From Marinifilum caeruleilacunae (GTDB taxonomy: Bacteria > Bacteroidota > Bacteroidia > Bacteroidales > Marinifilaceae): 64,000 nucleotides of DNA. The stretch lies in NCBI RefSeq assembly GCF_013141825.1, contig NZ_RZNH01000007.1:62001-126000 (forward strand). The letters run 5' to 3'. Positions 1 to 64,000 of this stretch are shown piece after piece (the first letter of the stretch is position 1; every line of letters begins with the position of its first letter). Made by a program: the position numbers and the translations under genes. The notes beneath the pieces were generated by a model that did no database searches, was not told where the DNA came from, and saw only the letters and a program-made list of their open reading frames with translations.

Positions 1-3000
1 TTTTAAACCTTTTAAAATTATCGAATTGGTATACTTGCTTAGTTCGCGATGTTCTTCGCGAGATAATTCTTTTCCTGTGTAAATTATAGTATTTGGGATC
101 TTGATATTGTTTTTGCTAAGGGTTTCCAGAAGTTGATTACCTGTAATATCCGGCAAGCCCAAATCAAGAACAATACAGTCGTATTTTTTAGTAGATATTA
201 ATTCAACTGCTTCTTTCCCGGTATCAGCTTCTTCAATCTGAACATTTGTTGGAGTAAGAATACTCTTAATTAATTGTCTGGTTACATCGTCGTCTTCAAT
301 TACCAGTATTTTTTGCGATTCGGTAAAAAGCTGAGTTTTCATTTTATCAATTACCTGTGTAATGTTTGTGGCATTAACAGTTGGTAATTCTTTAATATCT
401 CTTTCAACAAATCCTTCAACCGGGTTGATAATGTGCATTGGCAATTTGGAAGCATAAGCGTGTAATCTTAATGGTTCCAAAACAGCCTCGCCTTTCTCCA
501 TTAACAAGTCCATTCCAACAATAACGGCCGATGGTTGGTGCGATTCGATCAGTTGAATGGCATTTGGAATATTTTCGGCCACCAGTGCATGGAAACTATT
601 ATTATGAATTTGATAGTAAAGTGAAGTGGCTTCTTCCTTATTTGGATGAATTAAAACGACAGTAGAACCATTGTGTGGCACATCTCTGTCATCATCAATA
701 AACTTTGGAAGTACAACCGCCTGGTTTGTTTCTTCTTCAATCGCCGAAACTTCTTCCTTGGCAACCGCTTGCTTTATCTTTTTAATATTTTTCGCAGATT
801 GTTTTACCGGCACAAAAAGGGTAAAGCTCGATCCTTTGTTAACTTCACTTTCCAGGTGAATTTCACCGCCAAGCATTCTTGCCAACTCTTTCGAGATCGA
901 TAGTCCCAAACCAGTTCCACCATATTTTCGTGATGTACTTCCATCGGCCTGTTGGAAAGCTTCAAAAATGGCTTCTTTCTTTTCGGCGGGAATTCCTACT
1001 CCTGTATCTGTTACACTAATGGAACAAGTGTCCATTGTTTTCAAATCATCTCTCCAGAATTCCGAATTGCCATTTACCTTGTTCATAGAAACAGTAATGG
1101 AACCTTTCGAGGTAAACTTAAAGGCATTCGATAAGAGATTCTTTATAATTTGATTTAATCTTAGTGGATCGGTTTCTATACTTGTTGGGAAGTCTTCAGC
1201 TATATCTACAAGGAAATCCAAACCTTTCTTTTCGGCCTGGTGTTTGAAATCCATTACAATTTCACTCTTCAAATCGATCGGATTCACCTCCTCCATCTCA
1301 ATGGTCATTTTCCCGGCTTCAATTTTCGATAAGTCAAGAATTTCATTGATCAACTGAAGCAAATCTTTACCACTCTTATTAATAATTTTAGCCGACTCAA
1401 CATCTTCCGGAGTTAAGTTGCCATTTTTATTCTTCACCAAAATGCCAGATAGAATCAACAAACTATTAAGTGGAGTGCGCAATTCATGCGACATGTTTGC
1501 CAGAAAATCAGATTTGTACTGACTGGCCTGTTCAAGTTCTCTTGCTTTAGTTTCCAGTTTTTCGTGGGCAAGAGATAAGCCTGAATTCTTCTGTTCTATT
1601 TCTTCTTTCTGAATTTCCAGTTGGTTGGTTCTCTCTTCCAATTCCTCATTTGCTACTCTTAATTCTTCCTGCTGAACTTGCAGCTTTTTCTCGTTTTCGG
1701 TAAGAATACTGGTTTGTTCGGCAAGCTCTTCATTGGCAACTCTTAATTCTTCCTGCTGCACCTGCAATTCACTTGCCTGTTCCTGTGTAGTTTTCAAAAG
1801 AGTTTCCAGCCTCACTCGAGCAATGGTTGAGGCCAATTTCACAGTAATGCTGTCTTTTACTGCCTTTATAAAATCAATTTCGGCTTCGCTAAATATTTTA
1901 CTTGCCGATAATTCCATTACGCCCCAAAGTGCATCGTTATAGGTTAAAGGTACCAGCACAATGTTCTTTGGTAGCATTTCTCCGGTTCCCGAGAAAATAG
2001 AGAAATAATCAGAAGGAACATCTTTAAGGTGACTGAATTTCTTATTAATGGCTGTTTGCCCGATTAATCCATGTCCAGGTCTGATGTTTTTGTATTGATT
2101 CTTATCAGGAATTCCGCATGAAGCTGCGAGTGTTAAAATTTCATTTTCTTCGTGATAGACATAAATCGCACCCAGTTCAGCTCTTAGGAACGCGGTCATA
2201 TAATCCAATGCTTTATTTGCAACTTCATTTAAATCATGATCGCCTTGCAACTCATCGTTTAAATTGTTGACTCCCGACCTAAACCATAATGTTTCATCGT
2301 TTTGTGCTTTAGAATGTTTTAAAGTTTTTACCATTTGGTTCAAAGAAACCGATAACTCGTCCTCCTTTGATTTTGGAATAAGATTAATGCCAAGATCTCC
2401 ATCAGCCACCTTTCTTGTATATCCAACTACATTCTGAAAATCTACCTGAATGCTTCTAAACGATTTGGCCAGAGAACCAATTTCATCTTTGGTTTGTATG
2501 TTTAGAGGACGTCTGAAATTTCCTTTCGCAATAGAACGGAAGTTATCCACCATTTCCTTTACCGGAATGGTAATAGAACGTGAAATGTAACGTGATAAAA
2601 TCAAAAATAAAGCACTAATTGACAGGGAAATAATAAGTATAGCCCAAATCAGAGCATTGTTAATTTTGTGTGATAAGGAGTTTACTTCCTGGCTGATATC
2701 AGCATAATGATTTTGAATGTACTCCAGATTAGCTTGTAGTTGATTGATATCTATTTCGATCTCATCGTTAAGCAACTGGTTTTTCATTTGCTCGGTCAAT
2801 TCGAGAGTCTCTTTTGAGTGATTTCTGGAATTGCCCATTTCCTTGCTGTTAAGTGAATTCAGTAGTCTAAACCTTTTCACCATTAACACAGCATTCTCAT
2901 ATTCATGGTTGTAAACTTCCGGAAATCCATCGTACAGATAGTTTGCAATTTCCTGGTTTGTTTTGGTTTTATAATCTTCTTGCAGCTTTAACAAATCGGC

Positions 3001-3276
3001 AACCAACTGATTGGATCGATCGATGTAAAATGCCGATTGCTCACGGAAGTTTGGATCTTTTGTAATTTGATAGTTGTAGAAGTTATCTATGCCATTTTGC
3101 AGCAAACTCTCATGAACACGCAAGCCATTAATCATGATACTAAAAGTACGGCTGGTATTAAAGAAAAAACTGGATGTTAGGCTTAAAACCAATATACTTA
3201 GTAATGTTAAAACCGTTAAAAGCATAAGTTTGGATTTAATGCTCCAATCTTTAAACTTTTTGATGACAAATTGCAT
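1..3276 (-). CDS. Hybrid sensor histidine kinase with HAMP, GAF and receiver domains (3' end outside window)
   Basis: The reading frame is open from an ATG at 3276 to the left edge, giving 1092 codons without a stop. In order it shows an N-terminal membrane helix (about residues 17-37), a helical sensor region, a second membrane helix near residue 210, a HAMP linker, a GAF domain (about 350-480), a long coiled coil, a HisKA domain with the H-box SDFLANMSHELRTPLN near residue 597, an HATPase domain with NLLSNAFKF and GGTGLGLS, a degenerate receiver (from about 874) and a canonical receiver (from about 990) with the IEDDD acidic pocket and phospho-acceptor in IVLDLGLPD. It is a membrane-bound phosphorelay kinase. 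Family members of this layout often continue with another receiver or HPt domain, which cannot be seen here. The stimulus is unknown and no partner regulator is adjacent. Confidence 0.9.
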   Translation of the reverse strand, partial: MQFVIKKFKDWSIKSKLMLLTVLTLLSILVLSLTSSFFFNTSRTFSIMINGLRVHESLLQNGIDNFYNYQITKDPNFREQSAFYIDRSNQLVADLLKLQEDYKTKTNQEIANYLYDGFPEVYNHEYENAVLMVKRFRLLNSLNSKEMGNSRNHSKETLELTEQMKNQLLNDEIEIDINQLQANLEYIQNHYADISQEVNSLSHKINNALIWAILIISLSISALFLILSRYISRSITIPVKEMVDNFRSIAKGNFRRPLNIQTKDEIGSLAKSFRSIQVDFQNVVGYTRKVADGDLGINLIPKSKEDELSVSLNQMVKTLKHSKAQNDETLWFRSGVNNLNDELQGDHDLNEVANKALDYMTAFLRAELGAIYVYHEENEILTLAASCGIPDKNQYKNIRPGHGLIGQTAINKKFSHLKDVPSDYFSIFSGTGEMLPKNIVLVPLTYNDALWGVMELSASKIFSEAEIDFIKAVKDSITVKLASTIARVRLETLLKTTQEQASELQVQQEELRVANEELAEQTSILTENEKKLQVQQEELRVANEELEERTNQLEIQKEEIEQKNSGLSLAHEKLETKARELEQASQYKSDFLANMSHELRTPLNSLLILSGILVKNKNGNLTPEDVESAKIINKSGKDLLQLINEILDLSKIEAGKMTIEMEEVNPIDLKSEIVMDFKHQAEKKGLDFLVDIAEDFPTSIETDPLRLNQIIKNLLSNAFKFTSKGSITVSMNKVNGNSEFWRDDLKTMDTCSISVTDTGVGIPAEKKEAIFEAFQQADGSTSRKYGGTGLGLSISKELARMLGGEIHLESEVNKGSSFTLFVPVKQSAKNIKKIKQAVAKEEVSAIEEETNQAVVLPKFIDDDRDVPHNGSTVVLIHPNKEEATSLYYQIHNNSFHALVAENIPNAIQLIESHQPSAVIVGMDLLMEKGEAVLEPLRLHAYASKLPMHIINPVEGFVERDIKELPTVNATNITQVIDKMKTQLFTESQKILVIEDDDVTRQLIKSILTPTNVQIEEADTGKEAVELISTKKYDCIVLDLGLPDITGNQLLETLSKNNIKIPNTIIYTGKELSREEHRELSKYTNSIILKGLK
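1646..1767 (-). repeat. Near-identical 84-nt-offset repeat encoding a coiled-coil segment
   Basis: Two copies of a segment encoding LQVQQEELRVANEEL lie 84 nt apart (28 residues, four heptads) inside the kinase coiled coil that joins GAF to HisKA. The nucleotide copies differ at only a few positions. Whole-heptad spacing would keep the signalling-helix register after a duplication. Confidence 0.75.
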
Positions 3277-3585
3277 AATATCTGTGTGTATTAAGATTTC
3301 AAATGTTAAAATTGAGGATTCTCTTTTCTGAATCACGGTGATATTACGGATTTCATAGTGAATGGTTACTTTTTTGGTGTGAATTAATGTTTTTTTTCCG
3401 TGAAATTTTATCCGCACTAAAAAAAGGCTTGATAACCAGAATGAAAAGAATAAGAATTGAAAGCTTAAATTGGGGTATTTTGTTAATAAAATGTTATCGG
3501 ACTTGGATAATGTTTAGATATGCAATAGGTTTGTTATAAAATAAACAAAATCAAACAACTAATTTAATCCTAAATCCAAAAAACG
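3277..3585. other. Intergenic region between divergent genes (309 bp)
   Basis: This A/T-rich gap separates the leftward hybrid kinase from the rightward lipoprotein gene. A promoter-like sequence for the rightward genes is annotated within it. I see no hairpin terminator, small ORF or RNA gene. Confidence 0.6.
3503..3533 (+). promoter_or_regulatory. Bacteroidota-type promoter for the OB-fold lipoprotein/PepSY pair
   Basis: TTG at 3503 and TAGGTTTG at 3526-3533 are separated by 20 bp, matching the Bacteroidota housekeeping pattern TTG-N17-20-TAnnTTTG. A start near 3540 would leave a leader of about 45 nt before the ATG at 3586. Confidence 0.5.
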
Positions 3586-4110
3586 ATGAAATACCTAGGT
3601 TTATTGGGCATCTGTTTCATGCTGTTGTCATGCAATTCGGTGCAAAAAGAAAAAGCTGAGAAAACAGAAGTCGCACAAGTGAAACAAGCGGCATTAACCA
3701 TTGAGCAAGTAATGGAAACTGCAGCCGAAAATGTTGGCAAAGAAGTATACTTTACTGGTACCGTTGGACATGTTTGTGCACACTCGGGCAAACGATGTAT
3801 TTTAAAAACTGCCGATGGAAAATTATCTATTCGTGTTGAAGCAACAGGCAAATTGGAAGGTTTTACCAAAGAATTGGCAGGCAACGATCTATTGGTAAAC
3901 GGAACCTTAAGAGAAAAAAGACTGGATACCGATTATATCGACAAATGGGAAGCCGATGTAAAAGCTAAGACTGTAGATGAAGAAGATGGTGAGCATTGCA
4001 GTTCTGAAATGGCTAACATTAAGGAAATGCGCGATTGGATGAAAGAAAATAACAAGGATTATTATGCAATCTACTTTGTAGACGGAACAGCTTATGAAAT
4101 TGTGGAGTAA
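3586..4110 (+). CDS. OB-fold-like lipoprotein (DUF4920-like)
   Basis: The 174-residue protein starts with a lipoprotein signal whose lipobox is LLSC, with Cys16 as the likely lipidated residue. Mature residues 45-120 look like a small beta-barrel: VYFTGTVGHVCAHSGKRC is followed by strands ending in LLVNGTLRE. The C-x6-C pair in that stretch resembles the cysteine motif of DUF4920/OB-fold proteins, which suggests metal or redox binding, but this is inference from motif shape. A charged helical C-terminus contains an isolated Cys near residue 139. The stop overlaps the start of the downstream PepSY-TM gene by 17 nt, so the two are probably translated together and may act as a pair at the envelope. 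The exact function is unknown. Confidence 0.75.
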   Translation: MKYLGLLGICFMLLSCNSVQKEKAEKTEVAQVKQAALTIEQVMETAAENVGKEVYFTGTVGHVCAHSGKRCILKTADGKLSIRVEATGKLEGFTKELAGNDLLVNGTLREKRLDTDYIDKWEADVKAKTVDEEDGEHCSSEMANIKEMRDWMKENNKDYYAIYFVDGTAYEIVE

Positions 4111-4639
4111 GAAATTTTGGAGAAAATGGCTTCGATTAATCCACAGAGATTTGGGCTATTTCTTCGTTGGAATTACAATTATTTATGCGGTTTCCGGTAT
4201 TATTTTGAATCATAAGAAGCATAATGAAGATCCGGCTTACCGTACAATTACACAGAATTACAACCTGGAGGCCAATTTAAGTCCCGACCAATTAAAAACC
4301 TATTGGGGGAATCATTTTTCTGATTATCACCTGAATCGAATTATACCAAATGCCGAGAATTATGATTTATATCTAAAAGGAGGTTTGGGCAAGTACAACC
4401 CAATGAGTGGGGGCTTAACATTCGAGGTGTATGAGAAAAAACAATGGGTTTATTTTATGAATAAACTGCATTATAACAGTAAAAAAGGTTGGACCCTAAT
4501 GGCTGATATATTTGCCGTAGCCATGTTAGTGTTTGCACTATCGGGCATGTTTATGGTTCCGGGGAAAAAAGGAATTACAGGAAGAGGAAAATGGCTCATT
4601 GCCATCGGAATAATAGTTCCGTTCCTATTCTTTCTATAA
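4094..4639 (+). CDS. PepSY-associated transmembrane helix protein
   Basis: This 181-residue protein opens with a basic stretch followed by HRDLGYFFVGITIIYAVSGIILNHK, the first helix of the PepSY-TM family. A soluble periplasmic section spans about residues 45-120, and two further membrane helices follow (about 136-155 and 163-180), the last running to the C-terminus. Full-length PepSY-TM proteins have about 350-500 residues, so this belongs to the short class. Members of the family are often linked to iron or redox functions in the inner membrane; the substrate cannot be told here. Its ATG lies within the upstream lipoprotein gene, so translational coupling is likely. A terminator hairpin follows directly. 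Confidence 0.8.
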   Translation: MKLWSKKFWRKWLRLIHRDLGYFFVGITIIYAVSGIILNHKKHNEDPAYRTITQNYNLEANLSPDQLKTYWGNHFSDYHLNRIIPNAENYDLYLKGGLGKYNPMSGGLTFEVYEKKQWVYFMNKLHYNSKKGWTLMADIFAVAMLVFALSGMFMVPGKKGITGRGKWLIAIGIIVPFLFFL

Positions 4640-4645
4640 AATAGT

Positions 4646-4676
4646 AAGGTGCTGAAATTTCAGCACCTTTTTTTAT
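4646..4676. terminator. Bidirectional terminator between convergent genes
   Basis: A perfect 12-bp-arm palindrome at 4646-4669 (arm AAGGTGCTGAAA) is followed by a T-run. It sits exactly between the PepSY-TM stop and the stop of the leftward symporter gene. Confidence 0.9.
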
Positions 4677-6109
4677 TTCTTTTCAGGATATATTATTGAA
4701 AACAAAATGGCCAGTGCAAAAGCAATTACATAACTCGATAATCTTTCGCTAATTCCTGTTGAACTCACCAAAAATGTTTTCCAAATAATGGCCGAAAGTG
4801 TTCCCCCAATAAGAGATGCAAACACTCCTGCACGGCTTAGCTTTTTCCAGAACAGTAATAATACAATTGCAGGTCCAAAGGAAGCTCCAATTCCCGACCA
4901 TGCATAGGATACCAATCCATAAACCGTATCTTCCATCGAAATGGCCAGAAGAAAAGCTACAAATCCTACTGCAAGTGTTAATATTTTATTGAGCCTAAGC
5001 ATTCTTTTTTGAGAAATTTTACGTTTCGCCATTGGCTCGTATAAATCTTCACTCATAGATGAAGAACAAACCATCAATTGTGAAGAAGCTGTCGACATCA
5101 TGGCAGAAACGGCACCCGACAAGAGTATTCCTGCAAGAATTGGCGTAAACAAGCTCATCACCATTACAGGCATTATTTTTTCTGCATCTGCGGCAAGTTT
5201 GGCACTTACTTCTCCCAGAGCTCCGGCTTTAACCAGTTCGTATCCAATAAGGCCAATTAAAAATGCACCGGCATAGGCTAAACTCGTCCAGATTACTGCC
5301 ACCCATTGAGCTGTTCTGCGGTCGCTCTTATTTTTCAAAGCCATCATTCGCGTCAACAGCTGAGGTTGACCTGTATACCCAAAAGCCCAACTTAATCCGT
5401 TAAGAATAAGTAATGCTCCAATGCTTGTTCCTGCACTGGCATTTATGGGTGTGGTAAAGCTCGATGAGGAAATTGCAGCAGCAATATCTACATTGTGATG
5501 AGCAGCAACAAAAAATGCAATGATAGGCAGAACCACGCAAGTAACTACCATTAAAATGGCCTGAAAAGCATCAGTAGCAACTACGGTAATAAATCCACCA
5601 AGCATGGTATAAACGGTAACGAGTAAAGATCCTATCAGCATTCCCCAAAGTGGAGAGAGGCCAAATGTGTCGTGAAAAATTTTACCTGCACCGCTAAATT
5701 GTGCCGCAATATAAAGCAGGAAAAAGATGATGATAATGGCTGAAGATATCATGCCAAAAGCTTTTTCGTTTCCAGGGAATCTTTTCGAAAATAAGCCAGG
5801 AACTGTTAAGGCCTGGTACTTTTCGGTGAATTTTCGGAGTGGTTCTGCCATAAAAGCCCAAATAAAAAAGATACCCGAAACACAGCCAATGGCTACCCAA
5901 ATTGAACTTAAACCTTCGGCATAGGCATGACCAGTTAGTCCCAGGAGCAGCCACGCCGATTCTCCAGTTGCACGTTCTGACAGGGCCAATGAAAACCCAT
6001 TGATTTTTTTGCCTCCCAATACAAAGTCGGTATTGGTTTTCGATCTTCTTGCAGAATAGGCTACGATGACCAACAGTACAACAAGGTAGGCGATAAAAAC
6101 TCCAATCAT
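4673..6109 (-). CDS. Sodium/solute symporter, PutP-like
   Basis: The 478-residue protein is a solute:sodium symporter (SSS) family member with about 13 hydrophobic helices. The family pattern is clear from the first helices (TDFVLGGKKINGFSLALS), from SAWLLLGLTG and from the sodium-site helix AVSAMMSTASSQLMVCSS near residue 335. The closest well-known relatives are Na+/proline symporters. By eye, the aspartate essential in E. coli PutP (in SDMSGW) is replaced here: the matching stretch reads TGESAW, with a Glu one position later. Proline as substrate is therefore unproven. I chose the ATG at 6109; a TTG two codons upstream is also in frame. It is a single-gene unit and shares a terminator with the convergent pair. 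Confidence 0.85.
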   Translation of the reverse strand: MIGVFIAYLVVLLVIVAYSARRSKTNTDFVLGGKKINGFSLALSERATGESAWLLLGLTGHAYAEGLSSIWVAIGCVSGIFFIWAFMAEPLRKFTEKYQALTVPGLFSKRFPGNEKAFGMISSAIIIIFFLLYIAAQFSGAGKIFHDTFGLSPLWGMLIGSLLVTVYTMLGGFITVVATDAFQAILMVVTCVVLPIIAFFVAAHHNVDIAAAISSSSFTTPINASAGTSIGALLILNGLSWAFGYTGQPQLLTRMMALKNKSDRRTAQWVAVIWTSLAYAGAFLIGLIGYELVKAGALGEVSAKLAADAEKIMPVMVMSLFTPILAGILLSGAVSAMMSTASSQLMVCSSSMSEDLYEPMAKRKISQKRMLRLNKILTLAVGFVAFLLAISMEDTVYGLVSYAWSGIGASFGPAIVLLLFWKKLSRAGVFASLIGGTLSAIIWKTFLVSSTGISERLSSYVIAFALAILFSIIYPEKK

Positions 6110-6289
6110 AATCAAGTGGTTTTGGTAGATGATATCTAAAAATAAGAAATGTTATAGAAATTAAGGGGTTAATTTGGCAGTGATTTGGTTTTGGAATGAT
6201 AATTGATCAAAGAAGGCCGAAATTAAAGAGTGATTATTTTGACTCTCAAATTATTCTTTTAAATTGCCAAGCCATAAAGTTTACTTCAT

Positions 6290-7333
6290 ATGAATAAAAT
6301 TCTACTTGCACTTCTATTTGTACTTCTTCAGTTTAGCTCGATGAGCCAGAATAAGGAGCTTAGAAAAATGTATTCGAAAGGAAAGTACGATCAGTTGATT
6401 GAAAAAGCGCAGATTTTGCTGGCTGAGAAAGAATCTGATCCATATTTGAATTCCATCTTGGGAAGAGCTTATACCAATTCGAAGCAGTTTAAAATGGCTA
6501 TTCCATACCTGGAAAAATCGATGAATAGTGATTTGGCTTCGGGAGAAATTAAAGCAATTAGTAAAGCATACCTTGCAAAGTGTTACTTTGTTATGGGTGA
6601 AGAGCAAAAAGCAGTTCGCTATTTAAAAGAATGTCAGAATGGCAGTGAATCGAAGGAGGCCAGCAGATATGCACACAGGTATTTAAACCTTTTTCAAAGC
6701 GGTGTTTATTACAAGGCCTGGGAGCTTGTCGAAACCGATCATATCAGGTTTCATTTTCAGGATAAGGCGAAGCTGAAAGATGCAGATGCCTATATGGAGC
6801 GCATGCAGGTTAACTATCAACGAATTGTATCTTTTTTTGATATGAATCCTTCAAAAAAGGTTGATATTTTTATCTGGAATGATAGAAATGAAGCTTTTCG
6901 CAAATTCAATAAACCGGTCGGTTTTTTCAATTCTGATTTGTGTACAGTAAATGTTTGGGATCAGGAGCTAAATGGATACGAACTGTGTCATATGCTTAGC
7001 CAGGTAGCCTTACAGCCTAAGTTTAAAAGTATGATGTTGAATAAAGGCCTTGGCGTGTACTTTGATACCATGGATAAAAATTTATTTGCCATTGCCCGAA
7101 ATCGAATTCCAAAAGAAAAGTTTTCATTGCTGGAACTTTGGGAAGAACCAACCAGGTACGAAAGAAATTTGAGTTACCCGGTAGGTGCCGCCTTTATCGA
7201 GTTTTTATTAAACAAGGAAGGCAAAAGCAAGCTAAAGCAATTTTTAAAAGTTCAGACCATTAAAAATGGACAAGAGGTTTATCCTGATTTTGAACAATTG
7301 GTAAAGACGTTTGAATCGATGTTAATGCGATAA
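6290..7333 (+). CDS. Secreted TPR protein with degenerate peptidase-MA-like domain
   Basis: The 347-residue protein has an N-terminal signal peptide (MNKILLALLFVLLQFSSMSQ). Residues 22-140 contain about three TPR-like helical pairs (for example YDQLIEKAQILLAEKESDPYL and AISKAYLAKCYFVMGEEQKA). The second half, from about residue 145, starts with DHIRFHFQDKA and contains GYELCHMLSQVAL where gluzincin-type 'peptidase MA-like' proteins have an HExxH zinc motif. Here the first His is Tyr and the motif reads YELCH, so catalytic activity is doubtful. It probably acts in the periplasm as a binding or assembly protein. It is a single gene ended by a strong terminator. Confidence 0.7.
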   Translation: MNKILLALLFVLLQFSSMSQNKELRKMYSKGKYDQLIEKAQILLAEKESDPYLNSILGRAYTNSKQFKMAIPYLEKSMNSDLASGEIKAISKAYLAKCYFVMGEEQKAVRYLKECQNGSESKEASRYAHRYLNLFQSGVYYKAWELVETDHIRFHFQDKAKLKDADAYMERMQVNYQRIVSFFDMNPSKKVDIFIWNDRNEAFRKFNKPVGFFNSDLCTVNVWDQELNGYELCHMLSQVALQPKFKSMMLNKGLGVYFDTMDKNLFAIARNRIPKEKFSLLELWEEPTRYERNLSYPVGAAFIEFLLNKEGKSKLKQFLKVQTIKNGQEVYPDFEQLVKTFESMLMR

Positions 7334-7352
7334 ATCCTGAAAAGAAATATAA

Positions 7353-7388
7353 AAAAACCGTTCCTCAATATACTTGAAGGAACGGTTT
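7353..7388. terminator. Bidirectional terminator
   Basis: Arms AAAACCGTTCCT and AGGAACGGTTTT form a stem with flanking A- and T-runs, between the convergent TPR gene and ABC permease gene. Confidence 0.9.
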
Positions 7389-7414
7389 TGTGTTTGAATA
7401 GGTATTGGGTTAAT

Positions 7415-9760
7415 TTACTCGTATTTTAAGCTGATAACAGGGTTTTTTGTGGCTGTTTTCCATGATTGATATCCAATCGTAATTAGTGATACGACCAGGA
7501 GTATGAAGAGCACTGCACCAAACAACCAGAATGGGAAATCGATTCTGTAAGGGTAATCTTCGAACCATTTTTCCATGGCATAGTAGGTGATTGGCCAGGA
7601 AATAATTGTTGAAATTAAAATCCACTTGCTAAAATCTTTTCCAAATATCATGATCAATTGTCCCATTGATGCACCTAATACTTTTCTTACTCCAATCTCT
7701 TTGGTCCTTTCCTCGGCATTGAAAGATGCAAGGCCAAACAAACCAAGACAAGAAACAATAATGGCTAACAATGATGCATAAAGTAAGGTTCTAATAGTCA
7801 TTCTTTCACTATCAAAGAGTTGACTGTAATGATCGTTCAGAAACAGATGAACAACAGGGAAATCGGGATTGTATTTTGAACAAACCTCTTCTAATTTGCT
7901 CACCGTTTTCATTGAGTTTCCTGCCGTATATCGTACAAATAAGCAGTTAATGTTTTGTGTCATCTGCATGAGTACGGGTTGTAATTTTCGGTTATTAGGT
8001 GTGCAGTTATAATCTTTCACTACCCCAATAATTCTATAATCCATATCACCCGATCGCATTGTATTATCAACAACAGATTCATCTGACATGATTTTCGCGA
8101 ATTTTTCATTCACCACAACACACATTGAATCGGCAGCTGGATTTTCCTTATTGAAAAAACGTCCTTCGGCCATTTCAATTTGAAATACATCCAGAAAATC
8201 GGCATCAACAGAAGGGTAGGTAACCAGTGGGGTGTAATTGGGATCTTTTCCTTCCCATTCCCAGCCCCAGCCATTATTAAATACCTGGTATGGAATGTGC
8301 GATCCAAATGAAACACTCTCAACAATTGCATTGCTTTGAAGCTCGCTTTTAATGGTTTCAATTTTCTTATGCATTTCCTGGTTCACATTCACCATTACCA
8401 CATTATTTACATTCATACCAATATCCATATTCGATAGAAATTTGGTCTGCAGAACAATGGTTAATGTGCATATCAGTAATGAGGAAGCCAAAATAAATTG
8501 CAATACGGTTAAGGTTCTTCTGAATTTACTGCTTCCTTTTCCACCCGTGTGTGTGCCCTTTAGAACCATAATCGGATTAAAAGAGGAAAGGTAAAAGGCT
8601 GGATAAGCTCCGGCAATTAAACCTGTAAAGGCTGTTACCAACAGAATAACAAGCCAGAATTCACCCGAAGCATAATTGATTTCCAGTTGTCTGCTCATTA
8701 AAGTATTAAACTGTGGCAAAAAGAAATGAGCCAGTATTATCGCAAAATTTGCTGCTATTAAAGTAATCAGTAAGGACTCTCCTAAAAACTGTCTGATCAA
8801 TTGTGGATAAGTAGCCCCAATGGTTTTCTTCATTCCAATTTCCTTGGCTCTTTTGGCTGCTCTTGCTGTTGAAAGGTTCATGAAATTGAAACAAGCAATA
8901 ATCAGAATAAAAATGGCAATCAGAAAATACATTCTCACTTTCGTGATTTTGGATGGTTTATATTCCAGGCTATACAAATGTCTTTTGAGCAGTGGAAAAA
9001 CAAAAACTGATTTTTTGCTTTCTTCTTCTACATGCTCTGTATAAAATTGGTCAAGTCTCTCGTTCAGGTTACTGATATCTGTTCCTTTTGCAATTTTAGC
9101 ATAACCGAAAAAATTGTGAGATCCCCAGGAATCAAGCCATTTGTTATATCTTTTCATCATTTCAAATGTAACCAGGTATTCAAACTGTATGGTAGAATTT
9201 GTAGGTGGGTTTTCTACAACGGCTGTTACAGTTAAAGGCTGTCGGTTATCTATTTTAACAACTTTCCCGATTGGGTTTTCCTTACCAAAAATTTTATTGG
9301 CCGATTTTTCTGTCAATACAATCGATCCAATATCATTAAGGCAGGTTTCTTTGTTTCCCTGAATCAAAGGGAAATTAAAAATTTGAAAGAAATCCGGATC
9401 GGCGCACTGAATATTAGCATACTGTCTTACGCCATTATATTCCAACAATAACTTCTCTCCCCAGGGATTAAAATGAGTTGCATATTCAACTTCAGGATAT
9501 TTTTCCTTTAAAACATCAATCAAAGGTCCAGGAAGGTTTGGCATTGCATTCTTTCTACCATTCCAGGTTTGGTAGTTTGCCACCTGGAAAACTTGTTCCG
9601 GATCTTTATGAAATTTATTGTAGCTCATTTCATGATTTACCCAAAGAAGGAGTAAAATGGTACAAGCCATGCCGATGGCAAGTCCTGAAATGTTAATCAG
9701 GCTGAATCCTTTATTTCGAATCAGGTTTCGATATGCGATTTTAAGATTGTTAATGATCAT
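7415..9760 (-). CDS. MacB/FtsX-type ABC transporter permease
   Basis: The 781-residue permease has the duplicated layout typical of Bacteroidota: an N-terminal helix after NLKIAYRNLIRNKGFSLINISGLAIGMA, a large MacB-type periplasmic domain (about 45-280), an FtsX domain with three helices (about 285-410) containing RAKEIGMKKTIGAT, a second anchor helix near 430, a second periplasmic domain, and a C-terminal FtsX domain with RTKEIGVRKVLGAS (about 670-775). Proteins of this type use cytoplasmic ATP hydrolysis to drive mechanical work on lipoproteins, peptides or antibiotics across the envelope rather than ordinary transport. The gene follows its ATPase gene by 11 bp and shares the sigma-54-like promoter upstream of it. 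The substrate is unknown. Confidence 0.9.
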   Translation of the reverse strand: MIINNLKIAYRNLIRNKGFSLINISGLAIGMACTILLLLWVNHEMSYNKFHKDPEQVFQVANYQTWNGRKNAMPNLPGPLIDVLKEKYPEVEYATHFNPWGEKLLLEYNGVRQYANIQCADPDFFQIFNFPLIQGNKETCLNDIGSIVLTEKSANKIFGKENPIGKVVKIDNRQPLTVTAVVENPPTNSTIQFEYLVTFEMMKRYNKWLDSWGSHNFFGYAKIAKGTDISNLNERLDQFYTEHVEEESKKSVFVFPLLKRHLYSLEYKPSKITKVRMYFLIAIFILIIACFNFMNLSTARAAKRAKEIGMKKTIGATYPQLIRQFLGESLLITLIAANFAIILAHFFLPQFNTLMSRQLEINYASGEFWLVILLVTAFTGLIAGAYPAFYLSSFNPIMVLKGTHTGGKGSSKFRRTLTVLQFILASSLLICTLTIVLQTKFLSNMDIGMNVNNVVMVNVNQEMHKKIETIKSELQSNAIVESVSFGSHIPYQVFNNGWGWEWEGKDPNYTPLVTYPSVDADFLDVFQIEMAEGRFFNKENPAADSMCVVVNEKFAKIMSDESVVDNTMRSGDMDYRIIGVVKDYNCTPNNRKLQPVLMQMTQNINCLFVRYTAGNSMKTVSKLEEVCSKYNPDFPVVHLFLNDHYSQLFDSERMTIRTLLYASLLAIIVSCLGLFGLASFNAEERTKEIGVRKVLGASMGQLIMIFGKDFSKWILISTIISWPITYYAMEKWFEDYPYRIDFPFWLFGAVLFILLVVSLITIGYQSWKTATKNPVISLKYE

Positions 9761-9771
9761 GCTTGCTGGGT

Positions 9772-10482
9772 TTAAAGAATTTCGCTTTTAATCTGTTGCT
9801 TGAGGGTCTTTTTGTGATTTTCGCTCACAATGTGTCCATCGAAAAGTTGGATGGTTCTGCTTGCTCGTTCGGCATCGCTACTCGAATGGGTTACCATGAT
9901 AATGGTTGTGCCTTCCTGGTTAAGTTCCGAAAGTAAATCCATCACTTCGCGTCCGTTGGCTGAGTCAAGGTTTCCTGTTGGTTCATCGGCAAGAATCAGG
10001 TTCGGATTAGAAACAACGGCTCTTGCTATGGCAACTCTCTGTTGCTGACCTCCCGATAACTGTTGTGGGAAATGCTTGCTTCTGTGATCGAGTTGAACTC
10101 GTTTCAACACTTCGCTTACCATTCTTTTGCGTTCCGATGCAGGCACTTTCTGATACACCAATGGCAGCTCAACATTTTCGTAAACACTTAACTCATCAAT
10201 TAAATTAAAGCTTTGAAAAACAAAACCAATGTTCGATTTTCTCAATTTGGTTCGCTGTTTTTCGCTGTAATGAGCTACTTCGTTTTCGAGAAACCTCATG
10301 TTACCTGCCGAAGGGTTATCAAGCAAGCCAATAATGTTTAACAGAGTAGATTTACCACAACCCGAAGGGCCCATTATGGCAACAAATTCTCCTTTTTTAA
10401 TGTGCAGGTTAATATTCGTAAGGGCCAAAGTTTCCACTTCTTCCGTTCTAAATATTTTGCTCAGATTTGATGTTTGTATCAT
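9772..10482 (-). CDS. ABC transporter ATP-binding protein, MacB/LolD type
   Basis: The 236-residue ATPase has Walker A GPSGCGKST (about residues 39-47), the Q-loop in FVFQSFNLIDELSVYENVELPL, the signature LSGGQQQRVAIARA, Walker B LILADEPTGNLD and the switch His in MVTHSSSDA. These are hallmarks of the MacB/LolD/FtsE branch that pairs with FtsX-fold permeases. It is the first gene of a two-gene operon with the permease. The 216-bp region upstream, shared with the divergent two-component genes, carries a -24/-12 promoter match and a strong dyad, so the operon is probably switched on by the adjacent NtrC-type regulator. Confidence 0.92.
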   Translation of the reverse strand: MIQTSNLSKIFRTEEVETLALTNINLHIKKGEFVAIMGPSGCGKSTLLNIIGLLDNPSAGNMRFLENEVAHYSEKQRTKLRKSNIGFVFQSFNLIDELSVYENVELPLVYQKVPASERKRMVSEVLKRVQLDHRSKHFPQQLSGGQQQRVAIARAVVSNPNLILADEPTGNLDSANGREVMDLLSELNQEGTTIIMVTHSSSDAERASRTIQLFDGHIVSENHKKTLKQQIKSEIL

Positions 10483-10516
10483 GATTGTCTGTTTTAGTAG
10501 GTTATGAAGGTCTTAT

Positions 10517-10532
10517 TGCGATACATGTGCCA
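10517..10532 (-). promoter_or_regulatory. Sigma-54 (-24/-12) promoter for the ABC exporter operon
   Basis: On the minus strand the sequence reads TGGCACATGTATCGCA, matching the consensus TGGCACG-N4-TTGCA with the correct spacing between the GG and GC elements. It differs only at the G after TGGCAC and the first G-proximal T. Transcription would start about 12 nt downstream, near 10505, leaving a short leader before the ATG at 10482. The adjacent gene encodes a sigma-54 activator. Confidence 0.75.
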
Positions 10533-10618
10533 AAATATGTAAGAGGCAGAAAATAAGATGGATATGTGGTGTTGGTTGTTGTTTGGAAAATAAAACTGTT
10601 TCAAAATCATCCATTAAC

Positions 10619-10635
10619 TGTACCAAAATGGAACA
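10619..10635. promoter_or_regulatory. Enhancer-like dyad, probable binding site of the NtrC-type regulator
   Basis: The 17-bp element TGTACCAAAATGGAACA is a dyad of form TGTWCCA-N3-TGGWACA with full symmetry apart from the A/T positions. It lies about 87 bp upstream of the -24 element, a usual distance for enhancer sites of sigma-54 activators. A weaker look-alike, TGTTTCA-N3-TCATCCA, begins 22 bp away at 10597, two helical turns closer to the promoter. Confidence 0.6.
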
Positions 10636-10698
10636 TTGTTTTTCAGATTTTATTGTTTTCTCTTACTTTTATCATATTATCAAATGTAAAGGCCTGCC

Positions 10699-12069
10699 AT
10701 GAAAAAAAATGGAAAACTTTTAATCGTTGACGACAACAAAAGTGTTTTAAGTTCTTTGAAGCTCTTCCTTAAGAATCATTTCGAATACCTTGAAGTTTGC
10801 TCAAACCCCAATCAAATTCCGGCAATCGTAAGCAAAGGGAAATTTGATGTGGTGCTTTTGGATATGAATTTTACAGCAGGTGTAAACTCGGGTAATGAAG
10901 GTTTGTACTGGTTGAAAGAGGTTTTAAAAATTGATGAATCGCTGGTGGTGATTCTGTTTACAGCCTATGGAGATGTAAATTTAGCTGTAAATGCCATGAA
11001 GGAAGGAGCAAGTGATTTTATACTGAAACCGTGGGACAACAAAAAACTATTGGCCACATTGCAAAGTGGTGTTGAGCTTCATCAGACCAGGTTGAAGGTT
11101 GAAAAGTTGGAGCAACAAAAAGATTACCTGCAAAAAGATCTTCAGCAACAATTTGTGAACATTATTGGTGAATCTGATGCGATTCAAAAGGTTCTTGCAA
11201 CCGTAAGAAAAGTAGCTTCGACCGATGCCAATGTATTGATATTAGGAGAGAATGGTACAGGAAAAGAGCTGATTGCGCGGGAACTGCATCAGTTGTCGGC
11301 AAGGAAAAATCATATTTTTCTGGGCGTTGACCTGGGAGCTTTAAGCGAAAATTTATTTGAAAGTGAGCTGTTTGGTCATGTAAAAGGTGCTTTTACCGAT
11401 GCCAAAGAGGATAGAATTGGAAGGTTTCAGGCAGCCAATAAAGGAAGCCTCTTTTTAGATGAAATTGGCAACCTTTCCCTTCCAATGCAGGCCAAACTAT
11501 TATCGGCACTTCAAAATCGTGTGGTTACTCCAATTGGATCGAATCATTCAGATGAAATTGATGTTCGCCTAATTTGTGCAACCAATGCCAATATTTCAAA
11601 ACTGATTAAAGAAGAGGAGTTTAGGGAGGATTTGTTGTATCGAATCAATACCATAACCATAGAATTGCCTCCTTTGCGGGAAAGGGGAAAAGATATTTTA
11701 ATTCTTAGCGAACATTTTCTTGATCATTTTGCCAAAAGGTACGATAAAACAATCCCTGTTTTAGATTCTACTGCAAAAGAGAAACTATTGAATTATTCAT
11801 GGCCCGGAAATATCCGTGAATTAAGACATTGCATAGAACGAGCTATTATTCTATCGGATTCAAATGTTTTACTTGCCGATGATTTTCAGCTTGAACAGGA
11901 AAAGGAAACTGGTTTGGGTTTACAAGCCATGAGTTTGGAAGAAGGTGAAAAAGTATTAATAGAGAACGCTTTGCGCAGAAACCAGGGGAATATTAGCCAG
12001 GTAGCCAAAGAGTTGAATATTGGCAGGCAAACGCTTTATCGAAAAATAGAGAAATACAAGATTCAATAA
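10699..12069 (+). CDS. Sigma-54-dependent response regulator, NtrC family
   Basis: The 456-residue protein has a receiver domain (1-125) with DDN acidic residues, phospho-acceptor in VVLLDMNF and the switch Lys in ILKPWD. The AAA+ domain (about 150-385) has Walker A GENGTGKE, ELFGHVKGAFTDA at the sigma-54 contact loop (GAFTGA in the classic form; the last Gly is Asp here), Walker B GSLFLDEI and an arginine-finger region near REDLLYRIN. The Fis-type HTH at the C-terminus reads NISQVAKELNIGRQTLYRKIEKY. It activates transcription with RNA polymerase-sigma-54 after phosphorylation, most likely by the kinase 8 bp downstream. The divergent ABC exporter operon is the evident target. Confidence 0.93.
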   Translation: MKKNGKLLIVDDNKSVLSSLKLFLKNHFEYLEVCSNPNQIPAIVSKGKFDVVLLDMNFTAGVNSGNEGLYWLKEVLKIDESLVVILFTAYGDVNLAVNAMKEGASDFILKPWDNKKLLATLQSGVELHQTRLKVEKLEQQKDYLQKDLQQQFVNIIGESDAIQKVLATVRKVASTDANVLILGENGTGKELIARELHQLSARKNHIFLGVDLGALSENLFESELFGHVKGAFTDAKEDRIGRFQAANKGSLFLDEIGNLSLPMQAKLLSALQNRVVTPIGSNHSDEIDVRLICATNANISKLIKEEEFREDLLYRINTITIELPPLRERGKDILILSEHFLDHFAKRYDKTIPVLDSTAKEKLLNYSWPGNIRELRHCIERAIILSDSNVLLADDFQLEQEKETGLGLQAMSLEEGEKVLIENALRRNQGNISQVAKELNIGRQTLYRKIEKYKIQ

Positions 12070-12076
12070 TTGGCTT

Positions 12077-13423
12077 ATGATGTATCGAAGATTATATTTT
12101 ATAATTCTGTTTCGGGTATTGGGATTACTTGTAAACTGTATGTTGTTGGCATTTATATGGTTCAAATATCAGGATGTATTAATTTTGGTAAACTTACTGA
12201 TTTTACTGTGCATACAGATTGTATTTTTTGTTCGAAAACTGAATAAAGTAAACCGCGATTTGGAGCATTTCTTTAGCACTGTACGAAATCACGATTCAAG
12301 TGTGAAATTTAACTCTAGAAAAGCCAAGGACTATCAGAAGCTGTATCAGCAATTCGATAATATTAATAAAGATATTCAGCGAATTAAGATTGAGAATCAG
12401 AATCAGGATCAGTATTTCAAAGTCTTGGTTGAGCATGTTGCCATTGGACTGATATCAATAGATTCTAAAGGCAAAGTACTTCTTTTTAATAAAGCCGCCC
12501 AGGAAATATTTAATAAACTTTACTTGTATCGGGTCGAAGATTTGGATAGAATTCAGGACGGTTTATGCAATACAATTCTTGAAATTGAACCTTCGCAAAA
12601 AAAGCTTTTTTCGCTACAAAGAAACAATGAACTGGTTCAGCTTGCCATAAAGGCGACAAGACTAAAATTAAGCGGAGAGGAAATTAAATTGGTCTCTTTT
12701 CAAAATATCCAACAGGAGCTTGACGAAAAGGAATTGGATGCCTGGCACAAGTTAATTCGGGTGTTAACCCACGAAATTATGAATTCCTTGAGCCCGATTA
12801 ACTCCTCAATTGGAACCATATCAGAAATCTTTAAAAACCAACCTGAGGGAAGTAATATTAGCCAGGAAGAAAGCGAAGATGTTGTAACAGGCCTCGAAAT
12901 TATTGAAGAAAGGACAATTGGAATGGTCGATTTTGTAAGCCGATTTAGAGATTTAACCTTACTGCCAAGTCCTAATTTCAAGCAAATTAATTTATTGGAA
13001 CGGATAGAGCAGAATCTAAAGCTCTTAAGAGAGAATTTACAAGAGGCTGGAATAGAAGTGCATGTTGTACATCCTAAAGAGGTGTTGGAAGTAAATGCCG
13101 ACCCATCTATGATCGATCAGATTTTAATTAACCTGGTTAATAACTCCATTCAGGCATTGATTGGAAAAGAGGATAAATCTATTATCATTAGAATAATACA
13201 AGAGAGTGAAGGTCGTGTTCTTGTGGAGATCGAAGACAATGGTTGTGGAATATCGGATGAGAATAGGGATGAAGTTTTTACTCCCTTTTTCACCACCAAA
13301 AAAAGTGGCTCGGGTGTTGGGCTTAGTTTATCGCGCCAGTTAATGAAATTGCACAAGGGAACACTAAGCTTTACCTCGCAAGAAGGAGGACCAACTGTTT
13401 TTAAACTTCACTTTAATCCATAA
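12077..13423 (+). CDS. Sensor histidine kinase, partner of the NtrC-type regulator
   Basis: The 448-residue protein has two close N-terminal membrane helices (about 8-30 and 34-52) with almost no periplasmic loop, so it probably senses a membrane or cytoplasmic signal. A PAS-like domain (about 110-215) precedes the dimerisation helix with WHKLIRVLTHEIMNSLSPINS, where His is the phosphorylation site, and a GHKL ATPase domain with NLVNNSIQAL, DNGCGIS and GSGVGLSLSRQL. This is the NtrB/NtrY-like class common next to sigma-54 regulators in Bacteroidota. It lies 8 bp after the regulator gene and is surely co-transcribed. The ABC exporter opposite suggests sensing of envelope damage or its exported compound, which is inference. 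Confidence 0.92.
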   Translation: MMYRRLYFIILFRVLGLLVNCMLLAFIWFKYQDVLILVNLLILLCIQIVFFVRKLNKVNRDLEHFFSTVRNHDSSVKFNSRKAKDYQKLYQQFDNINKDIQRIKIENQNQDQYFKVLVEHVAIGLISIDSKGKVLLFNKAAQEIFNKLYLYRVEDLDRIQDGLCNTILEIEPSQKKLFSLQRNNELVQLAIKATRLKLSGEEIKLVSFQNIQQELDEKELDAWHKLIRVLTHEIMNSLSPINSSIGTISEIFKNQPEGSNISQEESEDVVTGLEIIEERTIGMVDFVSRFRDLTLLPSPNFKQINLLERIEQNLKLLRENLQEAGIEVHVVHPKEVLEVNADPSMIDQILINLVNNSIQALIGKEDKSIIIRIIQESEGRVLVEIEDNGCGISDENRDEVFTPFFTTKKSGSGVGLSLSRQLMKLHKGTLSFTSQEGGPTVFKLHFNP

Positions 13424-13445
13424 AACGAGTGTTAAAAAATCTAAA

Positions 13446-13480
13446 TTGATATTGATGAATCGAATTTTCATCTATATTTG
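13446..13480 (+). promoter_or_regulatory. Promoter of the TetR gene
   Basis: TATATTTG at 13473-13480 matches TAnnTTTG exactly, with TTG at 13452 (18 bp spacing) or 13446. Transcription from about 13487 would leave under 10 nt before the ATG at 13496, an almost leaderless message. Confidence 0.55.
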
Positions 13481-13495
13481 TACTCGAAATACTAA

Positions 13496-14083
13496 ATGCG
13501 TTCAGTTGTGGCAAAAATTGATAAAATAGAAGTGCAGGAGAGAGTAACCAAGGTTGCTATGGAGATGATTATGAAGTATGGCTTGCGTGGTTTAAATATG
13601 GTTGAACTTGCGAAAGAGTGCAGCCTTGCCAAAGCAACACTGTATAAGATTATTGGAACCAAGGAGGATTTGATCAGGCAAATTGCGTTTAGAATTTTCG
13701 AGGTGAACTTTATTAAAATGCTCGAACCTTTCCGATTAATAGATGATCCGGTAAAGGCAACAAAAGACTTTTTGGATAATTACTTCGATTATGCAATTCA
13801 GGCACAGAAAATTTTGGTGCAACAGATTTATAAAGAATACCCTTTAATTGAGAAAGAGGTAGACGAAAAGTTTAAATCTGAGACAGAATTTGTGACCAAT
13901 CGCTACAGGGAGTGGCAGAAAAATGGAGAAATAAGACAGGATATTAATGTAGAGTATTGTATAGATGCATTACAGCATTTAAATGAGTTTTATGTGACAG
14001 AACAATATTCTGAAGAAGAAACCATAGCCCGATTGAGAGCATCATTTACCTGTGTTCTGAGAGGAATGGGAATAGAAATTTAG
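13496..14083 (+). CDS. TetR-family transcriptional regulator of the RND efflux operon
   Basis: The 195-residue protein has an N-terminal TetR helix-turn-helix (about residues 13-60) with MVELAKECSLAKATLYKIIGTKEDLI. The remaining all-helical part is the ligand-binding and dimerisation region. It sits immediately upstream of a three-gene RND pump in the same direction, the usual arrangement for a local repressor that releases DNA when a pump substrate binds. Two matching operator-like sites flank the pump promoter downstream of this gene. No such site is visible at its own promoter, so strong autoregulation is not indicated. Confidence 0.88.
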   Translation: MRSVVAKIDKIEVQERVTKVAMEMIMKYGLRGLNMVELAKECSLAKATLYKIIGTKEDLIRQIAFRIFEVNFIKMLEPFRLIDDPVKATKDFLDNYFDYAIQAQKILVQQIYKEYPLIEKEVDEKFKSETEFVTNRYREWQKNGEIRQDINVEYCIDALQHLNEFYVTEQYSEEETIARLRASFTCVLRGMGIEI

Positions 14084-14143
14084 ATAAAATTAAACTTAAA
14101 TGTAAGGAGTATTGAAATATGCTTCTTATTTTTGTGACGGAAA

Positions 14144-14169
14144 TGAACTAAGTGAACGATTAAAGTTCA
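14144..14169. promoter_or_regulatory. TetR operator candidate 1
   Basis: The element has the pattern TGAAC-N4-TGAAC-N7-GTTCA. The inner TGAAC-N7-GTTCA forms a 17-bp dyad at 14153-14169, and the outer TGAACT pairs with the terminal AGTTCA. The site lies about 20 bp upstream of the -33 element of the pump promoter. Confidence 0.65.
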
Positions 14170-14188
14170 AAATGTAATTTGAATACTA

Positions 14189-14218
14189 TTGGGGTAAAAC
14201 AACTCCATATATTTTTTG
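14189..14218 (+). promoter_or_regulatory. Likely promoter of the RND efflux operon
   Basis: TTG at 14189 and TATTTTTTG at 14210-14218 are 18 bp apart. The -7 element has one extra T compared with TAnnTTTG, so the match is imperfect. Its position exactly between the two operator candidates supports it. Confidence 0.4.
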
Positions 14219-14226
14219 GTTAAAAA

Positions 14227-14252
14227 TGAACTCAATGAACAGAAAGAGTTCA
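14227..14252. promoter_or_regulatory. TetR operator candidate 2
   Basis: The element repeats the same 26-bp pattern TGAAC-N4-TGAAC-N7-GTTCA with identical spacing; its outer arms TGAACTC and GAGTTCA pair over 7 bp. It covers the expected transcription start and ends just before the ribosome-binding region. Its centre is 83 bp from that of site 1, close to eight helical turns. Confidence 0.65.
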
Positions 14253-14265
14253 AAAGGTGGTAAGA

Positions 14266-15342
14266 ATGAAAATGATGAAAACTACAAAGATCTTAATTCT
14301 GCTGATGGTAATAACGGCAGGTCTTTTTTCTTGTAAAGACAAGAATGAAAAGAAGGTAGAGCTTGTGCAACCTGTGAAAATATTTAAGGTGAATGCAAGT
14401 GGGAATCAGCAAACAAAGGTGTTTACAGGTCTGGTAAAAGAATCGAGAGAGGTACGAATGGCTTTCCAGGTACCCGGACCATTGGTGAAGCTAAATGTAG
14501 ACCAGGGCCAGTTCGTGAAAAAAGGTGAAGTAATTGCCGAACTCGATAAGAGAGATTTTAAAGTGAATCTGGAGTCGGCAAATGCCAATTACGAAAATGC
14601 GAAGTTGCAAGCAGAAAGGTATGCGGCTTTGTATCAAAAAAAGAGTACTTCGAAAAGTGTGTACGATCAAACCCAGGCTGCATTTAAGTTGGCAAGAGCA
14701 CAGAAAGAAGCTGCAGAAAATGCATTGGAAGACACCAAGATATATGCGCCTTTTACGGGCTACATTCAAAGTATGTTTGTTGAGAATTTTGAGAAAATCG
14801 GAGCAGGTCAGCCCATTGTATCCATTCTTGATTTAAACAACCTGGAAGTTACAGTTGCCTTAAGTGAGAATGATTTTTTGATGAGAAACACCTTTGAATC
14901 TTTTACTTGTAGCTTCGAAAACTTTAAAAATACCAATTTCAATTTGAGTTTAATCGATATCGAAAGAAAACCAAATGGAGATAACTTTTTTAAAATGAGA
15001 CTTCAGTTGGATGCCAATAAGCAACAGGTTGTACCAGGAATGGTTGCAAGTGTTAGCGTTTCATTAAAATCTGAAGGTACAAAAAGCTATAAAGTTCCTG
15101 TAGAGTCAGTATTCAGCAATAAAGGGAAATCATACGTATGGATTTTCGATAATAACAAGCAATGTGTAAAACAGCGTGAGGTGAAAATGTTGGGATTCGA
15201 CTCCAAAGGTATGGTGAACCTGGCAGATGGCATTTCGAATGGTGAAATAATTGTTGCTGCAGGTGTTCATTCCTTAAGAGAAGGACAAAAAGTGAAAATG
15301 TTGGTAAAGAAGTCTAATACCAATGTAGGAGGGCAGTTATGA
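14266..15342 (+). CDS. RND efflux adaptor (membrane fusion lipoprotein)
   Basis: The protein of about 358 residues begins with a lipoprotein signal ending in AGLFSC. It has the two halves of a lipoyl/barrel-sandwich domain (VPGPLVKLNVDQGQFVKKGEVIAELD and YAPFTGYIQSMFVENFEKIGAGQPI) around a short alpha-hairpin (about 85-130), then beta-barrel and membrane-proximal domains. It bridges the inner-membrane pump and the outer-membrane channel in the periplasm. I chose the ATG at 14266, which follows an AGGTGG stretch; a GTG at 14257 and ATGs at 14272 and 14275 are alternatives. The stop overlaps the pump start by 4 nt. Confidence 0.92.
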   Translation: MKMMKTTKILILLMVITAGLFSCKDKNEKKVELVQPVKIFKVNASGNQQTKVFTGLVKESREVRMAFQVPGPLVKLNVDQGQFVKKGEVIAELDKRDFKVNLESANANYENAKLQAERYAALYQKKSTSKSVYDQTQAAFKLARAQKEAAENALEDTKIYAPFTGYIQSMFVENFEKIGAGQPIVSILDLNNLEVTVALSENDFLMRNTFESFTCSFENFKNTNFNLSLIDIERKPNGDNFFKMRLQLDANKQQVVPGMVASVSVSLKSEGTKSYKVPVESVFSNKGKSYVWIFDNNKQCVKQREVKMLGFDSKGMVNLADGISNGEIIVAAGVHSLREGQKVKMLVKKSNTNVGGQL

Positions 15343-18300
15343 ATTTTACAGAAGCTGTATTAAAACAGCGAAAAGTATTGCTCTTTGTACTAATCGCTTT
15401 GACCATAGGAGGGGTTTTCTCCTTCTTTAAGATGGGAAAACTCGAAGATGCAGAAATTAGTGTAAAATCTGCTTTGGTCATCACGCAATATCCTGGAGCA
15501 TCGCCCCACGAAGTTGAACTTCGTGTAACGGATGTTTTGGAAACTGCCATACAGGCTATGGATAATATCAAAGATATTCAATCCAGATCGATGGCAGGAT
15601 ATTCTGAAATTACAGTGAATATTAGTGAGACTGTAAAAACTGACGAGTTACCTCAATTGTGGGATATCCTTAGAAGAAAGGTGAACGATATTACTCCTGC
15701 CTTGCCACAGGGAGCTTCGAAACCAATGGTAGTAGATGATTTTGGCGATGTGTATGGAATTTTTCTTGCCTTAAGTGGAGATGGTTATTCGGGAGAAGAG
15801 CTTCAGGATTATGCCAGGTATATGAAAAGGGAATTGCTACAGGTTGATGGTGTGAAAAGAATCAATCTTTTTGGAGAACAGGAAACCTGCATTAATGTTG
15901 AATTATCCCAGGAAAAAATGGCCTATTTGGGAATCCATCCTGCCAATGTCATTCAGATTTTGAATCAGCAGAATAGCATGGTAAACCCAGGTAGTTTAAA
16001 AGTGGGCGGCGACAGAATTCGAATTGCTTCGGATGGAAGTTTTCACAAATTGGATGACCTAAAAAACATTCTGATTTCGGCTAACGATGAAAATCCAATT
16101 TTCCTAAAGGATATCGCTCAGATCAAAGAAGACTATGTACGTCCATTTTCCAGTAAAATGAAGTACAACCAGGTTCCTGCCATTGGTCTTACCATTGCCA
16201 TGGAGAAAGGTGGAAATGTAATTGAACTGGGAGAAAGAGTACAGCAAAGAATTGATGAACTGAAAACAAATGTTCCTGTTGGGATCAATATCAATCGTAT
16301 TTTTTATCAGCCAGAGCGAGTAAGTGTTGCCATTGAGCAGTTCATGATTAACCTGATAGAATCGGTTTTAATTGTTGTATTTGTTTTGTTGTTGGCAATG
16401 GGTTTCCGTACCGGATTATTAATTGGTAGTGGTTTGATATTTACCATTTTGGGAACATTTATTGTCATGTTAAGTGTCGACATCACATTACAGCGTGTTA
16501 GTCTGGCAGCCATTATTATTGCAATGGGAATGCTGGTGGATAATGCCATTGTAATTGCCGATGGAATTTTGGTGGATCTAAAAAAGGGTTTGAAACGAGA
16601 AGAGGCCATGAGCCGAACATCGAAACAAACGGCAATGCCTTTGTTGGGTGCTACGGTTGTTGCCATTCTTGCATTCCTTCCCATTTACCTTTCGCCAGAT
16701 AGTACAGGTGAGTTTTGTGCCAGTTTGTTCCAGGTAGTAGGTATTTCTTTATTTCTAAGTTGGATTTTGGCTCTAACACAAACACCATATTTCTGCGATC
16801 TGTTTTTAAGAGGTAAAAAGTATGAGAAGCAAGAAGGTGCGGAAGAACAAGCAGATCCTTATGCAGGAAAATTCTACCAGAAATTTCGTCACTTTGTAAA
16901 ATATTCGCTTCGCCACAAAAGCATGATTTTGGCTGTTACCGTTTTGATGTTCGTTTCGGCAGTATTTGTATTTAAATATGTGAAACAGTTGTTTATGCCT
17001 AACCTCGAATACAACCAGTTTATTGTTGAATATTGGTTGCCTGAGGGGTCTGACATTGAAACAGTAGAGCGAGAATTGACGGACCTGGAAGCTTATTTGC
17101 TAGAACAGGAAGATGTGTTAAATGTTACAACAAGTTTAGGTTCTACGCCGGCCAGGTATACTTTGGTAAGACCATTTACCAACAGCAATGCAAACTATGG
17201 TGAGTTGGTAATCGATACCAAAGATTATGAAACTACAGTTCGATTTGGAGCTGAATTGCAAACTTACCTGGATAAAAATTATCCTTGGGTAAGGGCCAGG
17301 GTAAGGTACTATTCTCCGATTTCGACGGAGTCGATGATTGAGGCAAAATTTTCAGGTCCTGATCCAAAAGTTTTGAGAGAATTGTCGGAAAAGGCAGAAC
17401 GTATTATGGAGGAAGAACCAATTGCAGTAAAGGTTACCAACGACTGGAAAAACCAGGTGAAAGTATGGAATCCTCGCTTTTCACAAGCGCAGTCAAGAAT
17501 TACAGGAATCAATCGTTCCGATGTTTCGAATGCTTTGGCTTGTGCTACCGATGGTTTGGCGATTGGAGTGTTTAGAAAAGCAGATGATATTTTACCAATC
17601 TATCTTAAAACAACGGTTGATAGCGACAAGTATGTGGAATCATTGGAAAATACACCTGTATGGGGTGCCAGACCACAAAGTATTCCATTGCGCCAGGTAA
17701 TTTCTGATATTGACATTGAGTTTGAAGATCCGGTTATTAAACGATACGACAGACGCAGAGCAATTAAAGCACAATGCGATCCAGCTCCTGGTTATAATGC
17801 ACCAGATGTATTCAACAAAGTGCACGAGAAAATCGAAGCTATTCCATTGCCCGTAGGTTACGATTTGGTATGGTTGGGCGAGCATAAAAATAGTGCCGAT
17901 GCGAACGAAAATATCGCGAAATTCTTGCCACTGGCATTTTTACTAATGGTAATTATTATCATGATGCTGTTTAATAATTTCCGTCAGCCAATTATCATTT
18001 TAACCATTCTGCCACTTGCATTTATTGGTGTTAGCTATGGGTTGTGGATTACCGGAAAACCATTTGGTTTTATGGCTGTATTGGGAACACTCGGATTGAT
18101 GGGGATGATGATTAAAAATGCAGTGGTACTTCTCGACCAAATCAACCTGGATATTAGTGAAGGGAAAGATGTATTGCTGGCCATTATCGATTCTGCAGTT
18201 TCCAGAATGCGCCCGGTAATTATGGCATCTTTTACGACCATATTGGGTATGATTCCGTTGATTTCTGATGAATTATTTGGCGGAATGGCTGTTGCCATCA

Positions 18301-18401
18301 TGTTCGGATTGTTGATTGGGTCAATCATTACATTAATTGTTGTTCCGGTATTGTATGCGGTATTTTATCGTGTGAATACCAAAAAGGTTATGGATTTATA
18401 A
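15339..18401 (+). CDS. RND multidrug efflux pump, AcrB/HAE1-like
   Basis: The 1020-residue protein is full length for the AcrB/MexB type. It shows the first helix (about 9-30), the large periplasmic loop, helices 2-6 around residues 335-490 including the motif GMLVDNAIVIADGI with the proton-relay Asp region, a central cytoplasmic linker, the second periplasmic loop, and helices 8-12 from about 865 with GLMGMMIKNAVVLLDQI. It exports drugs, detergents or other amphiphiles from the periplasm and inner membrane using the proton gradient. It is the middle gene of the efflux operon, 10 bp before the channel gene. Confidence 0.95.
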   Translation: MNFTEAVLKQRKVLLFVLIALTIGGVFSFFKMGKLEDAEISVKSALVITQYPGASPHEVELRVTDVLETAIQAMDNIKDIQSRSMAGYSEITVNISETVKTDELPQLWDILRRKVNDITPALPQGASKPMVVDDFGDVYGIFLALSGDGYSGEELQDYARYMKRELLQVDGVKRINLFGEQETCINVELSQEKMAYLGIHPANVIQILNQQNSMVNPGSLKVGGDRIRIASDGSFHKLDDLKNILISANDENPIFLKDIAQIKEDYVRPFSSKMKYNQVPAIGLTIAMEKGGNVIELGERVQQRIDELKTNVPVGININRIFYQPERVSVAIEQFMINLIESVLIVVFVLLLAMGFRTGLLIGSGLIFTILGTFIVMLSVDITLQRVSLAAIIIAMGMLVDNAIVIADGILVDLKKGLKREEAMSRTSKQTAMPLLGATVVAILAFLPIYLSPDSTGEFCASLFQVVGISLFLSWILALTQTPYFCDLFLRGKKYEKQEGAEEQADPYAGKFYQKFRHFVKYSLRHKSMILAVTVLMFVSAVFVFKYVKQLFMPNLEYNQFIVEYWLPEGSDIETVERELTDLEAYLLEQEDVLNVTTSLGSTPARYTLVRPFTNSNANYGELVIDTKDYETTVRFGAELQTYLDKNYPWVRARVRYYSPISTESMIEAKFSGPDPKVLRELSEKAERIMEEEPIAVKVTNDWKNQVKVWNPRFSQAQSRITGINRSDVSNALACATDGLAIGVFRKADDILPIYLKTTVDSDKYVESLENTPVWGARPQSIPLRQVISDIDIEFEDPVIKRYDRRRAIKAQCDPAPGYNAPDVFNKVHEKIEAIPLPVGYDLVWLGEHKNSADANENIAKFLPLAFLLMVIIIMMLFNNFRQPIIILTILPLAFIGVSYGLWITGKPFGFMAVLGTLGLMGMMIKNAVVLLDQINLDISEGKDVLLAIIDSAVSRMRPVIMASFTTILGMIPLISDELFGGMAVAIMFGLLIGSIITLIVVPVLYAVFYRVNTKKVMDL

Positions 18402-18411
18402 TACAATTTTC

Positions 18412-19788
18412 ATGAAATTATTAAAATTCAAAATATATGCGTTTGTTGCCATTTCCCTGTGTTCATTTCAGGGATTTGGGCAGGAAACACTATCGTTGCA
18501 AGAGAGTCGTAAATTGGCCCTGGAATACAATCAGCGAATTAAAATTGCCGATGAACTGATCTCAGAAAGTGAGTCGAATGTAAAATTTGCATTCACACAT
18601 TTTTTACCAAATCTTAGTGCAGAAGGAAATTATAACTATTTGCATGATATCGATGATATTTCCTTGCCAGGATTTTTCCTGCCAACAGCCAATAGTATAG
18701 ATGAGGCTCGATTGGGAAACTACACGGGCGATAGCGATGTTTATTTTCCAGGTTTGCAAATGGAGATGGGAAACATCGATTACTACAGTGCAAACCTGAT
18801 TCTTAGTCAGCCAATTTATGCCGGTGGAAAGGTGAGAAGCAATTACAATATGGCCAAATTGGGTTCCGATTTGTCATTGTTCAATCGAAAATTGGAAGCT
18901 TCCGAAGTAACGATGGAAACCGATGAGGCCTACTGGAATTTGGTATCGGTAAACGAAAGAGTAAAAGTAGCCGAAAAGTATGTTGATATGTTGAATCAAC
19001 TGGTTACCGATTTAAAGAATGCTTTCGACCTGGAACTGACCACCAAAAACGAATTGCTAAAAGCACAGGTGCAATTCAATCAGGCTAAACTCGACCTGTT
19101 CAGAATTAAAAATGCCCGCGTACTTTCAAGTATGGCTTTGTGCCAGGTAATTGGTAAAGATTTAAAAACAGAGATAATTACTTCCGATACACTTATACTG
19201 GTGGAGAATAAAAGTATCGAGAATAACTTCATTCAAAAAGCCATGCAACAACGCCCCGAAATTCTGATGTTGGGCAAGCAGGTTGAAATCGATAAGCAAG
19301 AAGAGATTAGTACTCGTGCTGACTATTTGCCACAATTGGGAGTTGGAGCATCCTATGGTTATACCAGTAAAATTGAGAACCTGATGGAATCCCGTCAAAA
19401 TTTGTCGGTTCAGGCAAGCTTATCGGTTCCAATATTTCACTGGAATGAGAGAAAGCATAGGGTTGCAGCTAAAAAATACCAGACAAGGCAACGCGAACTT
19501 CAGTTGGATCGAACCAAAGATTTGGTAAGTCTCGAGGTACAGCAAGCCTACTTCAATTTACAGGAGGCTTATCAGCAAAAAGAGTTGGCTGATATCTCGA
19601 TGAGCCAGGCAGAAGAGAATGTGTCAATTACTAAGAACAGTTTTTACGAAGGTTTGGCAAATGCAACCGAAATGTTGGATGCACAGGCATTTTGGCAACA
19701 GGCTCATACCGAGCTAATCGATGCCAAAATCAATTTCAAATTAAAAGAATCCGGTTTCTTAAAAGCAATCGGTGAATTAGCAAATTAA
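18412..19788 (+). CDS. TolC-family outer-membrane efflux channel
   Basis: The 458-residue protein has a signal peptide ending near FGQE and two repeats of the outer-membrane efflux domain: long helical stretches alternate with short beta strands, as in LILSQPIYAGGKVRSNYNMA and SLSVPIFHWNERKHRVAAKK. It forms the trimeric tunnel through the outer membrane and completes the tripartite pump with the two preceding genes. Its length is usual for the family. There is no obvious lipobox. Confidence 0.93.
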   Translation: MKLLKFKIYAFVAISLCSFQGFGQETLSLQESRKLALEYNQRIKIADELISESESNVKFAFTHFLPNLSAEGNYNYLHDIDDISLPGFFLPTANSIDEARLGNYTGDSDVYFPGLQMEMGNIDYYSANLILSQPIYAGGKVRSNYNMAKLGSDLSLFNRKLEASEVTMETDEAYWNLVSVNERVKVAEKYVDMLNQLVTDLKNAFDLELTTKNELLKAQVQFNQAKLDLFRIKNARVLSSMALCQVIGKDLKTEIITSDTLILVENKSIENNFIQKAMQQRPEILMLGKQVEIDKQEEISTRADYLPQLGVGASYGYTSKIENLMESRQNLSVQASLSVPIFHWNERKHRVAAKKYQTRQRELQLDRTKDLVSLEVQQAYFNLQEAYQQKELADISMSQAEENVSITKNSFYEGLANATEMLDAQAFWQQAHTELIDAKINFKLKESGFLKAIGELAN

Positions 19789-19799
19789 TATAGTGGGAA

Positions 19800-19871
19800 A
19801 GAGAGGATTGAATTACAGCAGTAGGATGTGGTTGATTGGTGGTTCTTTCAACTTTGTAATTCGTCCTCTCT
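19800..19871. repeat. Long imperfect inverted repeat after the efflux operon
   Basis: The arms AGAGAGGA-TT-GAATTAC (19800-19816) and GTAATTC-G-TCCTCTCT (19856-19871) pair over 15 bp with a small internal bulge, around a 39-nt loop. The 3' arm is followed by TTGG rather than a clean T-run. It could end the efflux transcript or stabilise its 3' end. Confidence 0.6.
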
Positions 19872-19895
19872 TGGTTTATATAAAGTCACAAAAGT

Positions 19896-20078
19896 ATGAA
19901 AGATAGAGATTCGCTCTATAATGAGGCAGTTAAAAGTTTGGACAATCCCTCAAAAAATAATGTGCATATTATCAAAACGCATTTGTTTCGCTTAAAAGTG
20001 AACAATGAGTATGTGATTAACACCAAAGAACAGCTTGATGATTTGGTCACATTTATCAATTGCAATCATGGAAAATAG
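19896..20078 (+). CDS. Small hypothetical protein coupled to cyclase gene
   Basis: This 60-residue reading frame has an ATG start and a polar composition with HIIKTHLFRLKVNNEYVINTKEQLDDLVTFI, which would make helix-strand-helix elements. Its end overlaps the likely start of the adenylate/guanylate cyclase by 11 nt, the spacing of translationally coupled genes. No family is recognised and it has no signal peptide. It may be a soluble partner of the cyclase, or only a leader reading frame; evidence for either is limited. Confidence 0.5.
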   Translation: MKDRDSLYNEAVKSLDNPSKNNVHIIKTHLFRLKVNNEYVINTKEQLDDLVTFINCNHGK

Positions 20079-21138
20079 ATTCATTGGATATACATATAAT
20101 ACTTTAACTTACTTTGGATCTATCATTCTAACCTGGATTTTGGCATTTTTCTTTTTAATGGCTTTCCAGGTAGAAGAAACCAAGCTTTTGTCAACTTCGC
20201 GTGTTGCCGACCTGAACAATTCATTCTGGTCGGGTATACTTGCAGGCTTTATTTGGGGAATTATTTTTAAAGTTTCCCGTTCTCTGCGACGCTATATTCC
20301 TACCTATTCGCTCAGCATTATCACCTCGGTATCGGTTAATATCTTAAGTGCTTATTTACTACTTTATGTCATTTATCACTTGAGTGATATTTTTATTTTC
20401 GATGATTTTCCCAAGAGTTTTCAGCAGCTAATGGATCTCTACAATTCTCAAATGTTCTATTCCATTCTGGCTTATTTCTTTATTGTAGGAACACTGATCG
20501 AAATTTTTATCGAGATAGATAATAAGTTAGGAAGGGGAGTGTTAATTAAGTTTTTATTGGGCCGATATTACAAACCCAAAGAGGAAGAGCGTATCTTTTT
20601 GTTCATGGATCTAAAATCGTCTACCTCTTATGCCGAGCGTTTGGGACATTTTAAATACAGCAGGTTGATTCAGGATTGTTTCAAGGATATTTCTCCTGCC
20701 ATTGCAAAAAACGAAGCTCAAATCTATCAATACGTAGGCGATGAAGTGGTGCTTACCTGGAAACTCGAGGATGGTGTTAAGAATAAGAGATGCTTGCAGG
20801 TATTTTTCGATTTTATGGATGAGCTCAATAAGAAAAAGGCCTACTATCAGAAGGAATATGGTTTAATTCCGGTATTTAAAGCTGGTGTTCATTCCGGAAA
20901 GGTAATGGTAGCCGAAGTGGGAGAGTTAAAATCTGAAATTGCCTATCATGGCGATGCTATTAACACGGCTTCACGCATACAAGGTTTGTGTAATTCTTAT
21001 CAATCGAAGCTACTGGTATCAGGAAATCTGATTCAGGAATTAAAATCGAACCAATTTTTCGATGGCTGGTACGAACCTTTGGGCTCGGTGCTTTTAAATG
21101 GAAAACAGCTCACTACCACGCTGTATAAAATTTGCTAG
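20068..21138 (+). CDS. Membrane-anchored class III adenylate/guanylate cyclase
   Basis: The protein has about 356 residues from the ATG at 20068; an upstream in-frame start at 20035 would add 11 poorly conserved-looking residues. Four membrane helices occupy roughly residues 5-165. The C-terminal cyclase homology domain (about 180-350) has the first metal-binding motif in IFLFMDLKSSTSYAERLG, the second Asp in YVGDEVVLTWK, and the substrate-contact region GVHSGKVMVAEVG...YHGDAINTASRI. It should make cAMP or cGMP at the inner membrane; which nucleotide cannot be decided by eye. Its start overlaps a 60-residue reading frame. Confidence 0.85.
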   Translation: MENRFIGYTYNTLTYFGSIILTWILAFFFLMAFQVEETKLLSTSRVADLNNSFWSGILAGFIWGIIFKVSRSLRRYIPTYSLSIITSVSVNILSAYLLLYVIYHLSDIFIFDDFPKSFQQLMDLYNSQMFYSILAYFFIVGTLIEIFIEIDNKLGRGVLIKFLLGRYYKPKEEERIFLFMDLKSSTSYAERLGHFKYSRLIQDCFKDISPAIAKNEAQIYQYVGDEVVLTWKLEDGVKNKRCLQVFFDFMDELNKKKAYYQKEYGLIPVFKAGVHSGKVMVAEVGELKSEIAYHGDAINTASRIQGLCNSYQSKLLVSGNLIQELKSNQFFDGWYEPLGSVLLNGKQLTTTLYKIC

Positions 21139-21162
21139 GCAATGAGCTGTTTATCTGTATGA

Positions 21163-21969
21163 TTACGATTCTGTTTCCAATATTTTTTTGTGACCGCTTA
21201 CAACACCCTGAACAAGAGAAGAACTAAATCCTTCATGCTCCATTTTGTTTAGCGATTTAATGGTAACGCCAAGTGGAGTTGTCACCTTGTCGATTTCCGG
21301 CTCTGGGTGAGTTCCATTTTCAATAATCAGTTTCGAAGCACCTTTCATGATTTGAGCAGCAACTTCTAACGATTCTTTCGACGATAATCCGATTTCGATT
21401 CCTCCCTGCGATGCAGCACGCATAAATCGCAATGCAAAGGCAATTCCGCAGGATGCCAATACGGTTGCTGCTGGCATTTTCGACTCCGGAATAATCATGG
21501 TAGTACCCAATTGGTCGAAAATCTCAACGACTTCGTCTTTGTATGCCAATCCTTTTTCGTTAAAAGATAAAGCTGTAATAGATTCCTGTATCGCAATAGC
21601 GGTATTTGGCATTGCTCTAATTACCGGTACATCTTCCAGTACATTTTCAAGATCCTGTAGTTTAACGCCCGATATAACCGAAATTAATACTTTTTTATCT
21701 TTCTGAAGAGCTGGTTTTATATCCGCTAAAAGCGCATGAGCCACTGTTGGTTTTACGGCAACAATTACGATTTCAGCATTGTTAATTGCCTCGATATTAT
21801 TGGTAGTGATGTTCACACCAATTTCATCTTGCAATGGCTGAATCATGTGTAACTCAAGATTGGTAACGGTAATTTGACTGGCCTGTAGCAAGCCACTTTT
21901 TACCAAACCTTTTGCAATAGAGGCACCCAGGTTACCTCCCCCTAAAATTGCAATGTTCTTTGATATCAT
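21163..21969 (-). CDS. proC: Pyrroline-5-carboxylate reductase
   Basis: The 268-residue protein has the Rossmann motif AILGGGNLGASIAKGL at its N-terminus, the central VIVAVKPTVAHALL, the family signature around VIRAMPNTAIAIQESITAL, and the C-terminal dimerisation helices containing GGIEIGLSSKESLEVAAQ and the TTPLGVTIKSLNKME stretch. It reduces 1-pyrroline-5-carboxylate to L-proline with NAD(P)H in the cytoplasm, the last step of proline synthesis. Length is normal for ProC. It is transcribed alone, away from the efflux genes. Confidence 0.93.
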   Translation of the reverse strand: MISKNIAILGGGNLGASIAKGLVKSGLLQASQITVTNLELHMIQPLQDEIGVNITTNNIEAINNAEIVIVAVKPTVAHALLADIKPALQKDKKVLISVISGVKLQDLENVLEDVPVIRAMPNTAIAIQESITALSFNEKGLAYKDEVVEIFDQLGTTMIIPESKMPAATVLASCGIAFALRFMRAASQGGIEIGLSSKESLEVAAQIMKGASKLIIENGTHPEPEIDKVTTPLGVTIKSLNKMEHEGFSSSLVQGVVSGHKKILETES

Positions 21970-22005
21970 TTGAAATGTTTGTTAGTATATATACAATTGC
22001 GGCTG

Positions 22006-22013
22006 CAAAGCTA
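22006..22013 (-). promoter_or_regulatory. Promoter -7 element for proC
   Basis: The minus strand reads TAGCTTTG, an exact match to TAnnTTTG, 37-44 nt before the proC ATG. The -33 region at the expected distance has TTA rather than TTG, so the match is partial. Confidence 0.4.
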
Positions 22014-22155
22014 ATTAAGTTTGCAGATTTATAACATCCCTATTTCATATGATTTTTTGTGTTATAGAGTATAAAAACTTCGCTGTATGGATTGAATGCT
22101 ACAAAGAACAAAAATCTTTGAGTTTGTCAGGTTTGAACATCCTCAAATCAAAGCA

Positions 22156-22191
22156 AATAAAAAAAGCCTGCTTACTTTTTTGTAAACAGGC
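22156..22191 (-). terminator. Terminator of the hybrid kinase gene
   Basis: Arms GCCTGCTTAC and GTAAACAGGC pair with one mismatch around a six-base loop and, on the minus strand, run into a T-rich tail. It lies about 30 nt after the kinase stop at 22222. Confidence 0.85.
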
Positions 22192-22221
22192 CGAGATATG
22201 ATTTTATACTTTAATTTCTAT

Positions 22222-25059
22222 TTATTGAGCTTCGATTTTACGACCCTTTTTAAAATATTTGTTGATGGTCTCCAAAAGTTTCTTCTCATCAAATGGTTTG
22301 GCAATAAAATCGTCGCATCCGGCTTCAATGCTCTTGTTTTTGTCTTCTCTGAAAGCATTCGCGGTTTGAGCAATAATCGGAAGATTATCTCTCATTTTCT
22401 TGATCGATTGAGTTGCTTCAAGTCCATTGATATCCGGTAAACGAAGGTCCATTAAAACCAGGTTAATGGTAGGGTTTCGCAGGCTTAGTTCTATGGCTTT
22501 GTTGCCTGATATGGTATGAAGTATTTTAACTTTAGTAGGCTTTAAAGCAGCTTCTATATACTTGTAGTTGGTTTCATCATCTTCAACTACCAATATCAGC
22601 TTATCGTCCCACTTGTAATCTTTCTTTTTGGTTTTCTTTTTTGCCGGAACAATGTCAGAATCGACTGGCTTGTATGGAATGGTGAAGAAGAATGTTGTTC
22701 CTTTATCTTCAACTGTTGCCATTCTGATTTTACCACCCATAAGTTCTACAAAACCTTTCGAAATGGCTAATCCCAGACCGGTTCCACCATATTTCCTGGT
22801 AAAGGATTCTTCCACCTGGCGGAAGCGCTCAAAAATAATGTCTTGCTTCTCTTTCTGGATACCGATACCTGTATCTTTCACGTAGAATTCCAGGAAATCT
22901 TCATCCATTAATTTGTAGCCAAACTCAATATATCCCGATGAGGTAAATTTAAAGGCATTGTTCAGAAGGTTTGAAAGCACCTGGCGAAGTTTTCTTTCTT
23001 CGGTAACCACAAGTGTTTTCTCATTAGGAAGCGATTTAATCACTCTAAATTCAATCTCTTCATCGGCAATATTTTCCTTGCTGAACTGCATGTGTAAATC
23101 ATCCAGAATTGAATTGATCGAACACTGTGTTTCTTTAATAATTGTCTGGCCTGCATCCAATTTGGAGATGTCCAGTATATCGTTAATAATTTTTAAAAGT
23201 TGATTTGAACTTTTGTAAATGATATCGACATAGACATTTTGTTGTTCGTCGGTTTTACCAGGTTTTCTCAACATATCGGCAAAACCAATAATTCCATTCA
23301 TTGGAGTCCTGATTTCGTGCGACATGTTTGCCAGGAAGGCAGACTTCAAGCGATCACTCTCTTCTGCTTTTTCCTTTGCTTTTACAAGTTCTGTCTGCGA
23401 ATCTCTGATAGGAGTAATATCATTAATGATAATCATTGATGAAGTATCGAAAGGAACCATGAAGAATTCACAATGTCTTTGCTCACCTTTTTTGGTGGTC
23501 ATGTGAAACTCTTGCTTTTCAATATCCGTGTTATCCTGTTTTGCTTTATCAATTGCGCTTTGCCAGGTTTCTATCACTGTATTTCGATATGCTTCATCGG
23601 GGTAACATCTGCTGTACCAATCTTCCGAAGTTCTGATATCATTTAAGGTGTAACCAAATTGTTCAATAAATTTATCATTGAAAAATTCGATATCCTTTTT
23701 GTCATCCGTAATCACAATTGGAAGAGGAGATTTATGAATCATTTTCTTCAATCTTCTCTCGCTAGAAATAATAGCTTGCTGTGCATTTTTCCTTTCGGTG
23801 ATATCACGTGCCGTAGAGAGAATAACATGTTTCCCTTGTAAAGTTACCAGCTGATTTACAGTCTCCATTGGAGTTTTCTTGCCGTATTTCGAAACAAATA
23901 CCTGCTCGCTGGTAAACTGCTTTTCACGAGTTAGTCGTTTAATGGAATCAACAATATAATCCTCGCTCAAATTTTCGATAAAATCGCCTAAGGAAAGTTG
24001 AAGTAATTCTTCGCGGGCATAACCCAGCAGGATACAAGCTGTATCATTGGCTTCAATTAATTTTGAAGATCCATCTCCCAAATACTCATTTACCAAAATG
24101 ATATCTGTACTTCCGTTGATCAGGTTTCTGTATTTCTCTTCGCTGGTTGCCAGGGCTGTGGTTCTCTCTTTTACTCTTTCTTCCAGTTTTTCATTAAAAG
24201 ATCGTAACTGTTCCGAGTAATCATGAATTTCCTGGTACTGTTCGCGAATGGTTTGTTCTCCTTTTTCACGTTCTACAATCTCATTTTGCAACTTGGTGTA
24301 GGTTTCGGTAAGTTCTGTTATCGAATGATTCAGCAGGTTTTCTTCACTAATTCTTTTTACAGAACCGTGCCCTTGTCCCTGGTAAATTGCCTGTGCCTTA
24401 TAAATGAATTTTTTAATGGGTCTTGAAATGCTATCCGAAATGATATAAGTAATCGCGATACAAATTAAGACAATAATGATAGAAATAATGGTGAACCAAA
24501 ACAGGTTGGTGGTATGCATTTCTGATGCTTCCTTATAACTAGAATTTGCCTTGTTAGCAGCAAAATCGGTCATTACTTTGGTTTTTTCTTTCAGCTTGTT
24601 TAGGTGAGTAGCGGCAATTCCATCAACCATTTTTTTAGCAGTTAGCTCTTTGCCACTTACTTTTAGGTCAATAATTTCATTCCTGATCTCTTCCCACTCC
24701 ACAAAAGTGTGATATGCGATTCCAACATCTCTTTTATCTCCTAAAAAACGGTTAAAAACAGTATCAAACTCTGTCATTACCTTTAAGTGATAAAGGTTGA
24801 TGGTATCGATGGCCTGATCGAATTCTTCCTGTGTGTTGGCTAGTAAGATATCTTTCATAGCACTTTCCATGATCTGGATGTGTGTATTGATATCTCGAAC
24901 GCTATTGCTGACTGTATAGGTGTGAGTATAAATGAATTCCGACTCGGAGCGTAGTTTTTTTACCTGGAAAATAGAGAAGACGAAGAATGATACCGTAAAC
25001 AGTAAAATAAGTCCGAATCCGGCAAGCACTCTCGTACGAAATTTTAACTTATTAAGCAT
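22222..25059 (-). CDS. Hybrid sensor histidine kinase with two PAS domains and a receiver
   Basis: The 945-residue protein has a first membrane helix (about 10-30), a four-helix-type periplasmic sensor (to about 180), a second helix (about 183-205), a HAMP-like linker, a coiled coil, PAS 1 (about 310-420), PAS 2 (about 430-555), HisKA with FLANMSHEIRTPMNGIIGF, HATPase with NLLNNAFKF and GGTGLGLAISKGF, and a C-terminal receiver with LVVEDDE and phospho-acceptor LVLMDLRLPD. After autophosphorylation the phosphate would pass to its own receiver and on to an unlinked HPt or regulator. No regulator gene is adjacent. It differs from the first hybrid kinase of the window by PAS rather than GAF sensing and by a single receiver. 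Confidence 0.92.
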   Translation of the reverse strand: MLNKLKFRTRVLAGFGLILLFTVSFFVFSIFQVKKLRSESEFIYTHTYTVSNSVRDINTHIQIMESAMKDILLANTQEEFDQAIDTINLYHLKVMTEFDTVFNRFLGDKRDVGIAYHTFVEWEEIRNEIIDLKVSGKELTAKKMVDGIAATHLNKLKEKTKVMTDFAANKANSSYKEASEMHTTNLFWFTIISIIIVLICIAITYIISDSISRPIKKFIYKAQAIYQGQGHGSVKRISEENLLNHSITELTETYTKLQNEIVEREKGEQTIREQYQEIHDYSEQLRSFNEKLEERVKERTTALATSEEKYRNLINGSTDIILVNEYLGDGSSKLIEANDTACILLGYAREELLQLSLGDFIENLSEDYIVDSIKRLTREKQFTSEQVFVSKYGKKTPMETVNQLVTLQGKHVILSTARDITERKNAQQAIISSERRLKKMIHKSPLPIVITDDKKDIEFFNDKFIEQFGYTLNDIRTSEDWYSRCYPDEAYRNTVIETWQSAIDKAKQDNTDIEKQEFHMTTKKGEQRHCEFFMVPFDTSSMIIINDITPIRDSQTELVKAKEKAEESDRLKSAFLANMSHEIRTPMNGIIGFADMLRKPGKTDEQQNVYVDIIYKSSNQLLKIINDILDISKLDAGQTIIKETQCSINSILDDLHMQFSKENIADEEIEFRVIKSLPNEKTLVVTEERKLRQVLSNLLNNAFKFTSSGYIEFGYKLMDEDFLEFYVKDTGIGIQKEKQDIIFERFRQVEESFTRKYGGTGLGLAISKGFVELMGGKIRMATVEDKGTTFFFTIPYKPVDSDIVPAKKKTKKKDYKWDDKLILVVEDDETNYKYIEAALKPTKVKILHTISGNKAIELSLRNPTINLVLMDLRLPDINGLEATQSIKKMRDNLPIIAQTANAFREDKNKSIEAGCDDFIAKPFDEKKLLETINKYFKKGRKIEAQ

Positions 25060-25211
25060 TTAGCTTCGACCTGTATTTAGTGTGTAATTAGTGGTTTATA
25101 AAAACAGCTAAAAAGACTGCTTTCAGTTCTAAGTTAGTTATTCCGTTGGATTTACACAAGATTTTTGATAAAGGGTTTATTATTGCTTACGTAGAGGGGA
25201 AATTATTCAAC

Positions 25212-25239
25212 AAAAAAAGCAGCCCAAAATGAGCTGCTA
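25212..25239 (-). terminator. Terminator of the Rnf operon
   Basis: On the minus strand AGCAGCTCATTTTGGGCTGCT forms a hairpin followed by seven T. It lies 27 nt past the rnfA stop. Confidence 0.88.
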
Positions 25240-25265
25240 TGAAATATAATCAATTGTATTTTGAT

Positions 25266-25838
25266 TTATACGATTCCTGAGAATCCCATGAAGGCCATTG
25301 CAAGTAAACCTGCAACGATAAGAGCTGCCGGAGCACCTTTCATACCTTTAGGAAGTTCTACTAAATCAAGATGTTCTCTCAGTCCGGCAAATAGTACCAA
25401 TGCCAAACCAAAACCAACTGCAGATGCTGCTGAGAATACAACGGCTTCAACAAGGCTGTAGTCTTTCTGGATGGTCATAATGGCCACACCCAAAATCGCA
25501 CAGTTTGTAGTAATCAGTGGTAAGAAAACACCCAATGCCTGGTACAATGCAGGACTTACTTTCTTTAGCATGATTTCAACCAACTGTACCAATGAAGCAA
25601 TTACCAAAATAAAGGTAATGGTCTGCATGAAACCAATATTATATGGATTCAAGATATAGTTTTGAATCAGGTAAGTTACAATTGTCGCAAGAACCATTAC
25701 GAATGTAACAGCACCAGTCATACCAACAGCTGTTTCTACTTTTTTCGAAACCCCAAGGAACGGACAAATTCCAAGGAATTGCATCAATACTACGTTATTA
25801 ACGAATATTGCTGATATAATAATTACAATAAATTCCAT
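25266..25838 (-). CDS. rnfA: Rnf complex membrane subunit RnfA
   Basis: The 190-residue protein has six membrane helices and the RnfA/NqrE pattern, with FVNNVVLMQFLGICPFLGVS in the first helix region and TTNCAILGVAIM in the fourth. The conserved Cys in CPFLG and NCAILG are the residues that, with partners in RnfE, hold a membrane-embedded iron-sulfur centre in this family. It is the last gene of the operon and starts after a clear AGGAGG ribosome-binding site, which is uncommon in this phylum. The Rnf complex couples electron transfer between reduced ferredoxin and NAD+ to ion transport. Confidence 0.94.
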   Translation of the reverse strand: MEFIVIIISAIFVNNVVLMQFLGICPFLGVSKKVETAVGMTGAVTFVMVLATIVTYLIQNYILNPYNIGFMQTITFILVIASLVQLVEIMLKKVSPALYQALGVFLPLITTNCAILGVAIMTIQKDYSLVEAVVFSAASAVGFGLALVLFAGLREHLDLVELPKGMKGAPAALIVAGLLAMAFMGFSGIV

Positions 25839-25849
25839 GTTTTTCCTCC

Positions 25850-26434
25850 TTAAGCTTTTCTTAGTTTGTCAATAAATGCGATCAAGTATCCAAGTGCGAT
25901 AAATGCTCCCGGTGCCAATACAAAAATCAACATACCATAGTTCTCACTGTATAATGTAATTCCGAACATTTTTCCAGCGCCGAAAAATTCACGAACGGCT
26001 CCCAGCATTGTAAGTGCCATTGAGAAGCCAAGTCCCATACTTGCACCATCAATAATTGAAGGAACCAACTTGTTTTTCGATGCAAATGCTTCTGCACGTC
26101 CCAATACAAGACAGTTTACCACGATAAGTGGAATAAACACACCCAATTGTTCGTGTAGGGCAGGAGCGTAACCAGCCATGATCAAATCTACCATGGTTAC
26201 GAAGGATGCGATAATCACAATAAATGATGGAATCTTTACCTTATCAGGAATTTGCGAGCTAACAAGGGAAATTACGATATTAGACATGATCAGTACAAAT
26301 GTTGTAGCCAATCCCATCCCTAATCCGTTAATGGCCGATGAGGTTACACCCAGTGCAGGACACATACCCAGAAGTAGTGTAAATACAGCATTTTCTTTAA
26401 AAAATCCTCTTAAAAAAATCTCTTTATTCGTCAT
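25850..26434 (-). CDS. rnfE: Rnf complex membrane subunit RnfE
   Basis: The 194-residue protein is the paralogue of RnfA, with six helices and the paired motifs TLLLGMCPALGVTSSAINGLGMG and LIVVNCLVLGRAEAFA that carry the conserved cysteines. RnfA and RnfE form the inverted-topology pair in the membrane core. Its ATG overlaps the rnfG stop by one base, and its SD-like GGAGG lies inside rnfG. rnfA follows after 11 bp. Confidence 0.94.
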   Translation of the reverse strand: MTNKEIFLRGFFKENAVFTLLLGMCPALGVTSSAINGLGMGLATTFVLIMSNIVISLVSSQIPDKVKIPSFIVIIASFVTMVDLIMAGYAPALHEQLGVFIPLIVVNCLVLGRAEAFASKNKLVPSIIDGASMGLGFSMALTMLGAVREFFGAGKMFGITLYSENYGMLIFVLAPGAFIALGYLIAFIDKLRKA

Positions 26435-27042
26435 TACTTGCTTCCTCCTTCCATTTGTTTGTTATACTCATTGTAAGCAGTCTGAACAGCCTCAAGGAAT
26501 GCTCTGGAGCTAATTGTTGCTGCAGTAATTGCATCAACTTCACCGCCATCTTTGCTCACCGTTAGGTTATTCGATCCAGGATTTTTTCCAATAATCGAAC
26601 AACTTGCTTTTGTAGGGTCAGTAGTTTTAAACCAAGGTTCCATTTTGGTTCCCAATCCAGGAGTTTCTTTGTGTTCCAAAACCGAATAGTTGTTAATCGA
26701 ACCATCAGGTTTGAACCCAACCATAATCCAGATGTAACCAGAGAAACCGTTGGCTGTATATGTTTTTACAGCTGTACCCACCAATTCATCTCCTTTTTTA
26801 GCTGGGTAGAATTCCAAAAGATCACCAGAAGGCATCTCAACCGAATACATTTCCTCGCTAGGATTGTTATCAAATGCAGGAACAACTTCTTTAATTGCTT
26901 TTAATTTCTTAGCCAATTTTGCAGCGGCGATAGGCTCTTTGGTTAACTCATAAAGTCCACCCAATGCAGCTGAGGCAACTAGTGTTACAATGAATAACAC
27001 CAGAACCATATTTATAAATGTAGATTCTTTTTTACCAGCCAT
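26434..27042 (-). CDS. rnfG: Rnf complex FMN-binding subunit RnfG
   Basis: The 202-residue protein has one N-terminal membrane helix (about 10-32) and a periplasmic FMN-binding domain. The covalent flavin site of the family, (S/T)GATxxS followed by a helix, appears as DAITAATISSRAFLEAV near residue 175, with the acceptor Thr present and Ala in place of the usual Gly. It passes electrons between RnfD and the iron-sulfur subunits. It lies 2 bp after rnfD and overlaps rnfE by one base. Confidence 0.92.
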   Translation of the reverse strand: MAGKKESTFINMVLVLFIVTLVASAALGGLYELTKEPIAAAKLAKKLKAIKEVVPAFDNNPSEEMYSVEMPSGDLLEFYPAKKGDELVGTAVKTYTANGFSGYIWIMVGFKPDGSINNYSVLEHKETPGLGTKMEPWFKTTDPTKASCSIIGKNPGSNNLTVSKDGGEVDAITAATISSRAFLEAVQTAYNEYNKQMEGGSK

Positions 27043-27044
27043 GA

Positions 27045-28040
27045 TTATTTCCTTTTTTCGCCGAAACGCTTAGGTTTAACATACACATTAATTAGCGGTA
27101 CAAATGCATTCATAATCAGAATTGCAAATGAAACTCCTTCAGGATATGCTCCAAACACACGAATTACTACGGTTAGAACTCCAATTCCGATACCGTAAAT
27201 AATCATTCCTTTGTTCGACATAGGAGAAGTTACATAGTCGGTTGCCATAAAGATACCACCCAATAGCAAACCACCAGTTAAAATGTGGAATAACGGACCA
27301 GCATAAGCTTCAGGATCTACCATGTGAAGGATTCCTGTGAAAATGGCTACAGAACCTATTACTGATACTGGAATGTGCCATGTAATGATTTTACGAATCA
27401 ACATGTAAATCAATCCAAGAACCAGTGCAGCACCAGCAATTTCACCCATCGAACCTCCCATGTTACCAAGGAAAAGATCCATGTTAGATGGAATTTCAGA
27501 CATTAATTTAGACAATGGCTGTCCGCTATTTAATCCTTCTTTGATGATGGCAAGAGGTGTAGCTCCGGTTTCAACATCGATATATCCCGATGAAAGACCG
27601 GTAGGTTTTGGCCAGCTTGTCATTTGAACCGGGAAGGAGATCAAAAGGAATACACGACCAACCAATGCAGGGTTGAATACGTTATTCCCTAATCCACCAA
27701 ATGTCATTTTACCAATACCGATTGATACCAATGCACCAATAATAATGATCCAAATAGGAAGATTTGAAGGTACATTAAAGGCCAAAAGAATACCTGTAAT
27801 CAAGGCAGAACCATCGTTAATGGTAACCTCGCTTTGTAAAATGTATTTTTGAATTAAGAATTCGAATAAGTAACATGATGCTACGGCGGTTAGAGTGACT
27901 ACAAGAGCACCTAATCCAAAGTAAAAGAACGAAAACAGCAGCGCCGGAAGCATCGCAAATACCACACCATACATATTTTTTTGTATGGAATCTCCACTGT
28001 GAACATGCGGAGATGGTGCGACAAGTACTTTGGTGTTCAT
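27045..28040 (-). CDS. rnfD: Rnf complex membrane flavin subunit RnfD
   Basis: The 331-residue protein has nine or ten membrane helices and the covalent FMN site TGATPLAIIKEG near residue 160, typical of RnfD/NqrB. Other family markers are PHVHSGDSIQKNMYGVVFAMLPALL at the start and GNNVFNPALVGRVFL in the middle. It is part of the ion-translocating core of the complex. It is separated from rnfC by 71 bp, the largest gap in this operon, but no terminator is visible there. Confidence 0.95.
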   Translation of the reverse strand: MNTKVLVAPSPHVHSGDSIQKNMYGVVFAMLPALLFSFFYFGLGALVVTLTAVASCYLFEFLIQKYILQSEVTINDGSALITGILLAFNVPSNLPIWIIIIGALVSIGIGKMTFGGLGNNVFNPALVGRVFLLISFPVQMTSWPKPTGLSSGYIDVETGATPLAIIKEGLNSGQPLSKLMSEIPSNMDLFLGNMGGSMGEIAGAALVLGLIYMLIRKIITWHIPVSVIGSVAIFTGILHMVDPEAYAGPLFHILTGGLLLGGIFMATDYVTSPMSNKGMIIYGIGIGVLTVVIRVFGAYPEGVSFAILIMNAFVPLINVYVKPKRFGEKRK

Positions 28041-28111
28041 ATCTATTTGTTAATTAGTTTATTTTTAATTTGGTAAATGAGTGTTTATCTCAACTCATTG
28101 TGAATTGCTAA

Positions 28112-29440
28112 TTATTTACGTGCTCTCATAATCTGACCCACTTTTCCTTTTCCTAATCGGATATAATCCAATAAAGGACGGTGTGCAGGACAGGTATAGC
28201 TACAAGAACCACATTCGATACAATCCATAACTGCATCTTTTTCAAGTCGCTCGTAATTTTTCTGATCGGCACATACCATAAGCAAGTATGGTTCAAGACC
28301 CATCGGACAAACAGAAACACACTTACCACAACGGATACAAGCTTTTGTAGCCTTACGTGCAGTTTCTTCACGAGGAAGTAGCAATAATCCAGAGCTTCCT
28401 TTTGTTAATGGCACATCGACGCTCGAAAGGGCTTTACCCATCATCGGACCACCACCAACAATTTTACCTGTATCTTCAGGCATACCACCAGCAGCTTCGA
28501 TAATGTCCTTAACCGGAGTACCAATTCTGAACATCCAGTTCGAAGGGTTCTTTAGCGATTTTCCTGTAATGGTAGCAACACGCTCGATTAGTGGCTTGTT
28601 TTTCTGAATTGCTTCGTAAACAGCATAAGCTGTACCTACGTTTTGAACTACAGCACCAACTTCAATAGGCAAGGCTCCCGATGGAACTTCACGTTTGATG
28701 GTTGCCGAAATCAACTGCTTTTCGCCACCTTGTGGATATTGTGTTTTTAAAGGACAAATTTCAATTCCTTCGTAATTGGTAGCCAATTTTGTAAGGTGTG
28801 CAATTGCATCTGGTTTGTTGTTCTCGATACCAATAATTGCTTTATTCACTTCCAAAGCTTTCATTAGAATCTGAGTACCAACCAATACTTCATCGCCTTT
28901 TTCAAGCATGATTCTGTGGTCAGAAGTCAAATAAGGCTCACACTCTACCGCATTAATAATTAATACCTCTGCAGTTTTTCCCGGAGGAACCGAAAGTTTT
29001 ACATGGGCAGGGAAGGTAGCTCCACCAAGTCCAACGATACCTGCATCGCCAACTCTTTTGATGATTTCTTCCTTGCTTGCGCTGATTTCTGTAAGCAGTT
29101 TTTCGCTTCGGTCGATGTGTTCCAACCATTCATCGCCTTCTACCTTAATAATGATCGAAGTTCTGCGGAAACCGCTTGCATCCATGATATCATCTACCTT
29201 GAATACTTTTCCTGAAACCGAAGAGTGAATGTTTGCGGATACAAATCCTGAAGATTTGGCAATTAATTGTCCTACTTTAACTTCGTCGTTCTTTTTTACA
29301 ACAGGAGTAGCAGGAGCACCAATATGTTGTGAAATTGGAATGCTAACCATTTGGGGTATTGGCAATGCCTGGATTGCGCTATCAGCAGATAGTTTGTTTT
29401 CTGCCGGGTGAATACCTCCTATAGAAAATGTTTTTAACAC
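28112..29440 (-). CDS. rnfC: Rnf complex NADH/ferredoxin-binding subunit RnfC
   Basis: The 442-residue cytoplasmic subunit has the N-terminal RnfC domain with GIHPAENK, the glycine-rich nucleotide/flavin region GLGGATFPAHVKLSVP (about 135-150), a SLBB-type domain, and two [4Fe-4S] motifs near the C-terminus, CIRCGKCVSVCPMGLEP and CIECGSCSYTCPAHRPL. It is the NAD(H)-binding electron entry or exit subunit. It uses a GTG start at 29440; an AGGAGG seven bases upstream supports this choice. It begins 15 bp after rnfB. Lacking the long repeat tail of enterobacterial RnfC, it has the compact length seen in anaerobes. Confidence 0.95.
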   Translation of the reverse strand: MLKTFSIGGIHPAENKLSADSAIQALPIPQMVSIPISQHIGAPATPVVKKNDEVKVGQLIAKSSGFVSANIHSSVSGKVFKVDDIMDASGFRRTSIIIKVEGDEWLEHIDRSEKLLTEISASKEEIIKRVGDAGIVGLGGATFPAHVKLSVPPGKTAEVLIINAVECEPYLTSDHRIMLEKGDEVLVGTQILMKALEVNKAIIGIENNKPDAIAHLTKLATNYEGIEICPLKTQYPQGGEKQLISATIKREVPSGALPIEVGAVVQNVGTAYAVYEAIQKNKPLIERVATITGKSLKNPSNWMFRIGTPVKDIIEAAGGMPEDTGKIVGGGPMMGKALSSVDVPLTKGSSGLLLLPREETARKATKACIRCGKCVSVCPMGLEPYLLMVCADQKNYERLEKDAVMDCIECGSCSYTCPAHRPLLDYIRLGKGKVGQIMRARK

Positions 29441-29455
29441 TGATTATCCTCCTAT

Positions 29456-30409
29456 TTATTTGTTATCAGATGTTTCTTCTTTCGAATCGTTTGCTTTAGG
29501 CTCAGCTTTAGGAGCATCTTTAACTTCCGTTTTTGCCGCAGCAGCTGGCTTAACTGTTTTTGCATCAGGTTTTGCAGCTGGCTTTTCTTTGCGAGGAGGG
29601 AAGTTTAGTTCATGTATTGCATTGGTTGGACAAACCACCACACATTTTCTACACAACTTACATTTGTTGTAGTCAATGTAGGCAAGGTTGTTTTCTACCA
29701 CAATTGCATCGAAAGGACATTCCTTTTCGCATTTGCGACAACCAATACATGCCACATCACATGCTTTTTTAGCAATGGCACCTTTGTCTTTGTTTACACA
29801 CGATACAAAGATTCTGCGGCTCTTAGGACCTTTTTTACGAAGCTCGATAATGTTGTTTGGACAAGCCGTAACACATGCTCCACAAGAAACACATTTGTCT
29901 TCGATAATTACCGGAAGACCTGTTTCTTCATCCATATACATTGCATCGAAGTTACATGCTTCAACACATTCACCTAAACCTAAACAACCGTGCTGACAAC
30001 CTGTTTCACCACTGTAAAGTGATGCTGAAATGGAACAAGATGTGGCACCATCATATTGGTTAGTTCTTGGTCGGTTTTCGCAAGTACCGTTACAACGAAC
30101 AACAGCAACAGTTGGGTCTGCTGCTTTTACTTCGTGACCTAACAGGGCACCTACATGCGACATAACTGCAGCGCCTCCAACAGGACAGTTGAAGTTAGAG
30201 ATGTCGTCGGCTTTAACCAATGCTTCGGCAAAACCTCTACAACCCGGATAACCACAACCCCCACAGTTTGCTGCAGGCAATGCTTCTTCAACCTCGTCGA
30301 TTCGAGGATCTTCGTACACTTTGAATTTTTGGGCTACAAAATACAGGATAATTGCTGCTGTAACACCAATCGCACACAAAGCCAGAATAGTGATAGCTAT
30401 AATGCTCAT
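29456..30409 (-). CDS. rnfB: Rnf complex ferredoxin-like subunit RnfB
   Basis: The 317-residue protein has an N-terminal membrane helix, the Fe-S domain CGGCGYPGCRGFAEALV with a later NCPVGG cysteine, then a cysteine-rich region with a modified cluster (CLGLGECVEAC) and three ferredoxin-type motifs: CVSCGACVTACP, CIGCRKCEKECP and CKLCRKCVVVCP. It relays electrons between ferredoxin and the membrane complex. After residue 275 the protein carries a low-complexity tail of Ala, Lys and Pro (KPAAKPDAKTVKPAAAAKTE) that is not part of the conserved fold. It is 4 bp downstream of the RseC-like gene. Confidence 0.95.
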   Translation of the reverse strand: MSIIAITILALCAIGVTAAIILYFVAQKFKVYEDPRIDEVEEALPAANCGGCGYPGCRGFAEALVKADDISNFNCPVGGAAVMSHVGALLGHEVKAADPTVAVVRCNGTCENRPRTNQYDGATSCSISASLYSGETGCQHGCLGLGECVEACNFDAMYMDEETGLPVIIEDKCVSCGACVTACPNNIIELRKKGPKSRRIFVSCVNKDKGAIAKKACDVACIGCRKCEKECPFDAIVVENNLAYIDYNKCKLCRKCVVVCPTNAIHELNFPPRKEKPAAKPDAKTVKPAAAAKTEVKDAPKAEPKANDSKEETSDNK

Positions 30410-30413
30410 AGAA

Positions 30414-30842
30414 TTAAATGTTTACGATTTTTTCTATTGTAAATGAAAACGTTTTTTTTAAGCGTCCTTTAAAAAAGGACAATATGATATAATAAGGTGG
30501 TAAAACTGCCAATGACAATAAACCACTTATTAATTCGTCGTTAGTAATTGTTGTTGCAATGAAAAGTACCAGTAAAACAAGTACGAAAGGCAAAACATAG
30601 GCAAGTATTAAAGCAAACCAACCCAAGGATTCCTGGTAGGTTAATTTTACCTTTTCACCAACCGAATACTTGTTGCTGTAATCAATAACATCAATCGATT
30701 TTTCCTTCATGTCGGACATTGTACATGCTCCTTTGGCATGACATCCTGCACAAGCCGAAACATTAACAATTCCGACCGTAATCTTACCATCCTCAATTTC
30801 AAGGATCGTCCCCTCGTGATCAATTTGTTTGGGATTACTCAT
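30414..30842 (-). CDS. rseC: SoxR-reducing system RseC family protein
   Basis: The 142-residue protein has a small cytoplasmic domain with the cysteine motif CAGCHAKGAC (residues near 31-40), then two membrane helices (about 73-95 and 100-120) and a short tail. This is the RseC/MucC family, which in proteobacteria helps the Rsx/Rnf complex reduce SoxR. It is the first gene of the Rnf operon and overlaps none of its neighbours, with rnfB starting 4 bp later. No SoxR gene is seen nearby, so here it is better regarded as an Rnf accessory or maturation protein. Confidence 0.88.
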   Translation of the reverse strand: MSNPKQIDHEGTILEIEDGKITVGIVNVSACAGCHAKGACTMSDMKEKSIDVIDYSNKYSVGEKVKLTYQESLGWFALILAYVLPFVLVLLVLFIATTITNDELISGLLSLAVLPPYYIILSFFKGRLKKTFSFTIEKIVNI

Positions 30843-31232
30843 AGTTTAGCCCCTTTTTAGTATTGCATGTGTTTGTTTGCTGTATATCAGTGCGTTTTAA
30901 TGCGCATGTTATTTAACACATGGCAACAAAATTAACACTTTAGGGCACATTCCATCCTGAAAAAGTCTATTTATAGTGTGTTTAAATAGAGGGACTTCCT
31001 TGCTTTTGTAATGTGGAGATTGCAATTTTTGATGTATCTATATTGGTTACAGTTAGTTTGGGCTATTCAAGAAAAAAATCGTTAATTTTAGTGTTTTCCG
31101 CAAACGAGGTAATTTAGAATGTTTGTAAATAAATTGAGCTTTATCCGTTCAAATTTTATTGAAATGGAAAATGAAATGTGATTTTATTAACTAAAAACAT
31201 ACTTTTTATTAAATCTTTACTAGCCCCAAATT
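30843..31232. other. Intergenic region between Rnf operon and VirK-like gene (390 bp)
   Basis: This A/T-rich gap separates divergent transcription units. It contains a promoter-like element for the Rnf operon. I found no convincing promoter match for the rightward gene, no terminator and no small ORF with supporting evidence. Confidence 0.6.
30927..30934 (-). promoter_or_regulatory. Promoter -7 element for the Rnf operon
   Basis: The minus strand reads TAATTTTG, an exact TAnnTTTG match, about 85-92 nt before the first ATG of the operon. A TTG at the usual upstream spacing is not evident. Confidence 0.4.
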
Positions 31233-31700
31233 ATGAAAAAACTATTGTTACTTAGCTTATTACTTATTCCTGGTGTATTAATGGCAAAAACTCAAAAGCT
31301 AAACTCTTTTGAAGGAATAATGGATGCCTTAAAAGAGGGAAAAGTAGTTCATGCAGTATTTTATTACAAGGATTGTCAATTGATTAGTGATAATGAAATT
31401 GAAGATGAAAGTGTTGATGCCGTAGGTGGGATGAAAATTGACACCTGGGAGTATTTTGCCAAAGGTTCAATTCGAAATAAGGAAGCTTTTGTGGTAACTT
31501 CTACCTCTAAATTAATCGCGAATCCGAAAGGAAAAGGCTACGTGTACAATTACGTAAAACTTAGAATTTATGAATCGGGAAAGGTGAAAATTACCGCTAA
31601 TTATCTTGATTCGGTAACACATGAAGAAACCATGACCGAAAACTTCTTCACCAAGGTTAACGATGGAGAAAATGGGGCAGCACACTTCTTTGCCCATTAA
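31233..31700 (+). CDS. Secreted VirK-like protein
   Basis: The 155-residue protein has a signal peptide (MKKLLLLSLLLIPGVLMA). The mature part has a helix with FEGIMDALKEGKVVHAVFYYKDC, followed by beta strands around VGGMKIDTWEYFAKGSI and VYNYVKLRIYESGKVKITANYL, and an acidic, His-ending tail. This arrangement resembles the VirK family of small secreted proteins, by pattern and not by search. The molecular role of VirK proteins is poorly known. It is a single gene with its own terminator. Confidence 0.6.
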   Translation: MKKLLLLSLLLIPGVLMAKTQKLNSFEGIMDALKEGKVVHAVFYYKDCQLISDNEIEDESVDAVGGMKIDTWEYFAKGSIRNKEAFVVTSTSKLIANPKGKGYVYNYVKLRIYESGKVKITANYLDSVTHEETMTENFFTKVNDGENGAAHFFAH

Positions 31701-31730
31701 TCGAACTAAGGTTATTAGAATATGGAAATA

Positions 31731-31769
31731 AAAAAAGAGCGAATCAAACGTGATTCGCTCTTTTTTTAT
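31731..31769. terminator. Bidirectional terminator
   Basis: A 16-bp perfect stem (core GAGCGAATCA/TGATTCGCTC) with a 4-base loop and flanking A- and T-runs lies between the convergent VirK-like and outer-membrane protein genes. Confidence 0.93.
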
Positions 31770-33155
31770 CTAAAACTGAAAGCGTAATGCGATATAGGGC
31801 ATCACAGAATTATCGGCCTTGTAGGTGCCGTCATCCTGTTTGTTCCAGGTCCATTTATAATCGATTCCCGTTGCTATAATTGGGCTAATTTTGTAGGCGA
31901 ATCTCAGTAATGCCAACGAGTTTTCGTCAAAATCAAATGCATTTCCAAAATCAACCAAATTCGCTTTTGTATAATATCCTTCTATGATAATTTTATCGAA
32001 TAAATCTTTGGTGCGTAGGTTTAGCTGCATGGTAGCAGGAGTTTCTTCGCTCACATTATCGGGTAACAACAAGTTACCACCAACTAAAACTTTATCCATT
32101 AAAGAGGCAGTTAAAGATCCATAAATGCCTTGCTTGTTTTTTGCATCGCCAAGGGCAGCAATTTTAGTGTCTTTGTTAATTTCATAATGGGCATCGAAGA
32201 ATTGTGGCAGATAATTATCGGTATACCAAAGGCGCTCTATTCTCGAATTCAACCTGAAAAAATTACCTACGATATTCATATTGGCATTTACACCAATTCC
32301 CATTCCTTTACCAGCACCATAGCCCTGGCTTGGCGGAATTGCCTGCTGATATCTTGCCAAAGAGTCTGATTTTACCTTGGCCAATTTGCTAAAGTGGGTA
32401 TATCCCGTAAGGTTTATAAAACCAGAGTTGATAAAAGTAATTCCCATATCGAAACCATAAGCTTTCATGCCATCTGAAAGGAATTCATTTTTACCCGACT
32501 CATCTCCAAAACGATTGGTTTCATCTTTATCGGTGATGTATGAAAAACCAAAATCAAGGGTTTTAAGAACAGGAATTCCGCTGGCTCCAAAAGGACGTAC
32601 ATAAGGACGTATGGCAAAAAGGTTGAACGATTCTAGGTTAAAATCGCTGTACAATCCTTCGATACCAACTACTTTTTTGATTCTGATATCGTAACTTAAC
32701 CCTACTTTTCTTTTTTCGAAACTAGGTGAGTTATTGTAATTGTTCAGCAAACTTCCGTAACCAAGCGATTCGCCTCGCAGCTGGCCTACTTTTAGAAAAA
32801 CCGGATCTTTTTTCTTGCGACCATAACGCACATAGCTGATCAGGCGCAAAACACCACTTCCATTTTTGAACTCGTCGCTATAAAAATCGCCAGTTTCCAG
32901 GTTAAAATAGACAGGGATATCGAAACCAACACCCACTTTTCCAAGGTTTAACTCTGGCTGAAATCTGGCTCCTGCATAGTTTTCTCCACCTATTCTTGCA
33001 AAAGCAAAGGCTCCGGTGAAAAGACTTATTGAGTCAGGATTACTCAAGTTTTCAAATGAATTGTCGAAACCATAAAATGAATTGTCTTCCTGTGCCATCA
33101 TATAATTTGTGCACAAGAGTACTGACAATAAAGAGAGTAGTAATCGTTTTTTCAT
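31770..33155 (-). CDS. Predicted outer-membrane beta-barrel protein
   Basis: The 461-residue protein has a signal peptide ending at MMAQ. The rest is rich in alternating hydrophobic/polar strands (VGVGFDIPVYFNLETG, GVLRLISYVRYG, LLRFAYKISPIIATGIDYKW) and ends with the aromatic residue of ALRFQF, the C-terminal signature of outer-membrane barrels. Strand count by eye is compatible with a 14- to 18-strand barrel. No named family is recognised. It is monocistronic. It could be a porin or a structural protein; nothing nearby defines a substrate. Confidence 0.65.
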   Translation of the reverse strand: MKKRLLLSLLSVLLCTNYMMAQEDNSFYGFDNSFENLSNPDSISLFTGAFAFARIGGENYAGARFQPELNLGKVGVGFDIPVYFNLETGDFYSDEFKNGSGVLRLISYVRYGRKKKDPVFLKVGQLRGESLGYGSLLNNYNNSPSFEKRKVGLSYDIRIKKVVGIEGLYSDFNLESFNLFAIRPYVRPFGASGIPVLKTLDFGFSYITDKDETNRFGDESGKNEFLSDGMKAYGFDMGITFINSGFINLTGYTHFSKLAKVKSDSLARYQQAIPPSQGYGAGKGMGIGVNANMNIVGNFFRLNSRIERLWYTDNYLPQFFDAHYEINKDTKIAALGDAKNKQGIYGSLTASLMDKVLVGGNLLLPDNVSEETPATMQLNLRTKDLFDKIIIEGYYTKANLVDFGNAFDFDENSLALLRFAYKISPIIATGIDYKWTWNKQDDGTYKADNSVMPYIALRFQF

Positions 33156-33278
33156 AAATGTATAGATTGATTATTGTGTAAACCGAATAAATAGGGAATT
33201 ACCCTAAAAACAACAGTGCATTAACTTGTGAAATAATGTGCTTTTGTTCAAGTTTAATTGTGAAACTTGTGTTGATAT

Positions 33279-35384
33279 TTAAGAGATTACGCTCCAGTTG
33301 ATTTTCGTTTTGCTCAATCGCTTCACTTGTTTGGCCAAAGTAAAGTTCTCTTCCTTTTCAAGCAAAGGGTCATGATCAAGAATTTCCTGGGCTACATCGC
33401 GTGCATACTGCAATAGTTGGCCATCTTTACCCAGGTGAGCAATTTTCAAATCATAAGAGATTCCACTCTGTTGTGTTCCTTCAATATCGCCTGGCCCACG
33501 TAATTTAAGGTCTACTTCGGCAATTTCAAATCCATCGTTGGTTCGCACCATAGTTTCAATCCTTTTTCTCGATTCGTTCGAGATTTTATAGGACGACATC
33601 AAAATACAATAGGATTGTTCTGCACCTCGACCAACTCTACCACGTAACTGATGCAATTGAGATAAACCAAATCGTTCGGTACTCTCGATTACCATTACCG
33701 AAGCATTGGGAACATTCACACCTACTTCGATTACCGTAGTGGCAACCATTATTTTGGTTTCTCCCTGTGCAAATCGTTGCATTTCTGCATCTTTCTCTGC
33801 AGGTTTCATTTTACCATGAACCATGCTGATGCCATATTTTTCAGGTGGAAATGATTTTGCAACGCTTTCGTATCCTTCTTCCAGGTTTTTGTAATCCATT
33901 TTTTCCGATTCTTTAATCATCGGATACACCAAATAGATTTGTCTTCCCAGGTCGATCTGCTTCTTCATGAACTCATACACCTGTCGCCTTTTGTTCTCAA
34001 AATAGTGAACGGTCTGAATGGGTTTCCTTCCAGGTGGCAACTCATCAATAACAGAAACTTCCAGATCGCCATACAGTGTCATGGCTAGGGTTCTTGGAAT
34101 TGGGGTTGCTGTCATCACCAATACATGAGGAGGAATATTGTTTTTCTTCCATAATCGTGCACGCTGAGCCACACCAAACCTGTGTTGTTCGTCGATAATA
34201 ACCAGTCCGAGGTTATGAAACTGCACCACATCTTCCAGCAAAGCATGAGTTCCAATTAGAATTTGCAACTCACCACTCTGCAGATCTTCATGAATTCTTC
34301 TTCTGTCTTTTTGTTTGGTCGATCCGGTAAGCAATGCCACATTTACATCAATTCCTTCCAGAAATTCAGAAATGCTTTCCATATGCTGGGTGGCTAAAAT
34401 TTCGGTCGGAGCCATCAAACAAGCCTGGCAACCATTATCAAGAGCCATCAGCATACACATTAACCCCACCATGGTTTTGCCACTTCCCACATCACCTTGC
34501 AGCAGGCGATTCATCTGTTTGCCAGAACCAACATCTTTTCGGATTTCTTTGATCACTCGCTTTTGAGCATTGGTTAACTCAAAGGGCAAGTTATTTTTAT
34601 AGAATGAATTAAAGTTATCTCCAATGATCGAGAACGGATGTCCTTTGTAAAGAACTTTCCGTTTCATTTTCATTTTTAGGATGTTGAGCTGGATGTAAAA
34701 CAGCTCTTCAAACTTTAAGCGATACTGTGCCTTTTTTAGAAGTTCGGTATTGCTTGGAAAATGAATTTGAAGCAAAGCTTCATGTAAATTGATTAAGCCA
34801 AGCCTTTTAATAAGTGGAGCAGGTAAAGTTTCGGGTATTTTTCCATTGACAGATTTTAGTGCATTTTCCTGAAGTTTTTGAATTGCCTTCGAGTTCAGGA
34901 AACTGTTTTTCATCTTCTCGGTGGTAAGGTAAAACGACTGTAGCGAAGCGTTGATTTTGCCATTTGTTTTACCGGCCTCTTCTAGTTCTGGATGCACAAC
35001 ATTTATCTTGCGGTTGAACTCGGAAGGTTTTCCAAATACAATGTATTCGGTATTTGGCTTCAAGCTGCCTTTAATGTATTTAATGCCCTTAAACCATACC
35101 AATTCCATTGTATCTTCTCCATCGGTAAAATAGGCAACCAATCTTTGCTGGCGTTTTTCTCCCAGGGTTTCAATGCCCGTAATTTGTCCTCTTACCTGGA
35201 TGTAAGGCAATTTAGAGTTGATTTCCTTGATCGAATAGAATTTTGTTCTATCGATATATTTGTAAGGAAAATGATACAATAAGTCTTCGTAACTATAAAT
35301 CGATAATTCCTGATTTAAGATAGAAGCCCTTTTGGGACCCACTCCTGCTAAAAATTTTATATCCAGACCTGCTAATTCAGACAT
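33279..35384 (-). CDS. recG: ATP-dependent DNA helicase RecG
   Basis: The 701-residue protein has the N-terminal wedge/OB domain (about 1-230) starting with IKFLAGVGPKRASIL, then a superfamily 2 helicase core with Walker A GDVGSGKTMVG, DEQH box VIIDEQHRFGVAQR, motif III VMTATPIPRTLA, the TRG-region ELPPGRKPIQT and motif VI QLRGRVGRG. Length and motif order match RecG throughout. It remodels stalled replication forks and branched recombination intermediates. It is transcribed alone, divergent from the methyltransferase-like gene. Confidence 0.96.
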   Translation of the reverse strand: MSELAGLDIKFLAGVGPKRASILNQELSIYSYEDLLYHFPYKYIDRTKFYSIKEINSKLPYIQVRGQITGIETLGEKRQQRLVAYFTDGEDTMELVWFKGIKYIKGSLKPNTEYIVFGKPSEFNRKINVVHPELEEAGKTNGKINASLQSFYLTTEKMKNSFLNSKAIQKLQENALKSVNGKIPETLPAPLIKRLGLINLHEALLQIHFPSNTELLKKAQYRLKFEELFYIQLNILKMKMKRKVLYKGHPFSIIGDNFNSFYKNNLPFELTNAQKRVIKEIRKDVGSGKQMNRLLQGDVGSGKTMVGLMCMLMALDNGCQACLMAPTEILATQHMESISEFLEGIDVNVALLTGSTKQKDRRRIHEDLQSGELQILIGTHALLEDVVQFHNLGLVIIDEQHRFGVAQRARLWKKNNIPPHVLVMTATPIPRTLAMTLYGDLEVSVIDELPPGRKPIQTVHYFENKRRQVYEFMKKQIDLGRQIYLVYPMIKESEKMDYKNLEEGYESVAKSFPPEKYGISMVHGKMKPAEKDAEMQRFAQGETKIMVATTVIEVGVNVPNASVMVIESTERFGLSQLHQLRGRVGRGAEQSYCILMSSYKISNESRKRIETMVRTNDGFEIAEVDLKLRGPGDIEGTQQSGISYDLKIAHLGKDGQLLQYARDVAQEILDHDPLLEKEENFTLAKQVKRLSKTKINWSVIS

Positions 35385-35477
35385 TTAAAAGATTAAAAGT
35401 TGAAAAATTCTAATAATTTTAATTGTTGAGAAACTCAAATTTACAATTTAATTCGCCAAATATACATAAACACACGC

Positions 35478-36233
35478 ATGAGTGACATTCGTTACCAGTT
35501 AAAAAAAAGACTTTTTCGTTTAAAGACTTCACGTCGCAGGAGATGGAAAAGAAGATCAGCATTTGCAAGAGATTTGTTTCGCAATGTTCTTGATGCCAAG
35601 TTGCATTATTATGCCTTTGGAGAACTTCAGAAAACCAGGCAATTGGCTATAAAACTGCTGAAATCATCCTGTAAATCGCCTGCTGTGAGCCATCAGCGAG
35701 CCAATGATTTAAAGGAAGAGATTCTGAATTTAAAAAGAGGAAAAGATACCGATCGATTGGTTTTTCGTTTGATGAACCATTTTAAGTCGACCAATCCAAT
35801 TTTTATTGGAAGTGGCTTGTCTTACTCAAAAGCTTATATGGCGAAGGTTGATTCGAGGCTTACAATAAATTGCATTGGAGATTGTTTAAAAAATGAGGAG
35901 ATCAATTCTGAAATATTTAATCATCAGTTGGGAATTAAGAACATTAAAATTGCAAGCTTTAGAGATATTACCAATGCAGATTTTGTGGTGATTAGCAATC
36001 TGGTTGCGCAGGAAGATATCCTGTTTTTTACAGAGAAGTATGAGAAAATATTGGGCTCAAAATGTACGATTGTACTCCTAAATATGCGTAAAAATTCGGA
36101 ACTAATGCAGCTTTGGAGACAGCTACAAACAAATCAGGAATTTAAAATTTGTATCGATATGTTTTCTGCAGGTATATTGATTGCAGATCAAGATCTGCAA
36201 AAGCAGGAATATATTCGAAAAATATCAATATAG
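35478..36233 (+). CDS. Degenerate SAM-methyltransferase-like protein
   Basis: The 251-residue protein begins with a strongly basic helix (KTSRRRRWKRRSAF). The middle resembles small class I O-methyltransferases of Bacteroidota: LVFRLMNHFKSTNPIFIGSGLSYSKAYMAKV takes the place of the usual motif I, where an ELGTSxGxST-like loop is expected, and NCIGDCLKNEEINSEIFNHQLGIKNIKI matches the motif II and III region. The C-terminus (LMQLWRQLQ...FKICIDMFSAGILI) also fits. The acidic residue and glycines of the SAM loop are largely lost, and so is the metal-binding acidic cluster. It may be a non-catalytic relative. The comparison is from memory. Confidence 0.55.
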   Translation: MSDIRYQLKKRLFRLKTSRRRRWKRRSAFARDLFRNVLDAKLHYYAFGELQKTRQLAIKLLKSSCKSPAVSHQRANDLKEEILNLKRGKDTDRLVFRLMNHFKSTNPIFIGSGLSYSKAYMAKVDSRLTINCIGDCLKNEEINSEIFNHQLGIKNIKIASFRDITNADFVVISNLVAQEDILFFTEKYEKILGSKCTIVLLNMRKNSELMQLWRQLQTNQEFKICIDMFSAGILIADQDLQKQEYIRKISI

Positions 36234-36322
36234 AACGGTTCTAAATAATAAATTATTTTATCTTTGTTATAAGAGCTAAAAATTTCTGATTAAAATTAGT
36301 TAATCAGCCTAAGAAAGAAACA

Positions 36323-36883
36323 ATGGACAAATTTAAAGTATATACCAAAACCGGGGATAAAGGAACTACCGGTTTAATTGGAGGAACAAGAGTTCCAAAA
36401 TATCATGCCAGACTTGAAGCATATGGCACAGTAGATGAACTCAATTCTTACATTGGCCTGATAAGATCACATCAACTCGAAGAAAAAACACAAGAAGTGC
36501 TAAATGCGGTGCAGAATAAGCTGTTTTTAATAGGATCGAGGTTGGCAACAGATGATGAGAAATCGGACCTAAAACAGAGGCTAAACCTTAGTGAAGACGA
36601 TATTTTGCTATTGGAATCGGAAATGGATCGAATGGATGAGCAGTTACCTGAATTGAATAATTTTGTGCTACCCGGAGGGAGTACTTTGAATGGTTTTTGT
36701 CATGTGGCCAGAACAGTTTGTCGAAGAGCTGAACGAAGAGCCAATCAATTGTCCACTGAAATTGACATAAATCCCTTATTGTTGAAGTACTTAAATAGAT
36801 TATCGGACTACCTGTTCGTGTTATCGCGTAAGGTTTTACTGGATGTTGGCGCTACTGAAATAAAATGGGAGCCTGACTTGTAA
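36323..36883 (+). CDS. Corrinoid adenosyltransferase, PduO type
   Basis: The 186-residue protein starts with KVYTKTGDKGTTGLIGGTRVPK, the ATP-binding N-terminal motif of PduO/MMAB-type cob(I)alamin adenosyltransferases, and continues with YGTVDELNSYIGL and the conserved RRAERRAN helix near residue 138, which carries the Arg residues of the active site. It transfers the 5'-deoxyadenosyl group of ATP to cob(I)alamin to make adenosylcobalamin. No other cobalamin gene is near, so it probably serves salvage or a B12-dependent enzyme elsewhere, such as methylmalonyl-CoA mutase. It is followed by a DUF2795 gene 57 bp on. Confidence 0.93.
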   Translation: MDKFKVYTKTGDKGTTGLIGGTRVPKYHARLEAYGTVDELNSYIGLIRSHQLEEKTQEVLNAVQNKLFLIGSRLATDDEKSDLKQRLNLSEDDILLLESEMDRMDEQLPELNNFVLPGGSTLNGFCHVARTVCRRAERRANQLSTEIDINPLLLKYLNRLSDYLFVLSRKVLLDVGATEIKWEPDL

Positions 36884-36940
36884 ATTCGGAAAAAAAAATT
36901 ATATTCGCAGAATAAAGGAACCTAAAAATATTTTGAACTT

Positions 36941-37162
36941 ATGTATTGGACACTTGAATTAGCAACAAAACTTGAAGATGCCCCGTGGCCGGCTTCCAAG
37001 GATGAGTTGATTGACTACGCAATTCGCTCTGGTGCGCCGCTGGAGGTAATTGAAAATTTGCAGGAAATCGAGGAAGAGGGAGAGATTTTTGAGAGTATTG
37101 AGGATATTTGGCCTGATTATCCGAGCAAAGGAGATTTTTTATTCAACGAAGATGAATACTAA
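36941..37162 (+). CDS. DUF2795 domain protein
   Basis: The 73-residue acidic protein contains APWPASKDELIDYAIRSGAPLEVIENLQEI, the typical helical core of DUF2795 proteins, and ends in an acidic tail. It is found in many Bacteroidota as a short free-standing gene; its function is unknown. It shares direction with the adenosyltransferase gene and is followed by a terminator. Confidence 0.8.
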   Translation: MYWTLELATKLEDAPWPASKDELIDYAIRSGAPLEVIENLQEIEEEGEIFESIEDIWPDYPSKGDFLFNEDEY

Positions 37163-37169
37163 AAAATAA

Positions 37170-37205
37170 AAAACGAGGTTTTGATTCAAAACCTCGTTTT
37201 TTGTT
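37170..37205. terminator. Bidirectional terminator
   Basis: Perfect 13-bp arms AAAACGAGGTTTT and AAAACCTCGTTTT around a 5-base loop lie between the convergent DUF2795 and OstA-like genes. Confidence 0.92.
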
Positions 37206-37219
37206 TTATGTGTTATTTA

Positions 37220-38803
37220 TCATTCCTTTTTTCTATCTAAAACTTCAGCTTTTAAAATGCTTTGAGAAGTTTTGGGTGCTGTATCTCGCCAAATGAAAAT
37301 ATCCTCTTTGGATGTTGGCTGAATGCCATCGAACCAACGGAAATTTTTCAGGAATAGCATTTCTGGCTCCACTTCAAACAAGGGATACATATTGCCATCT
37401 GGTTTTTTAATGAAAACGATCTGGTCAATTTTATTTTCCTTAATGTGAATGGTGATATCGCTACTTTTAGCCACATTCATTCCCATAATGATGTTTTTAT
37501 CCTTCGGGTAATAAAGGGTTTCCCCATTGCCGTCAATATCCAGCTTATACACCTTATTGTCTTTTACATGCCCAAGCATGTTTTTCCCTTTAATCTGGTT
37601 GTAAAAAGTACTGTCTTCTTTGGCTGTTAAGAAGGAGGAACCTCTAAAGTGCAAATATCTTACCTCCTGATTTTGAGTTTCGATTCCAATAGTATCGGCT
37701 ACCATCTGATTTCCCTGAGCCCAAAGCACCGGATCATTATATAACCAAATGGTTGAATCTTGCATACTGTAAACCAGCGAATCGCATTTTCCTTGCAAAT
37801 CGGGTCTGAAAAATTTAACATGATGGAAAGCTTTAATCAGCTCAAAGCCTGCAGAGTCCTTCGAAATGGTTAAAGTGTCAGCATGTAGGAATAGTGAATC
37901 TTGTTCGGCCACCTGGATAAAAACAGCAGAATCGGTCATTAAGGCTTCTTCGGTGTTCTTAAAAGTTTCCAAAAAATTCCCACGAAGAATAAATTTGTTC
38001 ACTGTATCACGAAGCTCTACATTGTCAAAACCCCTTGCATTCTCGTCATTTTTGTTAAGGTAAATGCTGTCTCCCTTAATTTGGTATTCTTTACTATTGA
38101 GTGTGGTATTCTTAAAAAATTGAGAAATGCCACTTGCTGTATTGTACCAGCCATCTTCGGAGTACAAAGTTTCTTTCTCGTTTTGGATGGTAGTTGGGCC
38201 CAAAATAAAAGCTGTTTTGCTGGTGGTATTGTATTTTAAGGTATCCGAATTTAGAATATAGTCCTTGCTGTGAACCTCAACACTGTCTTTAAAAAATAGC
38301 AAATCCTGACGAGTATAATATCTCCCGATTACACTGGTAAGCGTATTGTCGGCATCTACAATTTTACCACCCTTAAAGTAATAGCCAACACTTTCGTTCA
38401 TATCAAAATCTAGAAACTCGGTAGTAACGGTAACCGATTTGTTTTTCAGTTTTACATTGTCACGCAATTCGGCAAGTTTGGTGTTGCCATTGTATTTTAG
38501 GTAATCACCATAAATATGAACCGTATCGGCGTTAATAATATGAACATTTCCAAATGCTTCGATTCTGTTTTGTTCGTTGTACTGGTACACACTATCACAA
38601 TACATTTTTATGTCTTCATGTGTAATGTATACTTTATTCTTAAAAATGGTAACCGGAGGATCGGCTTTTAGCAAAGCTCTAAAACTTTCGGAGTTTTTAA
38701 TTTTTACTTTAGATTTTTTTTGAGCTTCTGCATGAAATGCAAAAAAGCACATGAATCCAACCAAAAGAAAAATGGTTTTGTATCTTGAAATGATGCCAGG
38801 CAT
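37220..38803 (-). CDS. OstA-like (LptA-type) protein
   Basis: The 527-residue protein has a signal peptide (to about residue 27) and repeated OstA/LptA beta-jellyroll elements: NRIEAFGNVHIINADTVHIYGDYLKYNGNTKLAELRDNVKLKNKSVTVTT is followed by several further repeats. In Bacteroidota such OstA-like proteins are thought to form the periplasmic lipopolysaccharide bridge to LptD. It is 5 bp downstream of the MoxR-type ATPase and close to three SurA-like genes, an envelope-assembly neighbourhood. The C-terminal third is polar and less repetitive. Confidence 0.85.
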   Translation of the reverse strand: MPGIISRYKTIFLLVGFMCFFAFHAEAQKKSKVKIKNSESFRALLKADPPVTIFKNKVYITHEDIKMYCDSVYQYNEQNRIEAFGNVHIINADTVHIYGDYLKYNGNTKLAELRDNVKLKNKSVTVTTEFLDFDMNESVGYYFKGGKIVDADNTLTSVIGRYYTRQDLLFFKDSVEVHSKDYILNSDTLKYNTTSKTAFILGPTTIQNEKETLYSEDGWYNTASGISQFFKNTTLNSKEYQIKGDSIYLNKNDENARGFDNVELRDTVNKFILRGNFLETFKNTEEALMTDSAVFIQVAEQDSLFLHADTLTISKDSAGFELIKAFHHVKFFRPDLQGKCDSLVYSMQDSTIWLYNDPVLWAQGNQMVADTIGIETQNQEVRYLHFRGSSFLTAKEDSTFYNQIKGKNMLGHVKDNKVYKLDIDGNGETLYYPKDKNIIMGMNVAKSSDITIHIKENKIDQIVFIKKPDGNMYPLFEVEPEMLFLKNFRWFDGIQPTSKEDIFIWRDTAPKTSQSILKAEVLDRKKE

Positions 38804-38808
38804 TCGTT

Positions 38809-39774
38809 TTATTTTAATAATTCTGTTATGATATCTTCTACGCTAATTCCTTCCGCTTCGGCTTTGTAATTTTTCATGATTCGATGTCGAAGAATTGGAA
38901 TGGCCACCTCTTTTACATCTTCAATATCAGGCGAATATTTTCCCGATAACAAAGCATTGGTTTTTGCTCCAATTACCAAATACTGCGAAGCTCGTGGCCC
39001 TGCTCCCCAATTGATGTATTCATTTGCCATTGGGTGAGAAATCTCGGTATTTGGTCGCGATTTGGCTGCCAAATTTACTGCATATTCCAATACATTTCGA
39101 TTAATTGGTACTTTTTGTATCAATTTTTGATAGTAGGAAATTTTTTCACCCGATATGATTTTGTTTAAAACAATATCCTTGCCACAAGTTGTGTTTTCAA
39201 CAATAGAAATTTCATCTTCCAATTTTGGGTAGTCGAGGTAGATGCTAAACATGAATCGATCCAGCTGTGCTTCGGGAAGTGGATATGTTCCTTCCTGCTC
39301 AATTGGATTTTGAGTTGCCAGTACAAAAAATGGTTTATCAATCTCATAATTTTTACCATTTACGGTTACCATTTTTTCCTGCATGGCCTCCAGCAATGCC
39401 GATTGCGTTTTTGGAGGCGTACGGTTAATTTCGTCGGCAAGAAGAATATTGGCAAACAAAGGTCCTTTGATAAATGTAAACTTGCGTTCGCTGTTTAGGA
39501 TTTCCGTTCCAATAATGTCTGAAGGCATTAGGTCGGGGGTAAACTGTATTCTTTGGTATTTTAAATCGAGAACCTGCGAAATGGTATTTACAAGCAAAGT
39601 TTTAGCCAGGCCGGGTACACCTACCAGCAAGCAATGACCGTTGCTAAAGATCGAAATCAGTACCTTTTTAATAATTTCATCCTGACCATAAATTTTCTTG
39701 CCTATTTCAGCCAACAGTTTTTCGTAATCGGCATGTAAGGAATTTGCAGCTTCAACTTCTGATTTAAAATTCAT
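38809..39774 (-). CDS. MoxR-family AAA+ ATPase
   Basis: The protein of 321 residues has Walker A GVPGLAKT, Walker B NILLADEINRTPPKTQSALLEAMQE, sensor region VLATQNPIEQEGTYPLPEAQLDRFMF and the C-terminal lid domain, all typical of MoxR. MoxR ATPases act as chaperones that mature other proteins, usually with a von Willebrand factor A partner; none is adjacent. I chose the ATG at 39774. Upstream ATG (39798) and GTG (39813) starts are in frame, but the GTG lies inside the terminator hairpin of the preceding operon. The gene is followed 5 bp later by the OstA-like gene. Confidence 0.9.
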   Translation of the reverse strand: MNFKSEVEAANSLHADYEKLLAEIGKKIYGQDEIIKKVLISIFSNGHCLLVGVPGLAKTLLVNTISQVLDLKYQRIQFTPDLMPSDIIGTEILNSERKFTFIKGPLFANILLADEINRTPPKTQSALLEAMQEKMVTVNGKNYEIDKPFFVLATQNPIEQEGTYPLPEAQLDRFMFSIYLDYPKLEDEISIVENTTCGKDIVLNKIISGEKISYYQKLIQKVPINRNVLEYAVNLAAKSRPNTEISHPMANEYINWGAGPRASQYLVIGAKTNALLSGKYSPDIEDVKEVAIPILRHRIMKNYKAEAEGISVEDIITELLK

Positions 39775-39799
39775 CGAATTTGTTTTAAGGATTCCCATT

Positions 39800-39832
39800 A
39801 AAAAATCAGACACAGCATATTGGCTGTGTCTG
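39800..39832 (-). terminator. Terminator of the SurA-like operon
   Basis: On the minus strand CAGACACAGC and GCTGTGTCTG form a 10-bp stem followed by a T-rich tail. It lies about 20 nt after the stop of the last SurA-like gene. Confidence 0.88.
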
Positions 39833-39852
39833 AGTATGTTTTTTTTGCTTTC

Positions 39853-41205
39853 TTATTTTATCCAGCCTTTGAATCTAAATTTAGCATTCTTGTAAGAATC
39901 ATCGATGTGTACGTAGGTGTTGGCCTGTTTATCTTTGATCCATTTATTAAGGATGTCTTGCTGTTTTTTGCTTGTGAGCATATTTTCAAAAATGCTCCAG
40001 TCGTCGGAAAGGTTCGCAGCGTGAGCTTTTGTTTCCGATTTTATTTTAATGATTTTATAAGCATCCTTACCTCCCGAAACATCAAGGAATGGTTCAGAAA
40101 TTTCATTAATTTTTAAAGTGTTTACTTGCTGAGCAATTGCCGGAGGCAAGTTGTCTTTTTCGAATTTCGATGAGCCAGTATATGGGTTTACAATTAAACC
40201 ACCATTGTTTCTTGTATCCTTATCGGCAGAGAAATAGAATGCAGCTTCGTCGAATTCCAGTTTTTCGCTGCGAATTAAATCGGCAATACTATCTAAACGC
40301 GAACTAGCTTGTTCTCTTTTTGCTTCTTCAATTTTTGGTTTCAGCAAGATGTGACGCACATTAATACGTTCCCCTTTACGATCGATAAATTGAATGATAT
40401 GGAAACCGAATTCCGTTTCAACAATTTTCGAAACTTTATCGGTTTTTAGGTTGAAGGCAACGTTGGCAAATTCTGGAACCAAGTCTGTTCTTGGCATGTA
40501 TCCAAGTTCACCACCCTGGCGGGCACTTCCTGGATCTTCAGAATAAAGAACGGCCAAAGTGGCAAAGTTTTCACCATTGTGAACCCTGTCTCTAAATCCT
40601 CTTAAACGGTTTCTGATTCTGTCTTTTTCATCATCAGTAACCTGTGGATATCTTACAATTTGTTGTACTTCCAGTTTACCGGCAATCATTGGTAAACTAT
40701 CCTTGTTCATTTTATTGTAAAACTCTCTTACTTCGGCAGGAGTAATATGAATGTCTTTCGTAATTTCGGCCTGCATTCTTTCTTTAATCAGTTCGTTACG
40801 GTTGTCATCACGCAAGTCGTTCTTCATTTCAAGAAGCGATTTTCCATAAAACTGTTCCAATTTTTCTTTCGAACCAATTCTTTGAACATACATTTGCATC
40901 TTACGTTCAAGATCATTTTCTACTTCTTGTTCCGTTACTTCAACACTATCAATCGCAGCTTGGGCAATCATCATTTTTTGAATCAAAAGATCTTCAAAAA
41001 TTTCTGTTTTTAAATCAACACTACCCGAGGTGTATCCTTGAGCCTGAAGTTGAAGAAACCTGGTTTCAACATCCGATTTTAATACAACCTGATTACCAAC
41101 CACGGCAATAATTTTATCGACTACATTGTCCTGAGCAGTTAGAGTAAGCATACTCATCAACAAGAGTGTAATTGCCATGCAAGTTTTTCTAAAAATGTAA
41201 CGCAT
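39853..41205 (-). CDS. SurA-like periplasmic peptidyl-prolyl isomerase
   Basis: The 450-residue protein has a signal peptide (to about 25), a SurA-N chaperone domain starting DKIIAVVGNQVVLKSDVETRFLQLQ, and two parvulin rotamase domains: GKLEVQQIVRYPQV...FATLAVLYSEDPGSARQGGELGYMPRTDLVPEFANVAF with EFGFHIIQ, and RINVRHILLKPKIEEAKREQ with a weaker second half. It helps fold outer-membrane proteins in the periplasm. It is the last of three SurA-like genes transcribed together and is the closest of them to classical SurA. Confidence 0.9.
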   Translation of the reverse strand: MRYIFRKTCMAITLLLMSMLTLTAQDNVVDKIIAVVGNQVVLKSDVETRFLQLQAQGYTSGSVDLKTEIFEDLLIQKMMIAQAAIDSVEVTEQEVENDLERKMQMYVQRIGSKEKLEQFYGKSLLEMKNDLRDDNRNELIKERMQAEITKDIHITPAEVREFYNKMNKDSLPMIAGKLEVQQIVRYPQVTDDEKDRIRNRLRGFRDRVHNGENFATLAVLYSEDPGSARQGGELGYMPRTDLVPEFANVAFNLKTDKVSKIVETEFGFHIIQFIDRKGERINVRHILLKPKIEEAKREQASSRLDSIADLIRSEKLEFDEAAFYFSADKDTRNNGGLIVNPYTGSSKFEKDNLPPAIAQQVNTLKINEISEPFLDVSGGKDAYKIIKIKSETKAHAANLSDDWSIFENMLTSKKQQDILNKWIKDKQANTYVHIDDSYKNAKFRFKGWIK

Positions 41206-41215
41206 ATTTTATGGT

Positions 41216-42055
41216 TTAATAAATTTTGAATTTATTTTTCGATTCGGCATCTCTGTAGATGTTTTCTTCGAGGTTTTTAATGAATTCTATTTTTCGTTTA
41301 TTGATAATTATTTTTCTGATATCGTCTCTTACAAATTCCAGCGGAGCTACCTTATTTTTAAACTCTACTTTTTTAACGGCAACAAAATAGCGGTGAGTCG
41401 AATCTTCTGTTTCGATGTGTTTTCTACTTTTTAACAATTTGTCTTCATCGCTATATTCGAAAGGAATTCGGTTGAGCAACTCCTTTGCATTTACCCATTG
41501 TCCGCTAAAATTATCAAATTTTGTGGCATTCTGAAAACAGTAGTCTTCCAATTCGTCCCAATCTTCTTCTTTTTCTGATTTATAAAGCTTCTGTAATTCT
41601 TTATAATCGGGTACTGGCTTGGCTATTTTAATGTATAATGCCTTGATAATGTTCTTGTTCAGAACAAAGTTGCTTGAGTTTTGCCTGTAGTAGTTGTCAA
41701 TCTCGAAAGAGGAGACAATGGTATCCAGTTTTTGCTCTAAAAGATGTTGCTGATATTTATGTATGATTAGGGAAGAGCGATAATCTTCAACCATTTTGCT
41801 CACATCCTTATCTTCATCGGTAAGGTTTAGTTCAGCCTTTGATATAATCAATTGCTTTTTGATCCATTGATGGATATAATTATCCGCAATCAGAATACTA
41901 TCTTCTTTTGAGCTTCCATCGGGCACTACGGCAGCAACTTCACTCATGTATAAAAAATCCTGATCTACCTTTGCAACTGTTTTATCTTCCTCGGTATTGT
42001 AATTACATGCACTTAAACATGCAAGTGCTATGATTGCTAATATATATTTATTCAT
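41216..42055 (-). CDS. SurA-N-like lipoprotein without rotamase domain
   Basis: The protein of 279 residues has a lipoprotein signal with the lipobox LSAC near residue 18. It resembles the helical SurA N-terminal chaperone region: VAKVDQDFLYMSEVAAVVPDG, then INKRK-type helices at the C-terminus. No parvulin active-site pattern is visible, so it is probably a chaperone-only partner. I chose the ATG at 42055; it overlaps the upstream gene by 8 nt, whereas the alternative start at 42070 would overlap by 23. It lies 10 bp before the SurA-like gene. Confidence 0.75.
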   Translation of the reverse strand: MNKYILAIIALACLSACNYNTEEDKTVAKVDQDFLYMSEVAAVVPDGSSKEDSILIADNYIHQWIKKQLIISKAELNLTDEDKDVSKMVEDYRSSLIIHKYQQHLLEQKLDTIVSSFEIDNYYRQNSSNFVLNKNIIKALYIKIAKPVPDYKELQKLYKSEKEEDWDELEDYCFQNATKFDNFSGQWVNAKELLNRIPFEYSDEDKLLKSRKHIETEDSTHRYFVAVKKVEFKNKVAPLEFVRDDIRKIIINKRKIEFIKNLEENIYRDAESKNKFKIY

Positions 42056-43697
42056 TCTGCTTATTTGCAATTTTAATAAGAGTAGGTTTGTTAATGGAAA
42101 CAGCGTATTTTTTACGCAATTCTTTCGACCATTCCAGTCCTAAATATTCTCTGTAATCTCTTAGTACTTTATCTTTACTCTCTTCGAAACCTACTTCTGA
42201 TTCATATTTTTCTAAATTCTGCTGATAGAATTCCTTTACTTCTTTTTCGTTTGCCGATGCTTTGTCCCAAATTTTGTTTTTACTAATGAAATAAACCAAC
42301 ACAGCATTTTCGTATTCCCGAAGCAGAGATCTTAATTCAGGATATTGCTCCTCCAACTTTTTTTTGTGGTAGGCTAAGATACAAGTGTTTGAGAAATTAA
42401 CATATAATCTGTTGATATATTCTTTAAAATTCTCGTAAATATCTTTCGATTCCTGCTTGCTTAAAAATTCGGCGAATTTTTCCTGCGAATAATCTTTCCC
42501 ATCAATGGTAAATAACGCTTCCCATAATTCGGCATAAGCATAATCCAATATGGAATAGAAGTTTTCGAGAAGCTGCTTGTTTTCCTGATACTTGTATTTT
42601 TCTTTTAGGTATCGAATTAATTCTCTTTCCGATTTTCTGGATCGGCTGTCATCTTCCAAACGAGAAGTAATTTCTTCTCTGCTTTGCTCCAGCGATTTGT
42701 GTTCTTTTTTATCAAGCAATTGAATAATATGATATCCAAATTCGGTTTTTATTGGTGTTGAATAATCACCCTTGTTTTTAAGATTGAACGCAGCTTTTTC
42801 TATGGCTGGATGTGTTTCAAATAAGCCAAACCAAGGCAAGTTTCCACTGTCTTTGGCAGAATTGATATCATCAGAATGCTTAAGAACCATTTCAGAAAAA
42901 TCTGCTCCTTTTTGTAAAAGTTGGTATAAGGAATCAGCTTTCAGCTTTATTTCATCTTTTGCATTTTTCTTTTTGAATTCAAGCATCAGGTGCTTGATTT
43001 TTACTCTGCCAGGATTTTCAATTCTCTCCATGGCCTGAACAATGTGATATCCATACGGAGAACGGACAGGCTTTGAATATTTTCCAAATTCGGTATCATA
43101 TGCAGCGCTTTCAAATGCATAATCCATATCGAATACGCTAATGTATCCAATTTCCCCATCGTTTTTTCTTACCGACATGTCGTCGGAATACAGTGAAGCC
43201 AGTTTTTCGAACTTTCTGCCTTTATTCAATTGAGTGTAAATTTTTAAAGCAGCCTGGTAGGCTTCAAGTGTATCTTTGGGTGTTTCCCTTCCCTCAATTT
43301 TGATTAAAATATGTCGAACTTTAATGAAATGTTGGAGACGATTGAAGGTTTCTTCAATAAGTTTGTCGCTGATTTCGACAGGGTAGAGGTAGGTGTTGAA
43401 TGCCTGATTGTGATAGGATTCGATTTCCTGAGCTATTTCAGGGATGGTGTCCAGTCGTAAATTTTTAGCTTCTCTCGCTTTTAACTGATAATCGATGTAT
43501 AAATCTAAAGCTTCGTTTAATGGCAGGGCTTTGTTGTCTGTACCGCGGAGCTTCTTGCTCTCGAACAAATCTTTAAATGGGGCAGAAGGGTAGGCCTGGT
43601 TGTTTATGCTGAAAAGGGTATCTGTAGTGCTGTATTGTCCGTAACTTGCTAACGAGCAATATAAAACTGTAATCAGATATAGTAAACCCTTCCTCAT
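42048..43697 (-). CDS. Periplasmic peptidyl-prolyl isomerase with two parvulin domains
   Basis: The 549-residue protein has a signal peptide (to about residue 20), a helical N-terminal region and two rotamase domains: FIKVRHILIKIEGRETPKD...YGYHIVQAMERI and VKIKHLMLEFKKKNAKDE...EFGYHIIQLLDKKEHK. The C-terminal 200 residues are helical and likely chaperone-like. It is the first gene of the three-gene SurA-like operon, 80 bp after guaB, with a terminator between. Bacteroidota genomes often have such a trio. Confidence 0.88.
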   Translation of the reverse strand: MRKGLLYLITVLYCSLASYGQYSTTDTLFSINNQAYPSAPFKDLFESKKLRGTDNKALPLNEALDLYIDYQLKAREAKNLRLDTIPEIAQEIESYHNQAFNTYLYPVEISDKLIEETFNRLQHFIKVRHILIKIEGRETPKDTLEAYQAALKIYTQLNKGRKFEKLASLYSDDMSVRKNDGEIGYISVFDMDYAFESAAYDTEFGKYSKPVRSPYGYHIVQAMERIENPGRVKIKHLMLEFKKKNAKDEIKLKADSLYQLLQKGADFSEMVLKHSDDINSAKDSGNLPWFGLFETHPAIEKAAFNLKNKGDYSTPIKTEFGYHIIQLLDKKEHKSLEQSREEITSRLEDDSRSRKSERELIRYLKEKYKYQENKQLLENFYSILDYAYAELWEALFTIDGKDYSQEKFAEFLSKQESKDIYENFKEYINRLYVNFSNTCILAYHKKKLEEQYPELRSLLREYENAVLVYFISKNKIWDKASANEKEVKEFYQQNLEKYESEVGFEESKDKVLRDYREYLGLEWSKELRKKYAVSINKPTLIKIANKQNE

Positions 43698-43722
43698 TCA
43701 GTAATGATATGGTAAAAATTCC

Positions 43723-43760
43723 AAAAAAGAAAACGGTAACCCGCAACATACGGGTTACCG
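43723..43760 (-). terminator. Terminator of guaB
   Basis: Arms CGGTAACCCG and CGGGTTACCG form a perfect 10-bp stem with a 7-base loop and, on the minus strand, a T-rich tail. It lies 18 nt after the guaB stop. Confidence 0.9.
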
Positions 43761-43777
43761 AATTATATGCGATATAA

Positions 43778-45247
43778 TTATCTGCTATAGTTAGGAGCTT
43801 CGCGAGTAATTGCTACATCGTGAGGATGACTTTCTGCCATACCCGAAGCTGTAATTTTAACAAATTTTGCATTGTGCAAATCTTCAATACTTGCCGAACC
43901 GCAATATCCCATACCTGCACGTAAACCACCAATTAACTGGTAAATTACTTCATATAAAGTTCCTTTATATGGTACGCGGGCAACAATTCCTTCAGGAACC
44001 AATTTCTTGATATCGTCTTCAGCATCCTGGAAGTAACGGTCTTTAGAACCTTGCTGCATTGCTTCAACAGAACCCATACCACGGTACGATTTAAATTTAC
44101 GACCATTGTATATGATGGTTTCTCCTGGCGATTCTTCAACACCAGCAAGAAGCGATCCTGCCATAATACAGTCGGCACCAGCAGCAATTGCTTTTACAAT
44201 ATCACCTGAGTAACGCAAACCACCATCGGCAATTACAGGAACACCTGTGCCTTTAAGTGCTTTCGAAACTTCATAAATTGCACTCAGCTGTGGAACACCT
44301 ACACCGGCAATTACACGTGTTGTACAAATAGAACCTGGACCAATACCTACTTTAACAGCATCAGCACCAGCATCAACCAACATTTTAGCTGCTTCAGGAG
44401 TTGCAATGTTTCCTACAATAAACTGCATGTCAGGAAATTTCTTCTTGGCAGTTTTCAGTACTTCAACTACACCTCTTGAATGACCGTGAGCTGTATCGAT
44501 AATAATGGCATCGGCATTGGCCTGAACCAAAGCTTCGATTCTTTCTAAAGTATCACCAGATACACCAACAGCGGCAGCTACACGCAAACGACCTTTTTCA
44601 TCTTTACAAGCCAATGGCTTATCTTTTGCTTTGGTAATATCCTTGTAGGTTACCAAACCAATTAATTTGTTATTTGAATCAACAACAGGCAATTTTTCAA
44701 TTTTGTGTGCTTGAAGAATTTCCGCTGCTTTTTCCAAATCGGTAGAGTCAGATGTGCTAACAATGTTTTCACTTGTCATTACTTCTGATATTGGACGATC
44801 CATATCCAATTCGAAACGCAAATCACGATTGGTTACAATACCTAATAATGATTTGTCGGTGTCGACTACAGGAATACCACCAATTTTAAATTCCTTCATT
44901 AAGCCCAGGGCATCCTTTACAGTTTTGTAAGGAGGAATTGTAATTGGGTCGTAAATCATACCATTCTCAGCTCTTTTTACAGTTAATACCTGTTTTGCCT
45001 GAGATTCGATACTCATGTTCTTGTGAATTACACCAATACCACCTTCACGTGCAATGGCAATTGCCAAAGCAGATTCGGTAACAGTATCCATCGCAGCAGA
45101 TACCATTGGAGCATTAAGAGTAATGTTTCGGGAGAACTTAGTTTTTAAACTTACGTCTCTAGGAAGTACCTCAGAATAAGCAGGAACCAAGAGAACATCA
45201 TCAAACGTTAGACCGTCAGAAATAATTTTATCAGATACGAATGACAT
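43778..45247 (-). CDS. guaB: Inosine-5'-monophosphate dehydrogenase
   Basis: The 489-residue protein is full length. The TIM barrel is interrupted by two CBS domains (about 95-205). The catalytic loop is [19 protein letters not shown] with the nucleophile Cys near residue 305, and the flap has GMGSVEAM near residue 385. It oxidises IMP to XMP with NAD+, the committed step of guanine nucleotide synthesis. It is the first gene of its strand here and ends in a terminator, so it is probably monocistronic. It faces away from recQ. Confidence 0.97.
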
Positions 45248-45428
45248 TATGCAATAATTTTAGATTTAAATTGCATGCGAAAATACAAAAAAATAGCGGA
45301 ATAGAACTTGATTATAAATACTAAAAATTGTTAATTGATTAATTCCATATAAAAGTTACTATTTTTAGACTGCTTTATTGCATTAAAAAAGCCAAAAAAA
45401 CACCATAAATAAGCTGGAACAGAATTCA

Positions 45429-47336
45429 ATGGATCGATTTACAGATATTCTAAAAAAATATTGGGGATATGGGATGTTTCGTCCTTTACAGGATGAGATC
45501 ATTAAATCGGTTTCTGAAGGGAAAGATACTTTGGGGTTGATGCCTACAGGAGGAGGAAAATCTTTAACCTTCCAGGTTCCCACCATGGCAAGCGAAGGAA
45601 TTTGCCTGGTTGTATCGCCTTTGGTGGCATTGATGAAAGATCAGGTTCAGAATTTAAGAGAGAAGGGAATTAAAGCTGAACTCCTTTATTCTGGGCTTTC
45701 CAGGGACGAAATTGAAAACATTCTGAACAAATGCCTGTTTGGGAATGTGAAATTTCTCTACATTTCTCCCGAAAGAATAAGTTCCGATATCTTTCGAAAG
45801 AAAGCCCTGCAAATGAATGTTTGCCTGATTGCAGTTGATGAATCGCATTGTATTTCGCAATGGGGATATGATTTTCGCCCTTCTTATTTAAAAATCATTT
45901 CGCTTCGGGAGTTATTGCCGGAAGTTCCTGTCTTGGCACTTACAGCAACTGCCACTTTAGATGTTGTTACCGATATTCAGGAAAAGCTCGGATTTCCTGA
46001 AATAAATGTTTTCCGAAAGAGTTTTGAACGTAAAAATTTAATTTATCTGGTTCGGGAAACAGAGGATAAGCAAAAATACCTGCTTAAAATTCTAAGCAAA
46101 CAAAAAGGGAGTTCGGTGGTTTATGTGAGAAGCAGGAAAAAATGCAAGGAATTGGCAGAATTCCTTAAAAACAATAGAATTAAGACAGAATATTATCATG
46201 CGGGCCTGAAAAACGAAGTAAAAGACTTCAGGCAGAACCGATGGAAAAAAGGCATTGTGCAGGTAATGGTAGCAACCAATGCATTTGGTATGGGTATCGA
46301 TAAATCGGATGTGAGAACCGTGGTGCATATGGATTTGCCAGATACATTGGAAGCCTATTTCCAGGAGGCGGGAAGAGCCGGAAGAGACGGTAAAAAAGCC
46401 TATGCTGTTATGCTCTACTCAAATCCCGATAAGGTACAATTGTTGAAAAGAATTAAAACAGCCTTTCCAGAGAAAGATTTGATTGTGAGAGTGTATCAGG
46501 CCTTAGGAAACTTTTTACAGGTAGCTGAAGGGGCAGGTAAGGATGCAGTTTTCGATTTTGACCTGGGGCAATTTTGTAAGAATTTTAAATTTAATGTACT
46601 GCAGGCTTTTAATGCTTTAAAAATATTGCAGCGAGCAGGATATATCGAATTAACGGATGACCTGGAACATGAGTCGAGAATTCATTTTGCAGTGCAACGC
46701 GATGATCTGTATAAATTCCAGGTTGCCAATAAAAATTTTGATGCTTTTATCAAAATTTTACTTCGTTCCTTCACCGGGCTTTTTACAGATTATGTGCCCA
46801 TTAATGTGGACAGTCTCGCAAGAAAATTAAAGGCAGATAAAGAATTGATTATTGCCTATTTAAAGGAATTGTCGAAACATGGTATTATAAAGTATATCCC
46901 GAGAAAGAAAACACCTTTTATATTGTATAGCCAGGAACGATTGCCAATTGGATTTATCAAGTTGACCAAAGAAGTATACCAGGAAAGAAAGGAGCAACTG
47001 GAAAGTAAGATTCATTCGGTGATTCATTATGCAGAATCGGAAAATATTTGCCGATCGAAATTTTTGTTGGAGTATTTTGGGCAGAAATATGCACAGGAGT
47101 GTGGACAATGTGATATTTGCAAAGCCATGGAGGCCGATAAATTAAGCGATAAAGAATTTCGTACCATTTATTACGCCATTTTAGATCTGATAAAAAAAGA
47201 CTTTTTGGCCATAGAAGATATTGTGGAAAGATTGGATTATAATGAAGACAATATCATTACAGTAATTCAGCATTTAAAGGACAATGAGGAGGTTGATTGC
47301 GCAAGTGGGAACCGAATAAAATGGATCCCTGTGTAG
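45429..47336 (+). CDS. recQ: ATP-dependent DNA helicase RecQ family
   Basis: The 635-residue protein has motif I LMPTGGGKSLTFQVP, DEAH-type box AVDESHCISQWGYDFRPSY, motif III LALTATAT, motif VI QEAGRAGRDG, and the RecQ C-terminal zinc site with CRSKFLLEYFG...CGQCDIC (residues near 535-560). No HRDC domain follows. This domain order is that of the shorter RecQ type common in Bacteroidota, where a genome can hold two copies. It unwinds forked and recombination intermediates in DNA repair. A DUF5063 gene lies 131 bp downstream. Confidence 0.93.
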   Translation: MDRFTDILKKYWGYGMFRPLQDEIIKSVSEGKDTLGLMPTGGGKSLTFQVPTMASEGICLVVSPLVALMKDQVQNLREKGIKAELLYSGLSRDEIENILNKCLFGNVKFLYISPERISSDIFRKKALQMNVCLIAVDESHCISQWGYDFRPSYLKIISLRELLPEVPVLALTATATLDVVTDIQEKLGFPEINVFRKSFERKNLIYLVRETEDKQKYLLKILSKQKGSSVVYVRSRKKCKELAEFLKNNRIKTEYYHAGLKNEVKDFRQNRWKKGIVQVMVATNAFGMGIDKSDVRTVVHMDLPDTLEAYFQEAGRAGRDGKKAYAVMLYSNPDKVQLLKRIKTAFPEKDLIVRVYQALGNFLQVAEGAGKDAVFDFDLGQFCKNFKFNVLQAFNALKILQRAGYIELTDDLEHESRIHFAVQRDDLYKFQVANKNFDAFIKILLRSFTGLFTDYVPINVDSLARKLKADKELIIAYLKELSKHGIIKYIPRKKTPFILYSQERLPIGFIKLTKEVYQERKEQLESKIHSVIHYAESENICRSKFLLEYFGQKYAQECGQCDICKAMEADKLSDKEFRTIYYAILDLIKKDFLAIEDIVERLDYNEDNIITVIQHLKDNEEVDCASGNRIKWIPV

Positions 47337-47467
47337 TTGATAAATCACCAGTGGAATTGCAAATACAGAACATGCCTGTTTGTCAAAGCATTTGTCATGT
47401 CTGGAAACTAAGGATTTATTATTCGTAAAATCTTGTTATTTTTGCAAGGTTGTAGGAAAAAATAGAG

Positions 47468-48097
47468 ATGGAAGATAAATTTGAACACGTAGTATATTCT
47501 AAAAATGTTATTGAATTTGTAACAGTAGCCAACGAGTTTTGCCTGTTGTTGGAAACAAGTTCGAAAATTACAAAACTTGAGTTTGTAGAAACAGCTCAAA
47601 AATTATTGCCTTTACTTTACCTGAAAGCAAGTATGTTGCCAGCCAACGAAAATGAGCTTGATGATGAAGTGGAAAAGTTTGTGACTGAATCGGATTGGGA
47701 GTTTATTCATTCTAGCGTGAAAAGTAAAATGGGAGCCCACAATGAGTTTTTGGAAGTGTTCGAGAACGATATGGAGTATAGCGATACACCACTTGTTGCT
47801 TCGATTTCTGAAAATTTTGCCGATATTTATCAGGATCTTAAAGATTTTATTACCTCCTATAAAATCGGAACGGTTGAGGTAATGAATGATGCCCTTTGGG
47901 ATTTAAATCACCATTTTTATGAGTATTGGGGGCAAAAACTTGTAAATTCGCTTCGTGCCATTCATAAACTTGCAGCCGATAAAGTAAACCTGAATGATGA
48001 ATCAGATTTAGATGCTGATTCAAATATCGATAATATAGACATGAGTGGATCTATTTTCTCACAACGCCAGAGAGAATGGGGTGAAGAAAATGAATAG
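47468..48097 (+). CDS. DUF5063 domain protein
   Basis: The 209-residue protein is soluble and acidic, with a helical core starting YSKNVIEFVTVANEFCLLLETS and the conserved-looking stretches KLLPLLYLKASMLP and NDALWDLNHHFYEYWGQKLVNSLRAIHKL. This is the DUF5063 pattern, recognised from memory. Its function is unknown. It stands 33 bp before the 3'-5' exonuclease gene and the RlmI-type gene, a grouping seen in related genomes, which suggests a role in RNA or translation. A low-complexity acidic segment lies near the C-terminus. Confidence 0.8.
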   Translation: MEDKFEHVVYSKNVIEFVTVANEFCLLLETSSKITKLEFVETAQKLLPLLYLKASMLPANENELDDEVEKFVTESDWEFIHSSVKSKMGAHNEFLEVFENDMEYSDTPLVASISENFADIYQDLKDFITSYKIGTVEVMNDALWDLNHHFYEYWGQKLVNSLRAIHKLAADKVNLNDESDLDADSNIDNIDMSGSIFSQRQREWGEENE

Positions 48098-48130
48098 GAA
48101 AAATAAATTTCCAGAGTAAAAGAGTAGTAA

Positions 48131-48721
48131 ATGTTGCCATTTCAAAAATCAATTACAGCCGAAGAAGCTAACAAAATGCCATTAAAGGCTTTCGAAGGAG
48201 ATATTATTCTGATCGACGAATATGAAGATCTTTTCGAAGCCGTGAATTATCTAAAAACCTATTCGGTTTTAGGATTTGATACCGAAACCAGACCATCGTT
48301 CAAAAAAGGAAAAGTTAACGATGTAGCTTTACTTCAACTGGCCGCAAACTCAAAAACTTTTTTATTCAGAATTAATAAAATAGGTCTTCCAGCAGAAATT
48401 ATCGATCTTCTTAAAAATCCAGATATCATAAAAGTGGGAGCCGCCATTAAAGATGATATCAGGGGATTGCAAAAACTAAACGATTTTGATGCCAATGGAT
48501 TCCTGGAACTGCAAGACTATGTATCCAATTTTGGGATTGAAAGCTTCTCATTAAAGAAGCTATCGGCCATTGTATTGAATTTTAGAATTTCGAAACGACA
48601 ACAGGTTTCGAATTGGGAGGCAGAAACTTTAAGTCCGGGTCAGCTAAGATATGCCGCAACTGATGCTTGGGTATCTTTAAAGATATTTGAAAAACTAAAA
48701 GCTGCTGAACCAGAAATATAA
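48131..48721 (+). CDS. 3'-5' exonuclease, DEDDy type
   Basis: The 196-residue protein is a single DEDD exonuclease domain. Exo I is VLGFDTETRPSF, exo II is KVGAAIKDDIRGL and exo III is YAATDAWVSLKIF with the Tyr of the DEDDy class; the four acidic metal ligands are present. It lacks the HRDC domains of RNase D, so it belongs to the short WRN-exonuclease-like group common in Bacteroidota. It may trim RNA or DNA 3' ends. It lies between DUF5063 and the RlmI-type gene in one direction. Confidence 0.9.
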   Translation: MLPFQKSITAEEANKMPLKAFEGDIILIDEYEDLFEAVNYLKTYSVLGFDTETRPSFKKGKVNDVALLQLAANSKTFLFRINKIGLPAEIIDLLKNPDIIKVGAAIKDDIRGLQKLNDFDANGFLELQDYVSNFGIESFSLKKLSAIVLNFRISKRQQVSNWEAETLSPGQLRYAATDAWVSLKIFEKLKAAEPEI

Positions 48722-48810
48722 GACTCACAAAATTACTTTGACTCTAAAAAGTCGCAAACAACGATTGCAGGCAATTGCAATTCGTTAATCAGTAAAAAAT
48801 ACATTTCTAA

Positions 48811-49998
48811 ATGATAGATTATCCAAAAGTATACCTGAGAAAAGGGAAGGAGCACTCTGTTAAAAGATTCCATCCATGGATTTTTTCGGGAGCTGTAAGT
48901 AAAGTAGATGAAGGCTTACAAGAGGGAGATTTGGTCTCAGTTTATAACGATCAGAATGAATTTTTAGCAATCGGACATATCTCCATCGGGTCGATAGTGG
49001 TTCGAATTCTAAGTTTCGAAGAAAGAGAAATTAACCTGGACTTTTGGGTAGAAAAAATTCGCTCTGCTTGCGAAATGAGAAGAGCAGTTTCTCTTTATGG
49101 CGCAGAAGATAACAATGTATTCAGGTTGGTGCATGGCGAAGGTGATGGCCTGCCAGGTTTGATCATCGATTTTTATGCAGGAACTGCCGTAATACAATGT
49201 CATTCGGTTGGAATGTATCTGCATCGCGAAGAAATAACCGAAGCTTTGCAAACTGTTTTTGGTAAAGATTTGGTAGCTGTTTTCGACAAATCGGAAGGAA
49301 CCATTCCTTTTAAATCGGGCATTGAGCCCAAAAATGGGTATCTGTTTGGTGAAACAGAGTCGTTTACAGCATTGGAAAACGGCTTAAAATTTAATGTGGA
49401 TTGGTTGAAAGGCCAGAAAACAGGTTTTTTTATCGACCAGCGCGAAAACAGAAGCTTATTGGAACACTATTCGAAAGGAAGATCTGTATTGAATATGTTC
49501 TGCTATACCGGTGGATTTTCATTTTATGCCATGCGAGGTGGTGCAGAATTGGTTCATTCGGTTGACAGCTCATCGAGAGCCATTGATATTACCAATGAAA
49601 ATGTTGAGCTAAACTTTCCAGACGACAAGCGACATGAAGCTTTCGCTGAAGATGCTTTCAAGTTTCTGGATCAATCTTCACAAAAATATGACCTGATTGT
49701 GCTGGATCCACCTGCTTTTGCAAAGCACAAAAAGGTATTGGATAATGCCTTGAAAGGATACAAGCGATTAAATAAAAAAGGATTCGAACAGATTAAGCCA
49801 GGAGGAATTCTATTTACTTTCTCTTGTTCGCAGGCAGTTAGCAAAGAAGATTTTAGAAAAGCCGTATTTGTTGCAGCAGCAAATGCAGGTAGAACTGTTC
49901 GTGTTCTGCATCAATTAACGCAACCAGCCGATCATCCGGTAAATATTTATCATCCCGAAGGAGAATACCTGAAAGGCTTGGTTTTATATGTTGAATAA
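48811..49998 (+). CDS. rlmI: Class I rRNA methyltransferase, RlmI-like
   Basis: The 395-residue protein has an N-terminal PUA domain (about 1-80, with HPWIFSGAVSKVDEGLQEGDLVSV), a linker domain, and a Rossmann methyltransferase domain with motif I VLNMFCYTGGFSFYAMRGGA, VHSVDSSSRAID, and motif IV LDPPAFAKHKK. This matches RlmI, which methylates C5 of a cytosine in 23S rRNA; the exact position in this organism is not proven. The catalytic Cys region FSCSQAVSKEDF is present. It is followed by a DEAD helicase gene. Confidence 0.9.
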   Translation: MIDYPKVYLRKGKEHSVKRFHPWIFSGAVSKVDEGLQEGDLVSVYNDQNEFLAIGHISIGSIVVRILSFEEREINLDFWVEKIRSACEMRRAVSLYGAEDNNVFRLVHGEGDGLPGLIIDFYAGTAVIQCHSVGMYLHREEITEALQTVFGKDLVAVFDKSEGTIPFKSGIEPKNGYLFGETESFTALENGLKFNVDWLKGQKTGFFIDQRENRSLLEHYSKGRSVLNMFCYTGGFSFYAMRGGAELVHSVDSSSRAIDITNENVELNFPDDKRHEAFAEDAFKFLDQSSQKYDLIVLDPPAFAKHKKVLDNALKGYKRLNKKGFEQIKPGGILFTFSCSQAVSKEDFRKAVFVAAANAGRTVRVLHQLTQPADHPVNIYHPEGEYLKGLVLYVE

Positions 49999-50054
49999 AC
50001 AGTTTTTTTGTATCTTCAATCATTGTAATTTATAACTCACTAAAAAGAAACTAG

Positions 50055-51266
50055 TTGAAATTTTCTGAATTTGATTTTTCTCCTGAAATAATGGACGGTC
50101 TGGACGCCATGGGCTTCGAAACACCATCTCCTGTTCAGGAGTTATCTATCCCAAAAATTATCGAGAACAAAGATATGATTGTTTGTGCCCAAACGGGTAC
50201 TGGAAAAACCGCTGCATATCTGTTGCCGGTAATGGATCAAATCCAAAAGAACCAAACTGAAGGCTTTAGTACCCTGATATTGGTTCCAACCCGGGAGTTA
50301 GCCATGCAAATCGATCAACAAATGGAAGGTTTTGGATACTTTGTTTCCATTACTTCACTATCGGTATATGGTGGTGGCGATTCTTCTGTTTGGGATCAAC
50401 AGAAAAAGGGGCTGATAGAAGGTGCCGATGTGGTAATTGCTACTCCGGGTAGAATGATTTCTCATTTGAATTTAGGATATGTTGATACGTCGAAAATTAA
50501 GCATTTGATTTTAGATGAAGCCGACAGAATGCTGGATATGGGTTTCTTCGACGATTTGATGCAAATTGTGAGTTTTCTGCCAAAAGAGAGACAAAACCTC
50601 ATGTTTTCTGCTACCATGCCTCCTAAAATTAGAGAGCTGGCAGAAGAAATTTTGGTAGAGCCTGAAAGCATAAATATTGCCATCTCAAAACCTGCCGAAG
50701 GAGTTTTGCAAGCGGCATATATGCTATACGAAGAGCAGAAAATTCCTTTGATCAATCACCTCTTGGAAGGTAAAGATCTGAAAAGTGTAATCATATTCTC
50801 TTCGACCAAGGTAAATGTAAAGGCCATTACCAAAGATCTGAAAAAGCATAAATTTAAGGCTGCCGGCATTCAATCCGATTTGGAACAAAGTGAGCGAGAA
50901 GAGGTTTTGCGTGAATTCAAGAACCGAAAACACCAGATTTTAGTTGCCACAGATATTATTGCCAGGGGAATCGATATCGATTCAATCGATCTGGTAATCA
51001 ACTTTGATGTTCCAAACGATGCAGAAGATTATGTGCACAGGGTAGGCCGTACTGCACGTGCAGAATCGGAAGGAGTTGCTTTAACCTTTATCACAAACAA
51101 GGATCAGGGCGACTTTAAAAAGATCGAAGATTTAATTGAATCGGATGTATTTAAAATACCGGTTCCTGCCGAACTGGGAGAAGCACCCGAATACAATCCT
51201 CGAACAAAGCCGAAACCCAAAGGCAAACGTAAATTTTTCAAGAGAAAAAAAACGAACAAAAAATAA
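50055..51266 (+). CDS. DEAD-box RNA helicase
   Basis: The 403-residue protein has the Q motif region (FSPEIMDGLDAMGFETPSPVQELSIP), motif I AQTGTGKTAAY, DEAD box ILDEADRMLDMGFFDD, SAT motif, and motif VI HRVGRTARAESEG. A basic tail (PRTKPKPKGKRKFFKRKKTNKK) follows, as in RhlE/CsdA-type helicases, probably for RNA binding. It starts with TTG at 50055; the first in-frame ATG, at 50091, would delete the start of the Q-motif region, so TTG is preferred. It remodels RNA, likely in ribosome assembly or RNA decay. Confidence 0.92.
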   Translation: MKFSEFDFSPEIMDGLDAMGFETPSPVQELSIPKIIENKDMIVCAQTGTGKTAAYLLPVMDQIQKNQTEGFSTLILVPTRELAMQIDQQMEGFGYFVSITSLSVYGGGDSSVWDQQKKGLIEGADVVIATPGRMISHLNLGYVDTSKIKHLILDEADRMLDMGFFDDLMQIVSFLPKERQNLMFSATMPPKIRELAEEILVEPESINIAISKPAEGVLQAAYMLYEEQKIPLINHLLEGKDLKSVIIFSSTKVNVKAITKDLKKHKFKAAGIQSDLEQSEREEVLREFKNRKHQILVATDIIARGIDIDSIDLVINFDVPNDAEDYVHRVGRTARAESEGVALTFITNKDQGDFKKIEDLIESDVFKIPVPAELGEAPEYNPRTKPKPKGKRKFFKRKKTNKK

Positions 51267-51284
51267 TAACCCTAAGCTAAAAAA

Positions 51285-52475
51285 ATGACCCAAGCTGAAT
51301 CTTACGACATGATTGTGATCGGCGCCGGCATAAGTGGATTAAGCCTCGCAAATCATATTGCCCGATCGGGTAAAAAAGTACTGGTTTTAGATGCTGCCGA
51401 TAAAATTGGCGGATGTTTAAATACTTATTACAAAGATGATTTCTGGGTGGAGATGGGGGCGCATACCTTCTATGCAAGTTATACCAATTTAATTGACCTG
51501 ATTCAAAAAAATGGATTGGAAGATGAGATTGTGGCTCGTGAGAAAGTGGGTATGAAAGTGTTTACCGACAAGCACGAAAAAATCATGTCGAGAGTGAGCA
51601 AGTTTGAATTGATTTGCTCGGTACCTAACTTGTTTTTTTCGAAGAGAGACGGAAAAACGGTAAAGGAATACTTCGGAAAAATTGTAGGTCGCAAGAATTT
51701 CGAAAAGGTATTTGCGCGTATGTTTAGTGCAGTAATTGTGCAGAATGCCAACGAGTTTTCGGCCGAATACTTTCTAAAAAGACGAAAAACCAAAAGCAAA
51801 GAGCATCCTAAAAGTTTTATCCTCAAAAGAGGAATGACAAGTTTTATGCAAGCACTTGCAGCTCATGAAAATATCGATCTTAAATTGAATACCAAGCTCT
51901 CTGAGTTGGTAAAAAATCAAGATGGTTTTGAAGCAAGAGCAGAGAGTGGAGAAATATATCTTTCTAAGGATATCTCATTGGCTGTTACGCCAAAAGTAGC
52001 CTCTGAATTAAGCAAAAACCTGAATGCAGATTTATCGGATGTATTGGCTGATTTTCCAATTCAAAATATTGAATCGCGCACGGTGGTTTTAGAAAAAGAG
52101 AAGCTATCCTTCGATCCACTTAGCTTTGTGATTCCTTTGCAAGGACCATGTTTTTCAATGGTTACCCGCGATGTGCTGACACATGAAAAAATGAGAGGTT
52201 TTGCTTTCCATTTCGAGGAGAACCATATCAGTAAAGTGGAACAAGAAAAGTTTATGACTGAACTGCTTGGTATCGACTCTTTGGAAGCAGAAACTGTTGA
52301 GGCCAAACACAAGTTGCCTTTAATTAAGATAGGGCATACCGAGCGAATGGCTAAGATTAAACAATTGGCAGAAGAAAGCGGAATTTATATCACAGGCAAT
52401 TACTTTAACGGACTTTCGCTTGAGGATTGCGTGGAACGATCGAAACAAGAGTTTGAACGCTATTCAAAATCCTGA
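51285..52475 (+). CDS. Protoporphyrinogen-oxidase-like FAD oxidoreductase
   Basis: The 396-residue protein begins with the FAD dinucleotide motif DMIVIGAGISGLSLANHIARSGKKVLVLDAADKIGGCLNTY and shows the amine-oxidase/HemY layout: a substrate domain (about 80-230) with VEMGAHTFYASY and FILKRGMTSFMQALA, and the C-terminal FAD-contact stretch IYITGNYFNGLSLEDCVERSK. HemY-type enzymes oxidise (copro)porphyrinogen; related enzymes desaturate or oxidise other lipophilic substrates. No heme biosynthesis gene is beside it, so the substrate stays open. It lies 18 bp after the helicase gene and 27 bp before tex. Confidence 0.8.
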   Translation: MTQAESYDMIVIGAGISGLSLANHIARSGKKVLVLDAADKIGGCLNTYYKDDFWVEMGAHTFYASYTNLIDLIQKNGLEDEIVAREKVGMKVFTDKHEKIMSRVSKFELICSVPNLFFSKRDGKTVKEYFGKIVGRKNFEKVFARMFSAVIVQNANEFSAEYFLKRRKTKSKEHPKSFILKRGMTSFMQALAAHENIDLKLNTKLSELVKNQDGFEARAESGEIYLSKDISLAVTPKVASELSKNLNADLSDVLADFPIQNIESRTVVLEKEKLSFDPLSFVIPLQGPCFSMVTRDVLTHEKMRGFAFHFEENHISKVEQEKFMTELLGIDSLEAETVEAKHKLPLIKIGHTERMAKIKQLAEESGIYITGNYFNGLSLEDCVERSKQEFERYSKS

Positions 52476-52502
52476 TGCATTCTAACTGATACTTATTAAG
52501 AG

Positions 52503-54632
52503 ATGAACAAATACATAACCCAAATATCGAAAAGCTTGCAATTGCAGGCTTTTCAGGTTGAAAATACCATGCAACTTCTGGGAGAAGGTGCCACATTGCC
52601 ATTTATTGCTCGTTATCGAAAAGAGATGACAGGCAGCCTGGATGAAGTTCAGATTGCCAATGTTAAAGAAGAATTGGCACGATTAACAGAGCTGGATAAG
52701 AGAAGAGAAAGTATTCTTGATGCAATTGACAAGCAAGAGAAACTGACAGACGAATTGCGCGCCAGGATTGAGGCTTGTACAGACTTGAATCAATTGGAAG
52801 ATTTGTACTTGCCATACAAGCAAAAGCGCAAAACAAGGGCAGTAAAAGCAAAAGAAAAAGGCCTGGAACCACTGGCAAAAATATTGATGAAACAGGTGGA
52901 ACGTGATGTGGAATCGAGAGCAAGCCAGTTTGTAAACGATGAGGTTGCAGATGAAGATGAAGCCTTACAGGGAGCTCGCGATATTATTGCTGAGTGGGTA
53001 AACGAGAATGAAATTTCGCGTAATTCGGTGCGAAGCATTTTTCAGCGACAGGCCGTTATCCGTTCAAAGGTAATTAAAGGGAAAGAGGAAGAAGGAGTTA
53101 AATTCAAGGATTATTTTCAGTCGGAAGAAGCTTTGAAAAGATGTGCTTCGCATAGAATGCTGGCATTGAGGAGAGGTGAGGCTGAAGGAATTTTGCGCCT
53201 GGAAATTGCTCCGAATCAGGATGATGTTCTGGAAAGATTGAACAGAATTTTTATCAAAGGGAATACAGAAGCATCGGAACAGGTGGAAGAGGCAGTAAAA
53301 GATGCCTACAAGAGATTGTTGAGTTCTTCGATTGAAACGGAGTTTGCCAAATCTTCGAAAGAGGAAGCGGATAAAGAAGCGATACGGGTTTTTTCTGAAA
53401 ATTTGAGACAATTGTTATTGGCTTCGCCTTTGGGACAAAAGCGTGTACTGGCTATCGATCCGGGATATAGAACGGGCTGTAAAGTGGTTTGTCTTGATGC
53501 ACAGGGAAATCTTTTGCACAATGAAACCATTTATCCGCATGCACCTCAAAACCAGGGAAAATTATCGGCTAAAAAGCTAACAAGTTTGGTCGAGACATAT
53601 AATATTCAAGCCATTGCCATAGGAAATGGAACGGCGAGCCGCGAAACCGAGCGATTTGTAACCAATTTGCGTTACGACAGAAAAGTACAGGTTTTTGTAG
53701 TGAGTGAAGCCGGAGCATCCATTTATTCTGCTTCGAAAGTTGCAAGAGAAGAATTCCCACAATACGACGTTACCGTTCGAGGTGCAGTATCGATCGGTCG
53801 ACGATTGATGGATCCATTGGCTGAGTTGGTAAAGATCGAAGCCAAGTCGATTGGAGTGGGGCAGTATCAGCATGATGTTGATCAGAACTTGCTGAAGCAG
53901 AGTTTGGATCAGGTTGTGGAATCGTGTGTAAATAAAGTGGGTGTGAACCTGAATACTGCAAGTAAACATTTGCTAACCTATGTTTCTGGTTTGGGGCCAC
54001 AGCTGGCACAGAATATTGTCGATTATCGTGCCGAGAACGGCGCTTTCTCATCCCGTAAGGAGATCACGAAAGTGAAAAGAATGGGAGCTAAGGCCTTTGA
54101 GCAGTGCGCGGGTTTCCTTCGCATACCAAATTCTGAGAATCCCTTGGACAATTCGGCTGTGCACCCTGAATCGTACGGGATTGTAAAGCAAATGGCAAAA
54201 GATATGAATTGCACGGTTGCCGATTTGATTGCAGATCAAAATCTGCGCAAGCAAATAGATGTAAACAAATATGTTACCAGTGAAGTTGGATTGCCAACAT
54301 TGAAGGATATTTTAGAAGAGCTGGAAAAACCAGGACGCGACCCAAGAACGGCCATTAAGGTTTTTCAGTTTAAGGAAGGGATTTACAAGATCGATCAGCT
54401 GGAAGTAGGTATGGAAATGCCCGGGATTGTAACCAATATCACCAATTTTGGTGCTTTTGTTGATGTGGGTGTAAAGCAAGATGGATTGGTTCATATTTCT
54501 CAACTGGCCAATCGATTTGTTTCCGATCCGGCAGATGTGGTTCAGCTTCATCAGCATGTAAATGTGAAAGTGATTGAGGTTGATGTTGTGCGAAAACGCA
54601 TTCAACTATCGATGAAAGAATGTGAGCAATAG
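52503..54632 (+). CDS. tex: Transcription accessory protein Tex, S1 RNA-binding
   Basis: The 709-residue protein has the Tex N-terminal HTH region (IARYRKEMTGSLDEVQI), a YqgF-like domain with VLAIDPGYRTGCKVVCLD (about 318-335), helix-hairpin-helix motifs (VNLNTASKHLLTYVSGLGPQLAQNIVDYR) and a C-terminal S1 domain (about 635-705, with GIVTNITNFGAFVDVGVKQDGLVHISQ). It binds nucleic acid and affects transcription; the precise role is unclear in general. Length and order match Tex. A zinc-ribbon gene follows 48 bp later. Confidence 0.95.
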   Translation: MNKYITQISKSLQLQAFQVENTMQLLGEGATLPFIARYRKEMTGSLDEVQIANVKEELARLTELDKRRESILDAIDKQEKLTDELRARIEACTDLNQLEDLYLPYKQKRKTRAVKAKEKGLEPLAKILMKQVERDVESRASQFVNDEVADEDEALQGARDIIAEWVNENEISRNSVRSIFQRQAVIRSKVIKGKEEEGVKFKDYFQSEEALKRCASHRMLALRRGEAEGILRLEIAPNQDDVLERLNRIFIKGNTEASEQVEEAVKDAYKRLLSSSIETEFAKSSKEEADKEAIRVFSENLRQLLLASPLGQKRVLAIDPGYRTGCKVVCLDAQGNLLHNETIYPHAPQNQGKLSAKKLTSLVETYNIQAIAIGNGTASRETERFVTNLRYDRKVQVFVVSEAGASIYSASKVAREEFPQYDVTVRGAVSIGRRLMDPLAELVKIEAKSIGVGQYQHDVDQNLLKQSLDQVVESCVNKVGVNLNTASKHLLTYVSGLGPQLAQNIVDYRAENGAFSSRKEITKVKRMGAKAFEQCAGFLRIPNSENPLDNSAVHPESYGIVKQMAKDMNCTVADLIADQNLRKQIDVNKYVTSEVGLPTLKDILEELEKPGRDPRTAIKVFQFKEGIYKIDQLEVGMEMPGIVTNITNFGAFVDVGVKQDGLVHISQLANRFVSDPADVVQLHQHVNVKVIEVDVVRKRIQLSMKECEQ

Positions 54633-54680
54633 GTAAATTTTAAGTAGTTTAATCACTTGTATTGAAATAAATAATAAGCT

Positions 54681-54914
54681 ATGGATTTTAACGATCAGGA
54701 TGTAATAATTGAGTGTCCAACTTGTAAAAAGGAGATGATTGTGAAGATATTGGAAATTACCAATCATCATACGGTGAACTGCCCTGAATGTGGAGCAAAG
54801 GTTGATTTATCGGCCAACGATCCTTCGGCAAAATTGGGAATTCCGAAAAATTATAAACCATTTGAAGGCCTGGATGAATACCTGAAAGAAGTGGAGGCAA
54901 AGAGAAAAAAATAA
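54681..54914 (+). CDS. Small zinc-ribbon protein
   Basis: The 77-residue protein has two CxxC pairs, CPTCKK and CPECGA, separated by 25 residues, as in a zinc ribbon, then a Lys/Glu-rich tail. The family is not named from memory. It is soluble and could bind nucleic acid. It follows tex in the same direction and ends at a hairpin, so it is likely co-transcribed with tex. Confidence 0.75.
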   Translation: MDFNDQDVIIECPTCKKEMIVKILEITNHHTVNCPECGAKVDLSANDPSAKLGIPKNYKPFEGLDEYLKEVEAKRKK

Positions 54915-54922
54915 GGATAAAA

Positions 54923-54950
54923 AAAGAGCAGCTAATTGGCTGCTCTTTCT
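54923..54950. terminator. Terminator after the zinc-ribbon gene
   Basis: Arms AAAGAGCAGC and GCTGCTCTTT form a 10-bp stem with a 6-base loop. The flanking A- and T-rich runs allow it to act on both strands, between convergent genes. Confidence 0.85.
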
Positions 54951-54957
54951 GTTTGTA

Positions 54958-55683
54958 TTATCGTCTGCTAACGTCGCCGCCGCTCGAACTGCTCACATTC
55001 ACTTTTGTAGGATCGCCATAGTAATTTACATCGCCACCTGAACTGGCCGAAGCCTCGATCGATTCAGTTGCATAAACCGAAACATCGCCTCCGCTTGAAG
55101 CCTTTGCCTTGCAATGTTTCGCTTTTAAATCGGTAGCTCTAAGATCACTACCGCTGCTTGCTTTTCCGTAGAATGAATTGGTTGTTCCTGAAAGATTGGC
55201 ATCGGCACCAGAACTAACCGAGCAAGTTACATCATCAGCCTGGAGTTCAAGTTTTGCATCGGCACCCGAGCTTACCGAGATATCCAGTGTTTCAAACTTA
55301 AGCATGCTGCTCGATTCGAGATCCGATCCGCTCGAAACCGTAATTTCGTTTACATTTACAAAAGTCACATAAACATCCAGCTTTTTAGCTCTTCGAATTG
55401 GGTCTTCGGTTTTGATAATTAATTTATCACCTTTTACGCGGGTCACGATGATATCCAAAAGATTTTCATCTGCTTCTACTGTAACCGACTCTTTATCTCC
55501 TTGTCTTAGGTAAACATCAATGCCACTGCTCGATGCAATTGCACTAAATGAACCAACTTCGCGATCTTGTGTTTTTACATTACCGTTGCCTTTTTCTCCC
55601 CAGAACTGCGCATTTACGGTCGACGAAAATACCATTGTAAAGGCAATTAAAGTAAGGGACAATTTTTTCAATAATTTTTTCAT
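54958..55683 (-). CDS. Secreted DUF2807 (GIN domain) protein
   Basis: The 241-residue protein has a signal peptide (to about residue 26) and a DUF2807/GIN domain: a right-handed beta-helix with repeats of SSGxD or SSGGD type (ITVSSGSDLESSS, ISVSSGADAKLELQ, ASSGGDVSVYATESIEASASSGGDVNYYG). The repeated turns stack a serine/glycine ladder. It starts with QDREVGSFSAIASSSGIDVYLRQGD, the usual opening. It is exported to the periplasm or surface; role unknown. It is a single gene with a shared terminator. Confidence 0.85.
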   Translation of the reverse strand: MKKLLKKLSLTLIAFTMVFSSTVNAQFWGEKGNGNVKTQDREVGSFSAIASSSGIDVYLRQGDKESVTVEADENLLDIIVTRVKGDKLIIKTEDPIRRAKKLDVYVTFVNVNEITVSSGSDLESSSMLKFETLDISVSSGADAKLELQADDVTCSVSSGADANLSGTTNSFYGKASSGSDLRATDLKAKHCKAKASSGGDVSVYATESIEASASSGGDVNYYGDPTKVNVSSSSGGDVSRR

Positions 55684-55864
55684 GCTATAAGATTTTAGTG
55701 AAATTTTTCTTTAGGGTCTTCTAATCATATTATATGACGCCATGCATAGGCTTCAAGTTACAGCTTCAATCCATAAAATGATAAGTTTTATTTTTTTCGC
55801 TTGTAAACGATCTGATGTAAAGACGATAAGGAGGTTCTTATGGTTGCATGATTATTTTTTATTA

Positions 55865-56683
55865 TTAGAATATAATCAGAAAAGATTGTGTAATTAGTTT
55901 TTTAAACTTGCTTTTAATGCTTGCTTTGTCGATTCTATGTTTTGGTTTTTTAGCTGGCACTTGCGTGTGATTTCCCAGTATGATAACTGCAGGGGAGGCA
56001 GGAAGTTCTGATGCTTCGATGGTGCTAAAAAATTGTGTATTGCCACTCAAAATTTCACTATCGCCATAGCTAACTTTCGAAACCACATTGATATGGGTTT
56101 CCTTTGAAAGTCGTTGGTTGAGCTCAGCTGCCATTTTGTTCAGGTTTTCTAATCCCATGTAAATTACGACCGTATCGTTATTTTCGATTTGCTGAACAAT
56201 GCCATCCAATTCATTTTTTTTGCCACCAACTTTAACGGCTGAGTGAAAATGAATACCAGATGCTTTTCCCCTTTCAGTAAGCGGAACCCAGAATTCGTTA
56301 GCAGCAGCCATTCCAGCACTAATTCCGGGAATCAATTCAAAATCCAGTTCCGATTCCAATAGAAATCGAATTTCTTCAACGCCCCTGCCATAAACCATTG
56401 GGTCGCCAGATTTTAACCTTACAACCTGATAGCCCAAACTATAGTATAGGATCATTTGGTTGTGTATGTATTGCTGTCTTGTAACGGGATTTGTTCCATC
56501 GCCTGAGCGTTTCCCAACTTCAATTACCTTTGTTTTCTCTGGAAATAGGTTTCGAACATCTTTGGTAATTAATGCATCAGTTAGAATAACATCTGCCGAT
56601 TCGATTACTTTTAAAGCTCGTAGTGTAAGAAGATCGGAGGCACCGGGGCCGGCACCTACAATCCATATTTTTCCTGTACTCAT
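55865..56683 (-). CDS. cobA: Uroporphyrinogen-III C-methyltransferase (SUMT)
   Basis: The protein of 272 residues has the tetrapyrrole methylase motifs GAGPGASDLLTLRALKVIESADVILTDALI, LKSGDPMVYGRGVEEI, PGISAGMAAAN and a C-terminal EASELPASPAVIILGNHTQV. It adds methyl groups from SAM at C2 and C7 of uroporphyrinogen III to make precorrin-2, which siroheme and cobalamin need. Here it lies last in the sulfite reduction operon, 11 bp after cysI, so it supplies the siroheme of CysI. I chose the ATG at 56683; a TTG at 56692 is also in frame. The dehydrogenase step is on a separate gene upstream. Confidence 0.92.
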   Translation of the reverse strand: MSTGKIWIVGAGPGASDLLTLRALKVIESADVILTDALITKDVRNLFPEKTKVIEVGKRSGDGTNPVTRQQYIHNQMILYYSLGYQVVRLKSGDPMVYGRGVEEIRFLLESELDFELIPGISAGMAAANEFWVPLTERGKASGIHFHSAVKVGGKKNELDGIVQQIENNDTVVIYMGLENLNKMAAELNQRLSKETHINVVSKVSYGDSEILSGNTQFFSTIEASELPASPAVIILGNHTQVPAKKPKHRIDKASIKSKFKKLITQSFLIIF

Positions 56684-56694
56684 GCTATTCAAGT

Positions 56695-58401
56695 TTAATG
56701 TTTAAAATCTTTTGGGTGTACAATTTCCTGGATGTACTTCTGGCGAATCACAAAATCTCCAAAATATTCTCCATCAGTTCTATTTTTAGAATAATCTTGA
56801 AGAATTGGTCGGAGTTCCTGCAGTATTTCTTCTTCATTTGCATTCTCGCGGTACAAATTATTCAGACGAGTGCCATTAAAATTCCCTCCCAGGTAGAGGT
56901 TGTATCTGCCTGGACCTTTCCCGATAAATCCAATTTCGGCTACATAGGGTCTTCCACAACCATTGGCACATCCAGTCATTCGAATTACAATTTCATCCTT
57001 GAACAGGTTGAATTCTTTTAAGCTGTGCTCAATTTTATCGATCAAACTTGGCAAGTATCTTTCAGCTTCGGCAAAAGCCAGGCTACAGGTATTTAAGGCA
57101 ACACAAGCAATCGAATTCGATCTGCTTCCTGATATCGTGTATGGAAGTGAATCATACTTTTTCAGGATTTCGTTGATCTTGCTCTTGTTTTCACTTTTAA
57201 TTTTACCAAGAATCAGGTTTTGATTGCCCGACAAACGAAAATCGGAAATGTTAAGGCTGGCAATTTCGCGCAAAGCAGATTTTACTTTTGCATTCTTTTC
57301 ATCTTTTACTCTGCCGCCTTCGACGAACAGGCCCAAATACCACTCTCCACTTTGGGTCTGATGCCAACCAAATTTATCGCCATTTCGAACCAGTGCGTAC
57401 TGTCTTTCAGCTTCCAGCTTATAGCCAAGTTTTTCATGCAGCAATTCTTTGAATCGTTCTACACCAAGGCGATCGATCGTATATTTTAAACGTGCATTTT
57501 TCCTGATCTTTCGATTTCCCTGTTCTTTTTGTACCAAAACAATTTTCTCAGCCACATCTACCGTGTTTTCAGCTTTTACAAAGCCCAAAACGGTTCCCAG
57601 TCGGGGATAAGTTTCCGTATCGCCGAAAGTGGTTCCCATTCCACCACCAGCAACCACGTTAAATCCTTTCAGAATACCATTGTTTTCGATGGCAATAAAG
57701 CCTATGTCTTGTGTAAATACATCGGTATCATTAAACGGAGGAATAGTAAAACCGATTTTAAATTTTCTTGGCAGATAAACCGGGCCATACAAAGGTTCTA
57801 CTTCGCCTTGCGATCCTTCCGCCACCTTTTTCTGATCGAGCCATATTTCATAATAAGCCGGTGTTCTTGGTGTAAGGTGATCACTCACTTTATTGGCATA
57901 ATCATGAACCTGATCGAACACATTAGAGCTGTAAGGGTGAGGACTGGCCATTACATTTCGGTTCACATCGCCACAAGCTGCAATGGTATCCAGCAATGCT
58001 TTGTTGATGGATTGGATACTGGCTTTCAAATTTCCCTTTAAAACTCCATGAAATTGAAATGCCTGCCTGGTGGTCAGCTTTAAAGTGCTGTTGGCATATT
58101 CATCAGAAATTTGATCCATTTGCAGCCATTGCTCCGCATTTACCACACCACCCGGAACTCTTACCCTGATAAGGAAAGAGTAATCGGGTTCCAGTTTGCT
58201 TTTTTTTCTTTCTCGTTCGGTATCCCTGTCGAACTGTTGATAAATACCATGAAACTTAGATACCTGGCGATCGTCTACAGCAATTGCATCCGTAATTGGA
58301 TCGGCTAGACTTTCCACTAAGCTTCCTCTAAGGTAATTGCTGTCCGTTTTAATTTTTTCTACCTCGGACAATTCTGCCCAATTTATATTTTGGTCTGACA
58401 T
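56695..58401 (-). CDS. cysI: Sulfite reductase hemoprotein subunit
   Basis: The protein of 568 residues has two sulfite/nitrite reductase ferredoxin-like half domains and the siroheme/4Fe-4S motif: the first pair is in CVALNTCSLAFAEAE (C-x5-C) and the second in GCANGCGRPY (C-x3-C), near residues 425-485. It reduces sulfite to sulfide by six electrons, using electrons from CysJ. I chose the ATG of MSDQNINW at 58401, giving a 13-bp gap after cysJ; an upstream start at 58428 would overlap cysJ by 14 nt. The neighbouring flavoprotein and siroheme genes make the sulfite role clear. Confidence 0.95.
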   Translation of the reverse strand: MSDQNINWAELSEVEKIKTDSNYLRGSLVESLADPITDAIAVDDRQVSKFHGIYQQFDRDTERERKKSKLEPDYSFLIRVRVPGGVVNAEQWLQMDQISDEYANSTLKLTTRQAFQFHGVLKGNLKASIQSINKALLDTIAACGDVNRNVMASPHPYSSNVFDQVHDYANKVSDHLTPRTPAYYEIWLDQKKVAEGSQGEVEPLYGPVYLPRKFKIGFTIPPFNDTDVFTQDIGFIAIENNGILKGFNVVAGGGMGTTFGDTETYPRLGTVLGFVKAENTVDVAEKIVLVQKEQGNRKIRKNARLKYTIDRLGVERFKELLHEKLGYKLEAERQYALVRNGDKFGWHQTQSGEWYLGLFVEGGRVKDEKNAKVKSALREIASLNISDFRLSGNQNLILGKIKSENKSKINEILKKYDSLPYTISGSRSNSIACVALNTCSLAFAEAERYLPSLIDKIEHSLKEFNLFKDEIVIRMTGCANGCGRPYVAEIGFIGKGPGRYNLYLGGNFNGTRLNNLYRENANEEEILQELRPILQDYSKNRTDGEYFGDFVIRQKYIQEIVHPKDFKH

Positions 58402-58414
58402 GATTGTGATTTCT

Positions 58415-60190
58415 TTAGTAAACATCAAGAAGTAATCGCTTCTCTTTCTTTAATTTTTTTAGATATTCGTCTGCTTTTTCCGCACTTATTCCTCCTTGGG
58501 CAGAAATAATTTCTTTCAGGCTATCCTGTACATCTTTGGCCATATTGTTTTTGTCTCCGCAGATATAAAAATGTGCCCCATTTTCGAGCCACTGAAATAC
58601 CTCACTGGCATTTTGTTGAAGTCTATCTTGCACATATTCTTTCTCTTTCTGATCGCGCGAAAAAGCAACATCTAATTTGTTTAAAACCCCTTTTTGCAGG
58701 TATTTCTGCCATTCAACCTGGTAGAGGAAATCTTCTTTGAATCGCTGATTTCCAAAGAATAACCAACTATTGGTGTTTTTGTCGTTCTGTTCAATTTCCT
58801 GCAAGAAACTTCTGTAAGGAGCAATACCAGTGCCTGCACCAACCATGATTATTGGCTTATCTGTTTCTGCAGGCAATCTGAATAGTTCATTTTTATCGAT
58901 AAAAATTGGAACATGATCACCAACATTAATTTGATCGGACAAGTAAGTTGAACAAGCACCGTTTCGATCTCTTTTCTTGTGTTTGTATCGTACCGAAGCT
59001 ACTGTTATGTGCACCTCTTCAGGGTTCTGACTTGGTCCAGAAGAAATGGAATAGAGACGGGCATACAAAACTCGTAATACAGTAAGGAATTCATCAGTGG
59101 TAATTTCTCCAGGAAAATCCTCCAGTAAATCTATGGCATCTGCTCCGTATAAATATTTGTCAAGTGCATCCTCGTTTTCCAATAAAGCAGTCAAATTTTT
59201 ATTTTTAACGATCTGATTGTACTTATCGATAACCTCACGGTTTAATACTGTAATTTCCAGTTTGTGCTGCAATGCTCTAAACAGACTTAAATCTTTACCA
59301 CCAACATGAACTATTCTTTCTGCATCATCGGCAAAATGTTGAATGATTAGATCAACCAGGTCAACAGGGTTATTAGGTAGAATTCCAATGCTATCTCCGG
59401 CCTGGTATTCTATTTCTGAATCTTCCAGGGAGATTTCAACATGGTAAATTTCCTTTTCAGATTGCTCTGTTGTGATTCTTACTTTTTCAAGCACTTCTGC
59501 ATAATAAGGGTTAGTGCGATTGAACTTCTTCTTTGTGACAGGTGAGTTTTCAACGCTTGTCGCTTGATTTGAATTGGGTTGAATTTCTTTCAATTCTCCT
59601 GCAATTGCTTCAATCCACTTCCCGGCAACTTCTTCGTAAGCAACATCAGCTTTATGAATGGGAACAATAGGTGTTCCGCCCAGTTTTTTAAATGCTTCAT
59701 CGAAATCGACACCAGTCTGGCAATATTTTTTGTACGATTTGTCGCCTAAAGCCAGTACCGAATATTTTGTTCCTTCTAGCTTAGGTGCTCTCTTTCCCAA
59801 TACAAACTCATGGAAATCTTCGGCCTGAATTGGTGGTTCGCCTTCGCCATGTGTGCTTACAATCAGGAAAAGATACTCCTCTTTTTTTAGGTCATTTTTC
59901 TTGTATTCATCCAATGCTTTTAGTGCAGGTGTAAATCCTAGTGCACGTACTCTATCGTACAAATCGAGGGCAATTTCTTTGCTATGCCCGGTATGGGTAC
60001 CATAAAGAATAGTGATTTTTTCTGAAACTGTTTTTACATTCGCCAGCTTGGGAATGTTATCATTGTTTATCCCGTTAATCTTACCAGACAGATAGCCATT
60101 CAGCCAAATCAACTGTTCCTTTTTCAGATCATGAATCAAGGCATCGATTTCTTGTAATTTTTCGGTATTAATTTGATATGGATTTGTCAT
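58415..60190 (-). CDS. cysJ: Sulfite reductase flavoprotein subunit
   Basis: The 591-residue protein has a flavodoxin domain (about 55-200, with ITILYGTHTGHSKEIALDLYDRV and LALGDKSY), an FAD domain (about 225-430, with RLYSISSGPSQNPEEV and GACSTYLSDQINVGD), and an NADPH domain with PIIMVGAGTGIAPYRSFLQE and HFYICGDKNNMAKDV. It ends in LLLDVY, the aromatic C-terminus that stacks on FAD in this class. It passes electrons from NADPH through FAD and FMN to CysI. It begins 3 bp after the siroheme dehydrogenase gene. Confidence 0.95.
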   Translation of the reverse strand: MTNPYQINTEKLQEIDALIHDLKKEQLIWLNGYLSGKINGINNDNIPKLANVKTVSEKITILYGTHTGHSKEIALDLYDRVRALGFTPALKALDEYKKNDLKKEEYLFLIVSTHGEGEPPIQAEDFHEFVLGKRAPKLEGTKYSVLALGDKSYKKYCQTGVDFDEAFKKLGGTPIVPIHKADVAYEEVAGKWIEAIAGELKEIQPNSNQATSVENSPVTKKKFNRTNPYYAEVLEKVRITTEQSEKEIYHVEISLEDSEIEYQAGDSIGILPNNPVDLVDLIIQHFADDAERIVHVGGKDLSLFRALQHKLEITVLNREVIDKYNQIVKNKNLTALLENEDALDKYLYGADAIDLLEDFPGEITTDEFLTVLRVLYARLYSISSGPSQNPEEVHITVASVRYKHKKRDRNGACSTYLSDQINVGDHVPIFIDKNELFRLPAETDKPIIMVGAGTGIAPYRSFLQEIEQNDKNTNSWLFFGNQRFKEDFLYQVEWQKYLQKGVLNKLDVAFSRDQKEKEYVQDRLQQNASEVFQWLENGAHFYICGDKNNMAKDVQDSLKEIISAQGGISAEKADEYLKKLKKEKRLLLDVY

Positions 60191-60193
60191 GAT

Positions 60194-60670
60194 TTAGTTT
60201 GCAATTAGTAATTTTTGAAGTCTGTAGTTTTCGAAATAATCTTTCAGTTGATTTCGAATTTGTATCGATTTGAAAACATCTTCGCCATTTGAACTTACGG
60301 CAATACTCAAATTGCCTTTCTTGTAGATGGCCGGAGAAACAAATTCACAAAATTCTGGTTGGTCGTGAACATTGAGCAGTACATTTGCTTCATTACAATC
60401 CCTGATCAACTGGCGAACAAAAGCTGGATCATCAACACAGCTATAAATCAGGTAGTAATCGCTCAGAAACTTTTTATCATACTGTTGTTCATGATATTTA
60501 ATGCCTGAATTCTTGATCCAACTGATAATGTTTGGCGCAAGTACTTCTAATAAATCGGTACTTCTCTGTAATATTTTTAATTTTTTGTAGGCATCTTCGC
60601 CACCTCCAATAATCAGTATTTTCTTATTGGTGATATCTATTGCTATGGGTAAAAATTGCTTCTTCGACAT
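60194..60670 (-). CDS. Precorrin-2 dehydrogenase / siroheme synthase N-terminal domain
   Basis: The 158-residue protein has the NAD-binding motif NKKILIIGGGEDAYKKLKILQ, a second-strand VLAPNI, and YLIYSCVDDPAFVRQLIRDCNEANVLLNVHDQPEFCEFVSPAIYKKGNLSIAVSSNG, which is the core of Met8/CysG-N. It oxidises precorrin-2 to sirohydrochlorin and may also insert iron. At 158 residues it lacks the C-terminal helical part of longer Met8-type enzymes. It works between SUMT and the CysI heme site, which explains its place in this operon. Confidence 0.92.
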   Translation of the reverse strand: MSKKQFLPIAIDITNKKILIIGGGEDAYKKLKILQRSTDLLEVLAPNIISWIKNSGIKYHEQQYDKKFLSDYYLIYSCVDDPAFVRQLIRDCNEANVLLNVHDQPEFCEFVSPAIYKKGNLSIAVSSNGEDVFKSIQIRNQLKDYFENYRLQKLLIAN

Positions 60671-60680
60671 GATTTTTGCT

Positions 60681-60911
60681 TTAAATGTGATAATCTATTG
60701 GATGTTTCTCCTCCTTGCCAAACTTGATCTTATTCCAGGTTCTTTCATGAATAAAATAGAGTCCCATTTTTGTGAATAATTCGACTCCACCTATCGACAT
60801 TGCCCATGTTATATCTCCAATAATCAGCCAGGAAATTAATATGGTATCGAGGGTGCCAACCGTTCTCCACGAAATTGTTTTTGCAATGCTTCTGTATGTA
60901 TTTTCTCTCAT
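60681..60911 (-). CDS. DUF2061 small membrane protein
   Basis: The 76-residue protein begins RSIAKTISWRTVGTLDTILISWLIIGDITWAMSIGGVELFTKMGLYFIHERTWNKI in several stretches typical of DUF2061: two short hydrophobic segments and the conserved FIHERxW motif. The function is unknown. In several bacteria it is fused to or neighbours APS kinase and other sulfate-assimilation genes, which fits its place as first gene of this sulfite operon. It starts 18 nt after the second attenuator hairpin and 10 bp precedes the siroheme dehydrogenase gene. Confidence 0.88.
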   Translation of the reverse strand: MRENTYRSIAKTISWRTVGTLDTILISWLIIGDITWAMSIGGVELFTKMGLYFIHERTWNKIKFGKEEKHPIDYHI

Positions 60912-60928
60912 TTTTTTCGGCTAATGGT

Positions 60929-60962
60929 AAAAAAAGAGCCTTTCTGGTTCGCAGAAAGGCTC
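60929..60962 (-). terminator. Attenuator terminator 2
   Basis: On the minus strand GAGCCTTTCTG and CAGAAAGGCTC form an 11-bp perfect stem with a 5-base loop followed by seven T. It lies between leader ORF 2 and the first structural gene, where a simple end-of-operon terminator makes no sense, so it is read as an attenuator. Confidence 0.85.
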
Positions 60963-60998
60963 GGTACGCTTGGTCATTTATATGCATAACGAAATCTG

Positions 60999-61082
60999 CT
61001 AAGGTGGATACCATAACATACACATACAACAACATACAGCTTGCTGATAAATTAAATTGATATGTGATTTCTCGTTCTTCAT
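60999..61082 (-). CDS. Cysteine-rich leader peptide 2
   Basis: This 27-codon ORF starts at an ATG (61082) and ends with TAG. It contains the cluster VCCCMCMLWYPP, with Cys codons at positions 17, 18, 19 and 21. A hairpin terminator follows 36 nt after the stop. A segment around the stop codon (minus strand TTAGCAGA, 60995-61002) can pair over five contiguous bases, seven with one mismatch, with part of the terminator 5' arm, a weaker antiterminator than in unit 1. The ORF is unlike a structural gene and shares the CCMC-type cluster with leader 1. Confidence 0.7.
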   Translation of the reverse strand: MKNEKSHINLIYQQAVCCCMCMLWYPP

Positions 61083-61133
61083 TTGATCTGTGATGCTTGT
61101 CTGATCTTCTAAGATAAATTGTATTGATTTCCA

Positions 61134-61166
61134 TAAAAAAAGCCTTTTTGCGTTTGCAAAAAGGCT
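61134..61166 (-). terminator. Attenuator terminator 1
   Basis: On the minus strand AGCCTTTTTGC and GCAAAAAGGCT form an 11-bp perfect stem with an AAAC loop followed by seven T. It lies 27 nt after the stop of leader ORF 1. Confidence 0.88.
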
Positions 61167-61193
61167 TTGTGCTTTTATTGTGTCCAATTCTGA

Positions 61194-61289
61194 CTAAACA
61201 ATTCCTTTCTGCAATACATGATTATCCCAACACATACAACAAGTACATGCAAGAGAAGAAGCAAATGTATTTTCAAGAGTAAATTTCAT
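61194..61289 (-). CDS. Cysteine-rich leader peptide 1
   Basis: This 31-codon ORF starts at an ATG (61289) and ends with TAG. It contains LACTCCMCWDNHV, with Cys codons at positions 15, 17, 18 and 20. Codons 26-29 contain the RNA segment UUGCAGAAAGG (61204-61214), which can pair with CCUUUUUGCAA of the following terminator (5' arm and loop) over 11 bp with one G-U. The terminator begins 27 nt after the stop. This is the classical layout of an amino-acid attenuator: stalling at Cys codons leaves the antiterminator free, and completed translation hides it. Confidence 0.78.
   Translation of the reverse strand: MKFTLENTFASSLACTCCMCWDNHVLQKGIV
61204..61214 (-). promoter_or_regulatory. Antiterminator segment in leader 1
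   Basis: The RNA segment UUGCAGAAAGG lies 15 nt beyond the last Cys codon of leader 1. It is complementary over 11 bases, one being G-U, to terminator 1, and its inner nine bases GCAGAAAGG are perfectly complementary to CCUUUCUGC of terminator 2. Confidence 0.65.
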
Positions 61290-61331
61290 TGTTTTGTTTT
61301 AAATCGGATTAAATGATCTTTAATTCGCCTA

Positions 61332-61363
61332 CAATGTTATGAAGTTATTTTGAATATTACAAA
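61332..61363 (-). promoter_or_regulatory. Promoter of the sulfite reduction operon
   Basis: On the minus strand TTTG (61363-61360) and TAACATTG (61339-61332) are 20 bp apart; the latter matches seven of eight positions relative to TAnnTTTG. It would start a leader transcript about 35 nt before leader ORF 1. Confidence 0.4.
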
Positions 61364-61406
61364 CACAGAATTTAAAAAATAGAGAGGTTTGCATTGAATT
61401 GATGAT

Positions 61407-61424
61407 TTCGTAATCGATTACGAA
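61407..61424. promoter_or_regulatory. 18-bp perfect palindrome, candidate operator
   Basis: TTCGTAATCGATTACGAA is fully self-complementary and located about 44 bp upstream of the -33 element of the sulfite operon promoter. Such a site suits a dimeric activator or repressor; none is identified. Confidence 0.6.
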
Positions 61425-61653
61425 GACTATTGCATTCTGAATACCAAAGCCCTTTAAAATCTGATATTTCAAAGCTTTTAGAATGGTGTTTTGTAAATGT
61501 CTAAAAAATATTGGAAAATATTTTATTTAGTGTGTGTACGAAGAAAGAGTAAAGGATTATTTAAAGAAGAATTCATAATTACTTTTCATCATATGACTTG
61601 AATTCAACTAAAATTGTCAATAAAAAATCTTGTGATAAGAAAATCTGAAATAG

Positions 61654-61902
61654 ATGAAAAACAGAATTGTAAGTTTCAAAAAACTGGATAATGAATTAAT
61701 GCAACTTGTGAATAAAACCTATCCCAATGGATTTGAAGAAGCAATACAGTCGTACATTCTTGGTCCTAACAAAAGCTTTTATGCATTCTCTATCAGCACA
61801 GAAGAATACCATTTTTTGGTAAAAGTTGATATGAATTATGATTTGGGATTGGACATGGATGAGGAAGAGTGTGATACAGAGTCAGATGTGGACCTTGATT
61901 AA
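61654..61902 (+). CDS. Small acidic hypothetical protein
   Basis: The 82-residue protein has a mixed N-terminal part (IVSFKKLDNELMQLVNKTYPNGFEEAIQSYI), a strand-like YAFSISTEEYHFLVKVDM and a highly acidic tail with DMDEEECDTESDVDLD. It has no signal peptide or membrane helix. No family is named from memory. It stands upstream of another small acidic gene in the same direction; 103 bp separate them and a promoter-like sequence lies in the gap. It looks like a real gene by composition and ATG start. Confidence 0.7.
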   Translation: MKNRIVSFKKLDNELMQLVNKTYPNGFEEAIQSYILGPNKSFYAFSISTEEYHFLVKVDMNYDLGLDMDEEECDTESDVDLD

Positions 61903-61950
61903 CTCATATTGAGGATATGAAAAAATTATGAATTGTTAATTCGTAATTTG

Positions 61951-61981
61951 TTGCTTGTAATTCAATCTCTTCCTATATTTA
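61951..61981 (+). promoter_or_regulatory. Promoter of the second small acidic gene
   Basis: TTG at 61951 and TATATTTA at 61974-61981 are 20 bp apart; the -7 element matches seven of eight positions. The start would lie about 20 nt before the ATG at 62006. Confidence 0.4.
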
Positions 61982-62005
61982 CAGCACATTTAATAATTGA
62001 TAACT

Positions 62006-62260
62006 ATGCTACCAAAGTTTTTATTAGCAGACAATTCGCAAGAGTTACCAGATACTCTTTTCATTGTTCACACACGTTCTCCGAAGTGTATTATCGAGTG
62101 CGATGTTGAAGATTTTAATTCAAACCAGACCATTTACTGGATGGATAAAACTCCTGAAGATCAAAATTTGATTGAAGATCTTTTGGACGAGGCTGAGACC
62201 TTCTATAATGATGAATTGGAAAATCAGGAAGACCTTTACGACGAAGAATTTGACGATTAA
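62006..62260 (+). CDS. Small acidic hypothetical protein
   Basis: The 84-residue protein starts MLPKFLLADNSQELPDTLFIVHTRSPKCIIECDVEDF and ends with a Glu/Asp-rich tail (LDEAETFYNDELENQEDLYDEEFDD). It is soluble, with no recognised family. I chose the ATG at 62006; a TTG three codons upstream is in frame. The stop lies 6 bp before the PspC gene, so these two are probably co-transcribed. Confidence 0.75.
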   Translation: MLPKFLLADNSQELPDTLFIVHTRSPKCIIECDVEDFNSNQTIYWMDKTPEDQNLIEDLLDEAETFYNDELENQEDLYDEEFDD

Positions 62261-62266
62261 TTAGAG

Positions 62267-62461
62267 ATGAGTAAAAAATTGAAGCGATCATCCAATAAAA
62301 TGATTGCAGGTGTTTGTGCAGGAATAGCTGAATATCTTAACCTGGATGTTACACTTGTAAGGATTTTGTATGTCTTAATTTCAATTTTTAGTGCCGGATT
62401 TCCTGGCTTACTGATCTACCTGATTTTTTGGTTCGTGATGCCTGATCACAACGAAATTTAA
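62267..62461 (+). CDS. PspC domain mini-protein
   Basis: The 64-residue protein is essentially one PspC domain: KKLKRSSNKMIAGVCAGIAEYLNLDVTLVRILYVLISIF, followed by a membrane helix LLIYLIFWFVMPD. Classical PspC is an envelope-stress sensor; stand-alone small versions are common in Bacteroidota and their role is unknown. It follows the small acidic gene by 6 bp and is ended by a terminator. Confidence 0.88.
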   Translation: MSKKLKRSSNKMIAGVCAGIAEYLNLDVTLVRILYVLISIFSAGFPGLLIYLIFWFVMPDHNEI

Positions 62462-62484
62462 GAGTAGTTTTAGATACGATATGT

Positions 62485-62511
62485 AAGGAAAGCAGAGGCT
62501 TTCCTTTTTTT
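62485..62511 (+). terminator. Terminator after the PspC gene
   Basis: Arms AAGGAAAGC and GCTTTCCTT around AGAG are followed by a T-run, 24 nt after the pspC-like stop. Confidence 0.88.
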
Positions 62512-62563
62512 GTATCAGTAAGTTTCTTTCTTTTTTATGATTTGTGTTAAAAAACAGCGAAAA

Positions 62564-62603
62564 AATATTCGAAAAGACCACATTTGTCATGATTTCGAAT
62601 ATT
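62564..62603. promoter_or_regulatory. Inverted repeat upstream of the TorF-like gene
   Basis: Perfect 11-bp arms AATATTCGAAA and TTTCGAATATT are separated by 18 bp. The right arm ends 10 bp before the -7 element of the porin gene, so the repeat spans the -33 region. It may be an operator. Confidence 0.5.
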
Positions 62604-62612
62604 CTAATCTTC

Positions 62613-62620
62613 TATTTTTG
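62613..62620 (+). promoter_or_regulatory. Promoter -7 element of the TorF-like gene
   Basis: TATTTTTG matches TAnnTTTG exactly. No TTG stands at the usual 17-20 bp upstream distance, so an activator may be needed. The leader would be about 110 nt. Confidence 0.45.
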
Positions 62621-62735
62621 CTGCGATTTTTAAGGGAGGATAGAAAAGCGGTTTAAGCATGCTGTTACATAGTTGTTTAAGTAGCTATTATTCTTTCTCT
62701 TTAAAACAAACACAAACACTTAAAGAATCTAACGG

Positions 62736-63452
62736 ATGAACCTAAAAAAACTGATCCCTTTTATTGGGTTGGTATGCATTTGCTTGGGAGTTAGCGCTGA
62801 AAAACTTCCATCGAAAACCAAAGTGAATCGAAGCATTGACTTTGTAAGCAAACATTTATGGAGAGGTAGTAATAGCGGAACAGCACCAACCATTGAACCT
62901 ACTTTGGAGCTGCAGACAGGTCGTTTTACTTTTGGAGCCTGGGGAGCTTATGCAACTGATGATAGTTACCAGGAAGTAGACTTCTATGTTTCCTACAACA
63001 CTCCTTTGTTCCAGTTTAGTGTGTACGATTTTTACTGTCCACGACCAAACTTCGAAAACTCAAAATTCTTTGATTTCGATAGTGAAAATAGTGTTCATTT
63101 GTTCGATGCGTTGGTGAAGTACAAAGGGTGTGCAAAATTCCCGGTTTCTGTAATGGGATCTGTTCTGTTCTACGGAGAATTCGATAAGGATGAGAATGGC
63201 GATCAGAACTACTCTACCTATTTCGAATTGGGCTATTCAAACTTTATTGGGGGTAAAAAATTCACGTATGCATTGGGTTTCTCACCATTCGAAGGAATGT
63301 ACGATGATAAATTTAATGTGGTAAATGTGAATGTTACCATGTACGATGAATTAAAACTAACCGATAAATTCTCTTTACCAATTCGTGGTGGGCTAACCCT
63401 GAATCCGGCAACAGAAAAGTTATTTTTGACATTTGCGGTTACTTTGAAGTAA
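62736..63452 (+). CDS. TorF-like putative porin
   Basis: The 238-residue protein has a signal peptide (to about residue 21) and beta-strand-rich sequence. The opening of the mature part, RSIDFVSKHLWRGSNSGTAPTIEPTLELQTGRFTFGAWGAYATDDSYQEVDFYVSY in several stretches, follows the TorF family pattern ('S.Y.WRG', 'G.WGS......E.D.Y..Y'). It ends in LTFAVTLK. It is an outer-membrane barrel of unknown substrate. The gene is alone, with its own promoter-like element and terminator. Confidence 0.75.
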   Translation: MNLKKLIPFIGLVCICLGVSAEKLPSKTKVNRSIDFVSKHLWRGSNSGTAPTIEPTLELQTGRFTFGAWGAYATDDSYQEVDFYVSYNTPLFQFSVYDFYCPRPNFENSKFFDFDSENSVHLFDALVKYKGCAKFPVSVMGSVLFYGEFDKDENGDQNYSTYFELGYSNFIGGKKFTYALGFSPFEGMYDDKFNVVNVNVTMYDELKLTDKFSLPIRGGLTLNPATEKLFLTFAVTLK

Positions 63453-63473
63453 ATTGAATCGAAATAAATTTCC

Positions 63474-63506
63474 AAGGCTTCCTTTTTAGGAAGCCTTTTT
63501 TGTTTT
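63474..63506 (+). terminator. Terminator after the TorF-like gene
   Basis: Arms AAGGCTTCCT and AGGAAGCCTT form a 10-bp stem with a 4-base loop followed by a T-run. Confidence 0.9.
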
Positions 63507-63642
63507 AAAAGAATTGGTGATATTTAATTGAAATTATTTTTGACAGTAAAACCATATCAAATCAGAATTAACCGAAATGGTAATTTGTTAAAAAATACCA
63601 CTTTCAAGATTAAAGGTGAGGAGATTATAAAATAGAATATGA

Positions 63643-64000
63643 ATGAAAGCATTAGATAAAGTACATGAATTTCACAAAGCATTTCGTGTTAATGTGGAAG
63701 AAAAACCTGCAATTCCGGATCTTGAAAGATGTAAATTGAGACAGAATATTATACAAGAAGAGGTGGATGAACTGAAAGAAGCCTGGGAGTCGGGAAATAT
63801 TATTGAGGTGGCCGATGCATTGGCTGATATTCATTATGTAGTGATGGGAACTGTACTTGAATTTGGCTTGCAAGATAAATACCCCGAAATCTTTTCTGAG
63901 GTACATAGGAGTAATATGAGTAAATTAGATGAAAATGGTAAACCATTATATCGGGAAGATGGCAAGGTGATCAAATCGGATCGATATACCAAACCTGATA
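63643..64000 (+). CDS. MazG-like nucleoside triphosphate pyrophosphohydrolase (3' end outside window)
   Basis: The frame is open from an ATG at 63643 to the right edge, giving about 119 codons. The sequence KVHEFHKAF, QNIIQEEVDELKEAWESGN, VADALADIHYVVMGTVLEFGL and NMSKLDENGKPLYREDGKVIKS matches the all-alpha NTP-pyrophosphatase (MazG-like/HisE-like) fold, with metal ligands EExxE and ExxD-like pairs. It likely cleaves a nucleotide to the monophosphate and pyrophosphate; the substrate is unknown. The last residues seen (RYTKPD) are near the usual C-terminus. The ATG at 63639 is in another frame and ends at once, so it is not used. Confidence 0.85.
   Translation, partial: MKALDKVHEFHKAFRVNVEEKPAIPDLERCKLRQNIIQEEVDELKEAWESGNIIEVADALADIHYVVMGTVLEFGLQDKYPEIFSEVHRSNMSKLDENGKPLYREDGKVIKSDRYTKPD

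Follow-up and report, generated by a model that had tools for sequence, protein, structure and literature searches.

The window (the whole 64,000-nucleotide stretch of Marinifilum caeruleilacunae DNA analysed here) carries on its minus strand an operon for sulfite reduction. A promoter-like site is followed in order by leader ORF 1, terminator 1, leader ORF 2, terminator 2 and the operon itself (Table 1), in which DUF2061 is succeeded by a siroheme-synthase-type NAD_binding_7 protein, CysJ, CysI and a probable uroporphyrinogen methyltransferase. The domains of the first four proteins were all found, in agreement with the original prediction that sulfide-making genes stand after the leaders. 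The promoter-like site resembles the Bacteroidota -33/-7 consensus, and its TTG and TANNNTTG positions are invariant across 10 aligned genomes. Both Cys clusters were correctly read in that prediction as belonging to two consecutive short ORFs (CTCCMC and CCCMC). Leader ORF 1 contains the stretch ACTCCMC, with four Cys within six codons, and leader 2 has four within five; Met codons, on which the original prediction did not comment, accompany Cys in both (CCMC and CCCMCM). Eleven codons separate the last Cys from the stop in leader 1 and six in leader 2. Each ORF is followed by a perfect hairpin and a T run. The 11-bp stem and seven T claimed for unit 2 are exactly as found, whereas the stem of unit 1 is longer than claimed, the terminator scan extending its 11 bp by A-U pairs to 13 bp.

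Table 1. Features of the tandem leader, the downstream operon and the Asn-rich leaders of the same genome.
Feature	Coordinates	Strand	Basis
Promoter-like site: TTTG, 20 nt, TAACATTG (putative, Bacteroidota -33/-7 type)	61332..61363	-	sequence
Leader ORF 1, 31 codons, MKFTLENTFASSLACTCCMCWDNHVLQKGIV, Cys cluster CTCCMC	61194..61289	-	ORF scan, sequence
Cys codon cluster of leader 1 (codons 15, 17, 18, 20)	61230..61247	-	sequence
Antiterminator arm 1 (VLQKG codon region); partner, 5' arm of terminator 1	61203..61215	-	predicted duplex, alignment
Intrinsic terminator 1, 13-bp perfect stem and T run	61139..61168	-	terminator scan
Leader ORF 2 (ATG), 27 codons, MKNEKSHINLIYQQAVCCCMCMLWYPP, Cys cluster CCCMC	60999..61082	-	ORF scan, sequence
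Cys codon cluster of leader 2 (codons 17, 18, 19, 21)	61020..61034	-	sequence
Stem 1:2-like hairpin, last codons and stop of leader 2 (UGUUA/UAGCA)	60997..61018	-	predicted folds
Antiterminator arm 2, pairs with 60969-60951	60984..60999	-	predicted folds, alignment
Antiterminator 2 partner strand, overlaps 5' arm of terminator 2	60951..60969	-	predicted folds, alignment
Intrinsic terminator 2, 11-bp perfect stem, then seven T	60936..60962	-	terminator scan
DUF2061 membrane protein, operon gene 1	60681..60911	-	PF09834
Siroheme-synthase-type dehydrogenase (NAD_binding_7)	60194..60670	-	PF13241
CysJ-type sulfite reductase flavoprotein	58415..60190	-	Flavodoxin_1, FAD_binding_1, NAD_binding_1
CysI-type sulfite reductase hemoprotein	56695..58428	-	NIR_SIR, NIR_SIR_ferr
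Probable uroporphyrinogen-III methyltransferase (siroheme synthesis), fifth gene	55865..56692	-	name from reading translation only
Own-genome asnA leaders	G000:C95, L077:2762-3010		Asn-rich tandem

Chance is excluded as the source of this arrangement of leaders and terminators. The window contains 859 ATG ORFs of 8-62 aa. Only three of them hold at least four Cys in six residues, and among those three only the two leaders have a stem of at least 10 bp and a T run within 120 nt; the third (49810-49911) is without a terminator. Fifty first-order Markov windows held a mean of 0.14 Cys-rich ORFs (maximum 1) and none with such a terminator. The pattern TGYTGYATGTGY matches eight places in the M. 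caeruleilacunae genome, against three for a reversed control. Two of the eight are the leaders, and the six further places (L001-L006) have between them three short Cys-rich frames nearby, none of which is followed by a terminator within 120 nt. One frame, MCKCICMHSVLFT, of 13 codons, lies on the plus strand at L005:1331-1372 and likewise lacks a terminator at that distance; 140 nt further on stands a gene whose translation reads as threonine dehydrogenase. An Rfam scan of 60600-62000 returned 11 matches up to E=5, none of which reached its gathering score, and a riboswitch or T-box in the window leader was rejected because all matches were sub-threshold.

T-run hairpins are frequent, and the unit-1 stem scores as a terminator on the opposite strand too, so the hairpins might be ordinary terminators of other transcripts, with the Cys ORFs incidental. 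The nearest gene-size ORF upstream of the leaders (61654-61902), however, lies on the plus strand and is oriented away, and the promoter-like site stands between it and the leaders. Together with the exclusion of chance and the joint conservation of ORFs and hairpins described below, this makes ordinary termination an extremely remote explanation.

Alignment of the upstream regions of relatives had been set beforehand as the place where the original prediction could fail; it revealed leaders and hairpins conserved in 10 close loci. A search for DUF2061 in 58 relatives yielded 14 loci from 13 genomes. All 10 close loci have the full set of two leaders and two hairpins, and the four distant ones (L019-L022) have neither Cys leaders nor hairpins. 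In the 10-genome alignment the promoter-like positions and the Cys codons fall on invariant columns, as do large parts of the arms and stems. The unit was also turned into a covariance model (R1; strong matches being those over 90 bits). Among 57 family genomes it matched strongly twice in 15 and once in one more, and the congeneric genome G005 (80% completeness) gave no strong match. Over 247 genomes of the order, strong matches were confined to the M. caeruleilacunae genome; hence the unit sequences are apparently restricted to Marinifilaceae at this sensitivity. Four weak matches in the order (L098-L101) were discarded as plain hairpins by appearance. Inspection of 15 weaker R1 regions identified as attenuators two leaders of a second sulfite reductase operon and three asnA leaders; the remaining regions looked like ordinary terminators and were rejected. 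Among 18 named CysJ loci, 12 belong to Marinifilum, Labilibaculum or other Marinifilaceae, five to Bacillus or Priestia and one to Marinilabiliaceae. The leader scan covered 17 of these (L097 was left out) and found both units in 11, a single decayed unit in one and none in five (L090-L094; four Bacillus and one Marinilabiliaceae).

Leader 1 is an ORF of 30-33 codons in 15 genomes, with CCMC kept in every one. Leader 2 has 27 codons in all 15 despite divergent residues 2-16, and its Cys positions are never replaced, their codons varying only between TGT and TGC. The single decayed unit is that of Labilibaculum filiforme (L096:5500-6060), where ATC occupies the position of the leader 1 ATG, unit 2 is gone and cysJ is without a following cysI. 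Both broken pairs of antiterminator 1 in the alignment belong to this row. Judged by its sequence, the L. filiforme locus is a natural case of decay of the unit.

Folds, alignment and duplex tests indicate an antiterminator competing with each terminator, a feature that the original prediction did not mention. When the RNA after the Cys cluster is folded with the terminator 3' arm absent, the antiterminator is predicted in 10 of 10 sequences of each unit; with the 3' arm included, the consensus fold is the terminator for both units. The exceptions are two of the ten unit-1 sequences (L016 and L017), whose full-length minimum-energy fold keeps the antiterminator. In the window, the RNA able to pair with the terminator 5' arm begins 14 nt (unit 1) and 19 nt (unit 2) beyond the final Cys codon. 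The unit 1 helix is preserved across CAG AAA, CAA GAA and CAA AAA variants, and its window duplex is stronger than that of shuffled sequences (-15.1 versus a mean of -8.9 kcal/mol, p=0.003). The simple duplex of arm and terminator in window unit 2 is no better than shuffles (p=0.29), the values for unit 2 in the three genomes tried, window included, being 0.29, 0.23 and 0.057. A wider survey tried 29 units of Cys, Asn and His type and used 28, one having no detected terminator. Counted from the last cognate codon, the distance in these 28 is 0 to 19 nt to the start of the arm and 42 to 80 nt to the terminator. Pairing of the arm exceeds that of 95% of dinucleotide-shuffled sequences in 21 units (uncorrected); the seven that fail at 0.05 include unit 2 of all three genomes tried.

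Covarying stems in relatives were among the signs to look for that the original prediction named; unit 2 has one two-sided pair each in its antiterminator and terminator, and unit 1 has none. Pairing was counted over 15-16 genomes whose sequences are related to each other. Antiterminator 1 (98.5% of cells paired, 13 distinct rows) and terminator 1 (100%) show zero two-sided changes. In antiterminator 2 (98.5% of cells paired) the two-sided pair is U-A in 7, C-G in 6 and U-G in 1 of 14 distinct rows, and in terminator 2 (100%) one pair is C-G in 7 and U-A in 7 of 14. Cell counts and covariation scores of unit 2 were matched by only 1 of 500 shuffles; its numbers of two-sided pairs were reached by 357 and 245 of 500, and the covariation of unit 1 equalled that of its shuffles. 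Since the signal of unit 1 is thin, the two-sided counts are at shuffle level and the sequences are related, support from covariation is modest. What the sequence itself shows is the ORFs with their Cys clusters, the terminators and the competing antiterminators, along with how these elements are spaced and conserved.

We modelled the position of the ribosome on the window leaders with an assumed 12-nt front edge. When it is placed at the stop codon, the RNA before the terminator 3' arm is predicted to be nearly unstructured (-1.0 and -1.1 kcal/mol), and hence the terminator would meet no competitor. When it is placed at any Cys codon, the antiterminator is exposed, with predicted energies of -18.5 kcal/mol in unit 1 and -12.5 to -13.9 kcal/mol in unit 2. 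Whatever the ribosome state in the window model, the finished terminator is the favoured fold at equilibrium, so antitermination must be kinetic; the switch in the classical trp attenuation model is kinetic as well.

These placements suggest the following sequence of events. With ample cysteine, the ribosome would translate the Cys codons and arrive at the stop codon, where it would hide the antiterminator arm, which consists of the LQKG codons in unit 1 and of the stop codon with the bases after it in unit 2; with the arm hidden, the terminator would fold and RNA polymerase would stop. With cysteine in short supply, the ribosome would stall in the Cys cluster and leave the downstream arm free to pair with the terminator 5' arm before the 3' arm is made, so that polymerase would pass. 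Both gates would have to be passed in series to reach the sulfite-reduction genes. Read-through probabilities would then multiply, and we propose that this gives a tighter shut-off and a steeper response; that a series of two units sharpens the response is plausible on this model. We infer that the leaders are translated, that ribosomes stall on them, that the two folds compete kinetically and that the gates in series multiply. The leader very probably comprises two complete ribosome-mediated attenuators in series, both reading the supply of Cys-tRNA. The original proposal of ribosome-mediated attenuation that senses cysteine is accordingly strengthened by conservation and by antiterminators placed as such a model requires, with unit 2 weak in one test.

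Cys leaders also stand at other sulfur loci. Two Labilibaculum-like genomes (G024 and G069; L065 and L066) have a second sulfite reductase operon with its own tandem Cys leaders, CCCC and CCICCMCCC, and a terminator after each. A SAM riboswitch (RF00162) lies upstream of both tandems, so that three candidate sensors share one leader. At cysH, we surveyed 33 loci from the family of the Flavobacterium-like genome G357 (the best 30 of 80 matching genomes and three more). Eight of them, L160 included, have two Cys or Cys/Met leaders with a terminator after each, and these eight all fall within the ten cysH genes of highest similarity. These doubled leaders share no obvious sequence with those of the window. 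L156 has a single unit and L163 one Cys frame and hairpin about 600 nt upstream; the other 23 cysH loci are without such a unit, two of them (L171 and L178) showing Cys-rich frames and no terminators.

Elsewhere in the phylum, 20 of the 27 CysI matches outside the M. caeruleilacunae genome were sampled, and a Cys-rich short ORF precedes the sulfur operon at 14 of them. Terminators were detected at L108-L110 and L116-L119, and imperfect ones were seen by eye at L115 and L120. The antiterminators of L118 (GGUAGUGG/CCACUACC) and L119 (GAUAGCGGG/CCCGCUAUC) are compensatory by eye. Five loci of family f122 (L104-L107 and L112) have leader ORFs with Cys runs and no terminators at the settings used; in several of these leaders the Cys run stands at the C-terminus or close to it, an arrangement described for mycobacteria. 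A Cys leader was not seen at L103, L111, L113 and L121, of which L113 starts with a gene that reads as an Rrf2-like regulator, nor at L102 and L114, where the stretches begin inside the cys gene cluster. Two genomes of family f123 have short ORFs ending in RMCMCC (L113:10681-10764 and L114:7794-7877), possibly a further Cys leader, ahead of a gene whose translation reads as a TonB-type receptor. A Cys/Met leader, MKNNNKMCCMMMMCMCAPP, occurs with a terminator at L110:11664-11801 and L109:9718-9777, and the gene after it in L110 reads as an O-acetylhomoserine sulfhydrylase (MetY-like).

The recurrence of Met beside Cys bears on which signal is read. The leaders might sense Cys-tRNA and Met-tRNA together, or one unit might be tuned to each, as would suit the internal Met codons of both window clusters, the mixed runs of the Flavobacterium-like genus (CMMMMCC, MMMCMCC and CCMMMMCMC) and of family f142 (CCMMMCC and CCCMCMCMMC), the MetY-like gene after the L110 leader and the SAM riboswitch ahead of the L065 and L066 tandems. 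The window leaders, however, hold four Cys each against one or two internal Met codons, the internal Met of leader 2 is Val in one genome type (L043), and the sulfide made by the operon goes directly to cysteine; we therefore consider a joint or divided Cys/Met signal unlikely. Because both leaders are Cys clusters, it is likely that the two window units read the same signal, and their Met codons leave room for a difference.

Leaders of the same kind precede genes for other amino acids. Of 28 asnA loci, the 14 closest (L122-L135, with that of M. caeruleilacunae itself among them) all have two Asn-rich leaders, such as MIQSNNNNNLFNNLMNNSSKMGSL and MVQFFNNNNNNNNSPPG; two terminators were found in 12 at the first setting and in a 13th at a relaxed one. 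The more distant asnA loci comprise one with two ORFs, two with one and 11 with none. A single His leader (MKFIALHHRHHHFTYPQVS) and one terminator precede hisG at 8 of 9 loci (L183-L191; L187 has none). Likewise, a single Trp leader (MFGLNSKYWWWHNCNLS...) with one terminator precedes trpE at seven of the eight loci scanned (L192-L199, L192 being the exception), which are the best 8 of 15 trpE-domain places. Six of the His loci and six of the Trp loci belong to the genus of the window, and no doubling was seen at the hisG and trpE loci scanned. Of the four amino acids examined, Cys and Asn thus show doubled leaders, and His and Trp single ones. The original prediction made no mention of doubling at asnA or in other lineages.

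In each case the cognate codons match the downstream gene (Cys and sulfur genes, Asn and asnA, His and hisG, Trp and trpE). This weighs against the peptides being small thiol- or metal-binding proteins, or stallers of the ribosome that respond to oxidants or metals. Clusters of the CxCCMC type could bind soft metals, and the N-terminal parts of the leaders are kept as open reading frames, but the residues before the leader 2 cluster diverge freely and the codons beyond the cluster are accounted for by antiterminator pairing. That the Cys-rich peptides have a function of their own was accordingly judged very improbable.

The single units bear in turn on whether both window units regulate. One might be the sole regulatory unit and the other a passive duplicate, or act on translation or mRNA decay, a reading that fits the single units seen for Cys elsewhere in the phylum and for His and Trp in the genus of the window, and also the weaker antiterminator duplex of unit 2. 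Yet the Cys clusters, stems and arms of both units are intact in 15 aligned genomes, and doubling is found again at asnA and in another genus. We thus regard regulation by one unit as distinctly improbable and retain two serial attenuators as the preferred reading.

Ribosome-mediated attenuation is classically represented by the trp, his, thr, phe and ilv leaders of Proteobacteria. The window leader resembles these in having a short ORF of cognate codons, an antiterminator, an intrinsic terminator and a biosynthetic operon, and a protector-like stem in unit 2; it differs in reading cysteine, in belonging to Bacteroidota and in placing two complete units in series. The end-product codons are clustered, an intrinsic terminator stands twice before the first gene and a mutually exclusive antiterminator involves each terminator 5' arm, although in unit 2 the simple duplex does not beat its shuffles (p=0.29). 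In the model with its assumed 12-nt front edge, moreover, a ribosome at the stop codon would mask the arm and one at a Cys codon would free it. The classical mechanism is outlined in passages of PMC3641672, which also describe the Salmonella mgtCBR leader, with tandem attenuators that sense ATP and proline, as a singular example and contrast it with metE, whose leader has two terminator sites. In mgtCBR, as is proposed for the window, a single leader holds a pair of short ORFs that are both tied to the control of transcription; the signals differ there (PMC3641672, same passages), whereas here both units probably read one amino acid and each has its own terminator.

As the original prediction stated, Cys-rich leaders before sulfur genes are known in Actinobacteria. 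Passages of PMC1262725 describe leader peptides with Cys runs upstream of cys operons in Mycobacterium and Propionibacterium acnes and, in Bifidobacterium, upstream of cbs; the run lies near the stop, there is no conserved terminator hairpin and Rho is suspected. The window leaders share with these the run of Cys codons in a short ORF before sulfur genes and differ in their two terminators with antiterminators and in a Cys cluster that is not near the stop, whereas the terminator-less f122 leaders resemble the actinobacterial type as those passages present it (PMC1262725). In Bacteroidota, passages of PMC9723704 give clues for leader-peptide attenuation before amino acid operons of Flavobacterium psychrophilum, these passages naming neither a cysteine leader nor a tandem layout, and passages of PMC7366714 report sORFs reminiscent of leader peptides in Bacteroides thetaiotaomicron. 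Attenuation as such in Bacteroidota is therefore already known, in these sources as inferred cases (passages of PMC9723704 and PMC7366714). Passages of PMC2965389 and PMC4833913 name no Cys leader in Bacteroidetes. Among the matches listed in a literature search, largely outside subscription journals, there was neither a Cys attenuator from Bacteroidota nor a tandem leader attenuator in which both units read the same signal. The original statement that no tandem terminator-type Cys leader in Bacteroidota was known to have been described likewise met no counterexample among those matches. Compared with known attenuation, what appears to be new, as far as sequence tells, is a cysteine version with complete terminators and antiterminators, the doubling of the same sensor and its occurrence in Bacteroidota.

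Sensing of amino acids by leader attenuation is textbook biology for enteric bacteria. A Cys attenuator with complete terminators and antiterminators would offer a testable answer to how sulfide-making genes are controlled in Bacteroidota. More widely, we suggest tentatively, as a serious possibility that we would not yet favour, that serial duplication of a same-signal attenuator is a general design of Bacteroidota that has arisen more than once: at cysJI of Marinifilaceae, at the second sulfite reductase operon of Labilibaculum-like genomes, at cysH of a Flavobacterium-like genus and at asnA. It would serve Cys/Met and Asn and not His or Trp in the same cells, and would act as a multiplicative gate, while across large parts of the phylum sulfur assimilation would be switched mainly by Cys/Met leaders, family f122 having a further form that lacks the terminator. 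That the same sensor is doubled for cysteine and asparagine and not for histidine and tryptophan within one genus raises a question of regulatory design, namely what is gained from a second identical gate in series.
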